The notes beneath the pieces were generated by a model, which had not been told where the DNA came from, did no database searches, and saw nothing but the letters and a program-made list of their open reading frames with translations. This document shows positions 1-64,000 of a stretch of DNA of 64,000 bases, in pieces. The position numbers were made by a program, and so were the translations under genes. Source of the DNA: Photobacterium sp. TY1-4 (lineage in GTDB: Bacteria; Pseudomonadota; Gammaproteobacteria; Enterobacterales; Vibrionaceae); the NCBI RefSeq assembly GCF_025398175.1, contig NZ_CP099734.1, forward strand, positions 1,364,001-1,428,000, written 5' to 3'. How positions within the stretch are numbered: position 1 is the stretch's first letter; each line of letters starts with the position of its first letter.

Positions 1-50
1 TCGGTTACGATGATTTCAAACGTTCTCTGTCTCAGTGGTCTGTAAGCTGA
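1..50 (+). CDS. C-terminal end of an unidentified protein (partial)
   Basis: The third frame is open from the window edge to a TGA at 48-50 and reads GYDDFKRSLSQWSVS. A strong intrinsic terminator follows 43 bases later, which supports this being a genuine gene end. Fifteen residues are too few to name the protein. Confidence 0.5.
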   Translation, partial: GYDDFKRSLSQWSVS

Positions 51-92
51 GTCTGACACCATATCCGACAGATGCCTGAAAGCTTCTGTTCA

Positions 93-127
93 AAGCCCGG
101 TGTGCTTGTTGGCCCCGGGCTTTTTTG
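93..127 (+). terminator. Rho-independent terminator
   Basis: The stem AAGCCCGG / CCGGGCTT is followed by a T run. It ends the partial gene at the window start. Confidence 0.8.
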
Positions 128-248
128 TACAACTTATTGGTACAACTTCTTTGTACAAACTGTCTGGTTGAAAACGATCCATCTTGGATGAAGAGTCATT
201 GAATGTGCTGCTTTTTAAGCAGTTGACATCAAGTTGTCATCTTTTTTA

Positions 249-276
249 TTGACTCATTTTTCAAAATCAGTAAATT
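249..276 (+). promoter_or_regulatory. Sigma-70 promoter of the tRNA-Cys unit
   Basis: TTGACT and TAAATT are separated by 16 bp about 50 bases upstream of tRNA-Cys. The second tRNA cluster (45359-45386) has the same architecture. Confidence 0.6.
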
Positions 277-325
277 ACACCCCGTACCGCAGCGGAAGCT
301 TCTTCATTATCGGTATAGACAAAAT

Positions 326-399
326 GGCGCGTTGGCAGAGTGGCTATGCAGCGGATTGCAAATCCGTGGACCTCGGTTCGACTCCGGGACGCGCCTCCA
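326..399 (+). tRNA. tRNA-Cys (GCA)
   Basis: A 74-nt cloverleaf with encoded CCA. The anticodon loop is TTGCAAA (anticodon GCA), the acceptor stem is GGCGCG / CGCGCC and the T-loop is TTCGACT. An identical copy lies at 45629-45702, and the spacer after it is also shared. Confidence 0.95.
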
Positions 400-419
400 T
401 TCTCTCTTGAGAATATTAT

Positions 420-510
420 GCGACACTAGCTCAGTTGGTAGAGCGCAACCTTGTCAAGGTTGAGGTCACGCCGATTTCCTTGAAGATCAGGAACCTCGTG
501 TGTCGCTCCA
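420..510 (+). pseudogene. tRNA-Gly-like pseudo-tRNA with GTC anticodon and enlarged T-arm
   Basis: The 5' half matches the tRNA-Gly(GCC) at 45723 (same acceptor, D-arm and anticodon stem), but the anticodon loop reads TTGTCAA. The normal T-arm is replaced by a longer hairpin containing CCTTGAAGATC, the same replacement found in the four repeat units at 45841-46299. The 3' end GTGTCGCTCCA is intact, so the acceptor stem still pairs over 91 nt. Without a T-loop it is unlikely to be a functional elongator tRNA; a processed tRNA-like small RNA is possible. Confidence 0.7.
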
Positions 511-518
511 GATTTAGA

Positions 519-548
519 AAAGCCCCGACAGAAATGTCGGGGCTTTTT
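519..548 (+). terminator. Rho-independent terminator of the tRNA-Cys unit
   Basis: GCCCCGACA / TGTCGGGGC with a GAAA loop and a TTTTT tail. It is related to the terminators in the array at 45807-46299. Confidence 0.85.
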
Positions 549-629
549 GCTTTTCTCGTGGTTCTATTCTCTGCGACTGCCGGTGTCGGGTCAGCACCGG
601 AGTGAAACGGTTACCTCAACGCTGACGGT

Positions 630-1688
630 TTACCCAAGGTACGGGTTTGCACACGGTGTCAGTAAATCTTGTAGATCGCCGGTGCGTATCTCTAGCCCTG
701 TCGCGGTTGGCGATTCCTGTTGTACAGTGACTTTCCGGCATTGTGAAATGGCCTGCGAAAAACTGAGCCATGCCGGAGCTATGGTTTCGGTGTCGATAAA
801 GTAATACCGCTGTCCGATTGGATCGCTGAGATTGGTCCAGATGCTGTAGGACGCGCGTTCACTATTTTCGGGATTGAAGTGCATTGGCACCGCGCATGTG
901 GCTGCCAGCGAGCGCGTCTGGGCAATCACAGCCGGATGTGAGGTGGCCGGTTTGGAAAACGTCAGATAAAAGCTGGCTCGTTCAAAGTGCTGGGTGGCGC
1001 TGTTCCCGCCCGGAACAGAATAGCGAGTCGGGTGGGGGTTTCTCGCTGGTGAGATCCCCCACTGATACTGCCAATACTGGGTCAGGGTCTGCTGGGTGTT
1101 GTAGTCAGGTTGATTTGTAACAATACGATCGGCTGAGTTGTGGTGGATCTGGAAAATACCTTGCCTGACTTCGATCACCGCGGAGTCACCGTGGCGATCA
1201 GAAATGGCCAGGTGGAGTGCTGCCTGCATCTCCGAGTGATCCGGAACCGGCTGCGAAATCAGCCGGAACGGGACAGCGCGGAAGTATGCCGTGGTTTGCG
1301 CAACGGTCGCAAAAGAATCTAAAACAAATTGAGCCCAGCGAAGCGCACTGAGGACGGATTTTCCCATTGGGTGTTTCAGCTCGCCATAGCTTGAATCGGA
1401 ATCATACAGCGCGTTGACAACGAGTCCGGGCGCGTTCATGCCGTCAATGGTGGAGTAATCCGTATTTTCATCCCCCATCACGCTCGCAATACTGGCGTAT
1501 TTTGACACCCAGGAAAACACGTCGCATTGTTCGAGTTTAAAATGTTCTCGGGCAGCTTCGGATAAGCCGTTTCGTCGTTCACCTTCAGGAAAAGTAAATA
1601 AGGCAGCATTGACCGGCCAGAACCAGTCCATATTGCGAGAGGTCACTGGAAAGTCGGGGTGGATAGTGTTTAATATTCGGGTGCACAC
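630..1688 (-). CDS. Linear amide C-N hydrolase, choloylglycine hydrolase family
   Basis: This 352-residue protein belongs to the Ntn-hydrolase family of bile-salt hydrolases and penicillin V acylases, which cleave amide bonds with an N-terminal cysteine. The sequence begins Met-Cys, so removal of the initiator exposes Cys as nucleophile. SRNMDW near residue 18 matches the conserved Arg/Asp region of the family. The start is GTG at 1688, chosen because GGAGG lies just upstream and because it places Cys at position 2. There is no signal peptide, so it is probably cytoplasmic. It is monocistronic. The substrate (N-acyl homoserine lactone, penicillin V or conjugated bile salt) cannot be told from sequence. 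Confidence 0.85.
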   Translation of the reverse strand: MCTRILNTIHPDFPVTSRNMDWFWPVNAALFTFPEGERRNGLSEAAREHFKLEQCDVFSWVSKYASIASVMGDENTDYSTIDGMNAPGLVVNALYDSDSSYGELKHPMGKSVLSALRWAQFVLDSFATVAQTTAYFRAVPFRLISQPVPDHSEMQAALHLAISDRHGDSAVIEVRQGIFQIHHNSADRIVTNQPDYNTQQTLTQYWQYQWGISPARNPHPTRYSVPGGNSATQHFERASFYLTFSKPATSHPAVIAQTRSLAATCAVPMHFNPENSERASYSIWTNLSDPIGQRYYFIDTETIAPAWLSFSQAISQCRKVTVQQESPTATGLEIRTGDLQDLLTPCANPYLG

Positions 1689-1784
1689 AGGTTTGTTTCC
1701 TCCGGGGTATTATTAACTAAGTTGTAATTACAATGGGCGTTCTGTATTCTAATGTGTTGATTTTCATTAAGGAATGTGATTTTT

Positions 1785-2807
1785 ATGCGTTTTGACGCCT
1801 TTGATGGAACGCAAACCTTGCGCGCACGTGTGCTCGGGGGCATGTGTATCGCCTTAGGGGTATTGGCCGCCCTGATGGCTGTTGCCAATATACTTTGGAG
1901 TCAGTCTTATCTGTTCGCTCTGATCGAAGGTATTTTTGCCGTTCTGTCATATTTCTTATATGTGAAATCCAAGCGTCAGACTTATACGCTAAGGGAAAAG
2001 AATTGTTATTTGCTATTCCTTTTTGTCTTGGTGAGTTATGCGATATATGCCAAGCCGCTGCTGATGGGGGTCTATATGTGGGCCTTTCTGCTCCCCATTG
2101 TGTTTTATTTATTATTGGGGAAAAAGCAGGGGTTCGTTGTATCGCTGGCGTCACTGGCTGTTCTGACGGCTATTTTATTTTTTAAACAGCCAGTTGACCC
2201 GCCTTTCCAGATCATCCCGGTGCTCATCAATTTCTCTTTTTGCTATATCAGTATTCTTGGCGTGTCTCATGTTTATGAATCGAATCGCGATAGAATTGAG
2301 CAAGCCCTGCACGTGCTCGCATTGACGGATGCGCTGACCGGGGCCAAAAATCGGTTGGCTTTTAAAAAAGACATTCAGGCAAAACGTCGGCAGAAGAAAG
2401 TGCTGTCGATTGTGGTGCTGGATATTGACCATTTTAAACGGATCAATGATACCTACGGCCATGAGGCGGGGGACGATGTTCTGAAAAAAGTGACGCGCTG
2501 TATTGCCGGCATTGCCGGGGAGGACGCAGTGTACCGCCAGGGGGGAGAAGAGTTCTGCGTGTTGGTGGCAAAGGGCCTGAGCGGCGCTGAACAGCTTGCT
2601 GAGTCCATCAGGGCGGGGATTGAGACGACTGAGTTTGTCACTCAGGGCTACCCTATCGGGGTGACGGTGAGTCTGGGGATTGCACAGTTTACCCCTGAGC
2701 AGAGTGAAGATGATGTGTTGCGAATCGCCGATGAGCGCTTGTACGCCGCGAAACTGCAGGGGCGGAACCGGGTTGTTTCCTCTTCAGGTCCTCTGCCGTC
2801 CTGCTGA
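1785..2807 (+). CDS. Membrane-bound diguanylate cyclase (GGDEF)
   Basis: Synthesises c-di-GMP. About five to six hydrophobic segments fill the first 170 residues (7TM- or MASE-like sensor). A complete GGDEF domain follows: LTDALTGAKNR at its start, DIDHFKRINDTYGH for metal and substrate binding, and an active GGEEF signature (YRQGGEEF). No RxxD inhibitory site is obvious five residues before GGEEF. A GTG nine bases upstream (1776) is an alternative start; ATG 1785 has the better-spaced TAAGGA. It is divergent from the amidase, with about 100 bp between them. Confidence 0.88.
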   Translation: MRFDAFDGTQTLRARVLGGMCIALGVLAALMAVANILWSQSYLFALIEGIFAVLSYFLYVKSKRQTYTLREKNCYLLFLFVLVSYAIYAKPLLMGVYMWAFLLPIVFYLLLGKKQGFVVSLASLAVLTAILFFKQPVDPPFQIIPVLINFSFCYISILGVSHVYESNRDRIEQALHVLALTDALTGAKNRLAFKKDIQAKRRQKKVLSIVVLDIDHFKRINDTYGHEAGDDVLKKVTRCIAGIAGEDAVYRQGGEEFCVLVAKGLSGAEQLAESIRAGIETTEFVTQGYPIGVTVSLGIAQFTPEQSEDDVLRIADERLYAAKLQGRNRVVSSSGPLPSC

Positions 2808-2820
2808 GTGGTGGAGCGAC

Positions 2821-3723
2821 TTAGCGTTGTGAGAGGATGAGAGAGTTGGTATCCTCGGCCAGCTCGCTACAGGCCTGCTCTTGAGGTTTCAGGGCCGGCC
2901 AGCTGTTGAGCTGGCAGAACAGTTTTTCTCGCCATGTTTCATTATGCCAAATCGTAATATGTCCTGGTTGTTCGGACAGCCATAACTGTTTGGGGCCGTT
3001 CGCCAGGTCAAACAGGGTCTGCGCGTGGCTTTCGTCGATTAAAGGATCGTTAATGCTGTGCGCAATCAGAATCGGCACTTGCTGGATGCTCGCAATGGCG
3101 AGTGACGGCGCGTAGTGATTGGTCACCGTCCAGCTGAGCGGGTACTGAAAAAGCCAGGTGAGCCAGGACTTGCCCAGGGTCTGCTGCATGATTTTTTGGT
3201 GTGAGCTGAAAGTACTGTCGATGATCAGGCCCTGTGGCCGCTCGGCGGGAGGCAGTTCCGCGACCATGTTAATGGCGATGGATGCGCCAAGGCTTTGTCC
3301 CCAGACGATCACCGGTCGGTTTACCGTTTGCTGGGCGCGTACCATCCGGTAGCTGTCCAACGCGTCTTGCTGCACCGAGGCAAAATCGGGCCGACCGACA
3401 GAGCGTCCGTAGCCACGGTAGTCGATCAACACGACTTCCCAGCCTTGCTCGGCGAGCCAATAGACATTGGCGGCGTGAAAACTCAGGTTTTGCGCATTAC
3501 CGTGAAGAAAAAAGATGGTGCCTTTCCCGGGGCCTTTGGCCTGAATTTGCCAGCCATGGATGATGGTGCCGTCTTCGGTGCGAAAGAACCGATCCCGCTT
3601 GGTGAAATCAAACATCTCCGGTGTTGGTGCCATTTTTTTTGTCGGCCAGAAAAACAGGCTTTCGCAGCCGGTCAGGCTGGTGGTGAGCCAAGTGCAGATG
3701 ACTAGGATCCAGAACTTACGCAT
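2821..3723 (-). CDS. Lipoprotein alpha/beta hydrolase
   Basis: About 300 residues. The N-terminus is a type II signal peptide ending in a lipobox (SLTGC), so it is predicted to be membrane-anchored. The hydrolase fold shows the oxyanion-region HGNAQN, the nucleophile elbow GQSLG, an acid in NDPLID and the final His in PGH. The pattern resembles the YfhR/Bem46 subgroup. It starts at the ATG of MRKFW; seven upstream codons in frame are not needed. The next gene upstream, the DUF4105 protein, is on the same strand with about 50 bp between them, so co-transcription is possible. The substrate is unknown. Confidence 0.82.
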   Translation of the reverse strand: MRKFWILVICTWLTTSLTGCESLFFWPTKKMAPTPEMFDFTKRDRFFRTEDGTIIHGWQIQAKGPGKGTIFFLHGNAQNLSFHAANVYWLAEQGWEVVLIDYRGYGRSVGRPDFASVQQDALDSYRMVRAQQTVNRPVIVWGQSLGASIAINMVAELPPAERPQGLIIDSTFSSHQKIMQQTLGKSWLTWLFQYPLSWTVTNHYAPSLAIASIQQVPILIAHSINDPLIDESHAQTLFDLANGPKQLWLSEQPGHITIWHNETWREKLFCQLNSWPALKPQEQACSELAEDTNSLILSQR

Positions 3724-3774
3724 TGGCCTCTCCCCCTTTTCCACGTGTCCTTAGTGTAGTGTCCGCGATCGGGC

Positions 3775-5658
3775 TTACCAGTAATATCGATAAGACACAT
3801 TGGTTTCTGTCGCTCCGTCGTAGCTGACTTGGGTCCGGATATCCCAGTCTTTCGCCTGCCCGAAGCGTTGCTCCCACGCCAGGCTGTGCCCGTGCTGTTC
3901 GGTATTATCCAGATAGTAGTGATAGCCGACAGCAAGGGATGTTCGCCAGTACGGGGTCAGTCGGGAGACCAATCCTGCGGAAACACCGGCTTTGGCATGG
4001 CCACGCTCCCGGTCGGGAGCTTGCAGCTTGCCATCAAGCATGCCGTATATTGCGCTCTGCGGATTCAGGCGGTAGCTTTTTCCCCAGGAACCTGAGATCC
4101 CGGCCACCAGGCAGTCGTCACATGTTAAGTCAACATTGCTCACCCCGACGCGCAGGGTCCAACTGTTACCGCCGTCATAGGGCAGTCCGGTGCTGGATGC
4201 GTTCAGGTTCTGGATCCGGAACAAGTCCCAGGACTTGAGGCGCCATTGTTGATCCCGGTACAGCAACGAGAGATCGAACATCGAGAGTTCAGAGAAGGGC
4301 AGGCGTCCGGCATCAAGGGCCAGCAAGTCATAATAATTGGCCCGGTACCGCAATTCGACCCCTTCCCCCAAGCGTGAGTTGTAGGTTGGTGCCAGCTGGA
4401 CGAAGGAAGGAAACTGCGCTTCGTGCGGCGGTGTGACTGTTGGTGTTTTCCAGTCAACGGGCGTTGCCGGAAGCGTAAACCGCTTGGCGAGCAGTTTCCG
4501 CTTGGCGTCGTGTTGCTCGGGGTCAAGCCCGTCTAAAGAGACTTCCAGAAAACTATAGTAATCAAACAGGGTTTCAATAATACGCTTTTGACTCAGTGTA
4601 CTCTGACTGAGAAAAACCGACTGATTCAGCGCTTCCATATCTTGCGCCAGGGTTTCTGCGGCAGCCTGCTCCTCATGGCTTAACTGATGAAATTTCTCAT
4701 AAAATGCTTCCTGCCGGGACTGGTGCTTTCGAATTACCTTGACCACTGCCTGATCCCGGTTTACCCCAGCGACACCTGCGACGACATCGGAGGGCATCAC
4801 CCAGGGCTTTCGGGCATTTAACAATGAACCGTCAACCGCCAGCTCTAAGAGTCTGGCGATATGGTAGGCACAGTTTTGTTTAAAGAAATAATAGGTAAAG
4901 GTCTTATCATGGATTTCCCAGTGATGGGCCAGGATAAAGTCGACTTGCTCCTGGGTCAGATCCAACTGATATTCCCACAGATCGCGCAGTTCTTTTTCGT
5001 TATAAATCTGGCTGTGACGATGGAATGGTTCGGATGAGTACTGTGCCTGGTATCCGCCAAAAATACCCCAGGTGATGTATTTGAGTTTATTGTCCTGCGG
5101 CGGCACCATGGCTCCGTAGTTCAGGGTGTTTTCAAGTAGCGGTGTTTTGTCATCAGTGTTGAGTTTCACCAGCAGGTGGCCGTACATTGAAGCCGGGTTG
5201 CCCAAATAGCCGGATGCAAACAGCAGACTGAGCGAATTTGCCGTGTGCTCAGCGGCATGCGCTGCGTATTCCGGACACGCAACAGTCGGCAGGGCCTGTG
5301 CGAACCCCGGTAGCATTTGCGACAGCCAGTGTTTTCTGGCCGGAAAACGGCATTGAGCTGAGGCATCCGGCTGGGTTTCCTGGCGCAGTAGGGCGGTGAT
5401 GGTTGCGTTCAGTTCATCTGCGGGGGATGTTTTTCCCGTGGGTGCCAGAAAAAAATGCTCTGAGGTTACCTCACTGGCATGTTCGCTTGAAAAAGTGCTT
5501 TTTTCATAGTGACCCAGCTTGAGCCAAGTCGGGTGCTGGGCTAACTGTTGCTGTTGTGCAGCGGCAAGCCAGGGTTCATCGAGGGCTGCGGCTTGTGTCG
5601 TCTGGGCGATTGCAGGACAGATGCAAAGCAGTGCCGGGAGCAAGAAATGTTTGTGCAT
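3775..5658 (-). CDS. DUF4105 (Lnb-N-terminal-like) periplasmic/outer membrane protein
   Basis: About 627 residues with a signal peptide (MHKHFLLPALLCICPAIA). The central part has the DUF4105 pattern: ASMYGHLLVKLNT, then WGIFGGYQAQYSSEPFH and YYFFKQNCAYH with a conserved Cys and His, as expected for a papain-like or NlpC-like fold. The last 200 residues alternate polar and aromatic and end SYRYYW, suggesting an outer membrane beta-barrel. An upstream TTG (5691) would add 11 residues before the signal peptide and is less likely. The neighbouring DUF3015 gene is a frequent partner of this family. The biochemical role is unproven here. Confidence 0.75.
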   Translation of the reverse strand: MHKHFLLPALLCICPAIAQTTQAAALDEPWLAAAQQQQLAQHPTWLKLGHYEKSTFSSEHASEVTSEHFFLAPTGKTSPADELNATITALLRQETQPDASAQCRFPARKHWLSQMLPGFAQALPTVACPEYAAHAAEHTANSLSLLFASGYLGNPASMYGHLLVKLNTDDKTPLLENTLNYGAMVPPQDNKLKYITWGIFGGYQAQYSSEPFHRHSQIYNEKELRDLWEYQLDLTQEQVDFILAHHWEIHDKTFTYYFFKQNCAYHIARLLELAVDGSLLNARKPWVMPSDVVAGVAGVNRDQAVVKVIRKHQSRQEAFYEKFHQLSHEEQAAAETLAQDMEALNQSVFLSQSTLSQKRIIETLFDYYSFLEVSLDGLDPEQHDAKRKLLAKRFTLPATPVDWKTPTVTPPHEAQFPSFVQLAPTYNSRLGEGVELRYRANYYDLLALDAGRLPFSELSMFDLSLLYRDQQWRLKSWDLFRIQNLNASSTGLPYDGGNSWTLRVGVSNVDLTCDDCLVAGISGSWGKSYRLNPQSAIYGMLDGKLQAPDRERGHAKAGVSAGLVSRLTPYWRTSLAVGYHYYLDNTEQHGHSLAWEQRFGQAKDWDIRTQVSYDGATETNVSYRYYW

Positions 5659-5713
5659 GGATGAAGAACTACGCAAGAGGGTGGCTACCAAGGCAGAAAA
5701 ACGAAGCAGAAAG

Positions 5714-5741
5714 AAAAAAGGCAGCCTCAGGCCGCCTTTTC
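5714..5741 (-). terminator. Rho-independent terminator after the DUF3015 gene
   Basis: On the minus strand AAAAGGC pairs with GCCTTTT around an inner GCC/GGC stem and is followed by a T run. It lies between the DUF3015 stop and the DUF4105 start, so the two genes are probably separate transcripts or joined by readthrough. Confidence 0.75.
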
Positions 5742-5757
5742 AATACATCGCGATAGA

Positions 5758-6240
5758 TTAGGCCGCAGTGTTGGCAATCAGCGCGTTGTAGTAAAGCTCA
5801 GCTTTTTCAGCTGTAGTTGCATTCGCGTAGCTTGGTTGGCTAACAATACCAGCCATGTCGGTACGGACGGCTGCGATCACGTCAGCGCGAGCGGCCGGAG
5901 TGACTTCCAGCAGATCAAGCATGGCTGTGATGTGCTCACCGTTGCCAATCGCAGTTTCTTCAATGATGTTGTTGTAGCTTTGCTGGATGAACATCGCTGT
6001 CTTCACATTGGCGCCGGCACAAGTGTTTTCAGACAGACCAGCTGAGGTTACAGCTGTTGTGCCCAGATCCCAAATAACGTTCGATACTGCCGCTGCGACT
6101 TCGCTATCTTCGAACAGCATGGCACCGATACCACAGTCAGTCCAAGGGTTCATACCTGATGATGCTTTTTCTTCAGCCATTGACATTGGTGCAGCGAAAA
6201 CTGCAGAAGCGATAGCCACCGCGGTAATTAGTTTTTTCAT
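5758..6240 (-). CDS. DUF3015 family secreted protein
   Basis: A 160-residue protein with a clear Sec signal peptide (MKKLITAVAIASAVFAAPMSMA) and the characteristic MNPWTDCGIGAMLF motif of DUF3015 straight after the cleavage site, plus a second Cys in ENTCAG. It is probably periplasmic. The family's function is unknown. The gene sits directly upstream of the DUF4105 gene on the same strand, separated by a terminator. Confidence 0.82.
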   Translation of the reverse strand: MKKLITAVAIASAVFAAPMSMAEEKASSGMNPWTDCGIGAMLFEDSEVAAAVSNVIWDLGTTAVTSAGLSENTCAGANVKTAMFIQQSYNNIIEETAIGNGEHITAMLDLLEVTPAARADVIAAVRTDMAGIVSQPSYANATTAEKAELYYNALIANTAA

Positions 6241-6527
6241 TATTGTTCCTTATTTGTCCCTATTCAGATACATGTGCCTGACTAGGCTAGGTAACATGTA
6301 TCATAAGAGGCAAGATGATAGTTAATCTCGTTATTTGATTCAATATGAAAGAAGTCATTTTTTACTCATAGTCTGAAGTGGGTTCCAACCGGGATTCTCA
6401 TGAGGTTGACTGAGTAGGCAGCAACTTTCTTCGCAGGACGGCTATGATTACAAGGAGCCCACGATTCCTCATTGTGTGATGGGCATGCTGTTTTCGGGCA
6501 GCGATGTACAGATGACGGAGAAGAACT

Positions 6528-6839
6528 ATGAAAAAAGCGCAACTTGTACTGGCAGCTGTGGCAGTCACCCTGTCGACGGCAGCCTTTGCCGATATCAAAA
6601 TTTCTGACCGGGAAAACGGTGCCTGGGTGACGGTGACCCATCAGGGAGCACCGGCAGCGAACGCGACGGTGTCCGTTGTTAATTTGCCGCAGGCGCGTCA
6701 GAAATATCAAACGGACGAAAACGGCCGGGTCTTTTTGCCGATCTCAGTGACGAACTCACGAGCCATAAAATACCGGGCTGTGACCCAGGAAGGGAATGTG
6801 TATAGCAAATTTGCGTTCCACTCAGACAAGAAGCGTTGA
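6528..6839 (+). CDS. Small secreted protein, paralogue of the one at 51193
   Basis: 103 residues with a signal peptide cleaved after AFA. The mature part is short and beta-rich (NGAWVTVTHQG, VSVVNLPQA, DENGRVFLP, KYRAVTQEGN), compatible with a small Ig-like or carboxypeptidase-regulatory-like sandwich. It aligns without gaps over its full length with the protein at 51193-51504. The start is supported by ACGGAG before the ATG. I do not recognise a named family. Confidence 0.7.
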   Translation: MKKAQLVLAAVAVTLSTAAFADIKISDRENGAWVTVTHQGAPAANATVSVVNLPQARQKYQTDENGRVFLPISVTNSRAIKYRAVTQEGNVYSKFAFHSDKKR

Positions 6840-7212
6840 TGTGATAAGGCGCTTGTTCTGTTGAGAAGTCGCGCTTCTGCAGACCCGCTTGTTTCATGGG
6901 CCCATTAGGGCTCATGAATTTCTTTATCTCCTCAGCTTTCTCCCGCTTTTATTGATTGCCCCTCTCTGCGCTTTCGCCATTCACTCAATTCCTGATGTTC
7001 CCAAAGCTCTCGATGCGACACAAAGTTTCGCGACCTAATTGACCGCCCGTTGTTTTTTTGTGAAGTCCGGGTTGGCGTTTATTAGAGGAATATGGAATAA
7101 CTTAGTCTGATATGGATGTTGAATTCAGGTTGCGCTTCGGGTCTTATCGGTGCCGCAATGATTGCTTGCATCGTTTGACTATAAGTTTATGAAATAAAAG
7201 AGGGAATTTGTC
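6840..7212 (+). other. Intergenic region without a recognisable gene
   Basis: 373 bp between the small secreted protein and the oppA-like gene. It holds an imperfect hairpin ATGGGCCC / GGGCTCAT near 6896-6916 without a T run. The ribosome binding site AAGAGGG lies just before the TTG start at 7213. No conserved RNA element was recognised. Confidence 0.4.
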
Positions 7213-8835
7213 TTGAAAAAGATTCTGTTATCAACCTTGGTCAGTGCTGTATTGGGGATGCCGACGTTGTCAGCCTTGGCGGCTGAAGTCCCGAGTGGGG
7301 TGGCCCTGGCGAAAGAGCAATACTTGGTGCGAGCAAACGGCGCAGAGCCGAATACCCTTGATCCGGGCCTGGTAGGTTCGGGTAGTCCGGGCGATGTGAT
7401 CGTTAATGATCTGTTCGAAGGGCTGGTGATTGAAAATCTGCAAGGAGAAACCATTCCGGGGCAGGCGGCATTCTGGACGATTTCAAAAGACGGCCAAACC
7501 ATCACGTTCAAATTGCGTGATCAGTTACAGTGGTCCGATGGTTCGCCGTTGACCGCACAGGACTTTGTGTATGCCTGGCGACGGGCGGTGGATCCGAGTA
7601 CCGGCAATACCACCAGCTTTTATTTTCAGACCGCCAATGTGCTGAATGCTGAGGCGATTATTGCCGGGGAGAAACCCGCTTCGACGCTCGGGGTTCAGGC
7701 GCCGGATGACGGTACGTTAGTCATTACCCTGGCGCGGCCGACGCCGTATTTCCTCAGTCTGATGAGCATCAAAACATTCTTCCCGGTTCCCCGTGCGGTG
7801 GTGGAGCAATACGGGGACGCCTGGACTCGTGCGGAGCACTTTGTGTCCAATGGTGCTTATGTGCTGAAACAGTGGGTGCCGAACGAAAAAGTTGAGGTGG
7901 TGCGAAATCCCCACTACCGGGACAACGAGACAACGGTGATCGACGGTGTCACTTATCTGGCCCTCTCTTCACAAAATGCTGAGCTGACCCGCTATCGGGC
8001 CGGTGAAATTGATATGACCAACCGGGTCCAGCTGGAATACTACCAGAAGCTCAAACAAACCAATCCGGAGCAGATTAAAGCGTTGCGGCTGTTGGGATCT
8101 TACGTCTATGCCTTCAATACCCGGGTGGCACCGTTTGATAACCCGGATATACGCCGGGCGCTGAATTTGGTGATAGACCGGCAGTTGCTGGTGGAGAAAG
8201 TCACCGGTCAGGGCGAGCCACCGGCCTATTCTGTGGTGCCGGATATCATACCGGGCTATCAGGCGCCGGAACCGGCGTTTGCATCGCAATCCCGACCGGA
8301 AAAGCTCGCGCAGGCACGCGAACTGTTAAGCAAGGCTGGATATAGTCAAGCTAAGCCGTTGACAGTGAAGCTGACTTACAACACCAGTGAAAACCATAAG
8401 AAAATTGCCCTGGCGATTGCCTCAATGTGGAAACAGCTGGGGGTGAAAGTCGAGCTGGAAAATATGGAATGGAATGCCTATCTGGCGGCCAAATCGACCG
8501 GGGATTTTACCGTGGCCCGCTCATATGCGTTTGGTGACTTTGCGGAGCCATCCTCGGTGCTGGAAAGCTTCACATGCGGTCATGTCGGCAATGAAAGCGG
8601 TTTTTGTAATCAAACCTTTGATCGCTTGCTCAACCAAGCGGCCAACACGCCTGAAAAGGCCCAGCGCTATGCGTTGTTCAGTCAAGCTGAGCAGATCCTC
8701 CTGGAGAACTCACCGGTGATCCCGCTCTATCACTATAACCATACACGGCTGGTGCGCAGCTCTTTGCAGGGCTTCCCGGAAAATAACCCGAAAGGAAACA
8801 TTTACGCCAAAGATATGTATTTTATCGCCCAATAA
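7213..8835 (+). CDS. Oligopeptide ABC transporter substrate-binding protein (OppA family)
   Basis: 540 residues, the usual size for OppA/MppA. A signal peptide (MKKILLSTLVSAVLG...LSALAA) is followed by the SBP family 5 fold, with family-typical EPNTLDPGLV near the start, GLVIENLQGE, and WSDGSPLTAQDFVYAWRRA. It should bind peptides in the periplasm. The start is TTG with AAGAGGG upstream. No permease or ATPase gene is adjacent, so it is an orphan binding protein that must share a transporter encoded elsewhere. Confidence 0.9.
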   Translation: MKKILLSTLVSAVLGMPTLSALAAEVPSGVALAKEQYLVRANGAEPNTLDPGLVGSGSPGDVIVNDLFEGLVIENLQGETIPGQAAFWTISKDGQTITFKLRDQLQWSDGSPLTAQDFVYAWRRAVDPSTGNTTSFYFQTANVLNAEAIIAGEKPASTLGVQAPDDGTLVITLARPTPYFLSLMSIKTFFPVPRAVVEQYGDAWTRAEHFVSNGAYVLKQWVPNEKVEVVRNPHYRDNETTVIDGVTYLALSSQNAELTRYRAGEIDMTNRVQLEYYQKLKQTNPEQIKALRLLGSYVYAFNTRVAPFDNPDIRRALNLVIDRQLLVEKVTGQGEPPAYSVVPDIIPGYQAPEPAFASQSRPEKLAQARELLSKAGYSQAKPLTVKLTYNTSENHKKIALAIASMWKQLGVKVELENMEWNAYLAAKSTGDFTVARSYAFGDFAEPSSVLESFTCGHVGNESGFCNQTFDRLLNQAANTPEKAQRYALFSQAEQILLENSPVIPLYHYNHTRLVRSSLQGFPENNPKGNIYAKDMYFIAQ

Positions 8836-8880
8836 TATTCATTGCATGGATATGACGGGGAGGTGGTTCATACTGCGATG

Positions 8881-8906
8881 AAAGGGGCTTTGAGCCCCTT
8901 TTTTGA
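8881..8906 (+). terminator. Rho-independent terminator of the oppA-like gene
   Basis: AAGGGGCT / AGCCCCTT followed by TTTT, 45 bp after the stop codon. Confidence 0.85.
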
Positions 8907-9028
8907 TCGTGAATTGCTGATTCTTCAACCTGACTGTTCGGTTATTGTGATGGTCTGTTTGATTTCTGTGGGACGGATGTCCAATAGGTTGAATACAGTG
9001 CCAACTGAGAGTATATTGCAAACGGTTA

Positions 9029-9047
9029 TGATAATGGATTTCATTAA
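9029..9047 (+). promoter_or_regulatory. Probable Fur box upstream of the vct-like operon
   Basis: TGATAATGGATTTCATTA resembles the Fur consensus (GATAATGATAATCATTATC) with a few mismatches and lies 15 bp before the vctP-like start. This predicts iron repression of the transport operon. Confidence 0.55.
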
Positions 9048-9061
9048 GGTTTTTAATTCTT

Positions 9062-9970
9062 ATGAACAAAATTGCAGCATCAGTATTACTCGGTCTTTGT
9101 ACCTCACTACCCGCATTGGCCGCGCCGGTCACGATTGAGCACCGGATGGGGGAAACCGTCATTAATGAGACGCCAAAACGTGTCGTTGTCCTTGGCATGG
9201 GCGCCTTGGATGCTGTGGACAAATTTGGTATTGAACCTGTGGCGGTGAATAAGGTCGCGCAGCTACCTGAATACCTGCACAAGTATAAAGATGCAAAATA
9301 TGCCGCTGCGGGCAGCCTGTTCGAACCAGACTTTGAAACCATCTATATGCAAAAGCCGGATTTGATTATTGCCGGCGCGCGCGCATCGACCAGTTATGAC
9401 GAATTGTCCAAGATTGCGCCGACGATTGTGTTTGCCGCCGAGAGCGATAAAGGCTACTGGGAAAGCACGAAACAGCAGTGGCGGAACCTGGGCAAGGTAT
9501 TTGCGATTGAAGCCAAGGTCGAGCAGAAAATTGAGGCACTGGACGCTGAGTTCAAAGCCGTTCGTGATTACAACCAGAAACATGAAGTGAATGCACTGAC
9601 TGTGATGAGCTCGGGTGGCAACATTACCACCTTCGGTGCCCAGTCGCGCTTCTCTGCGATTTATAAAGACTTCGGGTTTAAAGAAGCGGCGAAAAGTATC
9701 AAAACCAGTAATCATGGCGACTTGATTTCCTACGAATACATTCGCAAAGCCAATCCGCAGACCCTGCTGATTATTGACCGCGACAAGCTGGTGAATAAAG
9801 GCGAGAGCACGACGCGCCAGGATTTTGAAAATGATCTGATCAAAGCGACCCAAGCTTACCAGAACAACAAGATGACCTTCCTGGATCTGAACGCCTGGTA
9901 TGTGTCGATTTCGGGCGTGACTGCGACCGAGCAGATGATCAGTGATGTGAAACAGTCCATCGGTCTCTGA
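9062..9970 (+). CDS. vctP: Ferric-siderophore ABC transporter, periplasmic binding protein (VctP-like)
   Basis: 302 residues with a signal peptide ending PALAAPVT. The fold is helical-backbone SBP type III, with the hallmarks PKRVVVLGMGALDAVD and YMQKPDLIIAG. It should deliver ferric catechol siderophore to the permeases that follow. It is first in a four-gene operon whose order (binding protein, two permeases, ATPase) matches vctPDGC of Vibrio cholerae, and a Fur-like site precedes it. A FatB/CeuE-type name would fit the fold equally well; the symbol rests on gene order. Confidence 0.85.
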   Translation: MNKIAASVLLGLCTSLPALAAPVTIEHRMGETVINETPKRVVVLGMGALDAVDKFGIEPVAVNKVAQLPEYLHKYKDAKYAAAGSLFEPDFETIYMQKPDLIIAGARASTSYDELSKIAPTIVFAAESDKGYWESTKQQWRNLGKVFAIEAKVEQKIEALDAEFKAVRDYNQKHEVNALTVMSSGGNITTFGAQSRFSAIYKDFGFKEAAKSIKTSNHGDLISYEYIRKANPQTLLIIDRDKLVNKGESTTRQDFENDLIKATQAYQNNKMTFLDLNAWYVSISGVTATEQMISDVKQSIGL

Positions 9971-9999
9971 TTGAACCGCCCGACAAGCTGAGGTTAGCT

Positions 10000-10938
10000 T
10001 TGAAAAAGTTATTGCTTGTTCTCGCGGGTTTAAGTCTGGCCTCGTTATTTGTTGGTGTCAGCGAACTGTCGTTCAGCCAGGTGATGGCTGGTGATGAGAG
10101 TTCGCTGCATTTGCTTTTAACGAGTCGACTGCCACGGCTGCTGGCAATTTTGCTGGCCGGCGCTGGTTTAAGCATCGCGGGACTCATTATGCAGCAAATC
10201 AGCCAGAACCGGTTTGCTGCGCCTTCCACGTCCGGCACCATCGAGTGTGCCATGCTGGGCTATGTGCTGAGCCTGGTCCTGTTCGGACACGGCCACAACC
10301 TGTGGCTGATCTTCGGGGTTGCGATGGCCGGTACGCTGGTATTTGTGCAGTTCATTCAGCGGATCCAGTTCAAAAACGCCATTTTTATCCCGTTGATCGG
10401 CATTATTTTCGGCAATGTCGTCGACTCTGCCGCAACGTTTATCGCCTATAAATACGATGCGGTGCAGAACTTGTCCGGTTGGACGGTGGCCAATTTTGCC
10501 AATATCCTGCAAGGGGATTTTGAGCTGCTCTATATAGCCGTCCCAATTGCGATTTTCAGTTATCTGTATGCGACGCGTATTTCCGCCGTTGGGCTCGGCA
10601 AAGACTTCGCGGTAAACCTGGGGCTGAATTATCAGCAAGTGGTGACGATTGGTGTGCTGCTGGTCTCGGTGCTGGCAGCCAGCGTGGTGATGATTGTCGG
10701 CCAGCTCCCGTTCCTGGGGCTGATTGTCCCGAATCTGGTCAGTCACTTCTTTGGCGATAATCTGCGCAAGAATATTCCGTTGACGGCGGTATGTGGCGCC
10801 TTGCTGGTGCTTGGATGTGACCTGATTGGCCGCTTGATCATCTTCCCGTACGAAGTGCCGATTTCGATGGTGATCAGCATTTTGGGCGGCGGCGTGTTTA
10901 TTTTCCTGATCCTGGGAGGACAAAAACGTGTCGGATAG
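10000..10938 (+). CDS. vctD: Ferric-siderophore ABC transporter permease (VctD-like)
   Basis: 312 residues of a FecCD/BtuC-type permease with about nine hydrophobic segments. Typical motifs are TSRLPRLLAILLAGAGLSIAG near the N-terminus and the C-terminal GQLPFLGLIVPNLVSHFFG coupling region. It starts at TTG with GAGG upstream. Its 3' end overlaps the next permease by 11 nt, indicating translational coupling. Confidence 0.88.
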   Translation: MKKLLLVLAGLSLASLFVGVSELSFSQVMAGDESSLHLLLTSRLPRLLAILLAGAGLSIAGLIMQQISQNRFAAPSTSGTIECAMLGYVLSLVLFGHGHNLWLIFGVAMAGTLVFVQFIQRIQFKNAIFIPLIGIIFGNVVDSAATFIAYKYDAVQNLSGWTVANFANILQGDFELLYIAVPIAIFSYLYATRISAVGLGKDFAVNLGLNYQQVVTIGVLLVSVLAASVVMIVGQLPFLGLIVPNLVSHFFGDNLRKNIPLTAVCGALLVLGCDLIGRLIIFPYEVPISMVISILGGGVFIFLILGGQKRVG

Positions 10939-11878
10939 TCGTAAGCTCTGGATTTTGGGCATCACTTCACTGGTGTTTGCTGCCTTATTTATCGGTGTCG
11001 GGCTCAATGCGGATAACTATGTGTATTTTCTGTCTCGCCGGGTGCCGAAGGTGCTGGCGATGGTGTTGGCTGGTGTGGCGATTGCGCAGTCATCCCTGGT
11101 GTTCCAGACCATCACCCATAACCGGATCCTGACCCCCAGCATTATGGGCTTTGATTCGCTGTATGTTCTGACGCAGGTCAGCGTGGTGACGCTGTTCGGG
11201 AGTTTCAGTGCTTACAGCCTCAATGCTTATCTGAACTTCTCGCTCTCTGCCGGGGTGATGGTACTGTTTTCGCTGCTGCTGTTTGGCTTTTACTTTGCCA
11301 AGCAGGGCCGAAATTTATTCACCCTCTTGTTATTGGGACTGATCCTCGGCCAGCTGTTTATCAATGTCTCGTCATTTTTTACCATGCTGATGGATCCGAA
11401 CGAGTTTTCGACGGTTCAGGCCAATCTGTTTGCCAGCTTCAGTAATGTGAAAGTTGAGCTGGTGTATCTGTGCTTGCCATTATTGGTGGCCGCCAGTGCG
11501 GCTCTGTTCCGAATGAACCGGGTGCTGGATGTGTTCTGGCTCGATCACGACAATGCCATCAGTTTGGGCGTGGATGTTCGGCGAACCACCATGCAGGTGC
11601 TGATGTTGTCGGCATTTCTGATTGCGGTCTCGACGGCACTGGTTGGCCCGATCATGTTCTTCGGCCTGCTGGTGACCAATTTGGCCCGCGAAGCGTTCGG
11701 GACATATCACCACCGAGTGCTGATGATTGGCTGTTCGTTGTTGGCGGTGTGCGCATTGCTCTCGGGCCAGTGGGTGATCGAAAACATCTTCCACTTCGAA
11801 ACCACGTTAAGTGTGGTGATCAATTTCATTGGTGGGGCTTACTTCCTGTCGATGTTGTTCAGAAACAAGATTGTGTAG
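10928..11878 (+). CDS. vctG: Ferric-siderophore ABC transporter permease (VctG-like)
   Basis: 316 residues, the second FecCD-type permease of the complex. RRVPKVLAMVLAGVAIAQSS is the N-terminal family signature, and GPIMFFGLLVTNLAREAFG is the coupling loop that contacts the ATPase. It starts at GTG with GGGAGG upstream and overlaps vctD. It pairs with vctD to form the transmembrane channel. Confidence 0.88.
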   Translation: MSDSRKLWILGITSLVFAALFIGVGLNADNYVYFLSRRVPKVLAMVLAGVAIAQSSLVFQTITHNRILTPSIMGFDSLYVLTQVSVVTLFGSFSAYSLNAYLNFSLSAGVMVLFSLLLFGFYFAKQGRNLFTLLLLGLILGQLFINVSSFFTMLMDPNEFSTVQANLFASFSNVKVELVYLCLPLLVAASAALFRMNRVLDVFWLDHDNAISLGVDVRRTTMQVLMLSAFLIAVSTALVGPIMFFGLLVTNLAREAFGTYHHRVLMIGCSLLAVCALLSGQWVIENIFHFETTLSVVINFIGGAYFLSMLFRNKIV

Positions 11879-11885
11879 GTCCGTG

Positions 11886-12641
11886 ATGATTATCGTAGAC
11901 AAGTTAACGAAAACCTTCGGCCACAGTAAAGTGGTGAGTCAGGCGAGTGCCCAGTTCGAAAAAGGGAAAGTCACTTCCATTATTGGACCCAACGGGGCCG
12001 GGAAAAGTACCTTATTGTCGATGGCGAGCCGCCTGCTGCCGAAAGACAGCGGCAGTGTGGTGATTGACTGTAAAGATCTGGCGGAATGGGATACCAAGCA
12101 GCTGGCCAAGAAGCTGGCCGTGCTGCGCCAGGCCAATAATATCACCATGCGGTTTACCGTCCGGGAAATGGTCGCTTTCGGCCGTTTTCCTTACTCGCAA
12201 GGGAAGCTGAATGCGCAGGATCAGGATGAGATCAATAATGCGATCGAATACCTCGGGTTGACTGCCATTCAGCATAAATACCTCGATGAGTTGAGTGGCG
12301 GTCAGCGTCAGCTGGCATTCATTGCCATGGTGATTGCCCAGGACACAGACTATGTGTTTCTGGATGAACCACTGAATAATCTCGATATTAAACACTCGCT
12401 TCAGATCATGAAGAATATCCGCCGTCTGGCTCGCGACATGAATAAGGCGGTGGTGGTGGTGATCCACGATATCAATTTTGCCGCTTGCTATTCCGACATC
12501 ATTATTGCGCTCAAGCGCGGCGAAGTGGTGGCCAGTGGCACTGTCAATGACGTGATTCAGGCGTCGGTACTGAGTGAGATTTACGAAACGCCATTCAATA
12601 TTGTCGAAGTGGACGGCAAGCGGATGTGCACCTATCACTGA
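11886..12641 (+). CDS. vctC: Ferric-siderophore ABC transporter ATPase (VctC-like)
   Basis: About 251 residues. Walker A GPNGAGKST, signature LSGGQRQ and Walker B YVFLDEP are all intact, with the H-loop in VVIHDINFA. It lies seven bases after vctG. The ATG at 11886 was chosen because the longer frame runs back into vctG. A strong terminator closes the operon 30 bp later. Confidence 0.9.
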   Translation: MIIVDKLTKTFGHSKVVSQASAQFEKGKVTSIIGPNGAGKSTLLSMASRLLPKDSGSVVIDCKDLAEWDTKQLAKKLAVLRQANNITMRFTVREMVAFGRFPYSQGKLNAQDQDEINNAIEYLGLTAIQHKYLDELSGGQRQLAFIAMVIAQDTDYVFLDEPLNNLDIKHSLQIMKNIRRLARDMNKAVVVVIHDINFAACYSDIIIALKRGEVVASGTVNDVIQASVLSEIYETPFNIVEVDGKRMCTYH

Positions 12642-12670
12642 GTCGTTTGAGACAATTTCCAACCAACAGC

Positions 12671-12702
12671 AAAGCCGCCTTCATTTGAAGGCGGCTTTTT
12701 TA
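12671..12702 (+). terminator. Rho-independent terminator of the vct-like operon
   Basis: AAAGCCGCCTTC / GAAGGCGGCTTT with an ATTT loop followed by T residues. Confidence 0.9.
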
Positions 12703-12866
12703 GGGCTGTTTGTCATCGCGGTGGAACTTCTGTGCCACTTCGGACTCTGAATGAAAGCGGGCGTATCCTTGCCGTATCCCAACCCACCCAAACACAATTC
12801 ACAGGATGGCGAAGCGGTTTGCCAACGGTGCGCTAATGGCTTGTCAATGGTTGGCAGTGACTCCCG

Positions 12867-13847
12867 TTATTTGGTGGCATAAATTTGTTGCGGCGGCACC
12901 CCAAAGGCCCGTTTGAAGGCGCTGGTAAAGTTTGAGGGGTGCTGATAGCCCGCTTCATAAGCGGCTTCGGTAATGGTAATTTGCCCACGCTCTAATTGCT
13001 GCTTGGCTATTTCCAGGCGGCGAAGCCGGATATAACCGCTGACGGTCAGGTTGAGATTTTGTTTAAAGCGTCGTTGCAGGTTCGAGACGCTCATGGAGAA
13101 TTGCGCCGCTAAGTGTTCCAGCGATAAATTCTGGTCCAGGTTCTTCTCTATATAATTAACGATATGAGTCACCTGAGAATAACGTGGCGTGATGATATCG
13201 GTTTCAACTTGAAATGAGCCCTGGGTTAGTTGGTTTAGGACACGGGCCGCTAACGTGTGGGTTAAAATTTCAAACCGCATTTTTTCTTGAAATGTTTGTG
13301 GGTGCGACAACGCCATCAGTGCATGCGTCAGTTCGAGCATCTCCTGATCCAGCTCGATGTGTTGATGGGCTTTATGATAACGGCTGAATTGTTGCACCGG
13401 GCAGTCAAGGCCGGCGCGCTGGGTAATCCAGGACGGGTGAAAGCAGAGATTGAGTTTGCTGACTTGATTACCGGCTCTGAACTCCCGACGAAAGTTGGCG
13501 GGTTTGGCTAAATTGACAACCACCGCACATGGCTTGGTTTTTGAATCCAAGTGAAATTCTAAATCATCATAGCTGAACCTTAATTGCCCCTGAAGCAATA
13601 CCGTAACGATAAATGACGGGGGCACAGCTGAAACCATATTGGAATCTGCCAGTTCGGAGCTGGTTCCACCGTGTACTGTGATGTTGTCATGAAAGCGGTA
13701 TGCGATGAAGTCCCCTTCCGCGAGTGGGGTTTCTTGAGTTCGCTCCTGCATCAGAATCAGTTGTTTATCGTGGCACTCTATTTTTTTCGTTAGAACAGTT
13801 TTCTTTATTTTTCTATTTTCTTCCCGCGAAAACGTCATTTTGACCAT
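12867..13847 (-). CDS. AraC-family regulator of the siderophore receptor
   Basis: 326 residues. The C-terminal 100 residues contain the two AraC helix-turn-helix motifs (LEHLAAQFSMSVSNLQRRFK and ITEAAYEAGYQHPSNFTSAF) and end with FGVPPQQIYATK. The N-terminal part resembles PchR-type siderophore-responsive regulators. It is divergent from the TonB receptor gene across about 110 bp with a Fur-like site, so it probably activates the receptor gene when its siderophore is present. The effector is inferred from position only. An internal ATG three codons in is an alternative start. Confidence 0.82.
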   Translation of the reverse strand: MVKMTFSREENRKIKKTVLTKKIECHDKQLILMQERTQETPLAEGDFIAYRFHDNITVHGGTSSELADSNMVSAVPPSFIVTVLLQGQLRFSYDDLEFHLDSKTKPCAVVVNLAKPANFRREFRAGNQVSKLNLCFHPSWITQRAGLDCPVQQFSRYHKAHQHIELDQEMLELTHALMALSHPQTFQEKMRFEILTHTLAARVLNQLTQGSFQVETDIITPRYSQVTHIVNYIEKNLDQNLSLEHLAAQFSMSVSNLQRRFKQNLNLTVSGYIRLRRLEIAKQQLERGQITITEAAYEAGYQHPSNFTSAFKRAFGVPPQQIYATK

Positions 13848-13890
13848 TCCTAATAACTACTGTGCAGTTTCGCATAAGTTATTTATCTTT

Positions 13891-13912
13891 TAGTTAATGA
13901 GAATCAATCCTA
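13891..13912 (+). promoter_or_regulatory. Probable Fur box between the AraC regulator and the TonB receptor
   Basis: TTAATGAGAATCAATCCTAT matches the core of the Fur consensus (AATGAGAATCA). It overlaps the 5' leader of the receptor gene and could repress both divergent promoters. Confidence 0.6.
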
Positions 13913-13956
13913 TCATACCTGCGAATTGTTATCATTTGTGTTTGGGAAGTTATTTC

Positions 13957-15975
13957 ATGGAATGGGTAAAAAATACGCCTGCTAAACCATCTTTGCTTTG
14001 TCTTGCTATCGGTATGGCGCTCTCTTCAGGTGCCTATGCTGAAGAAGAGCAGTCTTATTTTGATGAAATGGTCGTTTGGGGAACGAAAGTTTCCAGTAAC
14101 TCGGAGTCGCTGTATTCGCAAGATATGTCATTAAAGCAGGCGGACCACATGTCGGATCTGCTGCGTGATATTCCAGGGGTTGATGTCGGCGGGACGCATT
14201 CCGTAAACCAGCGGATTAGCATTCGTGGTTTGAGCGAAACTGATCTGGATATTCGTTTGGATGGCGCATCGCAACACGCCAACATGTTCCACCATATCGG
14301 CAACCTGACTTTGAACCCGGACATTTTGAAATCTGCCGATATTCAAGTGGGGAACAACTCCGTGACGCAAAACGGTCTTGGCGGCGCGGTTTACTTTGAA
14401 ACCAAAGATGCCAAAGACCTGCTGGGTTATAACGAACGATTTGGTGCCCGTGTGTTTGGCGGCTACCAGACCAATGATAGCCAGCAAGGCTCTTTGACGG
14501 TATACGGTCAACTGACGGATACCGTCGATGCCATGATTTACGGCCACTATATTACCCGTGACAACTTTGAAGATGGGGAAGGTCACAAAACCATTGGTGC
14601 CAAAGGGGATACTTACAACATCCTGGGTAAAGTCGGTGTCGAGCCAAGTGAGCAGCACCGGTTTGAATTGGCTTACGACCTGTATCGTGACAGCGGTGAC
14701 TACAGCCCGCGTCCGGACATGGGCGGCAGTGCCAATGGTGAGCTTTCTAAGGAAGCGGTGATCCCGACCGACTATGATCGTGACACCATCACGCTGAGCT
14801 ATGAATTAGATGCCGGCCAGCACATGGGTAAAGTGGCGTTGTATACCAGCAAAACAGAAATCACCCGCAACGAAGCGGTACTGAGTGAATATGGTGTTCG
14901 CTGGCCGGGTAACCGTTTGTCTGAGAGCAGCGCGGAAAATACCAACACGGGTGTGAACGTGAAATTCCAGTCTCAACTGGCATTGGTATCCCTGGCAAAC
15001 CAGATCACTTACGGTCTGGACTACATGAACAAAGACAGCGAAAGCACCTATGGTGGCGTTAAGTTCATGGATGAAAAGGCAAAAAGTGCCGCTGTATTTG
15101 CTGAAAATAAAATCTTCTTCACCGATGATTTCTCCGTAACTGCCGGCCTGCGTTACGACGATTACAAGCGTGAAGCCGTCACGGGTACGGATAACTTCGA
15201 TGAAGTGACCTGGGCTTTGGGCACCGAGTGGAATATGACGCAAGACTGGACGGTGTTTGCTAACGCGCGCTCCTTGTTTAAAGGTCCGGAACTGTTTGAA
15301 ACTTATGTGAAGTACCAGGATGTTGCGTTCCTGGCCGATGATATCAAAGCGGAAACCGGTCTGAACACCCAAGGTGGTGTGCGTTACGGCAAGAACTTTG
15401 GTGAGCATCGTGTTGGTGCCAATGTCACGGTATTTAAAACCGGTATTGATGACTACATTGTGACTAACTACCAAGACGCATCGAAAACATATCTAGTTTC
15501 AAATGCTGGTGATGTAGAAATTACGGGTTTTGAAGCCAGTGCCAGCTATGGACTGGGAATGTTCAACAGCAAGCTGTCTTATGCCAAGTCGGATACGGAA
15601 TACAAAGACACAGGTAAGCCGGTTCTGCTTGAAAATGGTCGCAGCATGGATGTGGGTGACAGCATTGCCCTGACCCTGGATTACCAGTCTGAATCCTTGG
15701 AAACGATTTTCGGCCTAACCTCGATTGTGGTTCTGGATGAAGACAACGTCCTGGCCGATCAGCCGGAGAAAGAAGGTTACGATGTTCATAACATTTATGC
15801 GCAGTGGGTACCTTCCAAGGTTGAAGGTCTGAGCGTAACCTTCGGGATCGATAACCTGTTTGATGAAACCTATACCTCACATGCATCTCGCTCGGGTGTA
15901 GCACGCGGCACCATTAATTTAAACGACTACGAGCCAGGACGTAACTTCAAACTGTCGGCCGCTTACCAGTTCTAA
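13957..15975 (+). CDS. TonB-dependent siderophore receptor (VctA-like)
   Basis: 672 residues. A signal peptide is followed by a TonB-box-like FDEMVVWGTK, a plug domain (LLRDIPGVDVGGTHSVNQRI, SIRGLSETDLDIRLDGA) and a 22-strand-type barrel ending in the aromatic SAAYQF. DNLFDETYTSHASRSGVARG near the C-terminus is typical of ferric enterobactin, haem and related receptors. The start is the ATG after GGGAAG; an in-frame ATG 60 bp upstream lies inside the Fur-like site and is rejected. With the vctPDGC-like operon and the AraC gene this makes a complete catechol-siderophore uptake locus. The exact ligand is inferred. Confidence 0.85.
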   Translation: MEWVKNTPAKPSLLCLAIGMALSSGAYAEEEQSYFDEMVVWGTKVSSNSESLYSQDMSLKQADHMSDLLRDIPGVDVGGTHSVNQRISIRGLSETDLDIRLDGASQHANMFHHIGNLTLNPDILKSADIQVGNNSVTQNGLGGAVYFETKDAKDLLGYNERFGARVFGGYQTNDSQQGSLTVYGQLTDTVDAMIYGHYITRDNFEDGEGHKTIGAKGDTYNILGKVGVEPSEQHRFELAYDLYRDSGDYSPRPDMGGSANGELSKEAVIPTDYDRDTITLSYELDAGQHMGKVALYTSKTEITRNEAVLSEYGVRWPGNRLSESSAENTNTGVNVKFQSQLALVSLANQITYGLDYMNKDSESTYGGVKFMDEKAKSAAVFAENKIFFTDDFSVTAGLRYDDYKREAVTGTDNFDEVTWALGTEWNMTQDWTVFANARSLFKGPELFETYVKYQDVAFLADDIKAETGLNTQGGVRYGKNFGEHRVGANVTVFKTGIDDYIVTNYQDASKTYLVSNAGDVEITGFEASASYGLGMFNSKLSYAKSDTEYKDTGKPVLLENGRSMDVGDSIALTLDYQSESLETIFGLTSIVVLDEDNVLADQPEKEGYDVHNIYAQWVPSKVEGLSVTFGIDNLFDETYTSHASRSGVARGTINLNDYEPGRNFKLSAAYQF

Positions 15976-16007
15976 GCCTGCCGATAGAAAACTGAAAGAC
16001 ACGGATA

Positions 16008-16039
16008 ATCGACCCACCAGCTGGTGGGTCGATTTTTTT
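16008..16039 (+). terminator. Rho-independent terminator of the TonB receptor gene
   Basis: ATCGACCCACCAG / CTGGTGGGTCGAT is a near-perfect stem followed by seven T residues. Confidence 0.92.
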
Positions 16040-16072
16040 GTATTTGCTCGGTGGTGTTATGGCACGGCCAGG

Positions 16073-16104
16073 ATGACGGGATGACGGGATGACGGGATGA
16101 CGGG
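16073..16104. repeat. Four perfect 8-bp tandem repeats
   Basis: ATGACGGG occurs four times in direct succession and is followed by a variant ATGGCAGG. It lies between two convergent terminators. Confidence 0.95.
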
Positions 16105-16158
16105 ATGGCAGGTGATAGGTTTGTGGAGAGGCTGGGACCCGCAGGCCATCACCGGTAT

Positions 16159-16181
16159 GAAAAACCGCCCGAAGGGCGGTT
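16159..16181 (-). terminator. Rho-independent terminator of the fhu operon
   Basis: On the minus strand AACCGCCC / GGGCGGTT is followed by T residues, 24 bp after the fhuB stop. Confidence 0.85.
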
Positions 16182-16204
16182 GAGTGAGGCGTTTGCGTAT
16201 CGAC

Positions 16205-18166
16205 TTATGTTTGGCTGCGATCGCGGATCAGCAGTAGTAAGAAGTAGGTCCCGCCGATCACCGACACCAGCGTGCCGGCTGCAATTTGCATCGGGTAGAC
16301 GATGGCCTGACCTAACCCGTCGGCAAATAGCATCAGTGCTCCGCCGACCAAACCAGCAATAAGGAGCTGACTGCGAACCTGCTTCGCGCCCAGCATGACC
16401 GCCATGTGAGGTGCGAGCAAACCGACAAAGGCAACCGGGCCCATGGTGGTGGTGACGAGCGCACATAGCAGGGCAACCACACACAAGAGGAGCACGCTGG
16501 CGAGCGGGACATTCAGCCCACGCGCAGCGGCAAACTGCCGACCGGCTGAAATCAGGGTCAGCCACCGGGCCGTGCTCAAGGTAAACACGAACAACAGCAT
16601 GACACCGGCAAAGAGCAACATTGCGCCGTCCGGAGTTACCCGATACGTTGAACCTGCCAGCCAGCGAATAATGCTGTAGCTGTCTTCTGTTCCTCTGGCG
16701 AGGGCGAACTGGACCAGCGCTTCAATCAGGGCCGTGATGGCGATCCCGATTAAGATCAGGCTTGAAGGCGCGAACTGGTGTCGTCGACCCAGCAATAACA
16801 GCAGCCCTAAGACCAACATGCTGCCACTAAAGGCCAGCATGGAGCCCGAGGCAAAGATACTGCCGCCGACAAACACGCTGCTGGCGACCAGCGCAAAGGT
16901 GGCACCCGCGGAGATGCCTAGAATATCCGGGCTGGCCAGCGGGTTATAGATCAGGCGTTGCAGGATAGTTCCGGCCAGTGCAAGACCCAATCCGGCACTC
17001 AGTGCGGTCAGGATCCTCGGCCAGCGCAGCTCCAATTGGTATGAGTTCGGCAGGGCCATCGTCCAGTTGTGCTCACTCGGAACAAACGTCAGGCTGAGGG
17101 CAATCAAGCCCAGCACCGTGAGGGACAGGATCGGCAGAGTCAACGACGACAACCGCGCCCGACTCGGCGGTAGCTTGATGGAGAGCTGATCCTGAGCCTT
17201 GAGCTTTCTGCGACTGAACCAAAGTAGCGCCGGGGCGCCAATGGCTGCGGCTGTGGTGCCGCTCGGGAGTGCATCCAGGGTCCATTGGCTCAGCAAGATG
17301 GCGGCACTGTCGGTGAAGAGCAGCAGCAGACTACCTAAGATCATGCTGGTCCAGAGCTCGGCTTTTGGCGTTCGCGCCCCCAGTGCCCGGGCAATATTCG
17401 GTGTCAGTAAGCCGATGAAACTGATCACCCCAACAGCGGTAATGGACGCGGCAACCAGCCACAGCCCGATCCCGATCAGCAGGAGAAACATCGGGATCAC
17501 ATTGAGCCCGCGAGCTGCGGCGCCCTGGTGACCTAAGCGCATCAGGGTCAGGACCCGAGGCGCCAGCAGCAGCAGGAGCAGCGCTACGGAGATGCGCGGC
17601 AGCAGCCACTGAACCCACTCCCAGCCGTTCTGGGTTAAATCACCGGCGCCCCAGATAAAGACATTCTGGGCATACTGCTCGTTGAGCAGGATAATCGCCG
17701 TTGCGATCGCCCCGAGCAGAATATTGACGACCATGCCGGAGAGCACCAACGGCAAACCGGTCATGTTGCGCGGTCCGGCTATGGTGATCACCAACAGCAG
17801 GGCCAACATCGCACCGGTCATAGCGGCAGCGGCGCTGAGATCGGCCACACTGTCCGGGAACCAGACATTGATGATGATCAGCGCCAGCCAGGCGCCGGAA
17901 GAGGTGCCAAGGGTCAGGGGAGAAGTGAGCGGGTTCTGGGTAAGCTGTTGCATCAGGCTACCCACCAGACCCAGCATGGCACCGACTAACATCGCCATGA
18001 TTAGCCGCGGGAGCTGGGCATAGGTAAAGGCAAAATCGGCAAATTCTTGTGCCGTGTCGCCCAGCAGTAAGTGGATCTGACGCTCAAACGGAAGTTCATT
18101 CCCGATTTGCAGGCTACCAATGGCGAGCAGAAGTAACAGCGGAATGTAAGTGATGGCTCTGTTCAT
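16205..18166 (-). CDS. fhuB: Ferric hydroxamate permease FhuB
   Basis: 653 residues, the double-length permease that characterises fhuB: two FecCD-type halves in one chain. Each half has its own coupling-loop motif (AVGVISFIGLLTPNIARALG at roughly 245-265, and GPVAFVGLLAPHMAVMLG near 570). It transports ferric hydroxamates across the inner membrane with FhuC. It is last in the fhuACDB order and overlaps fhuD by four bases. Confidence 0.92.
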   Translation of the reverse strand: MNRAITYIPLLLLLAIGSLQIGNELPFERQIHLLLGDTAQEFADFAFTYAQLPRLIMAMLVGAMLGLVGSLMQQLTQNPLTSPLTLGTSSGAWLALIIINVWFPDSVADLSAAAAMTGAMLALLLVITIAGPRNMTGLPLVLSGMVVNILLGAIATAIILLNEQYAQNVFIWGAGDLTQNGWEWVQWLLPRISVALLLLLLAPRVLTLMRLGHQGAAARGLNVIPMFLLLIGIGLWLVAASITAVGVISFIGLLTPNIARALGARTPKAELWTSMILGSLLLLFTDSAAILLSQWTLDALPSGTTAAAIGAPALLWFSRRKLKAQDQLSIKLPPSRARLSSLTLPILSLTVLGLIALSLTFVPSEHNWTMALPNSYQLELRWPRILTALSAGLGLALAGTILQRLIYNPLASPDILGISAGATFALVASSVFVGGSIFASGSMLAFSGSMLVLGLLLLLGRRHQFAPSSLILIGIAITALIEALVQFALARGTEDSYSIIRWLAGSTYRVTPDGAMLLFAGVMLLFVFTLSTARWLTLISAGRQFAAARGLNVPLASVLLLCVVALLCALVTTTMGPVAFVGLLAPHMAVMLGAKQVRSQLLIAGLVGGALMLFADGLGQAIVYPMQIAAGTLVSVIGGTYFLLLLIRDRSQT

Positions 18167-19137
18167 GGTTTCGGTGCAATCTCCAACAGGCTGTGGGCCA
18201 TGCCTTCAGCGATGTATTGGATCGACATCGCACCACCGTAATTCCATACCGAAGGAACGCGATTGACATGCTTCATCCGAACAAAGGGCATCGCTTGCCA
18301 CAGCACGGATTTCTGCAGCGCTTTTTCTTCATGAAAAGGTTCAAAGTAAAGAACGTAGCCGCTGCCGACATGCTGCAAGTCGGTGATCCGCTTTTGCACA
18401 ATGCCCCATTCGGTTGCCGGTTGCGGCAGGGCTGATTTTAGCCCGAGCTGCTGCAGGGCGTATTCCGTCGTGGAGTTTTCGCCGTAGATGTAGACCGAAG
18501 TTTTACTGGCAAAGCGCATGGCAACGACCGGGGGAAGCTGGCCCTGAAATGCGCTCAGCAGCTCAGCCTTGAGGGTCGCGATGCGGGTCTGCATCGCCGT
18601 GAGTTTTTGTTCGGCTAGTGCTGATTTCCCGACCACTTCGGCGATTAGACGATAATTGTTGATGGCCATTTCCGCGCTGTTGCTGTCCTTGCTGTAGGTG
18701 CTGTAATACAGCACCGGGGCAATTTGAGCCAGACGCGGGATCAGGTCACGCTGAGGGGAAGCAGCCAGAATTAAGTCGGGCTTGAGCTCGGCCAGCTTTT
18801 CCAGGTTCGGCTCGGCGCGGGTGCCGATGTCGGCGACCTGATCCGGCATCGCCGGTTGGACCACCCATTCACGGTAGTCCTTAATATTAGGGACACCCAC
18901 TGGGACCACATCCAGCTCCAGCAGTTGTTCCGCTAAGTCCCAGTTGAGGGCGACAATGCGCTGGGGATGGGCTGCGAGTTGGTGCTCGCCGAGGCTGTCG
19001 GTGACAGTAATGGCAGCCAGGCTGGACGCACTGAATAATATGCTGAGCAGTGTACCGAGCAGAGTGAAGAGGGCCAATCGGCTCTGTTGAGCACGGGAGT
19101 GTGTCGATGCGCGGCGAAGCCAGCGGAGATTTAACAT
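18163..19137 (-). CDS. fhuD: Ferric hydroxamate periplasmic binding protein FhuD
   Basis: 324 residues. An N-terminal signal sequence (ALFTLLGTLLSILFSASSLAA) precedes a type III periplasmic binding fold with PQRIVALNWDLAEQLLELDV and ELKPDLILAASPQRD. It binds ferric hydroxamate siderophores and feeds FhuB. It overlaps fhuC at its start and fhuB at its end, so the three are translationally coupled. Confidence 0.9.
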   Translation of the reverse strand: MLNLRWLRRASTHSRAQQSRLALFTLLGTLLSILFSASSLAAITVTDSLGEHQLAAHPQRIVALNWDLAEQLLELDVVPVGVPNIKDYREWVVQPAMPDQVADIGTRAEPNLEKLAELKPDLILAASPQRDLIPRLAQIAPVLYYSTYSKDSNSAEMAINNYRLIAEVVGKSALAEQKLTAMQTRIATLKAELLSAFQGQLPPVVAMRFASKTSVYIYGENSTTEYALQQLGLKSALPQPATEWGIVQKRITDLQHVGSGYVLYFEPFHEEKALQKSVLWQAMPFVRMKHVNRVPSVWNYGGAMSIQYIAEGMAHSLLEIAPKP

Positions 19138-19913
19138 ACAACGGCCACCTTGTTCGATTGAGAAGAAGATACGGGGGCTGGGTGATCAATCAGTTTGATG
19201 TCAGCGCCATAGAGCTCAGATAGTTTTGACTCGCTGAGCATATGCTCGCTGGCCCCATTGAAGATCACCTGACCCTGTTTCAGCGCTACGATATGGCTGG
19301 CATAGCGCAGGGCGAGGTTGAGATCGTGCAGGATCACGAGAATACCGCAGTCGGTCTTGGCGTTGAGTTCGGCCAGCAGGGACATCAGTTGGTATTGATG
19401 GCTGATATCCAAGGCTGATGTCGGCTCATCAAGGATCAGCACCGGAGATTGCTGTGCCAGCAGCATGGCGATCCAGGCCCGCTGTCGTTCGCCGCCGGAG
19501 AGTTGATCGGCAAGGCTGTCGGCAAATGGGAGGGTGCCGGTTTGGCGCATGGCTTCGGTGATGATGTCGTTGTCCTGCTTCTGCCACCGGCCCAGCGTGC
19601 CGCGCCAGGGGAAACGGCCGAGGCGAACCAGTTCACGGACGGTCAAACCCGCCACATCCGGCAATTTTTGCGGCAAAAAAGCAATCTCCCGGGCGAGCGC
19701 TTTGGCGGAAAGACGTGCCAGCGGTTGGTGATTCAAAGCAATCGTGCCCTGATCTGGTGCCAGCTGGCCGGATAGCAGGTTGACCAGCGTCGACTTCCCG
19801 GAGCCGTTATGGCCCAGAATCACGGTTAAGCCATCGCTGCGGATCGATAACTGATCAATCGTCAGAATATCCCGGCCGTCACGATGCATCCGGATATTGT
19901 TCAGCTCAAACAT
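19131..19913 (-). CDS. fhuC: Ferric hydroxamate transport ATPase FhuC
   Basis: About 260 residues. Walker A LGHNGSGKST, signature LSGGERQRAW, Walker B VLILDEPTSALD and H-loop VILHDLNLALRY are all present. The ATG at 19913 begins MFELNNIRMHRD and is preceded by GGGAAC; nine further in-frame codons upstream are unnecessary. The fhuA-like gene lies immediately upstream. Confidence 0.9.
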   Translation of the reverse strand: MFELNNIRMHRDGRDILTIDQLSIRSDGLTVILGHNGSGKSTLVNLLSGQLAPDQGTIALNHQPLARLSAKALAREIAFLPQKLPDVAGLTVRELVRLGRFPWRGTLGRWQKQDNDIITEAMRQTGTLPFADSLADQLSGGERQRAWIAMLLAQQSPVLILDEPTSALDISHQYQLMSLLAELNAKTDCGILVILHDLNLALRYASHIVALKQGQVIFNGASEHMLSESKLSELYGADIKLIDHPAPVSSSQSNKVAVVC

Positions 19914-20009
19914 GGTGTAAGTTCCCAATAAGCTTTTCAAAATAATGCAAAAGCCGAGCGTGGGTTCAGTACCCAGCCCGGCTAACTTCAGGATGATTCC
20001 AGGTGTCGA

Positions 20010-22115
20010 TTACCAGCGGTATTTCAGGCTGGCAATCACACGGCGGGATTCACCGTAGTAACAGTAGTAATCACAGCTGGCGACGTAGACTTCATCGGTC
20101 AGGTTGTTGATGTTCAACTGAGCCTGCCATTGAGGATTGATGTCATACTGCGCCGAAGCATCCCACAGGGTATAGGCCGGCACTTTCCGATTGCTGCTGG
20201 CCGGGTTATCGACGCTGGTTCCGATGTAGCGGACACCCGTGCCCAGACGGAAGCCTTCGAGGCCCAGGGTGGTGAAGTCGTAGTCAACCCAGGCGTTGGC
20301 CATATGACGCGGAATTTGTGCCGCACGTTTGTCGCCGGAGCCGGTATTGTCATTGCTGCGGGCATCGGTGTAGGTGTAGCTGGCGGTCAGCTTCAGATCT
20401 TCCGTGACATAGCCCACGCCCTCGACTTCGACCCCGCGTGAATTGACTTCACCGCTCTGGATTTGTGCGCCGCCATCGGGGTTGGTCGCCAGGTTGTTTT
20501 TCTCGGTCAGGTCAAACCAGGCCAGGTTGATGTAGCCGTCAAAAAACTCAGGGGTGTATTTGACCCCGACTTCGGTTTGCTCGCCTTCCAGCGGTTTGTA
20601 AGGGTTGCCGGTGCTCGGATCGATTGTTGCGAGAACTTCAAATGACTCGGCATAGCTGACATACGGTGACAGGCCGTTATCCGCCAGGTACATCAACCCG
20701 GCATTCACGGACAGCTGATCGTTGTAATAGCTCTGCTTGTCTCCGACCGTTTTGTTTTGGTTGCTTGTTTCTACGTAGTCGTAGCGGCCACCCAGAATAC
20801 CCATCCAACGGTAGTCAAACGTCAGCTGATATTGGGCATACAGGCTGGCCTGGTCCTTACGGATCTTCCGGTCGATGGCGGCAGACTCGTCAATCGGCGT
20901 GAAGTTGCCGTGCTCGGGCGCGAACGCATCAATGGTGCCGAAGGCGAAGTTGTCTAGCTCTTTGCCACGGTTCTCGTGGGTCTGCAGATCAACGCCAACC
21001 AGTAATGTTTGCTCGGTTTGCTCGCCATACCAGCGACCCACCGCCCGGTTATCCAAGGTGATGCTGCTGAGGTCGCCATCCCGGAACACCACGCCGCGGT
21101 AGAGGGTGCTGGATAAGTCATTCGGAAAAGCATAACTACTGCGCAGGAACAGCTCGTTCAAGCCATAGTTGAAGTTCTGGGCAAAGGTCCAGGTGTCATT
21201 AACTTGATGATCAAGCTGATAACCGACCGAAATCTGTGTCCGGCGGTATTTGTCGTAACCCGGCTCACCCAGGTTGGTGGACGGATCAATGGTTCCCTGC
21301 GGCGTGTCGATGAGGGAACCGTATGCCGGGAAGAAGCCGTTGGTCGGGACACCATCGTCATGCATGATGGTTGCCAGCAACGTCAGGGTGGTGGCATCGC
21401 TGAGATCCATGGCCAGGCTCGGTGCCAGGTAGTAGCGGGTATTTTCCGTGCCGTTCAGCTCGCCATCACTATCTTTGAACAAGCCGACCAAACGGTAGCG
21501 CATATTGTCGCGGCCGCTGACGGTATCTGCGATGTCAAAGCCAACTTGTTGGTGATCTTTGTTGCCGGCTTGGATTTCCACTTTGCCTTGCGGCGTGGTG
21601 GTTGGTGTTTTTTGAATCGCATTGACCACCCCGCCCGGAGGTGCCTCTCCGTAAAGGATCGAGGCCGGGCCTTTCAGCAGTTCAACGCGATCCAGCCCGT
21701 AGGGCTCCAGTAGCCAGGTGTAGTAGCCGTCTTTGAATAATCGGCTGCCATTGAGATAGGTGGCCGCATCAAAGCCTCGTACGCGCAACCAGTCGGTATC
21801 GTTATCTGCGCCGTATGGTGCTGAAAGAACACCAGACTTATAGCGAAACGCCTCATCCAGCTTTTGGACCTGATGCACTTCCAGTTCATCGCGGGACACC
21901 GTTGAAACCGCGGTCGGTGTTTCCGCCATCGGTGTCTCGACTTTAAGGGTCGATGCCGTGACCACAATGGTCTCATGGGTTGTCGGTTCACCGGTAACTT
22001 CTGCGGCTGCCGGGACTGCAAGCAAGGTGAATGAGAGCGGCAGTAATGTGGAACGGCAGGTTCGGGAAATCGTGCTTGCCAGCAAGTTTCGCTGGGCAAT
22101 GGTTGTCGGTAACAT
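20010..22115 (-). CDS. fhuA: TonB-dependent ferric hydroxamate receptor (FhuA/FoxA-like)
   Basis: 701 residues. The signal peptide ends PAAAEV and is followed by a TonB-box region (HETIVVTAS), a plug with DWLRVRGFDAATYLNGSRL and LKGPASILYGEAPPGGVVN, and a barrel ending ASLKYRW. CDYYCYYGESRR near the C-terminus is typical of FhuA/FoxA-type TIGR01783 receptors. Position upstream of fhuCDB supports a hydroxamate ligand such as ferrichrome or ferrioxamine. A Fur-like site precedes it. Confidence 0.88.
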   Translation of the reverse strand: MLPTTIAQRNLLASTISRTCRSTLLPLSFTLLAVPAAAEVTGEPTTHETIVVTASTLKVETPMAETPTAVSTVSRDELEVHQVQKLDEAFRYKSGVLSAPYGADNDTDWLRVRGFDAATYLNGSRLFKDGYYTWLLEPYGLDRVELLKGPASILYGEAPPGGVVNAIQKTPTTTPQGKVEIQAGNKDHQQVGFDIADTVSGRDNMRYRLVGLFKDSDGELNGTENTRYYLAPSLAMDLSDATTLTLLATIMHDDGVPTNGFFPAYGSLIDTPQGTIDPSTNLGEPGYDKYRRTQISVGYQLDHQVNDTWTFAQNFNYGLNELFLRSSYAFPNDLSSTLYRGVVFRDGDLSSITLDNRAVGRWYGEQTEQTLLVGVDLQTHENRGKELDNFAFGTIDAFAPEHGNFTPIDESAAIDRKIRKDQASLYAQYQLTFDYRWMGILGGRYDYVETSNQNKTVGDKQSYYNDQLSVNAGLMYLADNGLSPYVSYAESFEVLATIDPSTGNPYKPLEGEQTEVGVKYTPEFFDGYINLAWFDLTEKNNLATNPDGGAQIQSGEVNSRGVEVEGVGYVTEDLKLTASYTYTDARSNDNTGSGDKRAAQIPRHMANAWVDYDFTTLGLEGFRLGTGVRYIGTSVDNPASSNRKVPAYTLWDASAQYDINPQWQAQLNINNLTDEVYVASCDYYCYYGESRRVIASLKYRW

Positions 22116-22150
22116 CCGTTATTATACCTCTAAATAAAACGTCGAATCGA

Positions 22151-22170
22151 TATGCTAATTATTATCATTT
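22151..22170 (-). promoter_or_regulatory. Probable Fur box of the fhu operon
   Basis: Minus strand AAATGATAATAATTAGCATA fits the Fur consensus well (TGATAATAATTA core). It lies about 36 bp upstream of the fhuA start. Confidence 0.65.
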
Positions 22171-22457
22171 ATATTATGTCGACATTTTTTGATAAAATAA
22201 ACGGTTTGCACTCAGGTGCATGGCTTAAATAAATATACTTATCAATACGGTGCATATTGAAGTGATATAGTTCGCAAAATGGGTTGCTGAAACCGGTATG
22301 AGGCTAATTCCATTCAGGCGAAATTTTGCTTTCAGCTATGCTATTACCCCTACAAAAACAAATACTTTTTTATCGATGGGCATCAAGCTAAAGTATGTCG
22401 ACTGTCTCTCTGTCCAGCGTCACACGCTGTACTGTCCAAACATAGGTTCATGAATAT

Positions 22458-24299
22458 ATGTTTAAGTTTTTTGAAAATTTAACGGCGGCTTTTCCACCAC
22501 AGGAATCCGAACAGCCGCCGGGAAATTTATTTGCGTTTTGCCGGTTCTATACCCGTGGGTTTGAATTACCGCTGTTGGCAATGTCTGTGCTCAGTGCGCT
22601 GGTGGCAATCGTCGAAGTGATTTTGCTGGGCTTCATGGGGCAACTGGTTGACATGCTGGCAAACCACACCCCCGACACCTTGTGGGCGGAAGAAGGCAAC
22701 ACCCTGTTGCTGATGGGCGGATTGGTGATTGTGGTGATCCCGGCGCTGGCTTTCCTGCACTCGATGATCATGCACCAGTCTTTGTTGGGGAACTACCCGA
22801 TGTCGATTCGCTGGCTGGCTCACCGGTATCTGCTGCGCCAGAGCGTGTCTTTTTATCAGGATGACTTTGCCGGTCGTATTGCGACCAAAGTCATGCAAAC
22901 CTCGTTGGCGGTGCGTGAAACCGTGATGAAGCTGGTGGACGTTCTGGTTTATATCAGCGTTTATTTTACAGCCATGATCATCATGATGGGGAATTCGGAT
23001 TTCTATCTGATGTTGCCGATCCTGGCATGGCTGACGTGCTACATTGCCATTCAGTTCTACTTTGTGCCGCGAATGAAGAAAGTTGCGACGGAGCAGGCGG
23101 ATGCCCGTTCGATGATGACGGGGCGGATTGTTGATAGCTACACCAATATCGCGACCGTGAAGCTTTTCTCTCATACCAACCGGGAAACCGAGTATGCCGA
23201 GAAGGGGATGCAGGGGTTTCTCAACACGGTGTACAACCAGATGCGTCTGGCGACCTGTTTTGTGCTGAGTGTTGATGCCATCAACTACCTGCTGCTGTTC
23301 ACCGTGGCTGCGTTGTCGATTGGCCTGTGGATGAATGCTGCGGTTACCGTCGGGGTGATTGCGGTGGCGATCAGTATTGCGCTGCGAATTCAGGGGATGT
23401 CGAAGTGGATCATGTGGGAGATCGGGGCGCTGTTTGAGAACATTGGCACCGTGATTGATGGCATGAAAACGCTGTCGAAGCCGGTATCGATTCAGGACGT
23501 TCCGAATGCGCCGCAACTGAGCGTGAAGCAGGGTAGTATCGATTTTGATCAGGTCAGCTTCCACTATGGTGAAAAAGAAGGGGTGATTGAAAAGCTGAAC
23601 CTGTCGATCAAGCCGGGTGAAAAAGTTGGTCTGGTGGGCCGCTCCGGTGCGGGGAAATCGACCATGGTGAACCTGCTGCTGCGTTTCCATGACGTGGAAG
23701 CCGGGGAAATCAAAATCGACGGCCAGAATATTTCGCTGGTGGATCAGGATTCGCTGCGCAGTAAGATCGGGATGGTCACCCAGGATACGTCGCTACTGCA
23801 TCGCTCGATTCGTGAGAATATTCTCTATGGCCGTCCGGATGCGACCGAAGAAGAACTGCTGCAGGCGACGCGTCAGGCCCATGCGCATGAGTTTATTGAG
23901 CATCTGTCAGATCCGCATGGCAATACGGGTTATGACGCTCAGGTCGGGGAGCGTGGGGTGAAACTCTCCGGCGGTCAGCGCCAGCGGATTGCCATTGCCC
24001 GGGTGCTGCTCAAAGATGCACCGATCCTGGTGATGGACGAGGCGACCTCGGCGCTGGATTCCGAAGTGGAATCCGCAATCCAGGAAAGCCTGTATCAGTT
24101 GATGGAAGGGAAAACCGTGATTGCCATTGCGCACCGGCTGTCAACCATAGCCCAGATGGATCGCCTGGTCGTACTGGATCAAGGGAAGATTGTTGAAGAG
24201 GGCTCACATCAGGAGCTGCTGAAGCAAAACGGCATTTATGCTCAGCTATGGGCGCATCAAACCGGCGGGTTTATCGGCGAGAGTCTGGCGCAGGCATAA
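22458..24299 (+). CDS. ABC transporter, fused permease-ATPase (exporter type)
   Basis: 613 residues. About six membrane segments lie in residues 30-320, followed by a full nucleotide-binding domain: Walker A GRSGAGKST, Q-loop MVTQDTSLLHRSIRENI, signature LSGGQRQRIAIARVL, Walker B ILVMDEATSALD and H-loop AHRLSTIAQMD. It is a half-transporter that would homodimerise, of the MsbA/multidrug type. It is divergent from fhuA with about 340 bp between. Substrate unknown; siderophore export is conceivable from position only. Confidence 0.88.
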   Translation: MFKFFENLTAAFPPQESEQPPGNLFAFCRFYTRGFELPLLAMSVLSALVAIVEVILLGFMGQLVDMLANHTPDTLWAEEGNTLLLMGGLVIVVIPALAFLHSMIMHQSLLGNYPMSIRWLAHRYLLRQSVSFYQDDFAGRIATKVMQTSLAVRETVMKLVDVLVYISVYFTAMIIMMGNSDFYLMLPILAWLTCYIAIQFYFVPRMKKVATEQADARSMMTGRIVDSYTNIATVKLFSHTNRETEYAEKGMQGFLNTVYNQMRLATCFVLSVDAINYLLLFTVAALSIGLWMNAAVTVGVIAVAISIALRIQGMSKWIMWEIGALFENIGTVIDGMKTLSKPVSIQDVPNAPQLSVKQGSIDFDQVSFHYGEKEGVIEKLNLSIKPGEKVGLVGRSGAGKSTMVNLLLRFHDVEAGEIKIDGQNISLVDQDSLRSKIGMVTQDTSLLHRSIRENILYGRPDATEEELLQATRQAHAHEFIEHLSDPHGNTGYDAQVGERGVKLSGGQRQRIAIARVLLKDAPILVMDEATSALDSEVESAIQESLYQLMEGKTVIAIAHRLSTIAQMDRLVVLDQGKIVEEGSHQELLKQNGIYAQLWAHQTGGFIGESLAQA

Positions 24300-24301
24300 T
24301 C

Positions 24302-24365
24302 GCGACAAAGCTAATTTGCGACAATACTGCTTTTCGATAATGCTACATTACGACAAGGCTAGGAT
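24302..24365. repeat. Degenerate ~16-bp tandem repeat directly after the ABC exporter stop
   Basis: Four imperfect units of 15-17 bp share the pattern CGACAAnnCTA: 24302-24317, 24318-24334, 24335-24350 and 24351-24365. The array fills the gap between the stop codon and the terminator. Confidence 0.6.
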
Positions 24366-24366
24366 G

Positions 24367-24402
24367 AGAAAAAGGCTGCACTCGGTGCAGCCTTTGTTTT
24401 TC
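24367..24402. terminator. Bidirectional Rho-independent terminator
   Basis: AAAGGCTGCA / TGCAGCCTTT with a five-base loop. T-rich flanks on both strands would end the exporter transcript (+) and the gene remnant on the opposite strand (-). Confidence 0.85.
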
Positions 24403-24411
24403 TGACTGGGT

Positions 24412-24621
24412 TTACAGCTGAGAGCCTAAAGAGTCGAGCACGTTGTCCAGTGCTTGTTCGGCTTTCCCAGAGTTGAATTTCTTCCACCAGACTGGATCTT
24501 TCCCTTTGGCATGATTCACGATCTGCTGCAGGTTCTGATCATAAGTGGCTTTATCCATACCGACTAAGGTATACAGGCCACCGCCAGGGCTGCGCTGAGG
24601 CCAGGTGAATGTTCCACCCGG
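24412..24621 (-). pseudogene. C-terminal remnant of an unidentified (possibly lipoprotein) gene
   Basis: The minus strand is open with good codon character and reads GGGLYTLVGMDKATYDQNLQ, then HAKGKDPVWWKKFNSGKAEQ, ending in LDSLGSQL just before a terminator. The only ATG in frame (24558) would give 48 residues. The conserved-looking segment extends upstream of it to about 24621, where sense is lost, and a stop follows further up. This looks like the C-terminus of a longer gene whose 5' part was replaced by the di-haem lipoprotein gene. An LPP20-like lipoprotein is a guess. Confidence 0.5.
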
Positions 24622-24650
24622 CCAACGAACGTGAGAGGAATGACAGCGGA

Positions 24651-27035
24651 TTAGTGGATCACGGACTGGATTCCCATTTCTTCCGGTGTCGCACTGTCGG
24701 TTCGAATCTCGCTCGAGATTGCCGACATGAAAGCATCGAGTGCCTGAAGCTCTTCATTGGTCAGCGCCAGTCGTTCGATCAGCGGGGAAACTACCGGGAA
24801 GTTCTTGTCATACTTGGCCGCATATTGTGGGAAGTTACCGCTCCGGTTTCGAGTCATCCCGTTGTTGTACATGGCCAGCAGGCCGGTCACTCTGCCGCTG
24901 GAAGCATTAATAGTGGCTAGCTTGAATAAACCCAGGTGCGTTGTCGGATCGGTGGCTTTGATATCTCGCAACATCTGAACCCGGAACTTGCCCATATCTT
25001 CAGGTTGGTAGGTGACATTGTATCGCCCGCGATCTTCCAGACTGCGGCCGTAATAAGCCAGACCAATATTTTCGAACTGCTGATTGGTCATCATCGGGCC
25101 GCTGTGGCAGTTCATGCAACGGGCTTTGGTGCGGTAGAGGTGCAGCCCGTGCAATTGCTGGTCGGAGAGCGCATCTTGATCCCCTTTGAGGAATCGATCA
25201 AAGGCACTGTCTTTGCTGATGATCGTGCGCTCGAACGTCGCGATTGCTTTGGCAATCCGCTCCAGCGTAATGGTCTCGTTGCCGAAAGCTGTCTCGAACT
25301 GGGCCGGGTATTCAGCAATCTGATCCAGCTTGAGCAAGAGTTCGTCATGCGGTAAGCCCATTTCGATTGGATTTGCGATCGGGTGGAGTGACTGCTCTTC
25401 CAAAGAAGCTGAACGCCCGTCGAGGAACAGGGTGTCGTAGTAGGCTGTATTCAGGATCGTGGGCGTATTTCGTGTGCCGATTTGGCCGTTGATCCCGACC
25501 GCTTGTCTGACCCCGTCGGCCCAGCCTTTGGCCGGATCATGACAGCTGGCACAAGAGACTGTGTTGTCTTTTGAAAGCCGGGTATCGAAAAAGAGCGCTT
25601 TGCCCAACTTCACTTTGGCTTCTGAATAAGGGTTATCGGCCGGAAACGGGACTGCTGGACGCAAGCCGAGTTCTTGCCAAGCCACGCCCTCACTGATGTT
25701 TGGTGACGGCCATTGGGAGGCGTCTTGTGAATAGGTTGTTCTGAGCGCTGCCAGATCGACCGGTGTGTTAACAGGGGCAATATTGAACCAGACATCGAAA
25801 GGGGTAAAGCTATGGAGCAATGCCTGCGCGCTGGCATCACCTGCGGGTTGAGTCACTACGGCATCTCCGCTGGTGAAATTCACCAGAACCAGCGTGTCGG
25901 CGTCATCGGTTGCCCAATATTGTATGGCTTGCGCCAGTGCCGGGAAAGTGTTCGGGAAGTTCAGACCACCTTGATCAAACAAGTCGGAAAGCTCGGTGAC
26001 AGTAGGTAGACGCCACGTTGCCGTGTTACATGTTTTATTGTGATTCGCCGCCAAAATCAGGTCGGTCAGCGTCTCTTGTCCGGTGGCCTGGTTGTCAGGC
26101 GTCTGCCACAGTCGGGTGCCGTAATCTCGGATAGAGACTTTACGGATGTCGTCCACGCAAGCCCAGGGCGCTTCCTGATAGGTGAGAGATTGATCTTGAA
26201 GCGGCCAACCGGTTTGATCCAGACGCAAAAAGTCTTTCGCTTCTTCATTCAGCGGTATGGTTTGGTTGAACAGCGAAGCTTTGGCTGCCTGAACCAGACT
26301 GGCGTTGGTTGCAAAGAATGCGCGTTTTGCGGCTTCATCTTGGAGGAAGTCAACCATCAGTGCATAGGTGGTTTCATAGTAGAGTTTTGCCGGCGCCTGA
26401 CGTGCCACTTCCGCTGCAACCATTAAGTCCTGCATCTGCTCCTGATGTTCGCCCTCGGCGCTGGCGACGTGATGGTGCTCGATTTCATCGTCAGACAGCA
26501 CACCATTGAAATTACGATCGGCGAGGGCAAATGTTGCCGTTGTCTGGAGTGTGATTTCGTCGATTGCAGTGGCATTTATTTCCGCCGTTGCCGACCCTGA
26601 AGCCTGCTGAGACGCGGCTTTCATCGCGGTAACTTTTGCCAGTGTTTCAACATTTTGACTCAGATACTTAAACGTATCCAAATTGAGCGCGACGCTGACT
26701 TGCAACGGTGCAGCGATTGTTGTGCCCGCCGGAATGCTCACCTGAATCATGCGGTCGTTATCGACTGTCCCGGTGATGGTCAGATCGCTGTGGGGCTGCC
26801 GAAGGGTAAATGCGCTGCCGGCGGCTTCGTCATGATCAACGCGGGCGGTAAAGGTGAATGCCCGCTCTGTGACCAAAGGAAGCTTGGGTGGCGTGATTTG
26901 ATCCTCCGCCGGGGGTTGCGGCGTGGACGTATTCTCATGTTGGCAGCCACCCAAGAGCGATAGGGTAGCGATGAGCACGGCAGTGGAGATGGCGCGACGC
27001 GTGAGTGTGAAGTCGTGATTGCTGACTATGTTCAT
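24651..27035 (-). CDS. Lipoprotein di-haem cytochrome c peroxidase with N-terminal Lcl/DUF1566-like domain
   Basis: About 794 residues. A lipoprotein signal peptide ends LLGGC. The N-terminal 250 residues are a secreted, EF-hand-like region (DRNFNGVLSDDE). Residues about 300-450 carry TATWRLPTVTELSDLF, typical of Lcl/DUF1566 domains. The C-terminal 340 residues are CCP/MauG-type with two haem motifs, CASCH near residue 495 and CMNCH near 640. The segment where this family usually has its YMHD/G motif reads LATINASSGRVTGLL and appears shortened. The start is the ATG of MNIVSNHDF; a longer frame adds 22 residues before the signal peptide. Confidence 0.72.
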   Translation of the reverse strand: MNIVSNHDFTLTRRAISTAVLIATLSLLGGCQHENTSTPQPPAEDQITPPKLPLVTERAFTFTARVDHDEAAGSAFTLRQPHSDLTITGTVDNDRMIQVSIPAGTTIAAPLQVSVALNLDTFKYLSQNVETLAKVTAMKAASQQASGSATAEINATAIDEITLQTTATFALADRNFNGVLSDDEIEHHHVASAEGEHQEQMQDLMVAAEVARQAPAKLYYETTYALMVDFLQDEAAKRAFFATNASLVQAAKASLFNQTIPLNEEAKDFLRLDQTGWPLQDQSLTYQEAPWACVDDIRKVSIRDYGTRLWQTPDNQATGQETLTDLILAANHNKTCNTATWRLPTVTELSDLFDQGGLNFPNTFPALAQAIQYWATDDADTLVLVNFTSGDAVVTQPAGDASAQALLHSFTPFDVWFNIAPVNTPVDLAALRTTYSQDASQWPSPNISEGVAWQELGLRPAVPFPADNPYSEAKVKLGKALFFDTRLSKDNTVSCASCHDPAKGWADGVRQAVGINGQIGTRNTPTILNTAYYDTLFLDGRSASLEEQSLHPIANPIEMGLPHDELLLKLDQIAEYPAQFETAFGNETITLERIAKAIATFERTIISKDSAFDRFLKGDQDALSDQQLHGLHLYRTKARCMNCHSGPMMTNQQFENIGLAYYGRSLEDRGRYNVTYQPEDMGKFRVQMLRDIKATDPTTHLGLFKLATINASSGRVTGLLAMYNNGMTRNRSGNFPQYAAKYDKNFPVVSPLIERLALTNEELQALDAFMSAISSEIRTDSATPEEMGIQSVIH

Positions 27036-27323
27036 ATGTGAATAGGAATAATTGTTGTTATCAGTATCAATTCGGTTGGGTAATATAATGCGATAACACA
27101 ATATTTACAACAGGCATATTGTGCTCTTGAGTTGGAAAGTTAAGGACGTGTCGGGGGATATTGATGGTCTGCGGGGGAAATGGATTTGCCTATGCGGCAT
27201 ACCGAATACGTCAGGCTGGGAAACCTGTGCCTACGGTTAGACAAGGGTTCCTATTGCTGAGGACATGACGTGTGCCGGCATCGCTGCGCCATGCGTGGCT
27301 ATTGAGATGAGCCTGATGCTCTG

Positions 27324-27423
27324 TATTGCGCTTGATATCCCTTTGTTATACGTGATAGCTCCTTGCTACACGTGGTGACGCTATGTCTGGCGTGAGAACC
27401 CTATGTCATACATGACAGCCTAG
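27324..27423. repeat. Degenerate 20-bp tandem repeat 3' of the GGDEF/EAL pseudogene
   Basis: Five consecutive 20-bp units start at 27324, 27344, 27364, 27384 and 27404, with the shared pattern TGTnATACGTGATAGCCCTn. The last unit runs into the stop codon of the pseudogene. The rest of the gap 27102-27323 shows nothing recognisable. Confidence 0.6.
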
Positions 27424-29134
27424 GGCGTTGGTTCGGACGCCAGCAACACCGAATCAGCATTGAACTGGAGTTGGCAGATGATGTTTTCCTTCCGCATGGG
27501 GCGATAGAAATAGAAGCCCTGGATTTCGTTAATCTGCCATGTGTTGAGTTGGTCAAGTTGCGCTTTGATTTCAACGCCTTCTGCTACGGTTGTCAATCCG
27601 AGTTCATTGGCCATCCGGGCGATATTGCGGATCAGGGTACTTGCTTTGTCGTTGTGCGTGAGTTGGTTAATGTACGAACGATCCAGCTTCACAATATCAA
27701 GCGGGTAGTTGCACAAGGTCGTAAGCTCGGCATGATAAAAGTGCGGTGCGGCCAGATTCACGTGCATGCTGAATGGTTTTTGTCCCTGAGTGCCTTGCTG
27801 GGTAAGCTCATGACAGAACTGGCAAGCTTGCTCCAGGATCAGCTCACCCAGCTCGATGATCAACTTGTGTTTTTACGCCAGCGGAATAAACACGGCCGGA
27901 GAAACCGGGCCAAGGGTTGGGTGGTTCCAGCGGGCGAGTGCTTCAAAACCAATAATCTTGCCCGATTGTGCCGCAACAATCGGCTGATAGTGCGGCTGAA
28001 TTTCTTTCTGCCGGATGGCGGTATTCAGGTCACGACTGATAATCAGTGCAATGCGTGCCTGCTCGGCAGCGCATTCATCAATCGTGCTGATATGGTGATT
28101 GCTCTGTTGTGAAGACGCATGCGTCGCGTAATAGGCTGCTTGTAATAAGTGCTCGAGCGAGTAACGGGTCAGTTCTGGTTCGATAAATGCTGCTTTGAGC
28201 GAGAGATGCAGCTGATAGCCGTCAGTCTCGACCGGGCTTCTGAGCTGATCAATCAATCGGTTGGCTTTTTTCAGCTTTTTGTTCAGCTCGGTCCCTGGTT
28301 TCAGGAGAATGACAAACTCCGATTCGCTCAGCCGGCCAATGGTCGCATTTTGAAACTGTTCGGTAAATAGCACGGCAAGGTATTGGATAGCGGCATCGAA
28401 AGCGGGATAGCCATATACTGATGCGACCTGTTTGAGTCGCTCGATGCTGAAATACAGGATTGCAAACTGCTGCGGCGCCGCAGCGGATTGTTCTTCAATC
28501 AACTGCATCACCGTCGGGCGGTTCAGCAGCCCGGACTGGGCATCTTTACCCGCCAAATCTTCAATCAGTTTCGCTTGTTCTTTTTGGGTGCGCATATCCG
28601 TGATGGAGAGCATCAGTGCGCTTCGGCCTTGCTGTTGAATCAGACGGCCTTCAATGCCGCAAGGCACGTGTCTGCCGTCACCGGTCAGCAGAGCCGCTTC
28701 TAATTGTTGTTGTTCCTGGTGTAAATGGTGGCAGAGGGTTTCCAGCTGGAGCTTGCTGCATTGATTATCCCAAATGGTCTCAAAGGCTTGCCCGACAAGT
28801 TGCTCTTTGCGATAGGCCAGCATGGATAAAGTGGCTGTGTTCACATCCTGGATTTTTCCGTCGACCACGAGCATCATGCCCAGTGATGAACTCTGGTAAA
28901 GGGCCTCGAACTTTTGTATCGCATCCTGGAGTTGATCCTGGGCCAGCGATGAAGAGCGTGCCGCTTCACGTACGAGGGCAGTGATCCGTTCAAATTCATC
29001 TTTTTTTCGCACGCTATACAGAAAAAAGCTCGGGTGATGAACAGGCAGCCAGCAATGATACCGAGGAGCCCGAAGCCAAACAGGAGCGCGGTCTTTTTAC
29101 GTAATGAAAGAGTGTGAAATTGCTTTGCCGACAT
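27420..29134 (-). pseudogene. PAS-GGDEF-EAL protein broken by a frameshift and a nonsense codon
   Basis: Read from 29134 down, the gene begins MSAKQFHTLSLRKKTALLFG with one membrane helix. The frame is then lost in a run of six T (minus strand, near 29023-29028); one extra T would join it to LYSVRKKDEFERITALVREA. A PAS-like region (SSLGMMLVVDGKIQDVN), a degenerate GGDEF domain (GRLSESEF in place of GGDEF) and the beginning of an EAL domain (GFEALARWNHP) follow. An in-frame TAA at 27873-27875 replaces the codon expected for Glu in PLAEKHKL, after which the same frame continues IIELGELILEQAC to the normal EAL end (VAEGVEIKAQ). Two independent lesions argue for a pseudogene. Intact, it would have been a c-di-GMP phosphodiesterase. 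Confidence 0.85.
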
Positions 29135-29346
29135 CGTGTGTTCAGATTGTGAGCGAACCGGCGGCAGTGTAGCTGTTTTTCAGAAGAAAGAAGTAAAGTT
29201 CATTCAAATTACAGTGTGACCGATCAATAAGTCACCGCTTTTCATTCTTTTAGGGTATTGGTTGGTGGTGAAGGAATGAGCGCTGTGCGGGAGATGACTC
29301 CCGCAGGTTTGCGTTGACCCAGGATGATCTGTTGGTTCAGGCTCGT

Positions 29347-30483
29347 CTAAAGAGGGAAGGTGTTGGTCAGTACTTTGTAGAGCTCGGTCCCTTGTTGGAC
29401 ACTCGCGGAGGCGAAATGCAGCACAGGAATACAGTCGCAGGGTAGGGTAATGACCCGACTATGATTGGCTTCGCTGGCCAATGCGTTGAAATGCCACAGG
29501 GTTGCCAGAGGTTCACCGGCAGGAAGTGGATGATTGAGCCTGGCCTGATATTCGACCTGGCCTCCGGCCGGGCTGAAGAATGCTTTGTAGTCCTTGAGGT
29601 AACAGGCGTGCATCGTTGCTGGTACCAGTTGTACCGGATGATCGGCCCATACCCCCTGATGTTGCAGATAGTTGCAAATGCCTTCGGCATCTTTGCGGGC
29701 ATCCGCCACATTCAGCCGCTCTTGTGAACCGAGTTCAATGGTAAAGGCATCGACCATCACCGGTAGTTCACGTCCTAATTGGGCAAAATGTTGGCTTAAT
29801 TGCCACCATGGGCTGAAGCTGGCTTCGTCCATGGCGCCGCTGAAATCACTCGGGATCAGAATATTGAGCGGGATTTGAAAATGGCGAGCGCGCGCTCTGG
29901 CATATTCGGGCACATACAGGTGGCGTTCCGAAATCGGCCCGGTATGTAAATCCAACACAATATCGGCTTCAACGGCCATTTTTTGCAGGTTGAGCGCCAG
30001 GTGTTGTCCACATGTAAGCCCCCAGGAGGAAGCCAGTTTTGTCTCAAGCTGCTGGACTAATTGGGCCCGAAAGGCATCCCGGATCTCGCTTTCTTCCGCG
30101 TTCAGGTAGGCTTGGGAAAAAGGTTCCAGCACACTGCTGTCAAAATGATATTGGCGGTTCCAGTTCACACCGGTCACGGGATCGAAACGACCCAGTGTAA
30201 ACTCCCCGCTTTTTTGATTGATGCCCAGCGGGTTCGCCTGCGGCACCATCACCACATCCCCGAGCGGGGGATGTTGACGAAACAGATTCAGCAATTGGTA
30301 AATGACCGCATTGCCCTGAACTTCCGCACCATGGATATTGGCCTGGATATAAACACGCGGACCATTGCCCTGGCCCTGAATATGGATGACCGGGACTTCC
30401 ATCGGATTGCCGGTGGGTTGCTCACCGACTTTAACAGTTGTGGTTGTGATCATAAGGAACTCGTTATCGGGCGAAGTCGTCAT
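29347..30483 (-). CDS. Succinylglutamate desuccinylase/aspartoacylase-family amidohydrolase
   Basis: About 378 residues of the M14-like zinc deacylase family. The zinc and catalytic motifs are NIHGAEVQGN (His and Glu), DLHTGPISERH and FTIELGSQER. Its ATG overlaps the stop of the dapA homologue by one base, so the pair is translationally coupled and under the same lysine riboswitch. This predicts hydrolysis of an N-acylated amino acid connected with lysine or diaminopimelate metabolism, but the substrate is inferred from context only. No signal peptide. Confidence 0.8.
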   Translation of the reverse strand: MTTSPDNEFLMITTTTVKVGEQPTGNPMEVPVIHIQGQGNGPRVYIQANIHGAEVQGNAVIYQLLNLFRQHPPLGDVVMVPQANPLGINQKSGEFTLGRFDPVTGVNWNRQYHFDSSVLEPFSQAYLNAEESEIRDAFRAQLVQQLETKLASSWGLTCGQHLALNLQKMAVEADIVLDLHTGPISERHLYVPEYARARARHFQIPLNILIPSDFSGAMDEASFSPWWQLSQHFAQLGRELPVMVDAFTIELGSQERLNVADARKDAEGICNYLQHQGVWADHPVQLVPATMHACYLKDYKAFFSPAGGQVEYQARLNHPLPAGEPLATLWHFNALASEANHSRVITLPCDCIPVLHFASASVQQGTELYKVLTNTFPL

Positions 30484-31502
30484 TATGATTGATCCTGGCA
30501 GCTGTGCATCCACTGATTAATGTCGTGATTGGCATTGAGAACCGGCGTCAGTTCCGGTAATTCGTCCATATACAGCGGTGGACGCAGCCCGGCGTGGCGC
30601 AGACGCCCCTGGTGCTGCATCAGGGCTTTGACCGCGATTGGGTTCGCCGCGCAAAACAGGCTGTTGCCCGCGCTTTGCCACAGTTGTTTAAAGCTTGGTT
30701 CCTGTTGAAAATTTGGCTCCTGCTGAAAGCTTGGTACTTGTTGAACGCTGGATGCCGTCTGGCTCAGAGTTTGGCGAACGTACAGGGCGGTTGCTTCCGG
30801 CCAGGCATTCCCCGCCACGGACACCAGACCACAGGCCCCTGCTGCAGCAAAATCAACAAACAGCGCATCGTCACCACAGAAAAACTGCAGCGTCGGGGCG
30901 GCTTGCGTATAACGGGTGAACACCTCCACGCTGCCACTGGCTTCCTTGACCGCCCAGGCATTCGGATGGGCGGAAATTGCGCCCAGAGTTTGCGCATCCA
31001 GAGCGGCACCAGTTCGTGAGGGCACATTATAAATCATGCAAGGCCAGCGGCTGGCATCCAGCAGGGCTTCGAACCATTTTTGCTGGCTGGCTGCGCCGGG
31101 TTTTGCATACAAAGGGACCGGGAGCAGCAGGGCATCAATCGGATAATCGGCTAAGAAGGTCAGCCATTGCAGTTGCTGCTGAAGCTGGAAACCGCCGACG
31201 CCGACCATCAGCGGCGCGGACAGCTCCAGCGCACATACATGACGAACCACCGCTTGCTGCTCGGTCGGTGTCATCGCCAGTGCTTCCCCGGTACTGCCAA
31301 GCAGCAGGATCCCGTTACCGACGGCGTCTTGTTCGGTGGCCAGTTGGGTCAGTGTCTCAAAGTCAACCGACTCATCGTCGTGAAAAGGGGTGATCAAAGC
31401 CGTCCATAGCGTTGTCTGGTTGAGTGACGTGGCTTGCGGCGATACCAGATGTTCTGTTGTAGGGCATGAATTGTGAATTGGCATCTCTAATCCGAATGTC
31501 AT
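30483..31502 (-). CDS. Dihydrodipicolinate synthase family protein (DapA-like), lysine-riboswitch controlled
   Basis: About 339 residues, roughly 45 longer than standard DapA. Family residues are present: GSTGEALAMT for the carboxylate site, YNVPSRTG with the catalytic Tyr, and AVKEASGS with the Schiff-base Lys. It should condense pyruvate with an aldehyde. A Gln/Pro-rich insert (SFQQEPNFQQEPSF), encoded by 18-bp repeats, interrupts the helical C-terminal part. The lysine riboswitch in the 5' leader supports a lysine/DAP role rather than sialic acid lyase. ATG 31502 is used; ATG 31484 is a plausible alternative. Confidence 0.8.
   Translation of the reverse strand: MTFGLEMPIHNSCPTTEHLVSPQATSLNQTTLWTALITPFHDDESVDFETLTQLATEQDAVGNGILLLGSTGEALAMTPTEQQAVVRHVCALELSAPLMVGVGGFQLQQQLQWLTFLADYPIDALLLPVPLYAKPGAASQQKWFEALLDASRWPCMIYNVPSRTGAALDAQTLGAISAHPNAWAVKEASGSVEVFTRYTQAAPTLQFFCGDDALFVDFAAAGACGLVSVAGNAWPEATALYVRQTLSQTASSVQQVPSFQQEPNFQQEPSFKQLWQSAGNSLFCAANPIAVKALMQHQGRLRHAGLRPPLYMDELPELTPVLNANHDINQWMHSCQDQS
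30693..30746. repeat. Three 18-bp tandem repeats inside the dapA-like gene
   Basis: Units 30693-30710, 30711-30728 and 30729-30746 share the pattern nnTTGGnnCnTGnTGAAn. They encode three copies of a six-residue motif (FQQEPx and variants) and keep the frame. Confidence 0.85.
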
Positions 31503-31583
31503 TGTTATCCGTTTAGAGAGCTTGGCATTGCGAAGAAAGCCGATGGCTGTGAGCCATTCTTGAGGGCAAAAAAGCACAAACAC

Positions 31584-31743
31584 CAGAAGCTCTCCACCAG
31601 CGGTGACAGCCCTGGGGATTCAGCCCCAGTGACCGATAAGCTTGCTTCCAAATACAAACTTACCTCGGCGTTAAGCCCCCTGATCTGTGTTCAGCGGTAT
31701 TTGGATACCTCCGACAGACTACCTGGTTAACGCGCCTCTTCTG
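31584..31743 (-). ncRNA. Lysine riboswitch (L box)
   Basis: On the minus strand the leader of the dapA-like gene carries the conserved L-box pieces in order: AGAGGCGCG, then AGGTAGTCTGTCGGAGG, GGGGGCTTAACGCCGAGG, the hairpin CTGGGGCTGAATCCCCAG, and GGTGGAGAGC at the 3' side. P1 is formed by CAGAAG (31738-31743) with CTTCTG (31584-31589). GTGCTTTTTTGCC just downstream suggests transcriptional control. Lysine binding would switch off the dapA-like gene and its deacylase partner. Confidence 0.9.
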
Positions 31744-31860
31744 ATCCCTATGAGAGGGAATGATTTGATTCAATCATCAATGGTGACGGGATGTCAATCT
31801 CCGTCATGATTTTTTATGCGGCTTTAGCTCATTTTATTTCACCACTCGCCGTCAAAGTCC

Positions 31861-32169
31861 TCAAAACTGCCGGGTGAGTGCCGCGGCGATGATCCCTGCG
31901 GTGATCGCCGGGAGGGGTTTCTGCCAGATAAACATCACGACGGCGGTTGAGAGTAGCGCCAGACGGGCGCCCAGATCGCCCTCGACGGCCAAAGGCGCCA
32001 ATAAGGCAACCAGCACCGAGCCGGACATTGCGGTAATAAACTGCTGTACCCGGTAGCCAATCGGAATGAACGACATGATAAACACCCCGCCCCAGCGCGT
32101 GGCGAGGGTCACCAGTGCCATGATCAGGATAATCAATAAGGTACCGCTAAAGCTGGTTTCAATGCTCAT
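31861..32169 (-). CDS. azlD: AzlD-family branched-chain amino acid exporter subunit
   Basis: About 102 residues with four hydrophobic segments and the AzlD pattern LATRWGGVFIMSFIPIGYRV followed by ALLAPLAVEGDLGARLAL. The ATG overlaps the azlC stop (ATGA) with GGAG upstream, showing translational coupling. It forms a two-component exporter with AzlC. The substrate could be branched-chain or other hydrophobic amino acids. Confidence 0.85.
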   Translation of the reverse strand: MSIETSFSGTLLIILIMALVTLATRWGGVFIMSFIPIGYRVQQFITAMSGSVLVALLAPLAVEGDLGARLALLSTAVVMFIWQKPLPAITAGIIAAALTRQF

Positions 32170-32897
32170 GACTTTTTCTCCGTCCAAAATGCGCCCAGCG
32201 TTCCCCCGGCAATCGCACCGACAACGACATGGCTGTTCTCAGGTAAATACCAATAGGCCAGCAGAGATGACCCGGCAGCGGCAGCCCAAATAGCAAACAC
32301 GCGCAGGTTCTTCGGGCCCACGCCAATCATGGACAGCAAAAAACAGCCCATCACCATATCCAGCCCGAGGCTGACCGGATCAGAAATGGCATTGCCGAAA
32401 TACAGCCCAAGCCAGGTGCCGATTATCCAGAATGACCACAATGCAAGCCCGCCGCCGATCAGCAGGCCCAGACCGGGCTCTTTGCGGCTGAAAGCCTGCA
32501 TCGACATGGCCCAGTTCGCATCCGATGCCAGCAGCATCACCCCGTAGCGTTTCGCTGGTGGCAATTCACGCAACCACGGGTAGAGTGTTGCCCCCATGAG
32601 CAGATGCCGTGCATTAATGGCAAAGACGGTGACTATCACCGGAATGATGGGCACGTCGGCTCCCCATAGATCCAAGGTTGCGAACTGAGATGCGCCGGCG
32701 AATACCAGGGCACTCATCAGCATGGTTGAAATGTTGTCCAGCCCGGTTTGCGCCGAAGCCACCCCGAATGCGATCCCGAAAACGATGACGAAAAAGGAGA
32801 GGGGGACCAATTGCGTAAAGCCGTTCCAGACATCTGTGTAGGTGAACTCGTGGAGGCGAGTCTCCGGGATTAAATCCTGTTGTGTGTCGGTTTGCAT
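32166..32897 (-). CDS. azlC: AzlC-family branched-chain amino acid exporter subunit
   Basis: 243 residues, several membrane helices, with the family motifs PLSFFVIVFGIAFGVASAQT, FAGASQFATLDLWG and NARHLLMGATLYPWLRE. It is the larger permease subunit and is followed by overlapping azlD. It lies upstream of the riboswitch-controlled pair on the same strand but has its own spacing, so it is probably a separate unit. Confidence 0.88.
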   Translation of the reverse strand: MQTDTQQDLIPETRLHEFTYTDVWNGFTQLVPLSFFVIVFGIAFGVASAQTGLDNISTMLMSALVFAGASQFATLDLWGADVPIIPVIVTVFAINARHLLMGATLYPWLRELPPAKRYGVMLLASDANWAMSMQAFSRKEPGLGLLIGGGLALWSFWIIGTWLGLYFGNAISDPVSLGLDMVMGCFLLSMIGVGPKNLRVFAIWAAAAGSSLLAYWYLPENSHVVVGAIAGGTLGAFWTEKKS

Positions 32898-33144
32898 GAT
32901 TATCTTTTCAACGTGAAGTGATTTGAGTCAATGTCAATCCAAGGGGATACCACAATCGTTCGGGCTGGCAGAGCGTCGCCGCTTGCCTCGGTCATGAGGC
33001 TCATGCGTAGCGCCATGATTGATTTATTATACAATTAGACTGTACCGGGAAGAGTGCCATGCCTGATATGGATATTCAACATATTCATAACATTTGCTCG
33101 GGAATATCTCTGCCCGGCGATAAGGACAGCCGGACAGGGAGTGA

Positions 33145-33885
33145 TTAGGCCAATTTTTCAGGACGCGATCCGGCTTGGGGCAGGGAAGAGGATTGCAAGA
33201 AGGCACTGGTCAACTGTTGGAACAGCGCGTCCACGGCAGGTCGGGATTGCAGGTGTTCAAACAGCGGAGTATGTACGCTCGCCAGGATTCGTGCGTCGTG
33301 GTTGCAAATCTGATTGCACAGTTGCACCGGTTTGACGATTTCATCCATCTTGCCCTCAAGCAAAATACAGGCTTGCGAAAGGACAACCTGACCGCCGCCT
33401 TTTTTCAGCAATACGCGCTGCGCGGTCCCCACCACTTTTTTACCATCGATATTGAGATTGTATTCTCCATCGCAATACGAGCCGGGCGTGGCATGGACAT
33501 TCACCCTGACGCCCAGCGCTGCAAAGAAGTGACTCAGGACCTGACATAAGTTGAGATAGGCTGCTTTGATATCGTAAGGCTGGTTATCCGGCCAGTGATA
33601 AATATGGGAGAGATTAATAACACCTGGCTGTTGAGGGACAGGTGCCCCGCCGGTTGTTCGTGAAACCAGTTGCCAGCCAGCCTGGTTCAATGCGCTGGTG
33701 AGCTGGGGCGTCACCGGCCACTTCTTCCCCGCCGGCAGCACTAGGGTTGGTCGTTTTGCCTGCCATAACAAGAGCACCTGAGAGAGTTCATTCGATTGCA
33801 CCTGTTTCAACAATTCAGCTTCTTTATTGAACAGAGCTTCTGCGTCAATGCTGAGGTAGCGAATGAGTTTGTTTTTGGATGTCAT
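33145..33885 (-). CDS. Lipoate-protein ligase A-like (BPL/LplA catalytic domain)
   Basis: 246 residues. The catalytic-domain signature is present: SRTTGGAPVPQQPGVINLS corresponds to the RxTGGG(A)V(Y)H(D)xGN loop, and CDGEYNLNIDGKKVVGTAQR contains the Lys motif for acyl-adenylate binding. The conserved loop His is replaced (PVPQQPG), so it may be a divergent ligase. It could attach lipoate or octanoate to a carrier protein. It is not obviously part of the FHA/YcaO cluster, which ends in a terminator between the two. Confidence 0.75.
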   Translation of the reverse strand: MTSKNKLIRYLSIDAEALFNKEAELLKQVQSNELSQVLLLWQAKRPTLVLPAGKKWPVTPQLTSALNQAGWQLVSRTTGGAPVPQQPGVINLSHIYHWPDNQPYDIKAAYLNLCQVLSHFFAALGVRVNVHATPGSYCDGEYNLNIDGKKVVGTAQRVLLKKGGGQVVLSQACILLEGKMDEIVKPVQLCNQICNHDARILASVHTPLFEHLQSRPAVDALFQQLTSAFLQSSSLPQAGSRPEKLA

Positions 33886-33965
33886 AAGCCCTATCTACGC
33901 TATGTGCTGATGGATTCATGGTTGCATTAGTCGGTGGCTACTGACCCACGAAGTTCATTTATTGA

Positions 33966-33992
33966 GAAAAGGAGCCTTCTTGCTGGCTCCTA
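33966..33992 (-). terminator. Rho-independent terminator closing the YcaO-TfuA cluster
   Basis: On the minus strand AGGAGCC / GGCTCCT is followed by TTTCTC, about 30 bp after the FHA gene stop. It marks the distal end of the cluster. Confidence 0.75.
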
Positions 33993-34019
33993 TTGTTGTA
34001 TATATGGCAAACCCAAGCC

Positions 34020-35006
34020 CTACATCAGTTGCCTTGAATCCACTTCAAGGTTGTTCCCTTTAATCACTTGGTAGTCTTTGACGGCTAATCGGACTCGGCC
34101 CCGCTTTCGTTCAATCAGCAAAGGGGGGACCATGCCTTCAGATTGCAAAAGATCGGATAATTGCTTTCTTGCCCGGTGGATCTGGATATTGACGTGTGTC
34201 TCGGAGAGGCCAATGTCTTTCGTGAGTTGCTCCACCGAGCGCCAGCCTTGTTGGGATTCCGGGACTTGGTTTTTCAGATCTTCTCCTTTATAGCGGGCCA
34301 GCAGGGCGGTTAGGTAATGGTGGCTTCTTGCTTCACAATTGAAGGAGCGGCTACGATTCGACACAGTCAGTTCAGTCAGTTCCTCATCTGGGCTGATGTT
34401 GAAAATATAACAAAGCTCATTGTGGGGATTATCTGTGATGGCAATGGTTTCTTGTTCTTCGTTTGCTGCCCCTTTTAGTAGTTGCCACTGACGATGCGAA
34501 AATTCTAAGAGTTCGCCATCAGAGAGTTTAAAAGGATTGCTATCATTTAAGGTTTCACACATCCAGCTTCGCTCTGCCGTGTCGTAGAAAACGATGGTTT
34601 CCGGGGACTCTTCAGAGGGTAGAAAGTGGTAATTCTCCAATAAGATCGGCTCGACATCATCGACTGACCGCGCATCTTCTTTGATATAGGGAACGAGCAA
34701 ATCTCTCGGCGGATCAATATTCTCGGCAATAAATGTCGTATTGTGTTGGTGAGAAAAGCTGATGTGATCCCCCTTACTTAACGGATGTAACTTATTTGGG
34801 GTAATCGGTTGTCCGTTCACCCATACCCCGTTTTTGCTCAAGTCTCGCAAGAACCAATAGTGGCCATCCCACTCAACCAAGGCATGAAGCCTGGATATTT
34901 CCGGGCCATTTAGCACCGTATCAACCGCCGTCGATAAACGGCCAAACTTGTGAAAGGCTTTGAGAAAAATACGGTAGTGTGTGTTTGGGGTTGATAAGTA
35001 TGCCAT
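34020..35006 (-). CDS. FHA domain protein with C-terminal winged-helix-like domain
   Basis: 328 residues. An FHA domain occupies about residues 15-95 with all key positions: GR at 22-23, SRLH at 38-41 and the NG pairs at 59-60 and 64-65. It should therefore bind phosphothreonine. The last 80 residues (WRSVEQLTKDIGLSETHVNI, HRARKQLSDLL, IERKRGRVRLA) look like an OmpR-type winged helix. The protein is the last gene of the cluster, 86 bp after the 114-aa gene, with a hairpin between. The likely partner is the cluster's own Ser/Thr kinase. Domain calls are by pattern; the pairing is inference. Confidence 0.8.
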   Translation of the reverse strand: MAYLSTPNTHYRIFLKAFHKFGRLSTAVDTVLNGPEISRLHALVEWDGHYWFLRDLSKNGVWVNGQPITPNKLHPLSKGDHISFSHQHNTTFIAENIDPPRDLLVPYIKEDARSVDDVEPILLENYHFLPSEESPETIVFYDTAERSWMCETLNDSNPFKLSDGELLEFSHRQWQLLKGAANEEQETIAITDNPHNELCYIFNISPDEELTELTVSNRSRSFNCEARSHHYLTALLARYKGEDLKNQVPESQQGWRSVEQLTKDIGLSETHVNIQIHRARKQLSDLLQSEGMVPPLLIERKRGRVRLAVKDYQVIKGNNLEVDSRQLM

Positions 35007-35046
35007 GGGATTTCCTTTTACTATGGATGCCTAGAGACAATGGAGT

Positions 35047-35066
35047 CGCCTGCCAGCAGGCAGGCG
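35047..35066 (-). promoter_or_regulatory. Stable hairpin between the 114-aa gene and the FHA gene
   Basis: CGCCTGCC / GGCAGGCG is a perfect 8-bp stem with a four-base loop and no T run. It could be an mRNA processing or stability element that sets the level of FHA expression within the operon. Confidence 0.5.
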
Positions 35067-35092
35067 CTGTCCCGTACTGTTATTTGACAGCT

Positions 35093-35437
35093 TCAGTAGT
35101 GATACCGCTGCACATACTGAAGCTCTTCCTCAACAATGGTCAGATCAATCTGCTCCAGATTTTCCGCAAATCCTGCAGCCTGCTGACAAAGGTCATTGAT
35201 CGCCTGGGTCAATGCTGTTTCTGCCTGGTCTTTGCTCAGTGCATTAGTTTGCCATAGGTTGTGAAAAGCAATGGTTTCGGTCTCAGAAGGCTCTACCGGC
35301 CAGAGCGTTGTCAGTTGCCACCCCGTTTTTGTCATAATTGACGGGAAGACTTCCTGTGCCAATGCTTTATAGCGTGTCTCATCTTTTGTGTTGATTGACA
35401 GGGATACAACCAGGTCAATCGGGTGTTCCTTATTCAT
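35093..35437 (-). CDS. 114-residue protein of the YcaO-TfuA cluster (unknown, NIPSNAP-like pattern)
   Basis: I do not recognise a family with certainty. The segment MTKTGWQLTTLWPVEPSETE, followed by TIAFHNLWQTN, resembles the ferredoxin-like dimeric alpha/beta barrel of NIPSNAP proteins. The rest is helical and acidic and ends YVQRYHY. The ATG overlaps the end of tfuA by eight bases, with GGAG correctly spaced, so its synthesis is coupled to TfuA. It could be an accessory protein or a substrate of the YcaO-TfuA enzyme; nothing distinguishes these. Confidence 0.75.
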   Translation of the reverse strand: MNKEHPIDLVVSLSINTKDETRYKALAQEVFPSIMTKTGWQLTTLWPVEPSETETIAFHNLWQTNALSKDQAETALTQAINDLCQQAAGFAENLEQIDLTIVEEELQYVQRYHY

Positions 35438-36776
35438 CTTTTGCTTTCTCCTGTTGACAATAATGGTATTGATACTCTTTGAGCACTGCGGTTCGCATTT
35501 CTTCCAGAGAATCAAACCCGCAAATTTTCCAATAGTCTTCAACGTGCTTTGGTTTTTCTTGCCGGAGGCGAACGGAAAAAAACCATTGCCACAGTTCTTC
35601 CTCGTTGATCCCAAGTTCTGACAAGCTTGCTGCGGTCATGGTCTTTTTGCTGTTAATTCGGGCCTGGTATGCGGCAAAGCTCTGGTCAAGCTTCAGGATA
35701 TCCAGGAGTTCGCTGTCGATACGTTCATCGATACTGTGGAGCCAGGCAAGCAATCCCTGACGTTGAACTAACGCATGGAACTCTTCCATGTTGATGTGTT
35801 CAGCGTTGAGCCACTGGCCGAGCTTGTCGAAATCAATTTCAGGTCCGGCACATGCCGAGCGTTGATACGCAAGCTCAAGCAAGACGCGTTGAATGATGTC
35901 TTTATTCAAATCAGGTGCGTATTTTTGGGCTTCGCGCAGCGCGGATTTTCGGCAAATGGCTTGTTGTCGACGTTGAAAAAAAGTGCCATCCAGTTTCGTT
36001 TCTCGCCAAAGATCCTGAAGCTCGCAGATTTGGCTATTCGATGTTTGCGTATAAGTGACATCGGCGACTAACCGCTCCCAGGCATCGGTCGGCGTGAAAC
36101 TGTAGTGTACCTGTTTGGCCGGCAGTTGCTCGATGTCGATGGCTTGCAATGTTTTGAGCAGGCTGATGGCGTCCAACCTTTTGAGATCGACGGTGTCTGT
36201 TTCAATATGGCGTTCTAGTTCACACCATTGATGATGGCTGAGTATTTCCTTCGCCATGGACAACAGACACGAATAGTTTCTTTCCGGATACCATACATTC
36301 TTTAGCGCTTGGGTCAGCAGTTTTGCTTGTTGGGGAGCGATAATCTGTTTATCCACTGCCGTATTAAGGGTTGCTCGGATGTTGACCATCGGGATGGATG
36401 CGGCGATATAGCCAGCCTCGGCCGGTGCATGGACCAGTGCGACTTCGTCGTCATCTTCGAAATCGCCGGAGGCGAAACTTTCGAAGACCTTGCCATAGCC
36501 TTCCATGCCAAAATGCTCAAGCTCAGCTGCCCGTAGGGCGCCCATACTGCTGCAACCAAAAACATGGATGCCTTTTGACATGGCATACAGGATTTCCTTG
36601 TGCCAGACAGCAGGAACACTTTCAAAATAACCGTCAATAATGACGATCATTTTGGGGTTGTCGAGTGTCGCCAGATAAACGTCCCCCTGCTTTGCCGGCG
36701 GACGGTACGAAGCAGTGAGCAGTGGCGCTGCATCTTTCTGAGCTAAACTCGGGCCACTAAAAACAATGATGCTCAT
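35430..36776 (-). CDS. TfuA-like protein (YcaO partner)
   Basis: 448 residues. The TfuA core is at the N-terminus: VFSGPSL (5-11), YRPPAKQGDVYLA (24-36), IIDGYFESVPAVWHKEIL (46-63) and GCSSMGALRAAEL (74-86). In known systems TfuA acts with YcaO in backbone thioamidation, probably handling the sulfur. The C-terminal 200 residues are an additional helical region with no recognised function. Its ATG overlaps the ycaO stop (ATGA), giving tight coupling and implying a stoichiometric pair. Confidence 0.9.
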   Translation of the reverse strand: MSIIVFSGPSLAQKDAAPLLTASYRPPAKQGDVYLATLDNPKMIVIIDGYFESVPAVWHKEILYAMSKGIHVFGCSSMGALRAAELEHFGMEGYGKVFESFASGDFEDDDEVALVHAPAEAGYIAASIPMVNIRATLNTAVDKQIIAPQQAKLLTQALKNVWYPERNYSCLLSMAKEILSHHQWCELERHIETDTVDLKRLDAISLLKTLQAIDIEQLPAKQVHYSFTPTDAWERLVADVTYTQTSNSQICELQDLWRETKLDGTFFQRRQQAICRKSALREAQKYAPDLNKDIIQRVLLELAYQRSACAGPEIDFDKLGQWLNAEHINMEEFHALVQRQGLLAWLHSIDERIDSELLDILKLDQSFAAYQARINSKKTMTAASLSELGINEEELWQWFFSVRLRQEKPKHVEDYWKICGFDSLEEMRTAVLKEYQYHYCQQEKAKDE

Positions 36777-37978
36777 GCGTTGTCCTCATCAATAATCGCC
36801 TGCTGTTTCGCACGTGCGCGTTGACCCATGATGTAGCCGGGGGTTTCGTGGATCCCTTCTAAGCGTGGGACGAGTACCTTGACAACCGGGATTTGAAACT
36901 CATTTTTTTCTAGATTGATAACGGCAACCTGAGAGACGCCGACCTGTTGCAACTTGTCCAGGAGCAGCGAAATGTCCTGTTCAAAGTTACTGTGGTGCCA
37001 GGATTGGATGTCTGCGAAGTCTTTTTGTCCGTCGTCCGGGCCAGATGCCTGAAGATTCGTATGTCGGGTGTATGAATTGGTATCAATGTCGTCCCGGGAA
37101 CCTGAGATCAGAGTCAATCGGGTTTGCGCTGCTTCGGTCAGCGCCCGCAGCAATGCGATATTTTTGCAGGGGTGTGTGCCGGAACCGATGGCGGCATAGG
37201 CCGGACCACTGGCATTCTGAGCCGGGCGGATTTTGCAGAGAAAACTGGGGATGTCGATGTCTGAGGTGATGTCCCAGATCTGGATTTGCATCTGCGCCTG
37301 TCGAAATTTGGCGATGACACTCAAACAAGCGGGATCATTGACGGTGTCGAGTTTGATTTGATGATTGCTATCTTGGTTACGTTCAAGTTGCCAAAGGGCC
37401 AAAGCATCGCGTTCAATGACTTCGCACAACCCGTGTACCACAGCTTCGTGGTAGGTGTTGCCGGATGCCAAGCCGTTGGTACTCATGACAAATGACCCGC
37501 TCCCCGTCGGTAAGGGGAGCGAGAAGTTGCAATGGACCACTTCGTACGGCACAAAGAGCGAGTGTCCTTGGAGCAGGTCATGCCCTTCAATCCAGAGCAA
37601 TTTCCGGGTGTCACTAAATTGGCTAAAAGACAACTTCGGCAGGTAGGATACGTCGATGACGTGCTCCTTTTTACACAACTCGGCATAACTGGCAAGCCGT
37701 AAAGGGTGCTCAATATGTTCACCGTGATAGGTCTCAATCGCTTCCATAACCCCGGAAACCTTCGCTGATATGAGATCCAATCCTTTTCCCTGGGAGACCG
37801 AAACCGAGCTTGAATCCGGCCGGCAAACGGTGACGACAGGGACGCCAATTCGATCTAACCCGGTCACATTCGCGACTCGAGTGATCCCCATCTGTAAGAG
37901 CCAGGGGGATATTCTGTCAAGCGTCGACTGCGGCGAACATTGCCTGTGTGTTCCCAGTTGGTGTCCTTTTTGCGTCAT
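36773..37978 (-). CDS. YcaO-domain cyclodehydratase/thioamide synthetase
   Basis: 401 residues. YcaO ATP-binding motifs are all present: SQGKG (62-66), SGVMEAIETYHGE (75-87), TNGLASGNTYHEAV (167-180), GLCEVIERDA (183-192) and RALTEAAQTRL in the C-terminal half. The family activates a peptide backbone amide with ATP; with a TfuA partner the usual product is a thioamide, otherwise an azoline. The ATG at 37978 is preferred to an upstream TTG because GGAG lies ahead of it. No E1-like partner or flavin dehydrogenase is nearby. Confidence 0.92.
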   Translation of the reverse strand: MTQKGHQLGTHRQCSPQSTLDRISPWLLQMGITRVANVTGLDRIGVPVVTVCRPDSSSVSVSQGKGLDLISAKVSGVMEAIETYHGEHIEHPLRLASYAELCKKEHVIDVSYLPKLSFSQFSDTRKLLWIEGHDLLQGHSLFVPYEVVHCNFSLPLPTGSGSFVMSTNGLASGNTYHEAVVHGLCEVIERDALALWQLERNQDSNHQIKLDTVNDPACLSVIAKFRQAQMQIQIWDITSDIDIPSFLCKIRPAQNASGPAYAAIGSGTHPCKNIALLRALTEAAQTRLTLISGSRDDIDTNSYTRHTNLQASGPDDGQKDFADIQSWHHSNFEQDISLLLDKLQQVGVSQVAVINLEKNEFQIPVVKVLVPRLEGIHETPGYIMGQRARAKQQAIIDEDNA

Positions 37979-38032
37979 AGTGTTCTCTTTTTCTCCGAAA
38001 TTTTGGATGACTCTGCTCAAAGGGCATCGTGA

Positions 38033-39010
38033 TTACTTCAGAAAACTCTGTAAATTGGCCACCATACAAACGGCGCCGAGTGAGTGGGTGTCGACGTTGA
38101 TATCTTTTGGATTTAACGCGCCAACCTGTACACCGGCGTTCTTGTAGTAGCGAGACAGTGACTGGGAGGTGAGTGTGTCGTTCTCCTCGACGATCTTCTG
38201 GATGCGAGCTGCTTGCTTATCAGGTTCAACATCATGAAGGGTTAGTTTCAACTCAAGAATCGTGTGTTTAAGTTCGTTCAGATCTCTATCCTGTCCGCGC
38301 TCCAGATCATACTGTGTCAGTTGGTCCAGGGCTTCCTTGCTCAGGTAGTGAATGTGGTAAGGGTAGAACAGATTGTCATCTCTAACGTGCAGAGGATTCT
38401 TATAAGAGACGATATATAAATTGTCTTCAACGGCCTCACTGAGCTCTTTTAAAGATGTGACCGGTATATTCCGATCATCTTTGCGAGGTGTTAAATTGTC
38501 AGGTACCAGCTTCCCGATCGGTTGATCAAGAATAACGTCGGTTTTCGTTTCTGTACGACTCGGTGGGTTCAGCCGGCTCATTTGCAGTGCTCTTAAATCA
38601 AGCAGGTAACCGGGTTTTAAATCTGTTTTGTCGATCCCGGCCGGGCAGCGGGCGGTGCTGAGGTTCCACGGGATCACTTTGGTCAGCGCTGGGCTGGTCA
38701 GGTTAGCGGGGCGCAGGCCATTGCCCGTTTGGAAGAAAAAGTGGTGATCGGTTTCGCTGTAGCACCACTCGAGCTTAATGGCTTTTTCGTTACTTTTTTC
38801 GTTATCTTTTTTACTGTTTTCTTCGTTGTTTGCTTCGCTGCCTTTTTTAATATCTTTCGTACCAGCGTAATCGTCATAATTGATCAGCGTCGCGCGGGTG
38901 CCTTCTTTACGTATCACGTATATATCTTGCGAGCGCAGTGTGAGTTGACCATTTTCATTAACGTATGAATCTATTTTCTCGATGTAAGAATTATCTGTTT
39001 GAGATGACAT
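38033..39010 (-). CDS. Unknown 325-residue protein between the kinase and YcaO genes
   Basis: Not recognised. The N-terminal 50 residues look folded, then comes a Lys/Glu/Asn-rich low-complexity linker (KKGSEANNEENSKKDNEKS). A middle region with a few aromatic motifs (LYIVSYKNPLHVRDDNLFYP) follows, then a charged helical stretch. The end has KNAGVQVGALNP and THSLGAVCMVANLQ with one Cys. Neither signal peptide nor membrane helix is seen. It sits 17 bp after the kinase gene and 54 bp before ycaO, so it belongs to the operon. It is a candidate substrate (long leader, short C-terminal core) or adaptor; this is a guess. Confidence 0.7.
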   Translation of the reverse strand: MSSQTDNSYIEKIDSYVNENGQLTLRSQDIYVIRKEGTRATLINYDDYAGTKDIKKGSEANNEENSKKDNEKSNEKAIKLEWCYSETDHHFFFQTGNGLRPANLTSPALTKVIPWNLSTARCPAGIDKTDLKPGYLLDLRALQMSRLNPPSRTETKTDVILDQPIGKLVPDNLTPRKDDRNIPVTSLKELSEAVEDNLYIVSYKNPLHVRDDNLFYPYHIHYLSKEALDQLTQYDLERGQDRDLNELKHTILELKLTLHDVEPDKQAARIQKIVEENDTLTSQSLSRYYKNAGVQVGALNPKDINVDTHSLGAVCMVANLQSFLK

Positions 39011-39027
39011 AATTATTCCTTTTGATG

Positions 39028-42000
39028 TTAAAGATAACCTAACCTTTTGCTGTGATAGAGCGCGCTTGCCAATGGCGCCAGGCTGCGCGATTCGTTTGCT
39101 GAACGTTGCTGATGAAGTGAAATCACCTCCTTGAGGGGGGTTGTAATGGTTTCCGGTAACCGTTGCTGAGTTGAATCAATGAGTGACTCAACGACAGTCA
39201 TTAAGTGTGGCCAGGTGGTAACGTCTACGGCTTCCAGGTGTTGTTGGGTGAGGAGATCAAGCTCAACCAACAGCGCGAGCCATTGCAACGGGAAAGGGAA
39301 CTGGCTTGCGAGGCCTTGCCAAGTGCGATGGCTCAGTGCGACCAGTTTGAATGCCCGACGTGATTTGTGCTGCTTATAGGCGACCCAGGCTTGGTTAGCA
39401 TGTGCGATCGCAATGTAGTCGTCCATTGCGGCCAGTTTCGCGCTGACCATCGCCTGCTTGCTGTAGCTGAGCGTGCCGTCGATGTCCCCTAGCTGACGAT
39501 GCAGGATGGTCAGATAGGTCAGGCATCGTGCCTGCAGCGTTCTGTCACTCTGTTGTTTGGCCAGTTTCAGGGCTTGTTGCAGCCTTGGACCAGCCTGGTC
39601 GTAGCTCTGGCTGAAGTAGAGGGTAAAGCCGAGTACAAACAGGCAGTAGGCTTGTAAATCAGCATCATCTGTCTGTGTTGATGTGTGATAGGCTTTCTCG
39701 GCGAGCATCACATCTGTGTGGTTGAGGTTGTACTGTGTTTGCCTGAACCGCAAGTGCAGCGCGTTGTCGTAAAACTTAGCCTGAGTGTAAGCGTCGCCTG
39801 CTTGCTCGAGCATCGGTTCGATTTTGTCAAGTAACGCTGTCATTAAGTTGATGTCATTTCGCCAATAACAGACATACAACTTTGCGCTGAGTACATCGAG
39901 CTGAGTCTGTTGCCATGTTTCGTTTTGCGCCGGGTGTTGGGCAAGTGCTTGCTCTGCTTTGTCGTATGCCGCCATGGCGCGATGGTGATTGTGGTGTGTT
40001 TCCCAGGATTTGCCGTTTTTGAGGTGGATTTGTGCCGTTAGGATCTGATCCGTTTCGGCAAGCTCAGATAGTGCAAGATCATAGTGTTGTCGGGCTAACT
40101 CGTGCTGCGCCCGTCGAACCAGATTGTCAGCAAGCCCTAAGTGTGCCGAGACCTTGTGCGCTAAAACGGTCGTATCATTGATTACTTCACCAACCTGAGG
40201 CGACTGGTCATGTTGCTTGGTGAGCTGAAGGGCCGTTTCGTAATAATGAATTGCATCATCGATAATGAATGCTTTCGAGGATTGTTGCCCGGCGTGCAAG
40301 TAGTAGGGGATAGCTCGCTCAGGTTGATTGGCTTTCATCCAGTGCCAGGCTAATCGTTCGGGGGCATATCCAGTTTGGTTTGTGGCAAAATCCTCCAGAG
40401 CGAGGGCAATGTGTTTATGTAAAGCGATAATATTAGCTGCACTTTCGTAAGCTGCTTCTCGGATCATCGCATGTTTAAAAATATACCGGTTGCCATTGAC
40501 TCTGCGCTGCACATAGATGATTCCTGCTTTTTGTAATTCATCTAAATCCCCGAGAATTTGAGTTTCATCTTTTTCAGATGCAGCAAACAAGAGATGATCG
40601 TCAAACTTCCGTCCAATTGCAGCGGCTAGCTGGGCGGTATCTTTCGCGAAGGTCAGGTTATCGAGACGCTGTTGCAGTGACTCTCTTAAGGTAACCGGAA
40701 TACTGATTTCAGGATCTCGGCCGATGAACTCGATCTTGCCATTGATCTTGCAAACCAACTCTTGTTTTTGAATATTGCTCACCAGCTCCTCAAGAAACAG
40801 AGGGATCCCATCACATCGCTCAATTAATAAACGCTGTACAGCTTCACTCACCGTCTGATCGCCGAACAGGCTCTCGATCATGTGGCGGCAGTTTGTTTCA
40901 GTGAGCTTACCCAGTTGTATTTGCTTAAAGCCTGCTTGTTTTAAGTGGCTTGGTAGTGGTTTTCGCGAGGTGTTGAGCCAAATGTGATTCCCATGAAGGA
41001 ATGGCTCAGAATTCACAAAGTATTCGATAAACTCTGGCGTTGTCGGATCGGACCAATGCAGATCTTCACAGATAAAGAGTTGGCTTGATGGATGCTCTGG
41101 AGATGCTGTTGTAGATTGAGGTTGGCACAGCAGGTGAGCAAGGATCTGAAACAGGCAATCTTTTTGCTGTTTAGGAGACATTGCTGCCAGAATACGCTGC
41201 TGTTGCTGAACTGCGGCTTCATCCGCTGTTGACTCCAGATTCAACCAGGCGCGTAGTACGCAAAGGCTTTTTGATTGCGTCTTCGAATCCAGGTTACATT
41301 CTGCGATGATCTGTTCAAGTTTGGCGGTGGCGTCGGTTGCGTTAAAGCTGTCAAGTTCATATCGGGCTTTAATCAGTTTGAGGATCGGGAATAGTGCATT
41401 GTTCCTGTATTCGGGTAAGCACTGAGCAACCCAGTGTGGCGTCGCCCACAACTGTTCTTGGACTTCAAATACAAGCCTGGATTTTCCGATCCCTGCCTCT
41501 CCATATAAATGCACCAGCCTCCGCAGTTCTTGTTGACCGTAGGATGCTGTCCCCTCAGCTTCGTGAGTAAAGTTGAGTAGTGCCTCAAACATGTCTTCGC
41601 GGCCGATGAAAGCACTACGCTTCCAGGTGCCGCGCAGAAAGCCAAAAGCTTCAGATACCCGCTCACTGAGCAATAAGTACTGAGGCGTATCAAGGGCGTG
41701 AAGCGGGCCGGAAGATTTGTTAGACCGAAAGATAAGATGATTTTCAAGGATCGTTTTGGCTTGCTCTGAGCATAGAATCTGACTTGGCTCAGCCAGCCTG
41801 GATAAGCGTAATGCGTCATTGGCGATTTTGCCTTCCGGTGAGTTCCCGGAAAAGCCCTGCATAATCCCGATTTCGATGCCGACTTTTAGCTCACTGACCA
41901 AGCCATGGTTCTGAAATAGCTGACCTTTTTTACCATTGAGATTACTGGAAATATCTAAAGCAGCACGAGCGCACAAGCGACTGTCATTATCACTGAGTGT

Positions 42001-43203
42001 GGGGTAGCCAAAATAAAACAGTAGGGTGTCCCCCAGGGTACCGACATGATAAGCACCGTACCGGATTGCGATATCGATACATTGATGGAGCTGATCCGCA
42101 TGGATCATGTCAATGACATCCTGGCTGATGGCCGGGGGAACGTGGTGATGACGCGGCTGGGCTCGGTAAGTGGAGAGAATCACACTGAGCGCTGCAATTT
42201 GTTTGCGTTCCGTGATTTTGGAATAAACAGGGGAGCGCGTATTGATTTGCGTTTGGTTCTCAAATTCCGGGCTTGATGGCTTGGCACAGGCTCGCTGATT
42301 GGAAACGACCAGATCTGAAAAGTTGAGTTTCCTGAATTCCTGATAGAGCTCAACCGTGCTGCCGGGTCTTTGCAGGGGCTTCTTGTTCAGTACCCGGCGG
42401 AATAAATGTGCGGATTGGTGGCTGGCCAATGGCCCCAGCGGGATATTGGATGTACTTAACTGTTGGTGAAATACGGCAGCCATGCTGTTCCCGGACAGGG
42501 TCGGGACGCCGGTGAGGCATTCGATAAACACCAGCCCCCATATGTATAGATCTGTCTGAGGCAAAGCGGGTTCTCCCCGCAGTTGTTCGGGAGCGCTGTA
42601 AGTGGGGGTTCCCAGTGTTTCCTGGGTGAGCGTCAGGGTTTTGTAATCCGTCTGCCTCACATCATTTTTCAACGTTCCAATGCCGAAGTCGAGTACCTTC
42701 ACATGCAGTTTTGCCCCGACTTGATAGAGCATAATGTTCGCCGGTTTGATATCCCGGTGGATCACGCCATTCTCATGGGCATGCGTTAGTGCATCTAACA
42801 CACAAGCCATGACATCCGCTGCATCTGACGGGGTGAACGGCCCATGCTTTTGGAGATACTCTTTAAGAGTCAGACCGTCGATAAACTCATAGACAGCGTA
42901 AAGAATATCGCTGCCTTGCTGACCTTTATCGAGAAGTGACACGACATTCGGGTGGTTTAAACGGCGAATCAGGTCGCACTCGCGATGGAAACGCTCGACT
43001 TGGCGTAGTTTTTTATCAGGATTATCGGTTTCAAGGAGCGTCAAAAACTTAATCGCAACAAACTTTTGTGTCCGGCGATGCAGTGCTTTGTAAACTTGGC
43101 CAAATCCCCCTTCACCGATTTTCTCGAGTAACTCGTATTCGGCAGATTTGAAGCGAGAGGTGATCAGCTGCTGGCTCTGACGTTCCTTTTCCATGTATTC
43201 CAT
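39028..43203 (-). CDS. Giant Ser/Thr kinase with cyclase-like, AAA ATPase and TPR regions (TOMM kinase/cyclase-type)
   Basis: 1391 residues. A Hanks-type kinase covers about 22-295: P-loop GEGGFGQV, Lys52, HRDIKPAN with Asp151, DFG at 172-174 and GTPTYSAPEQ. Residues about 335-485 match a class III nucleotide cyclase homology domain (HVGTLGDTLLFYFGYP, LKVGIEIGIMQG), but the first metal-binding Asp is absent (IAALSVILS), so it is probably catalytically dead. A STAND/AAA ATPase follows with Walker A GEAGIGKS (568-575) and HWSDPTTPEF. The remaining 450 residues are TPR-like helices. It is the first gene of the cluster. Proteins of this architecture have been described with TOMM (azole) loci. ATG 43194 is an alternative start. 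Confidence 0.88.
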   Translation of the reverse strand: MEYMEKERQSQQLITSRFKSAEYELLEKIGEGGFGQVYKALHRRTQKFVAIKFLTLLETDNPDKKLRQVERFHRECDLIRRLNHPNVVSLLDKGQQGSDILYAVYEFIDGLTLKEYLQKHGPFTPSDAADVMACVLDALTHAHENGVIHRDIKPANIMLYQVGAKLHVKVLDFGIGTLKNDVRQTDYKTLTLTQETLGTPTYSAPEQLRGEPALPQTDLYIWGLVFIECLTGVPTLSGNSMAAVFHQQLSTSNIPLGPLASHQSAHLFRRVLNKKPLQRPGSTVELYQEFRKLNFSDLVVSNQRACAKPSSPEFENQTQINTRSPVYSKITERKQIAALSVILSTYRAQPRHHHVPPAISQDVIDMIHADQLHQCIDIAIRYGAYHVGTLGDTLLFYFGYPTLSDNDSRLCARAALDISSNLNGKKGQLFQNHGLVSELKVGIEIGIMQGFSGNSPEGKIANDALRLSRLAEPSQILCSEQAKTILENHLIFRSNKSSGPLHALDTPQYLLLSERVSEAFGFLRGTWKRSAFIGREDMFEALLNFTHEAEGTASYGQQELRRLVHLYGEAGIGKSRLVFEVQEQLWATPHWVAQCLPEYRNNALFPILKLIKARYELDSFNATDATAKLEQIIAECNLDSKTQSKSLCVLRAWLNLESTADEAAVQQQQRILAAMSPKQQKDCLFQILAHLLCQPQSTTASPEHPSSQLFICEDLHWSDPTTPEFIEYFVNSEPFLHGNHIWLNTSRKPLPSHLKQAGFKQIQLGKLTETNCRHMIESLFGDQTVSEAVQRLLIERCDGIPLFLEELVSNIQKQELVCKINGKIEFIGRDPEISIPVTLRESLQQRLDNLTFAKDTAQLAAAIGRKFDDHLLFAASEKDETQILGDLDELQKAGIIYVQRRVNGNRYIFKHAMIREAAYESAANIIALHKHIALALEDFATNQTGYAPERLAWHWMKANQPERAIPYYLHAGQQSSKAFIIDDAIHYYETALQLTKQHDQSPQVGEVINDTTVLAHKVSAHLGLADNLVRRAQHELARQHYDLALSELAETDQILTAQIHLKNGKSWETHHNHHRAMAAYDKAEQALAQHPAQNETWQQTQLDVLSAKLYVCYWRNDINLMTALLDKIEPMLEQAGDAYTQAKFYDNALHLRFRQTQYNLNHTDVMLAEKAYHTSTQTDDADLQAYCLFVLGFTLYFSQSYDQAGPRLQQALKLAKQQSDRTLQARCLTYLTILHRQLGDIDGTLSYSKQAMVSAKLAAMDDYIAIAHANQAWVAYKQHKSRRAFKLVALSHRTWQGLASQFPFPLQWLALLVELDLLTQQHLEAVDVTTWPHLMTVVESLIDSTQQRLPETITTPLKEVISLHQQRSANESRSLAPLASALYHSKRLGYL

Positions 43204-43383
43204 TGGTAATTTAATAAAGCGAGGTGTTCAATAAAAGCCAGTATAAATCAAAACAAATATGCAGATCGATGCATTTGTCAATTTTGCGACTTGGAGGAGG
43301 ATCACAAAGAAAAGTCTGGGATCAGTGGTAAAAGCACCCCTGAAGTCGTGCAGATGTGTTCAGTTTTGGTGGAAGTATTGGGG

Positions 43384-43437
43384 ATTGATGCTTTCTGAAT
43401 TATTGACGCTTTCTGGTTAAGGGCATTCTGGAAGCCG
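43384..43437. repeat. Degenerate 18-bp repeat upstream of the kinase gene
   Basis: ATTGATGCTTTCTGAATT and ATTGACGCTTTCTGGTTA are consecutive 18-bp units, followed by a weaker third. They lie in the 280-bp gap that must hold the cluster promoter. No clear promoter was identified there. Confidence 0.5.
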
Positions 43438-43483
43438 GGAAACCATCAACATCATTTAGTGGATAGGCGCTGCAGTTGAAGTA

Positions 43484-43516
43484 GAAAAAATTGCCGCTAT
43501 CTCAAAGATAGCGGCA
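43484..43516 (-). terminator. Rho-independent terminator of the rhlE-like gene
   Basis: TTGCCGCTATCT / AGATAGCGGCAA with a CAA-type loop and a T run on the minus strand. Confidence 0.9.
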
Positions 43517-43535
43517 AGACGGAATGATTCAGAAA

Positions 43536-44960
43536 TTACTCAGCTTTAGCGGTTGCTTTGCCAGCTGGACGCGGCCGGCGTCTTTGGTTTGGCTTTGCAG
43601 CAGACTTATTGGCTGCGCCGCGTGGCTTGCCGGTGGCATTGCTTTGTCCATCCGTATTGCCATTTGCTGGGCGGCGACGTGGGCGGCGTTTGCTTGCCGG
43701 GGTAGCGCCGTCGGTACTTTTCCCTTCTGCCCGGGACGAATGTTCCGCTCCGGCTTTCGGCGTCTTCGGTTTTTTAGGTTTCTTCGGTTTGATTGGACGG
43801 GTATCCAGCTTGGATTCCGGCAGGACATTGGTTGGTTGATAACCATCCAGTTCCATGCGAGGCAAGACCTTCTGAATTAAGCGCTCAATGCCAAACAGAT
43901 CAGCAGCTTCAGCAGCACACACCAGAGAAATAGCCCGTCCGGCTTCACCGGCACGACCGGTACGACCAATGCGGTGAACATAGTCTTCAGCGATGTTTGG
44001 TAATTCGAAGTTCACAACTTGTGGCAGCTGCGGAATATCGATCCCGCGCGCAGCAATATCGGTGGCAACCAATACGCGAATGTCACCGGATTTGAATTCA
44101 GACAGAGCGCGGGTACGAGCGCCCTGGCTTTTATTGCCGTGAATCGGGGCCGATGTGATCCCTTGTTCATTCAGGAAGTGTGACAGGCGGTTCGCGCCGT
44201 GTTTGGTCCGGCTGAAGACCAGCGTTTGCTGCCAGTTGCCGTCTTGGATCAGTTTCGCCAGCATAGGTGCTTTTTTCTTCACGTCTGCCGGATAGACGAA
44301 CTGCTCGACGGTTTTGGCGGTCGAGTTTGCCGGGGTCACGGAAATCTCGATCGGGTTGTTTACCAGGCCTTTGGCCAGCTCGCGAATTTCATCCGAGAAG
44401 GTGGCAGAAAACAGCAGGTTCTGGCGCTTAGCAGGAAGCAGGGCAAGGATTTTACGAATATCGCGAATGAAACCCATATCCAGCATTCGGTCCGCTTCAT
44501 CCAGCACCAGCACTTCCAATTGGTTAAATTTAACCGCGTTTTGGCTGTACAGATCCATCAAGCGGCCAGGGGTCGCGACCAGAATATCAGCGCCCTTGCG
44601 TAACCGAAGCATCTGCGGGTTGACTTTCACCCCACCAAATACAACAGCAGAATTGAGTGATAAATGGCGGCTGTAAGTGACGATATTTTCCTGGATCTGG
44701 GCGGCCAGCTCGCGCGTTGGAGTCAGGATCAGGGCGCGAACATGGTTGCCCTTGACCTGTTGTCCGTTATCCAGACGCTCTAGAATCGGCAGGGTGAATG
44801 CCGCGGTTTTACCGGTTCCCGTCTGGGCCGCAGCCATGACGTCTTGACCTTGGATCACGGCTGGAATGGCCTGAGCCTGGATTGGTGACGGGGTATCGTA
44901 TCCTTTATCCTGAATAGCTTTGAGGATTGGAGCGGAAAGGCCTAGAGAGGTAAAACCCAT
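43536..44960 (-). CDS. rhlE: DEAD-box RNA helicase, RhlE type
   Basis: 474 residues. All helicase motifs are present: [12 protein letters not shown] (I), PTRELAAQI (Ia), ATPGRLMDL (Ib), VLDEADRML (II), FSATFSD (III), [15 protein letters not shown] (V) and [13 protein letters not shown] (VI). The C-terminal tail of about 100 residues is rich in Lys, Arg and Pro, as in RhlE-group proteins that bind RNA non-specifically. It acts in ribosome assembly and RNA turnover. It starts at MGFTSLGLS. Not part of the YcaO cluster: its own terminator separates them. Confidence 0.92.
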
Positions 44961-45358
44961 AAATTTGATTCTCAGTTTGTATAGATAACGCAGTGGCTCA
45001 GAACAATAGAAGCTCTCAGCCAGCGCGGAGCAAGTGCGGTATTTTGAGGATTTTACGGCCAGACAGCAACCTGTATTCGATGTTTATCGTTCTGGAGGCT
45101 GTTAACTCATTGTTGAACAGCACGAAGTGTTGTGGTGGATCTCGCCATCGGATCTCGGAAAACTTCGGTTCAGCGCGTGATAAAGATATGGGTAGGGGCG
45201 TATGATTGCAGCTTTCACCTGATGCAACGCTTGGGTGGAAGGTTGTGTTGGCAGATTGTCAAAGCAGTACAGGCGTATAACCCTTACTCGAATTGCCTGC
45301 CAGATGTGCTGAGCGGCGTATTTTTTAACCATCTGAATCAAAAAGATAAAATTTCTTA
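44961..45358. other. Intergenic region between rhlE and the tRNA operon
   Basis: About 400 bp. It should hold the rhlE promoter and 5' leader on the minus strand. Open frames on both strands are short, overlap one another and lack ribosome binding sites, so I see no gene. No known RNA family was recognised. Confidence 0.5.
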
Positions 45359-45386
45359 TTGACGGATTTTTTCAATCGAGTAAAGT
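45359..45386 (+). promoter_or_regulatory. Sigma-70 promoter of the tRNA-Leu-Gly-Cys-Gly operon
   Basis: TTGACG and TAAAGT with a 16-bp spacer, about 65 bp before tRNA-Leu. It matches the arrangement at 249-276. Confidence 0.7.
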
Positions 45387-45450
45387 ACATCTCGTTCTCA
45401 CGGCAAAGCTCGTCAGAACAGATGGTGTTTCCATCGCAAAGATTTGCGTT

Positions 45451-45537
45451 GCCCTGGTGGTGGAATTGGTAGACACAAGGGATTTAAAATCCCTCGACGT
45501 TCGCGTTGTGCCGGTTCAAGTCCGGCCCGGGGCACCA
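45451..45537 (+). tRNA. tRNA-Leu (TAA)
   Basis: An 87-nt class II tRNA with a long variable arm, anticodon TAA in the loop between GGGAT and ATCCC, and an encoded CCA end. First of four tRNAs. Confidence 0.95.
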
Positions 45538-45549
45538 TCATGCAAGATT

Positions 45550-45625
45550 GCGACATTAGCTCAGTTGGTAGAGCGCGACCTTCCCAAGGTTGAGGTCACG
45601 AGTTCGAACCTCGTATGTCGCTCCA
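45550..45625 (+). tRNA. tRNA-Gly (CCC)
   Basis: 76 nt, acceptor GCGACAT / ATGTCGC, anticodon loop TTCCCAA, T-loop AGTTCGAAC and a CCA end. It is close in sequence to the GCC isoacceptor two genes downstream. Confidence 0.92.
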
Positions 45626-45628
45626 TTT

Positions 45629-45702
45629 GGCGCGTTGGCAGAGTGGCTATGCAGCGGATTGCAAATCCGTGGACCTCGGTTCGACTCCGGGACGCGCCTC
45701 CA
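45629..45702 (+). tRNA. tRNA-Cys (GCA), second copy
   Basis: Identical over its length to the copy at 326-399. The following 20-base spacer and the start of the next tRNA-Gly are also the same, which marks a segmental duplication. Confidence 0.95.
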
Positions 45703-45722
45703 TTCTCTCTTGAGAATATTAT

Positions 45723-45798
45723 GCGACACTAGCTCAGTTGGTAGAGCGCAACCTTGCCAAGGTTGAGGTCACGAGTTCGAACCTCGTGTGTCGCTCCA
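45723..45798 (+). tRNA. tRNA-Gly (GCC)
   Basis: 76 nt with anticodon loop TTGCCAA, normal T-arm and CCA end. It is the only intact source for the four partial units that follow it and for the pseudo-tRNA at 420-510. Confidence 0.95.
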
Positions 45799-45806
45799 AA
45801 TTCAGA

Positions 45807-45836
45807 GAAGCCCGGTAGAAATGCCGGGGCTTTTTG
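45807..45836 (+). terminator. Rho-independent terminator after tRNA-Gly(GCC)
   Basis: GCCCGG / CCGGGC stem with TTTTT. The same hairpin recurs with small changes after every unit of the downstream array. Confidence 0.8.
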
Positions 45837-45840
45837 CATA

Positions 45841-46299
45841 TAGAGCACAACCTTGCCAAGGTTGGGGTCACGCCTGGTCCCTTGAAGATCGGGAACCTCG
45901 TGTGTTGCTCCAAATTCAGAGAATCCCCGGTAGAAATACCGGGGCTTTTTGCATGTAGAGCACAACCTTGGCAAGGTTGAGGTCACGCCTGGTTCCTTGA
46001 AGATCGGGAACCTCGTGTGTCGCTCCAAATTTAGAGAAGCCCCGGTAGTAATGCCGGGGGCTTTTTGCATATAGAGCACAACCTTACCAAGGTTGAGGTC
46101 ACGCCTGGCTCCTTGAAGATCGGGAACCTCGTGTGTCGCTCCAAGTTTAGAAAGGCCCCGGTAGAGGTACCGGGGCTTTTTGCATGTAGAGCACAACCTT
46201 GCCAAGGTTGAGGTCACGCCTGGCTCCTTGAAGATCGGGAACCTCGTGTGTCGCTCCAAATTCAGAGAAGCCCCGGTAGAAATGCCGGGGATTTTTGCT
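45841..46299 (+). repeat. Four tandem tRNA-Gly-like/terminator units of ~115 bp
   Basis: Units start at 45841, 45956, 46072 and 46187 with TAGAGCACAACC. Each lacks the 5' acceptor strand and most of the D-arm but keeps the anticodon arm (anticodon positions GCC, GGC, ACC, GCC). The T-arm is replaced by a longer hairpin around CCTTGAAGATCGGGAACC. The acceptor 3' strand and CCA (GTGTCGCTCCA, or TGTTGCTCCA in the first) are retained, and a GCCCCGG / CCGGGGC terminator with TTTTTGC ends each unit. The layout recalls the tyrT repeats of Escherichia coli, where 3' tRNA pieces recur downstream of the gene. Confidence 0.88.
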
Positions 46300-46421
46300 A
46301 TTCATTTCCCGTCTTCAGGACCTTCTGGTATTAAGCAATCCCATGCGCTGCCCATGCTGCAATATCGTTCAATAACGAACCTCGCGCCTGGGTTACCTTC
46401 TCTGTATCAAGAGGAGATTCG

Positions 46422-47015
46422 ATGATGGACAATATCTTTTTTGCCATGGTGGCGTTCGCGTTTGTCGGTGCGGTGACACCAGGGCCCGTGAATATGCTGG
46501 CAACCAGTACTGCGTTGAATCACGGAAAGCGAGCGGCGGCTGCCCATGTGATGGGGGCATCTGTGGCGTATGCGCTGATCGTGTATTGCTCGGGGAGTAT
46601 GATGCACACGCTGCTTCGTCAACTACCTGAGGTTGCAACAGCGATGAAAGTCGGTGGTAGTGCCTTGCTCTTAACCATGGCCTATCAAATTTATGCCGCG
46701 CCGGTAGCGTCAGTTCAGACATCACAGGTGACCCGTTCGGGATGGTGGATCGGCTCTCTCACGCAACTGCTGAATCCGAAAGCGTGGATTGTTGCCATGT
46801 CCGGCGTCAGCCTGTACGTCGCAGGGCAGGACAATGAATGGCTATCACTGATGGTGTTTACCTGCATTTCCCTGATTGTATGTGTGATGGGGATCGGTCT
46901 GTGGGCGATATTGGGGCGGGGGCTGGCAAAATACCTTGAAAATTCGACCCGGCAGCGTCAGTTTAATCAGGTGATGGCGGCGATGCTGGGGGCATCGGTG
47001 ATCATCATTTGGTAA
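46422..47015 (+). CDS. LysE/RhtB-family amino acid exporter
   Basis: 197 residues, about six membrane helices. The N-terminal signature GAVTPGPVNMLATSTAL and the mid-protein LLNPKAWIVAMS are typical of LysE/RhtB. AGGAG precedes the ATG. It is followed after 25 bp by an AraC-type regulator on the same strand, probably its local regulator. Substrate unknown. Confidence 0.88.
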   Translation: MMDNIFFAMVAFAFVGAVTPGPVNMLATSTALNHGKRAAAAHVMGASVAYALIVYCSGSMMHTLLRQLPEVATAMKVGGSALLLTMAYQIYAAPVASVQTSQVTRSGWWIGSLTQLLNPKAWIVAMSGVSLYVAGQDNEWLSLMVFTCISLIVCVMGIGLWAILGRGLAKYLENSTRQRQFNQVMAAMLGASVIIIW

Positions 47016-47040
47016 TAAGGATTGGGAGCCGAGATTGACC

Positions 47041-47868
47041 ATGAAAAAGGATGTCAGCGCCAGTTTCAAACAGAGTACCTTGATCCCTTGGATTGAACTC
47101 AGAGTCGCCGACCAAAGTCGTGCTTGCTACGAGGCGCATTCCCACGATGAGTTTTCTTTCGGGATCATTGACCAGGGGCGAGCATTTTACCGTAACCGTC
47201 AAAGGATCCATCAAATCGGGCGGGGCGACCTTGTCACCATCAACCCGGCCGATGTGCATGCTTGTAATCCTGAATCCGGAGCTTGGTCCTATCGGATGCT
47301 GTTTGTCGATACGATGAAAATGGGGGCGGCGCAGCAGGAGGTGCTGCAAACCACTGCGCATGACTACATGGCCTTTGCGCACGATCTGGAGCGAAATGTT
47401 GAACTCCGGCGGAAGTTTCTTGCGCTGTTTCATGCATTGCATACGGAAGCAGATCTTTTAGAGGCCGAGGTCAGTTTTTACGAGTTTCTGGAAGCGAGTG
47501 TGGGTCAGCGGTCGGTTGGGTCTACTGTTGGCCTCAAACCACAGCCGTGGCCAGGCTTGAGCCGGATTCGCGAGAAATTGTTCGACGAACTGGAAAGCCC
47601 GCATCCATTGGAAGCACTCGCGGAAGAAGCTGAGATGAGTCGCTATCAGTTACTAAGGGCGTTTAAGCACCAGTTTGGGCTACCACCCCATGCCTATCTG
47701 ATGGATGAAAAGATCAAGCGTGCCAAAGTGATGCTCAAATCCGGACAGGACATTGCCGAGGTTGCCCTGCAATTGGGGTTTGCCGATCAAGCGCACTTCC
47801 AGCGCCAATTCAAACGAAAGCTGGCGGTGACCCCTAAATTTTATCAATCCCATTTTGTCGGGCGGTAA
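47041..47868 (+). CDS. AraC-family regulator next to the LysE exporter
   Basis: About 275 residues. An N-terminal cupin-type sensing domain (HSHDEFSFGIIDQGRAFYRN, GDLVTINPADVHACNP) is joined to two C-terminal helix-turn-helix motifs (LEALAEEAEMSRYQLLRAFK, IAEVALQLGFADQAHFQRQF). The ATG at 47041 is preferred over a TTG two codons upstream. It is co-transcribed with the exporter and probably responds to its substrate. Confidence 0.88.
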   Translation: MKKDVSASFKQSTLIPWIELRVADQSRACYEAHSHDEFSFGIIDQGRAFYRNRQRIHQIGRGDLVTINPADVHACNPESGAWSYRMLFVDTMKMGAAQQEVLQTTAHDYMAFAHDLERNVELRRKFLALFHALHTEADLLEAEVSFYEFLEASVGQRSVGSTVGLKPQPWPGLSRIREKLFDELESPHPLEALAEEAEMSRYQLLRAFKHQFGLPPHAYLMDEKIKRAKVMLKSGQDIAEVALQLGFADQAHFQRQFKRKLAVTPKFYQSHFVGR

Positions 47869-48009
47869 CGGTTTTCTTGTGAGCGGTGTGACCTCCGGGC
47901 CGCCAGTGCGGTAGAGGGAGCAACCGCGAGGTTCACAGGTTGATTTTCGTCTGAGCAATGGATCATTCGGATCCGGCACAGATCACATTTAAAGCAAATC
48001 AACTTTTCA

Positions 48010-48055
48010 TGTAACCGGTTTCATTCTATGATTTCAGAAAATGTAACCGGTTCCA
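48010..48055 (+). promoter_or_regulatory. Two LacI-family operators upstream of the GH1 gene
   Basis: TGTAACCGGTTTCA (48010-48023) and TGTAACCGGTTCCA (48042-48055) are near-palindromes 32 bp apart. They closely resemble sites of AscG/GalR-LacI-type sugar regulators. No lacI-type gene is in the window. Confidence 0.7.
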
Positions 48056-48117
48056 TCCTGGTGTTTCCTGCGACTTACTGCAGATCATACGACAACGCGG
48101 GCTGTGGTTGTCAGTGA

Positions 48118-49554
<1,437 letters not shown>

Positions 49555-49569
49555 CGCTTTTTCAAGAAG

Positions 49570-49676
49570 ACTGTTTGTTTTAAGAAAATACTGTTTCAAG
49601 GAACCACTTGTTTCAATACAGCTACTTGTTAAATGAAAGCGACTTGTTTCAATAAAGCTCATTGTTAAATGAAACC
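49570..49676. repeat. Degenerate ~18-bp tandem repeat after the GH1 gene
   Basis: Six imperfect units begin ACTGTTT, ACTTGTT or CATTGTT, at 49570, 49590, 49606, 49624, 49642 and 49660. The two pairs 49606-49641 and 49642-49676 are near-copies. The array lies between the stop codon and the terminator. Confidence 0.7.
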
Positions 49677-49680
49677 ACTT

Positions 49681-49722
49681 GCGGCAGCTGGCTTGGCGTT
49701 CAGGCTATCTGCCGCTTTGTTG
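49681..49722 (+). terminator. Probable terminator of the GH1 gene
   Basis: GCGGCAG (49681) pairs with CTGCCGC (49709-49715) across a 21-base loop and is followed by TTTGTTGTTT. The stretch 49723-49923 shows no gene. Confidence 0.55.
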
Positions 49723-49923
49723 TTTCTGTGTGCTGAAGAGCGTTTCTCATCGCCTGAATTGAGCCGATCGGCTTCCTCTGCCATTGAATTCATGACTTTT
49801 TACACATGCTGACCCGGTTGTCCATACGGTAGCTTATGGGGGTCGATCACAAGGCCTGAATCTTGGTTGTTGTCTGGTTTTTGAGATGGATATCAATCAG
49901 CTTGGATAAACGGAGACAAGTTC

Positions 49924-50895
49924 ATGAACAAGCAAGTGGCATATATGTTGATCTTCTCTGTGCTGGCGGCACCTGCGGCGGCAATGCAGCAGGGAAAGTT
50001 CGGTCTGTATGGTGAAGTGAATTTACTCGCAGGTGGTGCCAGCGAGAAATCATCGTTTAACACCGAGGGGCAAACGGTGATCACGGACTATAACGCACCG
50101 GGACAAGCCGAAGAGTCCACCGTGTTTTTTCCGGTGTGGGATCTGAATTTCAGGATCCCCAGCACCAACAGCGAATTGTATTTCAAGTCAGATCTAGTCG
50201 GAATGGCGAGTGATTTCTATATGCAGGCCGGCTATCGGCATTACCTGGTAGATGGCTCCAGTGTGGCGATTGGTTTTGTTCCGGGGGTACTGGAAAAAGA
50301 AACCTGGCAGGATCCGTTTGCGCTGAACACCGAGCGCCAGGAAACCAAACAAACTGTCCGGGGGCTTGTCTTCAATTATGACAATATTCTCGGCTCGTCC
50401 CTGGCGCTGGAACTTGCGGCAGGGGAGCATCGTGTCGATGACGAACAAAGCGGGGCGACGACGATTGAGAATACCAGCCTGCTGACCCGGGAAGGGAATT
50501 TGTATTATGCGGCTATCGGTCAGTCTATCCCGCCGATTGCCGGGCTCGGGCTGGAATGGGATATCCATTATCTGTTCGATGATGCAGATGGCGCGGCCAT
50601 GCGTGGGGAGCGCGTTGGGATCAAAGCGGAGCTGAGTCGTCAGGTGAACCGCCACATTTTTGTGCTGGGGGGAGATTATTCCACACACAGTTTTGATGCG
50701 TCGCATCCGATTTTTAACGAGGTCAGGGAAGATACCAGTACCGGATTCTCTTTGCGTTATGTGTATGCAGCCCCGTATAACTGGCGGAATGTCATGTTGT
50801 TTGCCAGCGGTGGCTGGGACCGTCGGGAATCGAATATTGACTTTTACGATCGGGATCAGGTGCTGACGACGCTTGGCTTGCAGTATCAGTTTTAA
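49924..50895 (+). CDS. DUF2860 outer membrane protein
   Basis: 323 residues with a signal peptide (MNKQVAYMLIFSVLAAPAAA). The mature part alternates polar and hydrophobic residues throughout and ends LGLQYQF with a terminal Phe, typical of an outer membrane beta-barrel. The opening KFGLYGEVNLLAGGASEKSS and the overall layout match DUF2860 of Vibrionaceae. Function unknown. AGACAAG before the ATG is a weak ribosome binding site. Confidence 0.78.
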   Translation: MNKQVAYMLIFSVLAAPAAAMQQGKFGLYGEVNLLAGGASEKSSFNTEGQTVITDYNAPGQAEESTVFFPVWDLNFRIPSTNSELYFKSDLVGMASDFYMQAGYRHYLVDGSSVAIGFVPGVLEKETWQDPFALNTERQETKQTVRGLVFNYDNILGSSLALELAAGEHRVDDEQSGATTIENTSLLTREGNLYYAAIGQSIPPIAGLGLEWDIHYLFDDADGAAMRGERVGIKAELSRQVNRHIFVLGGDYSTHSFDASHPIFNEVREDTSTGFSLRYVYAAPYNWRNVMLFASGGWDRRESNIDFYDRDQVLTTLGLQYQF

Positions 50896-51192
50896 CGGGT
50901 AGAGAGCAAATCGACGCGGCTCGGGCGGGATATCGACGGAGCGAATTTGTCTGTTCGAATTTTTAGAACAAGTCGCGCAAATCATTGCGCTATCATCTGA
51001 ACCGGACGCTCACTATAGTTATCCCATCAAAGAACAACCAGATTGTTTAATTAATCCTCGTTCAACTTCCGTTTACCTTTCTGGGATTAAGATAGGTATC
51101 AAGAAGTAAAGATGTTTGAACAATAACCCCGTGGTTGATAGCAGTTGGTTTTACAATCACGACAGAAATGATAATTACACGGAGATATTCTA

Positions 51193-51504
51193 ATGAAAAA
51201 AGTCAGCATTGCACTCGCTTCTTTATTGATGGGTTTTTCAGCTTTATCTTATGCTGATATCCAAGTGACTGATACGCAAAATGGGGCCTGGGTGACTGTG
51301 ACCGACGGCGGCCAACCATCTGCCAACGCGGTGGTTTCTGTCGTGAATCAGCCTCAAGCGCAGAATAGTTTCCGGACCGATGATTCAGGCCGGGTATTTA
51401 TTCCGCTGTCGCTGAATCACTCTCGTTCTGTAAAATATTCAGCAGTCACCGAATCAGGAAATGAATATAGTCGTTTTGCTTTCCATGGTGTTCGGAAGAA
51501 CTAA
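51193..51504 (+). CDS. Small secreted protein, paralogue of the one at 6528
   Basis: 103 residues with a signal peptide ending LSYA. The mature sequence shares the blocks NGAWVTVT, VSVVN, GRVF, KYxAVT and FAFH with the protein at 6528-6839, in the same order and without gaps. GGAG precedes the ATG. Each copy stands alone. Function unknown; the shape suggests a small beta-sandwich in the periplasm. Confidence 0.72.
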   Translation: MKKVSIALASLLMGFSALSYADIQVTDTQNGAWVTVTDGGQPSANAVVSVVNQPQAQNSFRTDDSGRVFIPLSLNHSRSVKYSAVTESGNEYSRFAFHGVRKN

Positions 51505-51523
51505 TTTGAGCAAACGACGATGT

Positions 51524-51556
51524 TTGCCTTTTCATGGATGAAAAGGCCATTTTATT
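51524..51556 (+). terminator. Rho-independent terminator of the small secreted protein gene
   Basis: GCCTTTTCAT / ATGAAAAGGC with a GG loop and a following CATTTTATT. Confidence 0.8.
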
Positions 51557-51703
51557 CTGCTGATCGCGCGCTCATTAAACTCGTTTCATGTCGCTTCACA
51601 AGTATCCTCAATAAACAAATATTCCTGCACTTTTCACCTGTCTTGTAGTCACACGGCATCATTTCATCTACTGTTGCTGAAGTTCGAAGCATGGTTCCCC
51701 CGA

Positions 51704-51848
51704 GGCATGTTTCCCTAGGTATGGTTTCGTGGTACCACCCTATAGCACAGCCCTGTGGCACTGCTCTGGGGTATGGCTCAGGGATATAGCTTTTTGGCGA
51801 AGCGTTTTTGACACAACTTTTTGGTATGGCTTTCTGACATAGCTTTGG
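51704..51848. repeat. Eleven degenerate 13-bp tandem repeats
   Basis: Units of 13 bp (two of 14) run without gaps from 51704 to 51848, with the consensus GGTATGGCTTTnT; good examples are GGTATGGTTTCGT, GGTATGGCTCAGG and GGTATGGCTTTCT. The period is not a multiple of three, so the open frames across it are accidental. Confidence 0.7.
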
Positions 51849-52221
51849 CAAGATTCTTCAACAACATCCTCTTGCATAAAACAGAGCGACGCGTGCATGT
51901 TTGGGATCTTTCTTCTCTGAACTGACTGTACTATCGGTTGCATTTGGATAACTGAGAATCATATTGATGTCGCAGGTCATCTTGTTTCATCAATAAGAAA
52001 CTTCCGAGGATGAAACAGCGCCGAGCCAACTAATTTACTCTTTATATTCATTTTTTCTCTCCAAATGTAATTTATAAAATACCCTCAGATTCTTTATACC
52101 ATTTATATATAAGGGTAGATTCTGTATTACAAACGGTAATATCATCAAATCATCATGAAGGACAAGGTCAAGCTGCCTATACTTTAAATTGAGTTTGTTA
52201 ACCAAGGTAGAGAAGGAATCA
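51849..52221. other. AT-rich intergenic region
   Basis: About 370 bp, markedly richer in A and T than the neighbouring genes, between the 13-bp repeat array and the small ORF at 52222. It must contain that gene's promoter, but several AT-rich candidates overlap and none stands out. Confidence 0.4.
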
Positions 52222-52527
52222 ATGTTCGCTAAACATCGGTCTTATACCCTTGCGGGTAAATTACATAATCATGCACATCTGGCTATTAAGCCAACAGGTG
52301 AATTATCTGTGGAAATATTGGAGGAGCATAAAAAGTTGGAAGGTGATTTTGAAGATTTGTTTTTTTCAACCCATGGTAAAACAACCGGGGTGGACTGCAT
52401 CGAGCATAATCACCCTACTCATAAACTTTGGCATATTGATCTCACACGCAATGATGCTCGAGAGCTTCATCGATTGATTGATGACGCGAAAGAGGAATAT
52501 GAAACAATCATGCGTGACTTGTGCTGA
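52222..52527 (+). CDS. Small unknown protein, 101 residues
   Basis: MFAKHRSYTLAGKLHNHAHL begins a hydrophilic protein with many His residues (HNHAH, EHNHPTHKLWH) and an acidic helical end. It has no signal peptide or membrane segment. AGAAGGAATC provides a good ribosome binding site before the ATG at 52222. Base composition is more AT-rich than its neighbours, hinting at foreign origin. No family recognised; the His clusters could bind metal. Confidence 0.65.
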   Translation: MFAKHRSYTLAGKLHNHAHLAIKPTGELSVEILEEHKKLEGDFEDLFFSTHGKTTGVDCIEHNHPTHKLWHIDLTRNDARELHRLIDDAKEEYETIMRDLC

Positions 52528-52615
52528 TCTATAATCAGTTGCCCTATGCAACGAACAGCCTTCCTTACAAACTCTTCATCATTTTCGTTCATTTGTGATT
52601 TTTGGCCTCCCTGCG

Positions 52616-53503
52616 CTACCAGGGATTGGCCTTATAGTATTCAACCAAATGGTCAATCAAGGCTCTGACGCCCGGAGCAAGGTGTTTGCGAGATGGGTAC
52701 AGGGCATAGACGCTCATCATCTTCGGTTGCCACGCCGGTAACACCTGAACCAGTTGCCCGCTTTGCAGATATGGATTGGCCAGATAGGTGGGCTGCATGG
52801 CGATTCCGTGCCCGCTCAGGGTTGCGCTCAATAGCACGGTGGCTTCGTTGGCGGTCAGGCGGCAGTGGATATCAGTGGAGATGTGTTGTCCAGCTTGACT
52901 CAAGTGCCAGACATGACGCTCAAAATTTTTATAGCCTAAGCACTGGTGGCGGGATAGATCTTCCGGGTGCTCAATCGGGGCATGGTGTTGCAGATAAGCC
53001 GGTGAGGCCACCAGGATCGACGCGCATTGCGCAATCGGCCGACCGATCAGGGTGGGATCGGGATCCGCGGCAATTCGGATCGCGAGATCAATCTGCTCTT
53101 CGACCAGGTTTACGGCACGGTCGGCGACATCAACATCAATTTCAATCCCCGTATGTTGGCTCATGAACTCGTGAATCGCAGGCATCAATTGAGCATGGCC
53201 GAATGACATGCTGGTGGTGATCCGTAATTTCCCCCTGAGCCGATCATCCGGTTGGTGCAGCCGTTGCATCTGTTCTGCCATCTCGACCCACATCCGGGTT
53301 TGGGCCAGACAGCGAACACCGGCATCGGTGAGCGTAACCTTCCGGGTTGTGCGTTGTAACAGTCGGGCCTGTAACCAATTTTCCATCGCTTCGATATGGC
53401 GGGTTACCATTGAGCGGGACATCTCCAGCCTTGCTGCCGTCGCGGTAAAACTGCCGGAGTGTGCGACATCAATAAAGACTCTGGCCGCAGTAAGCTTATC
53501 CAT
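52616..53503 (-). CDS. LysR-family transcriptional regulator
   Basis: 295 residues. The N-terminal helix-turn-helix (VAHSGSFTATAARLEMSRSM, VTRHIEAMENWLQARLL) and the substrate-binding domain are typical of the CrgA/YafC subgroup. It is divergent from the MBL-fold gene with about 110 bp between, so it probably controls the MBL/DsbA-like pair. Confidence 0.9.
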   Translation of the reverse strand: MDKLTAARVFIDVAHSGSFTATAARLEMSRSMVTRHIEAMENWLQARLLQRTTRKVTLTDAGVRCLAQTRMWVEMAEQMQRLHQPDDRLRGKLRITTSMSFGHAQLMPAIHEFMSQHTGIEIDVDVADRAVNLVEEQIDLAIRIAADPDPTLIGRPIAQCASILVASPAYLQHHAPIEHPEDLSRHQCLGYKNFERHVWHLSQAGQHISTDIHCRLTANEATVLLSATLSGHGIAMQPTYLANPYLQSGQLVQVLPAWQPKMMSVYALYPSRKHLAPGVRALIDHLVEYYKANPW

Positions 53504-53611
53504 TTATCTGACCGATATAAGAAACAATGTTGCGCATTATTGGTTATATATCTGAGCAAATCAACACGGTAATCTTGGCTCCAACTTAGACAGAGAGATT
53601 TGGAGAGAACA

Positions 53612-54481
53612 ATGCGAACACTAACCAAGATTGCGGCTTCATTACTGCTTGCCGGTACAACGGCTACATATGCGCAGGCTGCACCGTTGCAACTGGATGT
53701 ATACAACGCTGGCCCGGGCAGCTTTCATGTCAATGCCAGCGTGGTGTACGGAGAGACGGAAGCGATGGTCGTCGATACCGGATTTACCAAAGCGGATGCC
53801 TTGCGGATTGCGGCCAAAGTGCTCGATTCCGGCAAAACATTGACAACGATTTTCATCAGTCAGGCGGATCCGGATTACTACTTTGGGGCTGAAGTGCTGG
53901 TCGCTCTGTTTCCGGATGCGAAGGTGATCACCACCCCGGCGGTGCGTGAGAAAATTGCTGAGAAGATGGCGGGTAAGCTGGCATTCTGGGGACCGAAAAT
54001 GGGTGCCAATGCGCCGGTTGCACCGGTGTTACCGACGGCATTTCAGGGCCATACCCTGAAGGTTGATGATCAGGTGATTGAGATCAGGGGCACAGATGGT
54101 TTGATGGCACATCGTCCGTATTTGTGGATTCCATCGACCAAAACGTTACTGGGTAACGTCGCCGTGTACGGGGATGTGCATTTGTGGATGGCTGATGCTC
54201 AGCAAGATCAGGCGCGTCAGGCCTGGGCGGAGCAGCTCGAAGCGATGAAAGCGCTGAAACCGGAGACAGTGGTTCCCGGGCACATGAAAGCCGGGACCCA
54301 GCTCAATGGCGCAACGATTGATTATTCTCAGGGTTATCTGACGGCATTTGATGTGGCCAAACAGCAGAGTGGCAATAGCAAGGATCTGATTGAAGCGATG
54401 ACGGCACAATATCCGCAGGCCGGATTGCCGATGGCGTTGGAGATTGGCGCGAAGGTGCACATGGGAGAGATGAAATGGTAA
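53612..54481 (+). CDS. Secreted MBL-fold protein with degenerate metal site
   Basis: About 289 residues with a signal peptide ending AQAA. The fold follows metallo-beta-lactamase proteins (VVDTGFTKADA, VVPGHMKAG). The HxHxDH metal motif, however, reads SQADPDYYF at residues 83-91: three His ligands are replaced by Gln, Asp and Tyr while Asp88 remains. A second-site His in VPGHMK is retained. It is unlikely to bind two zinc ions in the usual way. The ATG at 53612 has GGAGAG upstream. It overlaps the next gene. Confidence 0.8.
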   Translation: MRTLTKIAASLLLAGTTATYAQAAPLQLDVYNAGPGSFHVNASVVYGETEAMVVDTGFTKADALRIAAKVLDSGKTLTTIFISQADPDYYFGAEVLVALFPDAKVITTPAVREKIAEKMAGKLAFWGPKMGANAPVAPVLPTAFQGHTLKVDDQVIEIRGTDGLMAHRPYLWIPSTKTLLGNVAVYGDVHLWMADAQQDQARQAWAEQLEAMKALKPETVVPGHMKAGTQLNGATIDYSQGYLTAFDVAKQQSGNSKDLIEAMTAQYPQAGLPMALEIGAKVHMGEMKW

Positions 54482-55227
54482 CGGTTCATTATTTTTTCGA
54501 CCCGATGTGCGGCTGGTGTTATGGCGCTTCGTCGCTGATTGAGCAGTTAAACCAGCGCGATGGGGTGTCGCTTGTGTTGCATCCCGGCGGCATGGTGGCC
54601 AATCGTGCCATTGACCCGTCGTTCCGTCAGCACATTTTGCAGCATGATCAGCAAATCGCCCGGGAGACCGGTGCCGAGTTTGGTGACGCTTATGTGGCGC
54701 GTATCAAGAGCACTGCCCCTATAGTGATGGATTCGTATCTGACCGCGCAGGCGATCCTGGCGACTGACACGGTGGGGGGGGACCCGCTGGAGATGCTGCG
54801 TGCGATCCAGCAGGGTCATTATCGCGATGGATTAGCGGTGAATCAGATCGATACTCTGGCCGCACTGACCGAAGAAATCGGTCTGGATGAATCCGCGTGG
54901 CGTGCAGCAATGACAGCCAATGAAGCGCAATTGCATGGCACCATCACACGGACTCGCCAGTTGATGACGCAGTACCAGGTGTCGGGCTATCCCACGCTAA
55001 TGCTTGAAACTGAGCAAGGGTGGCAAAAAGTGGCTCCCAGTTCGTTCTATCGGCGGGAGGCGCAGTGGCAAGGTTACTGGGATGGTGTGCTCGCAACTGA
55101 CGCGTCCGTGAACACAGCTGAAATTTCAGTGATGAAGCAGATAAACATGGCCGGCGAATGCCGGCCATGGGAAGCCGTTATGCGGTGCGCGTTTGGTACA
55201 GGGCACGCTCTGTACGCAAGCCTTTGA
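54475..55227 (+). CDS. DsbA-family thioredoxin-fold protein (FrnE-like)
   Basis: 250 residues. The active-site motif CGWC (12-15) lies in FFDPMCGWCYGASS, and YQVSGYPTLMLE carries the cis-Pro. No signal peptide is present, so it is cytoplasmic. Its ATG overlaps the end of the MBL gene, indicating coupling. The last 30 residues extend through the terminator hairpin of the convergent BCCT gene and 50 bp into it, so the natural end of the domain is near residue 215. A redox or isomerase role is likely. Confidence 0.82.
   Translation: MVTVHYFFDPMCGWCYGASSLIEQLNQRDGVSLVLHPGGMVANRAIDPSFRQHILQHDQQIARETGAEFGDAYVARIKSTAPIVMDSYLTAQAILATDTVGGDPLEMLRAIQQGHYRDGLAVNQIDTLAALTEEIGLDESAWRAAMTANEAQLHGTITRTRQLMTQYQVSGYPTLMLETEQGWQKVAPSSFYRREAQWQGYWDGVLATDASVNTAEISVMKQINMAGECRPWEAVMRCAFGTGHALYASL
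55140..55169 (-). terminator. Terminator of the BCCT gene inside the convergent DsbA-like gene
   Basis: CATGGCCGGC / GCCGGCCATG is a perfect 10-bp stem with a four-base loop and T residues on the minus strand. It is also translated as part of the DsbA-like C-terminus. Confidence 0.7.
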
Positions 55228-56770
55228 TCAGGCTGTAACACATCAGCAGCAGGACCAGGGTAAACGGCAGTGCAGTGGTGACGACCCCGGCCTGCAGTGC
55301 TTGCAGGGCCTCCGTCCCGCCAATCCACAACATCATGGCCGCAATCGCGCCTTCAATCGTTGCCCAGAAAATCCGTTGTGGTACCGGCGCATCAACTTTA
55401 CCTCCGGCGGTAATGCTGTCGATCACCAGCGAGCCGGAATCTGATGATGTAATAAAGAAGACGATGATCAGCCCCAGTGAGATCACGGAGATCACAGAGC
55501 CGAATGGCAGCGCGTCATAGACGTGAAACAGGGTCAGCGAAATATCAGTCAAACCGTTTGCGCCCAGCTCACCGACTTTGTTGATCACTTGGTCAATCGC
55601 AATACCGCCAAAGACAGCCATCCAGATGGTGGTCATTAAGGTTGGCACGAAGACAACAGCAAACAGGAATTCACGAACGGTACGGCCTTTAGAAACCCGT
55701 GCGATAAACATCCCGACAAATGGTGACCAGGAGATCCACCAGGCCCAGTAGAATACCGTCCAGCCATGCATCCAGGTTTCATCTTCACGGCCATGCGGGT
55801 TGCTCAGCGGCACCAGGTTGTCTAAATAGCCCATGATGGTGGTGGTGAGTGAGTCCTGCACGACCCCGAAGCCGACGCAGGTGACGAAAATAAACACCGC
55901 CAGGGCAAACAGCATGTTGATGTTACTCAACACCTTCACACCACCTTCCAGGCCGCGAACCACTGAGATCACTGCCAGCGTGGTAACAAAGACAATCACC
56001 CCTAACTGCATACCCAGGCCGCCGTCGGTTCCGAAGACATGGTTGATCCCACTGGTAACCTGTTGGGCACCCAGCCCCAAGGAGGTCGCCAGGCCAAACA
56101 GGGTTGCCAGAACCGACATAATATCGATGACGTGTCCCATCCAGCCCCAGGCCCGATCCCCAAAGACCGGGTAGAAAATGGAGCGCATCGATAACGGCAG
56201 TCCTTTGTTAAAAGCGAAGAAAGCCAGTGACAGGGCGACCAGCGCGTACATGGCCCAGCCGTGCACCCCCCAGTGGAACATGGTGGCACCTAAAGCGAGT
56301 TCGCGTGCTTCGGCAGAGTAGGGTTCAACGCCAAGCGGGGTTTCGTACCAGCCGGTGAAATAGGCGGTTGGCTCAGCCACGCCCCAGAACAGTAACCCGA
56401 TCCCCATTCCGGCGGCGAATAGCATGGCGATCCAGGACAGGGTGGTATGTTCCGGCTCGGCATCCAACCCCCCGATCCGAATTTTACCCAGCGGCGAGAC
56501 CATCAGGCCGATACAAAACAGGAGGAACAGGTTGGCCGACCACATAAAGAGTTGGTCAAAATTGCTGATGATCTGGCCTTTTAACCCGTCCAGTGCGCTT
56601 TTGGCGGTGGCTGGGTCAACCACAGCCAGGCTGAGTAAACAGAGAAGAATCAAACCTGCGCTGATCCCAAACACAGGGTTGTGGACATCAAATCCCCATT
56701 TCTGAATATTGTCCTGGCCGACCTGATAGTCGGTTGTTTCAATGCTGTATTGATTCAATACGCTATCCAT
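55178..56770 (-). CDS. BCCT-family betaine/choline/carnitine transporter
   Basis: 530 residues with twelve membrane segments. BCCT signatures are clear: MGIGLLFWGVAEP (substrate-site region) and TVFYWAWWISWSPFVGMF followed by IARVSKGRTVREF. It takes up betaine-like osmolytes with sodium or protons, fitting a marine lifestyle. The C-terminal tail is short, so it may lack the osmosensing domain of BetP. No betaine biosynthesis genes are nearby. Confidence 0.92.
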   Translation of the reverse strand: MDSVLNQYSIETTDYQVGQDNIQKWGFDVHNPVFGISAGLILLCLLSLAVVDPATAKSALDGLKGQIISNFDQLFMWSANLFLLFCIGLMVSPLGKIRIGGLDAEPEHTTLSWIAMLFAAGMGIGLLFWGVAEPTAYFTGWYETPLGVEPYSAEARELALGATMFHWGVHGWAMYALVALSLAFFAFNKGLPLSMRSIFYPVFGDRAWGWMGHVIDIMSVLATLFGLATSLGLGAQQVTSGINHVFGTDGGLGMQLGVIVFVTTLAVISVVRGLEGGVKVLSNINMLFALAVFIFVTCVGFGVVQDSLTTTIMGYLDNLVPLSNPHGREDETWMHGWTVFYWAWWISWSPFVGMFIARVSKGRTVREFLFAVVFVPTLMTTIWMAVFGGIAIDQVINKVGELGANGLTDISLTLFHVYDALPFGSVISVISLGLIIVFFITSSDSGSLVIDSITAGGKVDAPVPQRIFWATIEGAIAAMMLWIGGTEALQALQAGVVTTALPFTLVLLLMCYSLIKGLRTERALYQTRTA

Positions 56771-57091
56771 AAAGTCTCTCGGTTGTTTTGTCCTCTAATG
56801 ATTTGGGCGGGTTTTCGTGGTTCCACGAACGACCCATACAGCCCAAATCCATTAGAATTCAAATTAAAAATCGCATAAATGTTAACATTGAGAATAAAAA
56901 ATCACAACTTTGAAGCGTTTTTTGAGTGAAAAGTGTACATAAGTCTATGATTTTATGTGTCGAGTGCTTGGGGTTGATTTCGTGCACGAAACGATGTGTT
57001 CGAATGATTTTATTTGGAGGAGATATGAAAGCACCCCGACAACCTGTCTGGGTGAGGGCGCGGGCTGTGTTTCGGATCAGTGTGCGCCGGT
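56771..57091. other. Intergenic region upstream of the BCCT gene
   Basis: About 320 bp, AT-rich near 56850-57000. It holds the BCCT promoter region on the minus strand. No gene with a ribosome binding site was found; short open frames on both strands look accidental. Confidence 0.4.
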
Positions 57092-57241
57092 TGACCACAG
57101 ATCGATCGTTTTCCACTAGACGCCGCCAATGAGAAAGCACACTGGAATTACCACCAGGGTAAAAATAAATCCGATTTTCCACCATTGTTTGAGAGACATA
57201 TAATCGACACCGAACAGAATCGGGGCTGGGTTAAATCCGGC
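57092..57241 (-). pseudogene. C-terminal fragment of a DASS (SLC13) anion permease
   Basis: Immediately after the diguanylate cyclase stop, and in the same frame, the minus strand reads AGFNPAPILFGVDYMSLKQW, then WKIGFIFTLVVIPVCFLIGG and V. A TAG follows at 57116-57118, then WKTIDLW. Members of the DASS transporter family end with a similar NPAPI..G.GY....WWKIG.....GG.WW..IGLW pattern, so the TAG probably replaces Trp. Everything N-terminal to this is missing, apparently removed by a deletion that brought in the cyclase gene. Confidence 0.6.
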
Positions 57242-58123
57242 TCAGGCAACACACCAACGATTTCGGCCCAGGGCTTTGGCCTGATATAACGCTTGGTCGG
57301 CGTTTTTGATCAGTGCGGTGATGTTTGCTTCGCTCGAAGGAAGGCAGGCCACACCGAAACTGGCCGTACATTGTAATTGTGTGTGTTTGTGGTCGATGCG
57401 CAGGGCTTCAATGGCACTGCGAATGCGCTCTGTGATCTGTTTGGCATCCGCTAGGGTTGTATGGTTCAACAAGATCACGAACTCTTCGCCGCCGAAGCGG
57501 CTTAGCAAATCTTCTTGCCGCAAGCTGGCCTGGATGGTTTGTCCAACGCTGTACAACACATGATCCCCTGTCAGGTGCCCGTAGTTGTCATTGACTAGCT
57601 TAAAGTGATCAATATCGAGCAGGATCAGGCTGAACGGTGTTTCCTGACCCTCTGCATTATCCAGCATCGTTTGTGCGCTTTGGGTAAACGCCCGGCGATT
57701 AAGCAGCCCGGTCAGGCTGTCCGTCTCCGCCAGATATTTCATTTTTCGATTTTGCTGTCGGTGAAATTTCACCCAGCGAGCGCTTGTCAGCAATAAGAGT
57801 AGAAAACCGAAGGACTGACAAAGATCTTCCAGAATGTCGAGCGTATGGCAGGAGCGGATAAATTCATCGACAACGTCAATGAAATGGCCGATAAACAGCA
57901 GTGAAGAAGACAGTAGCAGTAAGCGGTAGATTGGACGGTTTTCTTTGACGCCATGGATCCCAAACATCAACAGCAGGCAACTCAGGGCCATCACGCCTTC
58001 AATGACAACATTGGCATAATCAACGGGAAGTTCGGACGCATGGAAGGTATAAGCGATGCAAAACGCACTGATGGCACTCAACAGAATTGCGAACTGAGTT
58101 TTGACTTGAGCGACAAATACCAT
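57242..58123 (-). CDS. Membrane-bound diguanylate cyclase (GGDEF)
   Basis: About 293 residues. Five to six hydrophobic segments occupy the first 120 residues, followed by a GGDEF domain with LAETDSLTGLLNRRAF, DIDHFKLVNDNYGH and an intact GGEEF (SRFGGEEFVILL). It synthesises c-di-GMP. An ATG eight codons upstream (58147) lacks a ribosome binding site. The C-terminus runs straight into the DASS fragment. Confidence 0.88.
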   Translation of the reverse strand: MVFVAQVKTQFAILLSAISAFCIAYTFHASELPVDYANVVIEGVMALSCLLLMFGIHGVKENRPIYRLLLLSSSLLFIGHFIDVVDEFIRSCHTLDILEDLCQSFGFLLLLLTSARWVKFHRQQNRKMKYLAETDSLTGLLNRRAFTQSAQTMLDNAEGQETPFSLILLDIDHFKLVNDNYGHLTGDHVLYSVGQTIQASLRQEDLLSRFGGEEFVILLNHTTLADAKQITERIRSAIEALRIDHKHTQLQCTASFGVACLPSSEANITALIKNADQALYQAKALGRNRWCVA

Positions 58124-58454
58124 ATGTATTGATGTACCTTTGCACATTGAGTTTGGTTAACGCGCAAAAATATACCATACAGGGATGACTGGAGAATCAA
58201 AAACCGCCGGGATGACTGTTTTATTGAAGAGATCTCTATATATTACTTGTAAATGTATGCATTGATGTCTGCATGTTTGGACGGTAATGGTGCCGTGAAG
58301 ACAGTGCAGGTTAAGCTTGATGTCGTAATATAGCGGAGTTTTACAGCATGTGTTTGTGTTGATGAACCCATGCGCAATCCCATGACGATTTGAATCAGCA
58401 AATGACAAGTCGGGAGACACCGGCACCAGAGCAGAAGCTGAGAGGAAGAGGTTG

Positions 58455-58562
58455 ATGTATACGAATAAACGTGTCAAACAACGAGTCAAAGAAATTTCGG
58501 AACGCACCCGACGCAAACATCTAAACGATCTGGGGGCGCAAAAAGCACAGGACCGTGATTAG
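58455..58562 (+). CDS. 35-residue basic small protein (candidate)
   Basis: MYTNKRVKQRVKEISERTRR then KHLNDLGAQKAQDRD. The ATG is preceded by GAGGAAGAGG, a strong ribosome binding site, and the gene is followed by a long-stem terminator, a combination unlikely by chance. About half the residues are charged and it should form one amphipathic helix. No family recognised. Confidence 0.5.
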   Translation: MYTNKRVKQRVKEISERTRRKHLNDLGAQKAQDRD

Positions 58563-58601
58563 GTATGGATTGTCGACCGCGACGTGCGGCAAGTTCAAAC
58601 G

Positions 58602-58657
58602 CAAACAGCCGCGCTGAGTGACGTTCTTTGTGGGATCATCCAGCGCGGCTGTTTTTA
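58602..58657 (+). terminator. Terminator after the 35-residue ORF
   Basis: ACAGCCGCGCTG (58604-58615) pairs with CAGCGCGGCTGT (58641-58652) across 25 bases and is followed by TTTTA. Confidence 0.7.
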
Positions 58658-58761
58658 TTGGATGCAACGTTTTATTGGGGGACAGTTTTTTCGGAGTCGC
58701 GGCTTTATCCAGTGAGCCGATTTTTTACATGTACCGCTTGCACGGGTGAGTACATTTCCGG

Positions 58762-59010
58762 TTACTTCGTCGTCAGGCGTTGACGTGCGCGCACTTTTGC
58801 CATTTTCGCCAGGTAATACACATTGACGCAGGCAATAAAGCTGTTGGTGACGACCACGGGCATTGCATCGATCATAAACCCGTAAGTCGTGAATAAAATA
58901 CAGCCGATCAGGTTCAAAACCCGTAACCAGACGATATCTTTCATCATCAGGGAAACCGCAACCATGAATGAGGATGCGTAGCCGAGTAACTCGATGGTGC
59001 TGAATGCCAT
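58762..59010 (-). CDS. YgjV-like small inner membrane protein
   Basis: 82 residues with three hydrophobic segments. LGYASSFMVAVSLMMKDIVW and LRVLNLIGCILFTTYGF are characteristic of the YgjV/SWEET-like Imp family. Function unknown; possibly a small transporter subunit. It stands alone. Confidence 0.75.
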   Translation of the reverse strand: MAFSTIELLGYASSFMVAVSLMMKDIVWLRVLNLIGCILFTTYGFMIDAMPVVVTNSFIACVNVYYLAKMAKVRARQRLTTK

Positions 59011-59284
59011 GGCGGTTATATACCTTTCTCTTCATCTGTCCTGAACAGGGGTCTCTACATCTGGATGCAGATGACTCTCCTCGGCACTCCTTGCCAGACA
59101 GATTCGTTAATGAGCCTGAACCTGGCCCGACACAAAATCACCCGGATCATACCAAGCTCCGTTTTGAACGAGAACCGGCATTGCCGGAAAAGGCCTGTTC
59201 AGCAGGAATAAAGCAGTCGACAGCTGGTTTTTTCAGCGTTTCTCTGCAAGGAAGCGCTCACCATTCGGCATCCCGTCGTCGGGC

Positions 59285-59893
59285 TTATTTTGCCAGCTCG
59301 ACAAAGCTGTGCACCCCAAACAGACAAATCATTAAACCGCCCAGTAACTGGAGATAAAACGGGAAAGTCAGGGTATCGAAATGCTCGCGGTAAGCTGAGC
59401 CGAAGATGGCCAACAGGCACTGAATCACCAGACTCCCGGTAAAAATAGCGCCGGCCAGTTGCAAGGCGTACAGCGGGTTGACCGCCATGTCGGCATGGCC
59501 GATAAAGGCGGAGAGCGCAATGACCGCGATGGGGTTGGCCAGGGTGAGATAGAAAGCGGCCCGGAGTCCCAGTTTGCGGGTGGGCTGATGAAAATTGGCC
59601 AGTAGCCGGGTATTGCGCAGGGCGCTGTACATCATATAAAAGCCGACGAAGATCAGGACCCAGGAAGAGAGCAGGATGATCTGGTAGTGATAATCGGAGA
59701 AGGTGGTGATGATCCAGGTACCGGCTATAAAACTAATCAGGGCATAGCAGTAATCGGCCAGTGCTGCGCCAATGGCACTGCGGACTGCCACTGTGTACCC
59801 ATGCTGAATGCCGTTGTTTAAAACCAGAATCGCGATGGGCCCAATCGAGAGAGATAAGAGCAGGCCGAAGAAAAAGGCTTTCATAACTTCCAT
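59285..59893 (-). CDS. LysE-family exporter
   Basis: 202 residues, six membrane segments. GLLLSLSIGPIAILVLNNGI and LTLANPIAVIALSAF are the LysE signatures (the usual PGP is IGP here). AAGGAG precedes the ATG. Not closely similar to the LysE protein at 46422. Substrate unknown. Confidence 0.82.
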   Translation of the reverse strand: MEVMKAFFFGLLLSLSIGPIAILVLNNGIQHGYTVAVRSAIGAALADYCYALISFIAGTWIITTFSDYHYQIILLSSWVLIFVGFYMMYSALRNTRLLANFHQPTRKLGLRAAFYLTLANPIAVIALSAFIGHADMAVNPLYALQLAGAIFTGSLVIQCLLAIFGSAYREHFDTLTFPFYLQLLGGLMICLFGVHSFVELAK

Positions 59894-60130
59894 AGGCTCT
59901 CCTTGAAATACTGCGGGTCAGAGCGTCAGGTAAGCAGGCGCTTAATTAAAGAATAGTCAGAGAGGTGAAAGGTATGCCAGATATAAACCAATGTTTCCAA
60001 GCACATAAATGAGGCAAACGTTGAGTTTATGCACATCAAGATGTCGTCAGGGTTTCTGTAATTGAACGCCGCCAGGTCCCAGGTGATTTTCTATTCGGCA
60101 TTGATGAATAACTGGTTGTTCAGGGGATAA

Positions 60131-60162
60131 CAGGAAAGAAAGCAATGGGGCTTTCTTTCCTG
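60131..60162. terminator. Strong hairpin 3' of the Cys-rich small gene
   Basis: CAGGAAAGAAAGC / GCTTTCTTTCCTG is a perfect 13-bp stem with a six-base loop. There is no T run on either strand, so it may be a transcript-end or stability element rather than a classical terminator. The rest of 59894-60221 holds nothing recognisable. Confidence 0.5.
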
Positions 60163-60221
60163 TGGGTCGGTAGGGACGACCAGAGCCGGGCGACTATTGG
60201 CCTGACTGCTTTGGTCCGACA

Positions 60222-60377
60222 CTATCGCTTGCCGGTCCGCTCATTAGTCTGCTGTGAAGCGATGGGTTGATCCCCGATGGTGGTTTTGCCCGGACAGATT
60301 CTTCGCACTGGGCATTTGGGGCATCCCCAAATAGCTGCGTAGGGGCACAGCGCGATCACTTTATTTTTTTTCGACAT
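60222..60377 (-). CDS. Cys-rich 51-residue protein (candidate metal binder)
   Basis: MSKKNKVIALCPYAAIWGCP is followed by KCPVRRICPGKTT. Four Cys (11, 19, 22, 28) are spaced C-x7-C-x2-C-x5-C, each followed by Pro or in a CPKCP block, which suggests a zinc or iron-sulfur site. The ATG is preceded by GAGGTGAGCA. It lies just downstream of the acetyl-CoA hydrolase gene on the same strand (42 bp), so the two may be co-transcribed. No family recognised. Confidence 0.6.
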   Translation of the reverse strand: MSKKNKVIALCPYAAIWGCPKCPVRRICPGKTTIGDQPIASQQTNERTGKR

Positions 60378-60418
60378 TGCTCACCTCGTTTTATTCAATC
60401 GTGTTGGAGCGAGTGGAT

Positions 60419-62662
60419 TTACCTTCCCTTCAGCTCGGCCGCCAGCAAGCGCTGGGTCAACTTGTCCTTAAATGTTGCGGGTCGAAGCAGATCCATGCGC
60501 GCCAGTAGGGGACGCAGGCTGGCGTCGTTTGGGTTGGCGGTCAGCGCTTTGAGGATGCATTTCAGTTTGCCGCTGGGTGTGGCTGTTTTGGCTTTGAGTG
60601 ATTTCAGCGCTTTACCCAACTGGAGCTCCTCGGCCGTAAAACTGCAACCAAACGGGAACGGCGAGAAAATTTGTTGTTGGGCGAATTTCTGATACACCCG
60701 CTGAATCGCTTTGGGCGTGTTATTGCAGTACGCCGGTGGCAAGGTATAGTCTTTGGCCACTTTGCCCGCGGCTTTGGCCTGGGCCAGCAGCTGCGGCTGG
60801 AAGCGGGAGTCAGCAATTTTGATTAACTCGGTATACACCACGTGATCGGGTTTGCTGCGCAGATCTGCAATCCCGTATTCGGTGATCACGATGTCCCTGA
60901 GCTGGCGCGGAATCGTGGTATGGCCGTAGTTAAACAGAATATTCGATTTGAGTTCCCCGTTGCGTACCGCGCAGCTCCTGAGCTTCATGATCGAGCGGGA
61001 ATCGTGCAGTTGGTGCGACTGCGCCACAAAATTGTATTGTCCGCCGACGCCGCTGACCACCTGGCCGTTTTCCAGCGCATCGGAGACTGCTGCGCCGCTG
61101 AGAGTAACCATCATCGCGGAGTTGATAAACCGGGCGTGCTGCCGCTGGGCCTGCTTGAGTTGCTGGCTGCCGAGGAAATGATCGTAGAGATCATTGACGT
61201 AGTTGACGCTGGTCATACAGAACTTCTGATGATCGGCCTCACTCATGGTGTTCAGGGCGTCGTAGAAATCTTTCGGTCCGACAAAAAATGCGCCGTGCAT
61301 GACCATGCCACCACTTAAGGTATCGCCCAGGCAGTGCTGTTCAATCCAGGCGAGTGAATCGGCATGGTTCAGGTTAGCCGGAGCTTGCTGACGGCCGACA
61401 AACAGCTGGCCTTGCTCGTATCTCACGTTGGCGCGAAATACCCCAATCCGTTTCAGGTAGGCGACATCTTCGCGGGTCAGCTGTGTGGCGATGGCACCGT
61501 GCTTCAGCAGGGCGAGCAAAGTTGCGAGTGAGACATCCGGGGTGATTTTCTGCTGGTTCAGCAGTGTCTGGAGAGTCAGATCTTCAAAAACTTCCCGTTT
61601 CAGGATCCCGGCTTTGTACAAGTGGACGAAACCATCAACCATCAACTCGCTACAGCCGTACAACCCCTGCTCAAAGGGGCCACTGTCTCCGATTTTCTGG
61701 CTGACCGGAAATTTCTCGGCCACGTTCAGTTCAGTCAGGACTTGATGATAGACGTCGTTGTGCTGGTGGCGCAGCAAGGCGCTGTAAATGAGCGCGCTGC
61801 TGAGCGAACCGATCCCGACCTGCAGGGTTCCCCCGTCTTTGACCAGCGTACTGGCGTAAAAGCCAATCAAATGATCTTCCGGCGAGATGCTGGCATGGGG
61901 GGCGGCAAACAGGGCATAGTCCTGATGGCCGGGTTTGAGGTTTTGATCCAGCACCCAGTCAAAGACATTGTCGGCCACTTCAGCATGATTGTGCATAAAC
62001 GGCATGTTGGCATTGACCTCCGCGACCATGGCAACCGGGGTTCCGTTTGCCCGCATCTCTTCCATTAACGGCGCAAAGTCGAGGGCCAGATCAGAATTAC
62101 TGCATAAACTGTAGGTGGTCACGCCATCCACCGTCCGTTTGGCAACCAGCTGCGCGACAACGTTCACGCCTTTATCCAGCAAGTCCCGCACGGCGTGGGT
62201 ATAGTTGGTGCTGGTGTAGTTCTGTTGCTGCGGGCTGTTGAGAAAGCTGCCGGCCTTAAAGAAGAACTCACTGACCGTGATATTGGCCGGTACCTGATTG
62301 CGGCGCAGATCGGTGAGGTAATCCAGATCCGGGACGCCGGCGAATTCACGTTCAATGAAGGGCCCCAGGAACTTCTCTTCCAGCGGACTTTTCCCGACGG
62401 GTTTTTCCAGGCTAATCCCGGTTTCGATCCGCAAGGTGATCCGGGGGTCGGTTTTCGCCCGCTGATAGAGTGCGTTGACAAACGCGACGGGTTTTCCAAT
62501 CGCCAGCGGCACGCCGAGCGTGATTTGGTTTCCGACCGTTTCCAGAATGCGATCAACCAATTGTTCGACATCGGCAAAGGCGGGCGCAGCTGGTTTTTCA
62601 CAAGTCACAGTCATGCTCGTTAGCGGCGGTGTGGGGGTTTCCACTAATTCTAGTACTGACAT
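60419..62662 (-). CDS. Acetyl-CoA hydrolase/transferase family protein
   Basis: 747 residues, longer than the usual 430-650. CoA-transferase features are GIGSLSSALIYSALL, VSGVGGQYNFVAQS (CoA-binding glycine loop) and VITEYGIADLRSKPD. It would move CoA between acetate or other acids, or hydrolyse acyl-CoA. The start MSVLELVE has AAGGAATG upstream; a longer frame adds 29 residues. Divergent from the phasin and wax-ester synthase genes, fitting a role in acyl-CoA and storage metabolism. Confidence 0.85.
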   Translation of the reverse strand: MSVLELVETPTPPLTSMTVTCEKPAAPAFADVEQLVDRILETVGNQITLGVPLAIGKPVAFVNALYQRAKTDPRITLRIETGISLEKPVGKSPLEEKFLGPFIEREFAGVPDLDYLTDLRRNQVPANITVSEFFFKAGSFLNSPQQQNYTSTNYTHAVRDLLDKGVNVVAQLVAKRTVDGVTTYSLCSNSDLALDFAPLMEEMRANGTPVAMVAEVNANMPFMHNHAEVADNVFDWVLDQNLKPGHQDYALFAAPHASISPEDHLIGFYASTLVKDGGTLQVGIGSLSSALIYSALLRHQHNDVYHQVLTELNVAEKFPVSQKIGDSGPFEQGLYGCSELMVDGFVHLYKAGILKREVFEDLTLQTLLNQQKITPDVSLATLLALLKHGAIATQLTREDVAYLKRIGVFRANVRYEQGQLFVGRQQAPANLNHADSLAWIEQHCLGDTLSGGMVMHGAFFVGPKDFYDALNTMSEADHQKFCMTSVNYVNDLYDHFLGSQQLKQAQRQHARFINSAMMVTLSGAAVSDALENGQVVSGVGGQYNFVAQSHQLHDSRSIMKLRSCAVRNGELKSNILFNYGHTTIPRQLRDIVITEYGIADLRSKPDHVVYTELIKIADSRFQPQLLAQAKAAGKVAKDYTLPPAYCNNTPKAIQRVYQKFAQQQIFSPFPFGCSFTAEELQLGKALKSLKAKTATPSGKLKCILKALTANPNDASLRPLLARMDLLRPATFKDKLTQRLLAAELKGR

Positions 62663-62950
62663 TTTGCATTCCTTGTTCGATTTGTTATTGGAAAGAAGCA
62701 TATTTTTGTGCGTCAGTTTCATTGTTAGCACCAGGAATAGAGTGTTCACTCTAGACTTGCTTTTTCATCACGTTTTTGGTCGTTTTTTTGCCAATTTTTG
62801 GCGAGAAGTTGAACTGAGTCACAGCCTTGATAAGCCGCTTGGATGGGTTGGGGGATGTGGGCCAGTCACTGAGCCGTGGTTCAGAAACATTATACTGTCA
62901 CCGATCGGCAAACTTGCACATCACTGGCTATACGCGCGGCGTTAGGTTGG

Positions 62951-62985
62951 ATGGCGGATGGCGGATGGCGGATGGCGGATGGCGG
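62951..62985. repeat. Five perfect 7-bp tandem repeats
   Basis: ATGGCGG occurs five times in succession. It lies in the 417-bp gap between the divergent acetyl-CoA hydrolase and phasin genes, which otherwise shows only promoter-like AT-rich sequence near 62760-62800. Confidence 0.95.
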
Positions 62986-63079
62986 CTGAAGGCGGAATTT
63001 AGAAAGAATGATCTAATTTCAGTTGTTAGGCTCTGGGATCTCAGTGGAACTTCAATAATGAACAAACAGGATTTTGACC

Positions 63080-63448
63080 ATGATGAATCCAGTAAAAATG
63101 ATCGGAAATATGAAAACTGTGACTGAAACCGGAGAGAGCGCTCTGAAGCAGGTTGTCTGGGCGGGGCTCGGGGCATACAGTAAAGGTATCGAACAGGTCG
63201 GAATGGCCCAGCACCTGGTGACCAAACGGTTTACTTCTCTGGTTGAGCAGGGTCAGCACGTAGAAACGGAAACCCTGTCGCGGGTGAAACATACCAAGGC
63301 AGCGATGCTGGCGCGGACAGAAACGCAGCTGAATGATGCCCTACGCAAAACTTGCGGGGTGGATCGAAACCACTTGTCATCGGTCGAAGCAAAAATCGAT
63401 CAGTTGCAGTTGGCCGTCGATAAACTGGTGAAGCAAGCCGCAGAATAA
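63080..63448 (+). CDS. Phasin-like polyhydroxyalkanoate granule protein
   Basis: 122 residues, almost entirely helical and amphipathic. VVWAGLGAYSKGIEQVG and the C-terminal coiled-coil SVEAKIDQLQLAVDKLVKQA are typical of PhaI/PhaF-type granule-associated proteins. The start is the ATG after ACAGGATTTTGACC. It coats PHA or lipid inclusions. It precedes the wax-ester synthase by 89 bp. Confidence 0.78.
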   Translation: MMNPVKMIGNMKTVTETGESALKQVVWAGLGAYSKGIEQVGMAQHLVTKRFTSLVEQGQHVETETLSRVKHTKAAMLARTETQLNDALRKTCGVDRNHLSSVEAKIDQLQLAVDKLVKQAAE

Positions 63449-63537
63449 GCGGGCTGCAATCGGTCCGGCGGTATACCGACGGATAACCATGTGTGAGGCA
63501 GATTGGCTGCCAGACAAGCTAGAAAAAGGAATCTTCT

Positions 63538-64000
63538 ATGCCAAGTTTGTCTCTTCTTGATTTCAGTTTTATCGCATTTGAAACGGCAAAAACGCCGATG
63601 CATGTCACGGGGTTGGTGATCCTGGATCCTCCCCGGGAGCAGGCTGCAACCTTTGCGCAGGATCTGTATTCGCACTTCCTGGCGCAGACCGAAACGGCCG
63701 CACCGTTTAACTGGCGTCTGAAGTGGTCGCTGACGGGGAAACCTTCCTGGGAAGCGATGCCGCAAGTGAATCTGGACGATCATCTGCGGATCACCATGTT
63801 GCCATCTCCGGGCAATGAGCAACAGCTGCAGCAGGTCGTGGGTCGTTTGCATAGCCAGGTCCTGGATCGCAGTCGCCCGATGTGGGAAGTGTGGGTGATT
63901 GGTGGCCTCGAACATAACCGGGTTGCCCTGGTGATGAAAATTCATCACTCAATGGCGGACGGGGTGCGGGCCAGCCGGATTTTCACGTCTTGTTGTCATC
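63538..64000 (+). CDS. Wax ester synthase/diacylglycerol acyltransferase (WS/DGAT), 5' part
   Basis: The window holds the first 154 residues and the gene continues beyond it. MPSLSLLDFSFIAFETAKTP and MHVTGLVILDPP are the WS/DGAT N-terminus. HHSMADG is the catalytic HHxxxDG motif, and RSRPMWEVWVIGGLE precedes it. It esterifies acyl-CoA with fatty alcohol or diacylglycerol. AAAAAGGA precedes the ATG. With the phasin it forms a neutral-lipid storage locus. Confidence 0.9.
   Translation, partial: MPSLSLLDFSFIAFETAKTPMHVTGLVILDPPREQAATFAQDLYSHFLAQTETAAPFNWRLKWSLTGKPSWEAMPQVNLDDHLRITMLPSPGNEQQLQQVVGRLHSQVLDRSRPMWEVWVIGGLEHNRVALVMKIHHSMADGVRASRIFTSCCH

Follow-up and report, generated by a model that had tools for sequence, protein, structure and literature searches.

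Why does a YcaO-TfuA enzyme pair share an operon with a large protein kinase and an FHA protein, and what would the pair modify? We considered these questions for a six-gene cluster in a 64,000-nucleotide stretch of the Photobacterium sp. TY1-4 genome (contig NZ_CP099734.1; this whole stretch is the window, and coordinates are positions within it).

The operon and its boundaries

An earlier note on this DNA described six co-directional genes, with overlaps of 4 bases (YcaO/TfuA) and 8 bases (TfuA/g5). All six open reading frames are in place on the - strand, the overlaps are as described, and Pfam finds the domains that had been named (Pkinase, YcaO, TfuA, and FHA). This observation of the locus is confirmed. 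We replaced the start of YcaO (TTG at 38020) with a better one (ATG at 37978), which gives a protein of 401 aa. The features are:

43491..43517, - strand: strong terminator of the upstream helicase gene (12-pair stem and T-run)
39028..43203, - strand: kin, the kinase, 1391 aa
38033..39010, - strand: g2, a new protein family, proposed YcaO-TfuA substrate or precursor
36773..37978, - strand: YcaO, 401 aa, thioamidation-like
35430..36776, - strand: TfuA, 448 aa, a TfuA core with a C-terminal extension of about 235 aa
35093..35437, - strand: g5, 114 aa, possibly ABM-like and accessory
34020..35006, - strand: FHA protein, 328 aa, with an FHA domain, an FHA-like middle domain, and a possible winged helix (wHTH)
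33970..33991, - strand: hairpin after the FHA gene, possible operon terminator (the scan listed its stem for the + strand only)

The terminator at 43517-43491 sets kin apart from the helicase gene upstream, and the operon begins downstream of it. At the other end, the hairpin after the FHA gene (33991-33970) has a good stem and is followed by TTTCTC on the - strand, but the T-run on that strand is below the scan threshold. It is plausible that this hairpin is the one terminator of the operon.

The gaps before TfuA in the window are 17 and 54 nt, which leaves no room for a separate gene encoding a precursor. At some other loci, the g2-YcaO gap is up to 120 nt, which weighs against this argument. 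Also, a 25-aa ORF lies before kin and a 24-aa ORF lies after the FHA gene, both on the - strand. Either might encode a tiny precursor that is not among the six proteins, which weighs against g2 as the substrate.

The kinase and its C-terminal region

The kin protein combines a Ser/Thr kinase domain, a putative pseudo-cyclase, an AAA (STAND-type) ATPase domain, and a TPR-like C-terminus (the TPR matches are below the Pfam cut-off). The regions used below are:

42355..43137, - strand: kinase domain, kin residues 23-283 (PF00069, 7.4e-50)
41002..41610, - strand: AAA_16 ATPase domain, kin residues 532-734 (PF13191, 3.4e-10)
39031..40323, - strand: C-terminal region of kin, residues 961-1391, similar only among g2-type kinases

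Against TIGR03903 (TOMM_kin_cyc), kin scores 716.3 bits (cut-off 705.75), over profile positions 2-966 of 1267 only. Judging by this match, kin is a member of the existing TOMM kinase/cyclase family, which the earlier note overlooked. That note spoke of a kinase/cyclase-like giant protein; the kinase part stands (PF00069), but the cyclase-like stretch is below the cut-off (PF00211, 15.3 versus 21.9 bits) and the first metal-site Asp is absent. Of the two Asp residues that a cyclase metal site requires, the second is kept, and the first is present in 0 of 21 aligned kinases (it is Thr in the window's kin and Glu in five others). This part is probably a pseudo-cyclase. GEGGFG, VAIK, HRDIKP, DFG, GxxGxGK[ST], and the Walker B ED are retained in all 21.

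These 21 kinases, from a comparison limited to ORFs of over 1200 aa, share their first 960 residues whether or not they are of the g2 type, while the last ~430 residues align only among the 15 g2-type kinases. The C-terminal region of the window's kin is 27-44% identical to those of the 14 other g2-type kinases (39-44% for ten of them and 27-30% for four) and 12-17% identical to those of the six others. By blastp, this region matches four tested g2 types at 9e-43 or better and tested non-g2 types at 0.07 or worse. Compared with kin from G025, a genome of the same genus, identity is 70%, 52%, and 44% in three N-terminal segments and 17% in the C-terminus. Alternatively, the C-terminus could simply be evolving fast, which counts against a sensor matched to the cassette. 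The C-termini of non-g2 kinases are also unlike one another (G025 versus L135, blastp E of 4.4).

On the trees, the g2 label must change at least twice for the N-terminal part of kin and at least three times for the FHA protein. The kin tree leaves out the near-copies L042, L031, L039, L138, and L164. The FHA tree leaves out the near-copies L164, L042, L031, and L039, as well as L141 and L142 (both with an in-frame stop) and two weak sequences (L144 and the second ORF of L123).

Exchange of the genes between kin and FHA

G025 and G050, two genomes from the same genus as the window, have the order kin, a 264-aa protein, a 403- or 398-aa protein, a 734- or 753-aa YcaO, and FHA. Between kin and FHA, these loci carry a TOMM precursor of the BMA_0021 family and an azole-type YcaO of larger size. 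The 264-aa protein of G025 (the only one run) passes TIGR03795, at 91.5 versus 41 bits. These loci show that a shell, made of the N-terminal 960 residues of kin and the FHA protein, is shared by the window's operon with TOMM kinase/cyclase loci and that its contents are exchanged: either g2, YcaO, and TfuA (with or without g5), or a BMA_0021-type precursor and the larger azole-type YcaO. (The "azole" label of L133 comes from synteny with other members of its genus; no YcaO is seen on its 12.4-kb contig.)

YcaO, TfuA, and g5

In profile searches that used the translation from the TTG start, YcaO matches PF02624 (3.8e-80) and scores 262.5 bits against TIGR03266, below the cut-off of 365. Its closest solved chain is MJ1094 (6pe3). 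TfuA matches PF07812 (1.9e-46) and scores 222.5 bits against NF033432 (cut-off 235.2), and 6xp8 aligns to its residues 4-213. The two domain proteins are neighbors and, with their 4-base overlap, form a YcaO-TfuA pair. They are related to the McrA thioamidation enzymes without being those enzymes. No azole-forming fused cyclodehydratase (TIGR03604/TIGR03882) was found in the window's operon: YcaO is a stand-alone 401-aa protein that scores 125.2 bits against TIGR03604 (cut-off 219.25), a cut-off that is not decisive alone, as the G025 enzyme itself reaches only 186.2. The window's genome also has a second, separate YcaO gene and two matches to ThiS (PF02597). (The YcaO tree leaves out the near-copies L031, L039, and L042, a 200-aa piece from L081, and weaker paralogues.)

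For g5, two Pfam matches are below their cut-offs, and nothing is found in NCBIfam at E <= 1. A homologue at L030 matches PF03992 at 0.0013, again below the cut-off. Among the 15 fully readable g2 loci, 8 have the gene. It is possibly ABM-like, with an accessory role.

g2 as the proposed substrate

The g2 proteins are 242-347 aa in the genomes that were read, and neither Pfam nor NCBIfam gives a match for g2 at E <= 1. We place it in the precursor slot because the cassette is exchanged with one that carries a BMA_0021-family TOMM precursor at the sister loci. The gap from kin to g2 is 12-27 nt (14 loci measured). By hhalign, g2 shows no homology to the TIGR03795 precursors (probability 0.06%), and there is no TIGR03795 (NHLP-Burk) precursor beside the window's kin, with neither g2 nor g5 matching any NCBIfam model at E <= 1. 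Two segments stand out:

38102..38131, - strand: conserved motif VQVGALNPKD, g2 residues 294-303
38036..38068, - strand: C-terminal 11-mer CMVANLQSFLK, g2 residues 315-325, candidate core or tag

As in RiPP precursors, a conserved C-terminal segment is carried on a variable stretch. VQxGAxNPxD is present in all 22 aligned g2 proteins, and the last 11 residues, on a linker of 9-36 aa (22 proteins), rank second in conservation among 315 11-residue windows. In the predicted model, pLDDT is under 50 at residues 304-314 and 321-325. Conservation at residues 101-120 and 131-140 is similar to that of the tail, which weighs against our model. With g2 in the place where relatives have a TOMM precursor, we read the cluster as a variant RiPP-type system, a point that had been missed before, and the backbone of g2 is probably altered by the thioamide-type enzyme pair.

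The FHA protein

The FHA domain (Pfam, 2.2e-17) has G22, R23, H41, N59, and G60 invariant across 43 aligned FHA proteins and R39 nearly so; we take all of these to be its phospho-threonine-binding positions. Structural matches lie mainly over residues 1-99. The other end of the protein is

34038..34412, - strand: C-terminal region of the FHA protein, residues 199-323, with a winged-helix-like order of elements

for which DSSP of the predicted model gives three strands, three helices, and then strands, an order compatible with an OmpR-type DNA-binding domain. A profile of the C-terminal region against Trans_reg_C domains gave 3.3%, which is not significant (2.7% for the reversed control). A DNA-binding-like domain (wHTH) may form the end of this protein, which the earlier note missed.

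Distribution in relatives

We found 16 g2 loci in 15 genomes. At all 16, g2 directly follows kin, and YcaO-TfuA come next at 15. The FHA protein is encoded in every one of the 15 genomes, in three of them away from g2; it is absent from the cluster at 3 of the 15 fully readable loci (L035, L036, and L037), which weighs against our model. In the window's genus, all five g2 genomes fall among the 7 of 52 with FHA (8e-6, a value that ignores kinship). The distribution of the locus is patchy, with 14 of 329 Vibrionaceae genomes carrying it, in differing settings. Because the order kin-g2-YcaO-TfuA recurs in several different chromosomal settings, the locus is more than chance. At L034, kin, g2, and FHA occur without YcaO-TfuA, and a second locus in the same genome has YcaO. 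Modification at L034 would need the enzymes of that second locus or would be dispensable, which counts against the model.

The interpretation in the earlier note is supported in part. Within the lineage, its link of kinase and FHA with YcaO-TfuA agrees with the data: 15 of the 16 g2 loci combine kin, YcaO, and TfuA, and all 15 genomes have FHA. The earlier note would have given up this link if the pair lacked the kinase and FHA genes in most relatives. At large, this is what we see: among 12 other TfuA-bearing genomes in a sample of the class, neither the full kinase nor g2 appears in the DNA that was read for any of them (four of these contigs are 4.9-12.1 kb long). Within the lineage it is not, as 14 of 16 TfuA-bearing Vibrionaceae genomes carry the g2/kinase cluster.

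Proposed mechanism and alternatives

We lean toward a RiPP-like, kinase-linked signaling operon, in which YcaO-TfuA modify g2, g2 and the C-terminus of kin are a matched pair, and phosphorylation is read by the FHA protein; we infer both its chemistry and its signaling. YcaO-TfuA would install a thioamide (or a related backbone change) in g2, most likely toward its conserved C-terminus, either at VQxGAxNPxD or in the last 11 residues, and the sulfur would come from a ThiS-type carrier whose gene lies elsewhere. Either g2 or modified g2 would be bound by the C-terminal region of kin that is specific to this cassette. Together with ATP use in the AAA domain, this binding would activate the kinase to phosphorylate itself and/or a partner. 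Phospho-threonine would then be recognized by the FHA protein, which is possibly a transcription factor and would alter gene expression. Such signaling would not require export. As precedents, thioamidation of the large protein McrA is described as needing YcaO-TfuA (PMC5589413), folded uL16 is described as thioamidated by E. coli YcaO (PMC13063428), and the FHA regulator EmbR is described as acted on by PknH (PMC4601284).

A broader idea, which is possible but doubtful, is that a backbone-modified, self-made protein is an intracellular signal: thioamidated precursors (azole-bearing ones at the sister loci) would be ligands of STAND-type Ser/Thr kinases, with the C-terminal sensor exchanged along with the cassette and an FHA-type regulator reading the output. 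If true, RiPP chemistry would be an interchangeable input module of a phospho-relay, not a secreted antibiotic.

It seems unlikely that g2 is instead an adaptor or effector of the kinase, with YcaO-TfuA modifying another protein, such as the kinase or a housekeeping protein. E. coli YcaO, as described, does target a ribosomal protein (PMC13063428), the association of g2 is slightly tighter with kin (16/16 loci) than with YcaO-TfuA (15/16), and the g2-type C-terminus of kin is present even at L034, which lacks YcaO. However, the genome of this sole YcaO-less locus has YcaO at its second locus, g2 sits where G025 and G050 have their TOMM precursor, and its conserved tail on a variable linker also argues for a precursor. 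We see a small chance that the product is a secreted, bacteriocin-like thioamidated RiPP, whose leader is the N-terminal part of g2 or whose tiny precursor gene was overlooked, with export and cleavage genes elsewhere and with the kinase and FHA controlling production only. The BMA_0021-family "TOMM bacteriocin" precursor at the sister locus and the two 24-25-aa ORFs on the same strand would be consistent with this, and the last 11 residues of g2 would fit the suffix length tabulated for TIGR03795 (PMC2887384). But a leader of ~290 residues would be unusual, and Pfam and NCBIfam searches of the six proteins recognized no transporter, protease, or immunity gene, as had been noted earlier.

A role in defense had been suggested as well, but we found no positive evidence for it, and an anti-phage or other conflict system, with phage entry triggering the ATPase-kinase, is very improbable. 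The kinase domain does match PADLOC kinases such as PD-T4-6 (5.5e-67), and the patchy occurrence of the locus (14/329 Vibrionaceae genomes) in varied settings would fit. Yet PADLOC matches that domain only (0 of the 5 other proteins at E <= 0.001), g2 was not found in plasmid, phage, and viral-contig collections, and no toxic effector was recognized. That an unrelated kinase operon lies beside a thioamidation pair by chance is scarcely credible: elsewhere in the class sample, YcaO-TfuA pairs do occur with no kinase of this kind, but this explanation is already contradicted by the same gene order in several settings and by the cluster in 14 of 16 TfuA-bearing Vibrionaceae genomes.

Comparison with known systems

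The operon resembles the TOMM kinase/cyclase systems, as described for TIGR03903 with TIGR03795 NHLP-Burk precursors (Haft et al. 2010, PMC2887384), in that its kinase is above the family's curated cut-off, a precursor-slot gene directly follows the kinase, and a YcaO-family enzyme lies downstream. It also has the same FHA partner as the TOMM-type loci of G025 and G050. Unlike these systems, it has g2, TfuA, and a stand-alone YcaO, without a TIGR03795 precursor or a fused cyclodehydratase, and the match of its kinase to TIGR03903 stops at 966 of 1267. With YcaO-TfuA thioamidation, as described for McrA and thioviridamide-type RiPPs (PMC5589413, PMC8120280), it shares an overlapping ycaO-tfuA pair, whose best NCBIfam matches are McrA thioamidation models and whose closest solved chains are MJ1094 and 6xp8. 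In contrast to those systems, both proteins are below the equivalog cut-offs (TIGR03266 and NF033432), TfuA has a long C-terminal extension, and the proposed substrate is a new family. As with E. coli YcaO and uL16, the proposed action is on a protein and not a short peptide, but that system, as described, has no TfuA and a ribosomal target (PMC13063428). In PknH-EmbR of Mycobacterium, an FHA-containing transcription factor is described as under Ser/Thr kinase control (PMC4601284); unlike EmbR, the window's protein has its FHA domain N-terminal, a putative DNA-binding-like part C-terminal, and an extra FHA-like middle domain.

The large kinase beside TOMM clusters was remarked on in 2010 (PMC2887384), and our literature search found no functional study of it. 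Here, one kinase/FHA shell occurs with two modification sets, with a kinase C-terminus specific to one of them, and the role of the kinase in TOMM systems becomes directly testable. If g2 is the substrate, it would add a protein-sized target to bacterial thioamidation and a possible signaling role for such chemistry.

The operon and its proteins

The six co-directional genes that an earlier note described are borne out at their coordinates, on the minus strand. The operon and nearby features are:

43203 to 34020, minus strand: genes for a large Ser/Thr kinase (kin), a novel protein (g2), YcaO, TfuA, a small protein (g5), and an FHA protein
43228-43305, minus strand: 25-aa ORF just before kin
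33845-33919, minus strand: 24-aa ORF just after FHA
ahead of kin, after the neighboring helicase gene: terminator
45451-45798: four tRNA genes (Leu, Gly, Cys, Gly)
45779-46298: tandem array (115-bp unit, 4.5 copies, 91% match)

The two flanking ORFs are possibly small peptides or chance. The tandem array overlaps the last tRNA gene, and its unit includes a hairpin-like GCCCCGG...CCGGGGC, then T.

In Pfam, kin (1391 aa) shows Ser/Thr kinase and AAA_16 ATPase domains; a cyclase-like stretch and TPR rows are under their cut-offs. It is the only protein in this genome to exceed the cut-off of TIGR03903, the NCBI equivalog “TOMM system kinase/cyclase fusion protein” (716.3 versus 705.75 bits), and the alignment stops at profile position 966 of 1267. 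For YcaO and TfuA, the nearest NCBIfam models are those for archaeal McrA thioamidation, with scores under the equivalog cut-offs, and the nearest solved chains are MJ1094 (6pe3) and 6xp8, respectively. Searches of Pfam and NCBIfam gave no family row at E ≤ 1 for g2 (325 aa) and two rows, both under cut-off, for g5 (114 aa). The last gene encodes an FHA domain (Pfam, 2.2e-17). The genome has a second YcaO gene (G000:C1:815087-816085, in a 643-aa frame), which, judged from its length, is perhaps of the uL16 type.

The 22 g2 proteins that we aligned share VQxGAxNPxD and, with a short stretch after it, a terminal C-x-[VI]-A-N-L-x-[ST]-F; a linker of 9-36 residues separates the two motifs. In the window's g2, the final 11 residues rank 2 of 315 windows for conservation and the VQ motif ranks 14 of 316; conservation is similar at residues 101-120 and 131-140. 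In the predicted model, pLDDT is below 50 at residues 304-314 and 321-325. The suffix of the TOMM precursor family TIGR03795 is also tabulated as 11 residues (PMC2887384), a likeness that may be a coincidence, and comparison with the precursor profile detected no relationship to g2.

Recurrence of the g2 cluster

A g2 profile found 14 of 329 Vibrionaceae genomes positive, with 15 loci (G268 has two); a 16th locus, L121, is in a genome of a different family (G769). Kin lies upstream of g2 on the same strand at all 16 loci (12-27 nt away at the 14 loci measured; in G037, kin is cut on a 4.8-kb contig), and YcaO and TfuA lie downstream at 15. The exception, L034 on contig C2 of G268, reads kin-g2-FHA, and L035 on C1 of the same genome reads kin-g2-YcaO-TfuA without FHA. 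Among the 15 loci that are readable right through (all except G037), 12 have FHA inside the cluster (it is absent at L035, L036, and L037) and 8 have g5. All 15 g2 genomes encode the FHA protein: in G141 it is on the other replicon, in G004 about 19 kb from the cluster, and in G037 on another short contig. The loci occur in several different settings, and neighboring genes are common only to closely related loci.

TfuA is present in 16 of the 329 Vibrionaceae genomes, 14 of which are the g2 genomes; in G019 and G246, the TfuA frames are 227-233 aa long and lie in different surroundings. In a sample of the class, TfuA was found in 13 of 369 genomes, and the stretches fetched around it in the 12 besides the window's (four on contigs of 4.9-12.1 kb) contain no full kinase and no g2. 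At one of these loci, from another gammaproteobacterial family (L077, 328-6334), a cyclase/ATPase/TPR protein without a kinase domain, with a SAM-like start by eye, overlaps the YcaO of a YcaO-TfuA pair. At another (L082, 3351-3956), a 201-aa protein, which by eye has two putative transmembrane segments and looks SLATT-like, is directly upstream of the pair. L077 and L082 are placed amid the g2-type enzymes in the YcaO tree, with support (89/85) that is not strong. There may have been one origin of g2.

Exchange of cassettes within the kinase-FHA frame

Of 52 genomes in the window's genus, 7 encode the FHA protein: five are g2 genomes and the others are G025 and G050. The chance of all five g2 genomes falling among the seven is 8e-6, uncorrected for kinship. 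G025 and G050 have the order kin (1350/1348 aa), a 264-aa protein, a 403/398-aa protein (amidohydrolase-like by eye, with no NCBIfam row), a 734/753-aa YcaO, and FHA. In G025, the 264-aa protein passes TIGR03795 (91.5 versus 41 bits) and kin matches positions 2-1259 of TIGR03903 (970 bits). We call its YcaO azole-type because of its size and its nearest model, TIGR03604 (186.2 bits, under cut-off). Thus, within one genus, a single frame can enclose g2 with YcaO-TfuA or, in their place, a TOMM precursor and the enzyme belonging to it. The g2 label changes at least twice on the tree of kin N-terminal parts and at least three times on the FHA tree. G025 is sister to eight g2-type kinases in the kin tree; its FHA protein is inside the g2 clade, beside the window's, with support (86/71) that is not strong. 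Beside a sister cassette, repetitive reading frames form a run (L163, 14984-17866; L164, 17065-19998; from a gene scan, with L163 read), perhaps the antisense reading of a long repeat-protein gene.

The FHA family is broader than g2: a protein search gave 71 homologues, with names from Photobacterium, Vibrio, Shewanella, Pseudoalteromonas, and others. In a sample of the order, 26 of 394 genomes have it (E ≤ 1e-20), and we took 27 stretches from 23 of these, leaving out the window's own, G333, and G938 (partial hits). A kin-profile ORF is present in 19 stretches and absent from 8, a raw count, uncorrected for the background in random 20-kb stretches; L134 is included for an ATPase-part fragment alone, cut at the region start. 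Kin-sized ORFs are in five (L121, L133, L135, L137, and L138), and four (L134-L136 and L139) have a YcaO of 708-713 aa. The L135 enzyme, the one of the four run against models, scores 184.7 bits with TIGR03604 (under 219.25). The precursor-type protein of L135 scores 24.3 bits with TIGR03795, under the cut-off of 41, and that of L134 was assigned by likeness. In L137 and L138, YcaO is missing and kin is accompanied by FHA, a GGDEF protein, and two unknown proteins, possibly a third cassette type. The unknowns beside the TOMM-type kinase (L137, 5972-8232; L138, 6040-8300) are a 501-aa protein with CxxCH near its end and a 233-aa protein. In sister loci, the gene immediately before FHA encodes a GGDEF diguanylate cyclase (L135, 1452-1979; L137, 8411-9475), which hints at c-di-GMP output.

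What the cluster might do

Identity between kinases varies along the protein.

Identity (%) to the window's kin over its residues 1-300, 301-520, 521-960, and 961-1391
G025 (azole type): 70, 52, 44, 17
L034 (g2 type): 70, 47, 48, 39
L121 (g2 type): 57, 37, 38, 43
L037-L040 (remotest g2 types): 48-49, 32-33, 37-38, 27-30

The N-terminal part of the L121 kinase groups with L133, L135, L137, and the L037-L040 type in the tree. With blastp, the ATPase region of the window's kin matches all eight kinases tested; its C-terminal region gives E values of 9e-43 to 3e-103 with the four g2 types in the test and of 0.07 or worse with non-g2 types. With hhalign, the g2-type C-terminus has under 4% probability against each of three others. 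By sequence comparison, then, this end appears to be specific to g2-type kinases. Fast divergence is a possible explanation for the difference, and the non-g2 C-termini also differ from each other: L133 and L135 are alike at 1.6e-12 and G025 is unlike both.

Our best explanation, which we favor by a little, is that YcaO-TfuA modify g2, that the C-terminus of kin is matched to g2, and that the FHA protein reads phosphorylation. Our confidence is slightly reduced because the very small ORFs beside the operon leave another precursor possible. As precedents for protein targets, PMC5589413 and PMC13063428 describe McrA and uL16, respectively. According to the latter, thioamide-forming YcaOs outside sulfide-rich settings tend toward a thiocarboxylated ThiS homologue plus TfuA; PF02597 has two matches in this genome, and MoaD may be among them. 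TfuA clusters are surveyed in PMC8120280, whose main text lacks “kinase,” “FHA,” and “Vibrio.” Our literature search, with most subscription papers outside its scope, gave no paper joining YcaO to FHA, with or without a Ser/Thr kinase and TfuA, and none joining YcaO-TfuA to a protein kinase in an operon. Within the same scope, YcaO-TfuA in Vibrio gave one Legionella genome paper, TIGR03903 is unmentioned, and the model's name is in one soil metagenome paper.

The earlier note's proposal of a YcaO-TfuA cluster tied to phospho-signaling is right about the cluster, which is real and conserved, and right in part about its meaning, having missed that the kinase belongs to the TOMM kinase/cyclase family. 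The operon is best filed as a novel form of such systems, with the same shell and a different protein and chemistry in the precursor slot.
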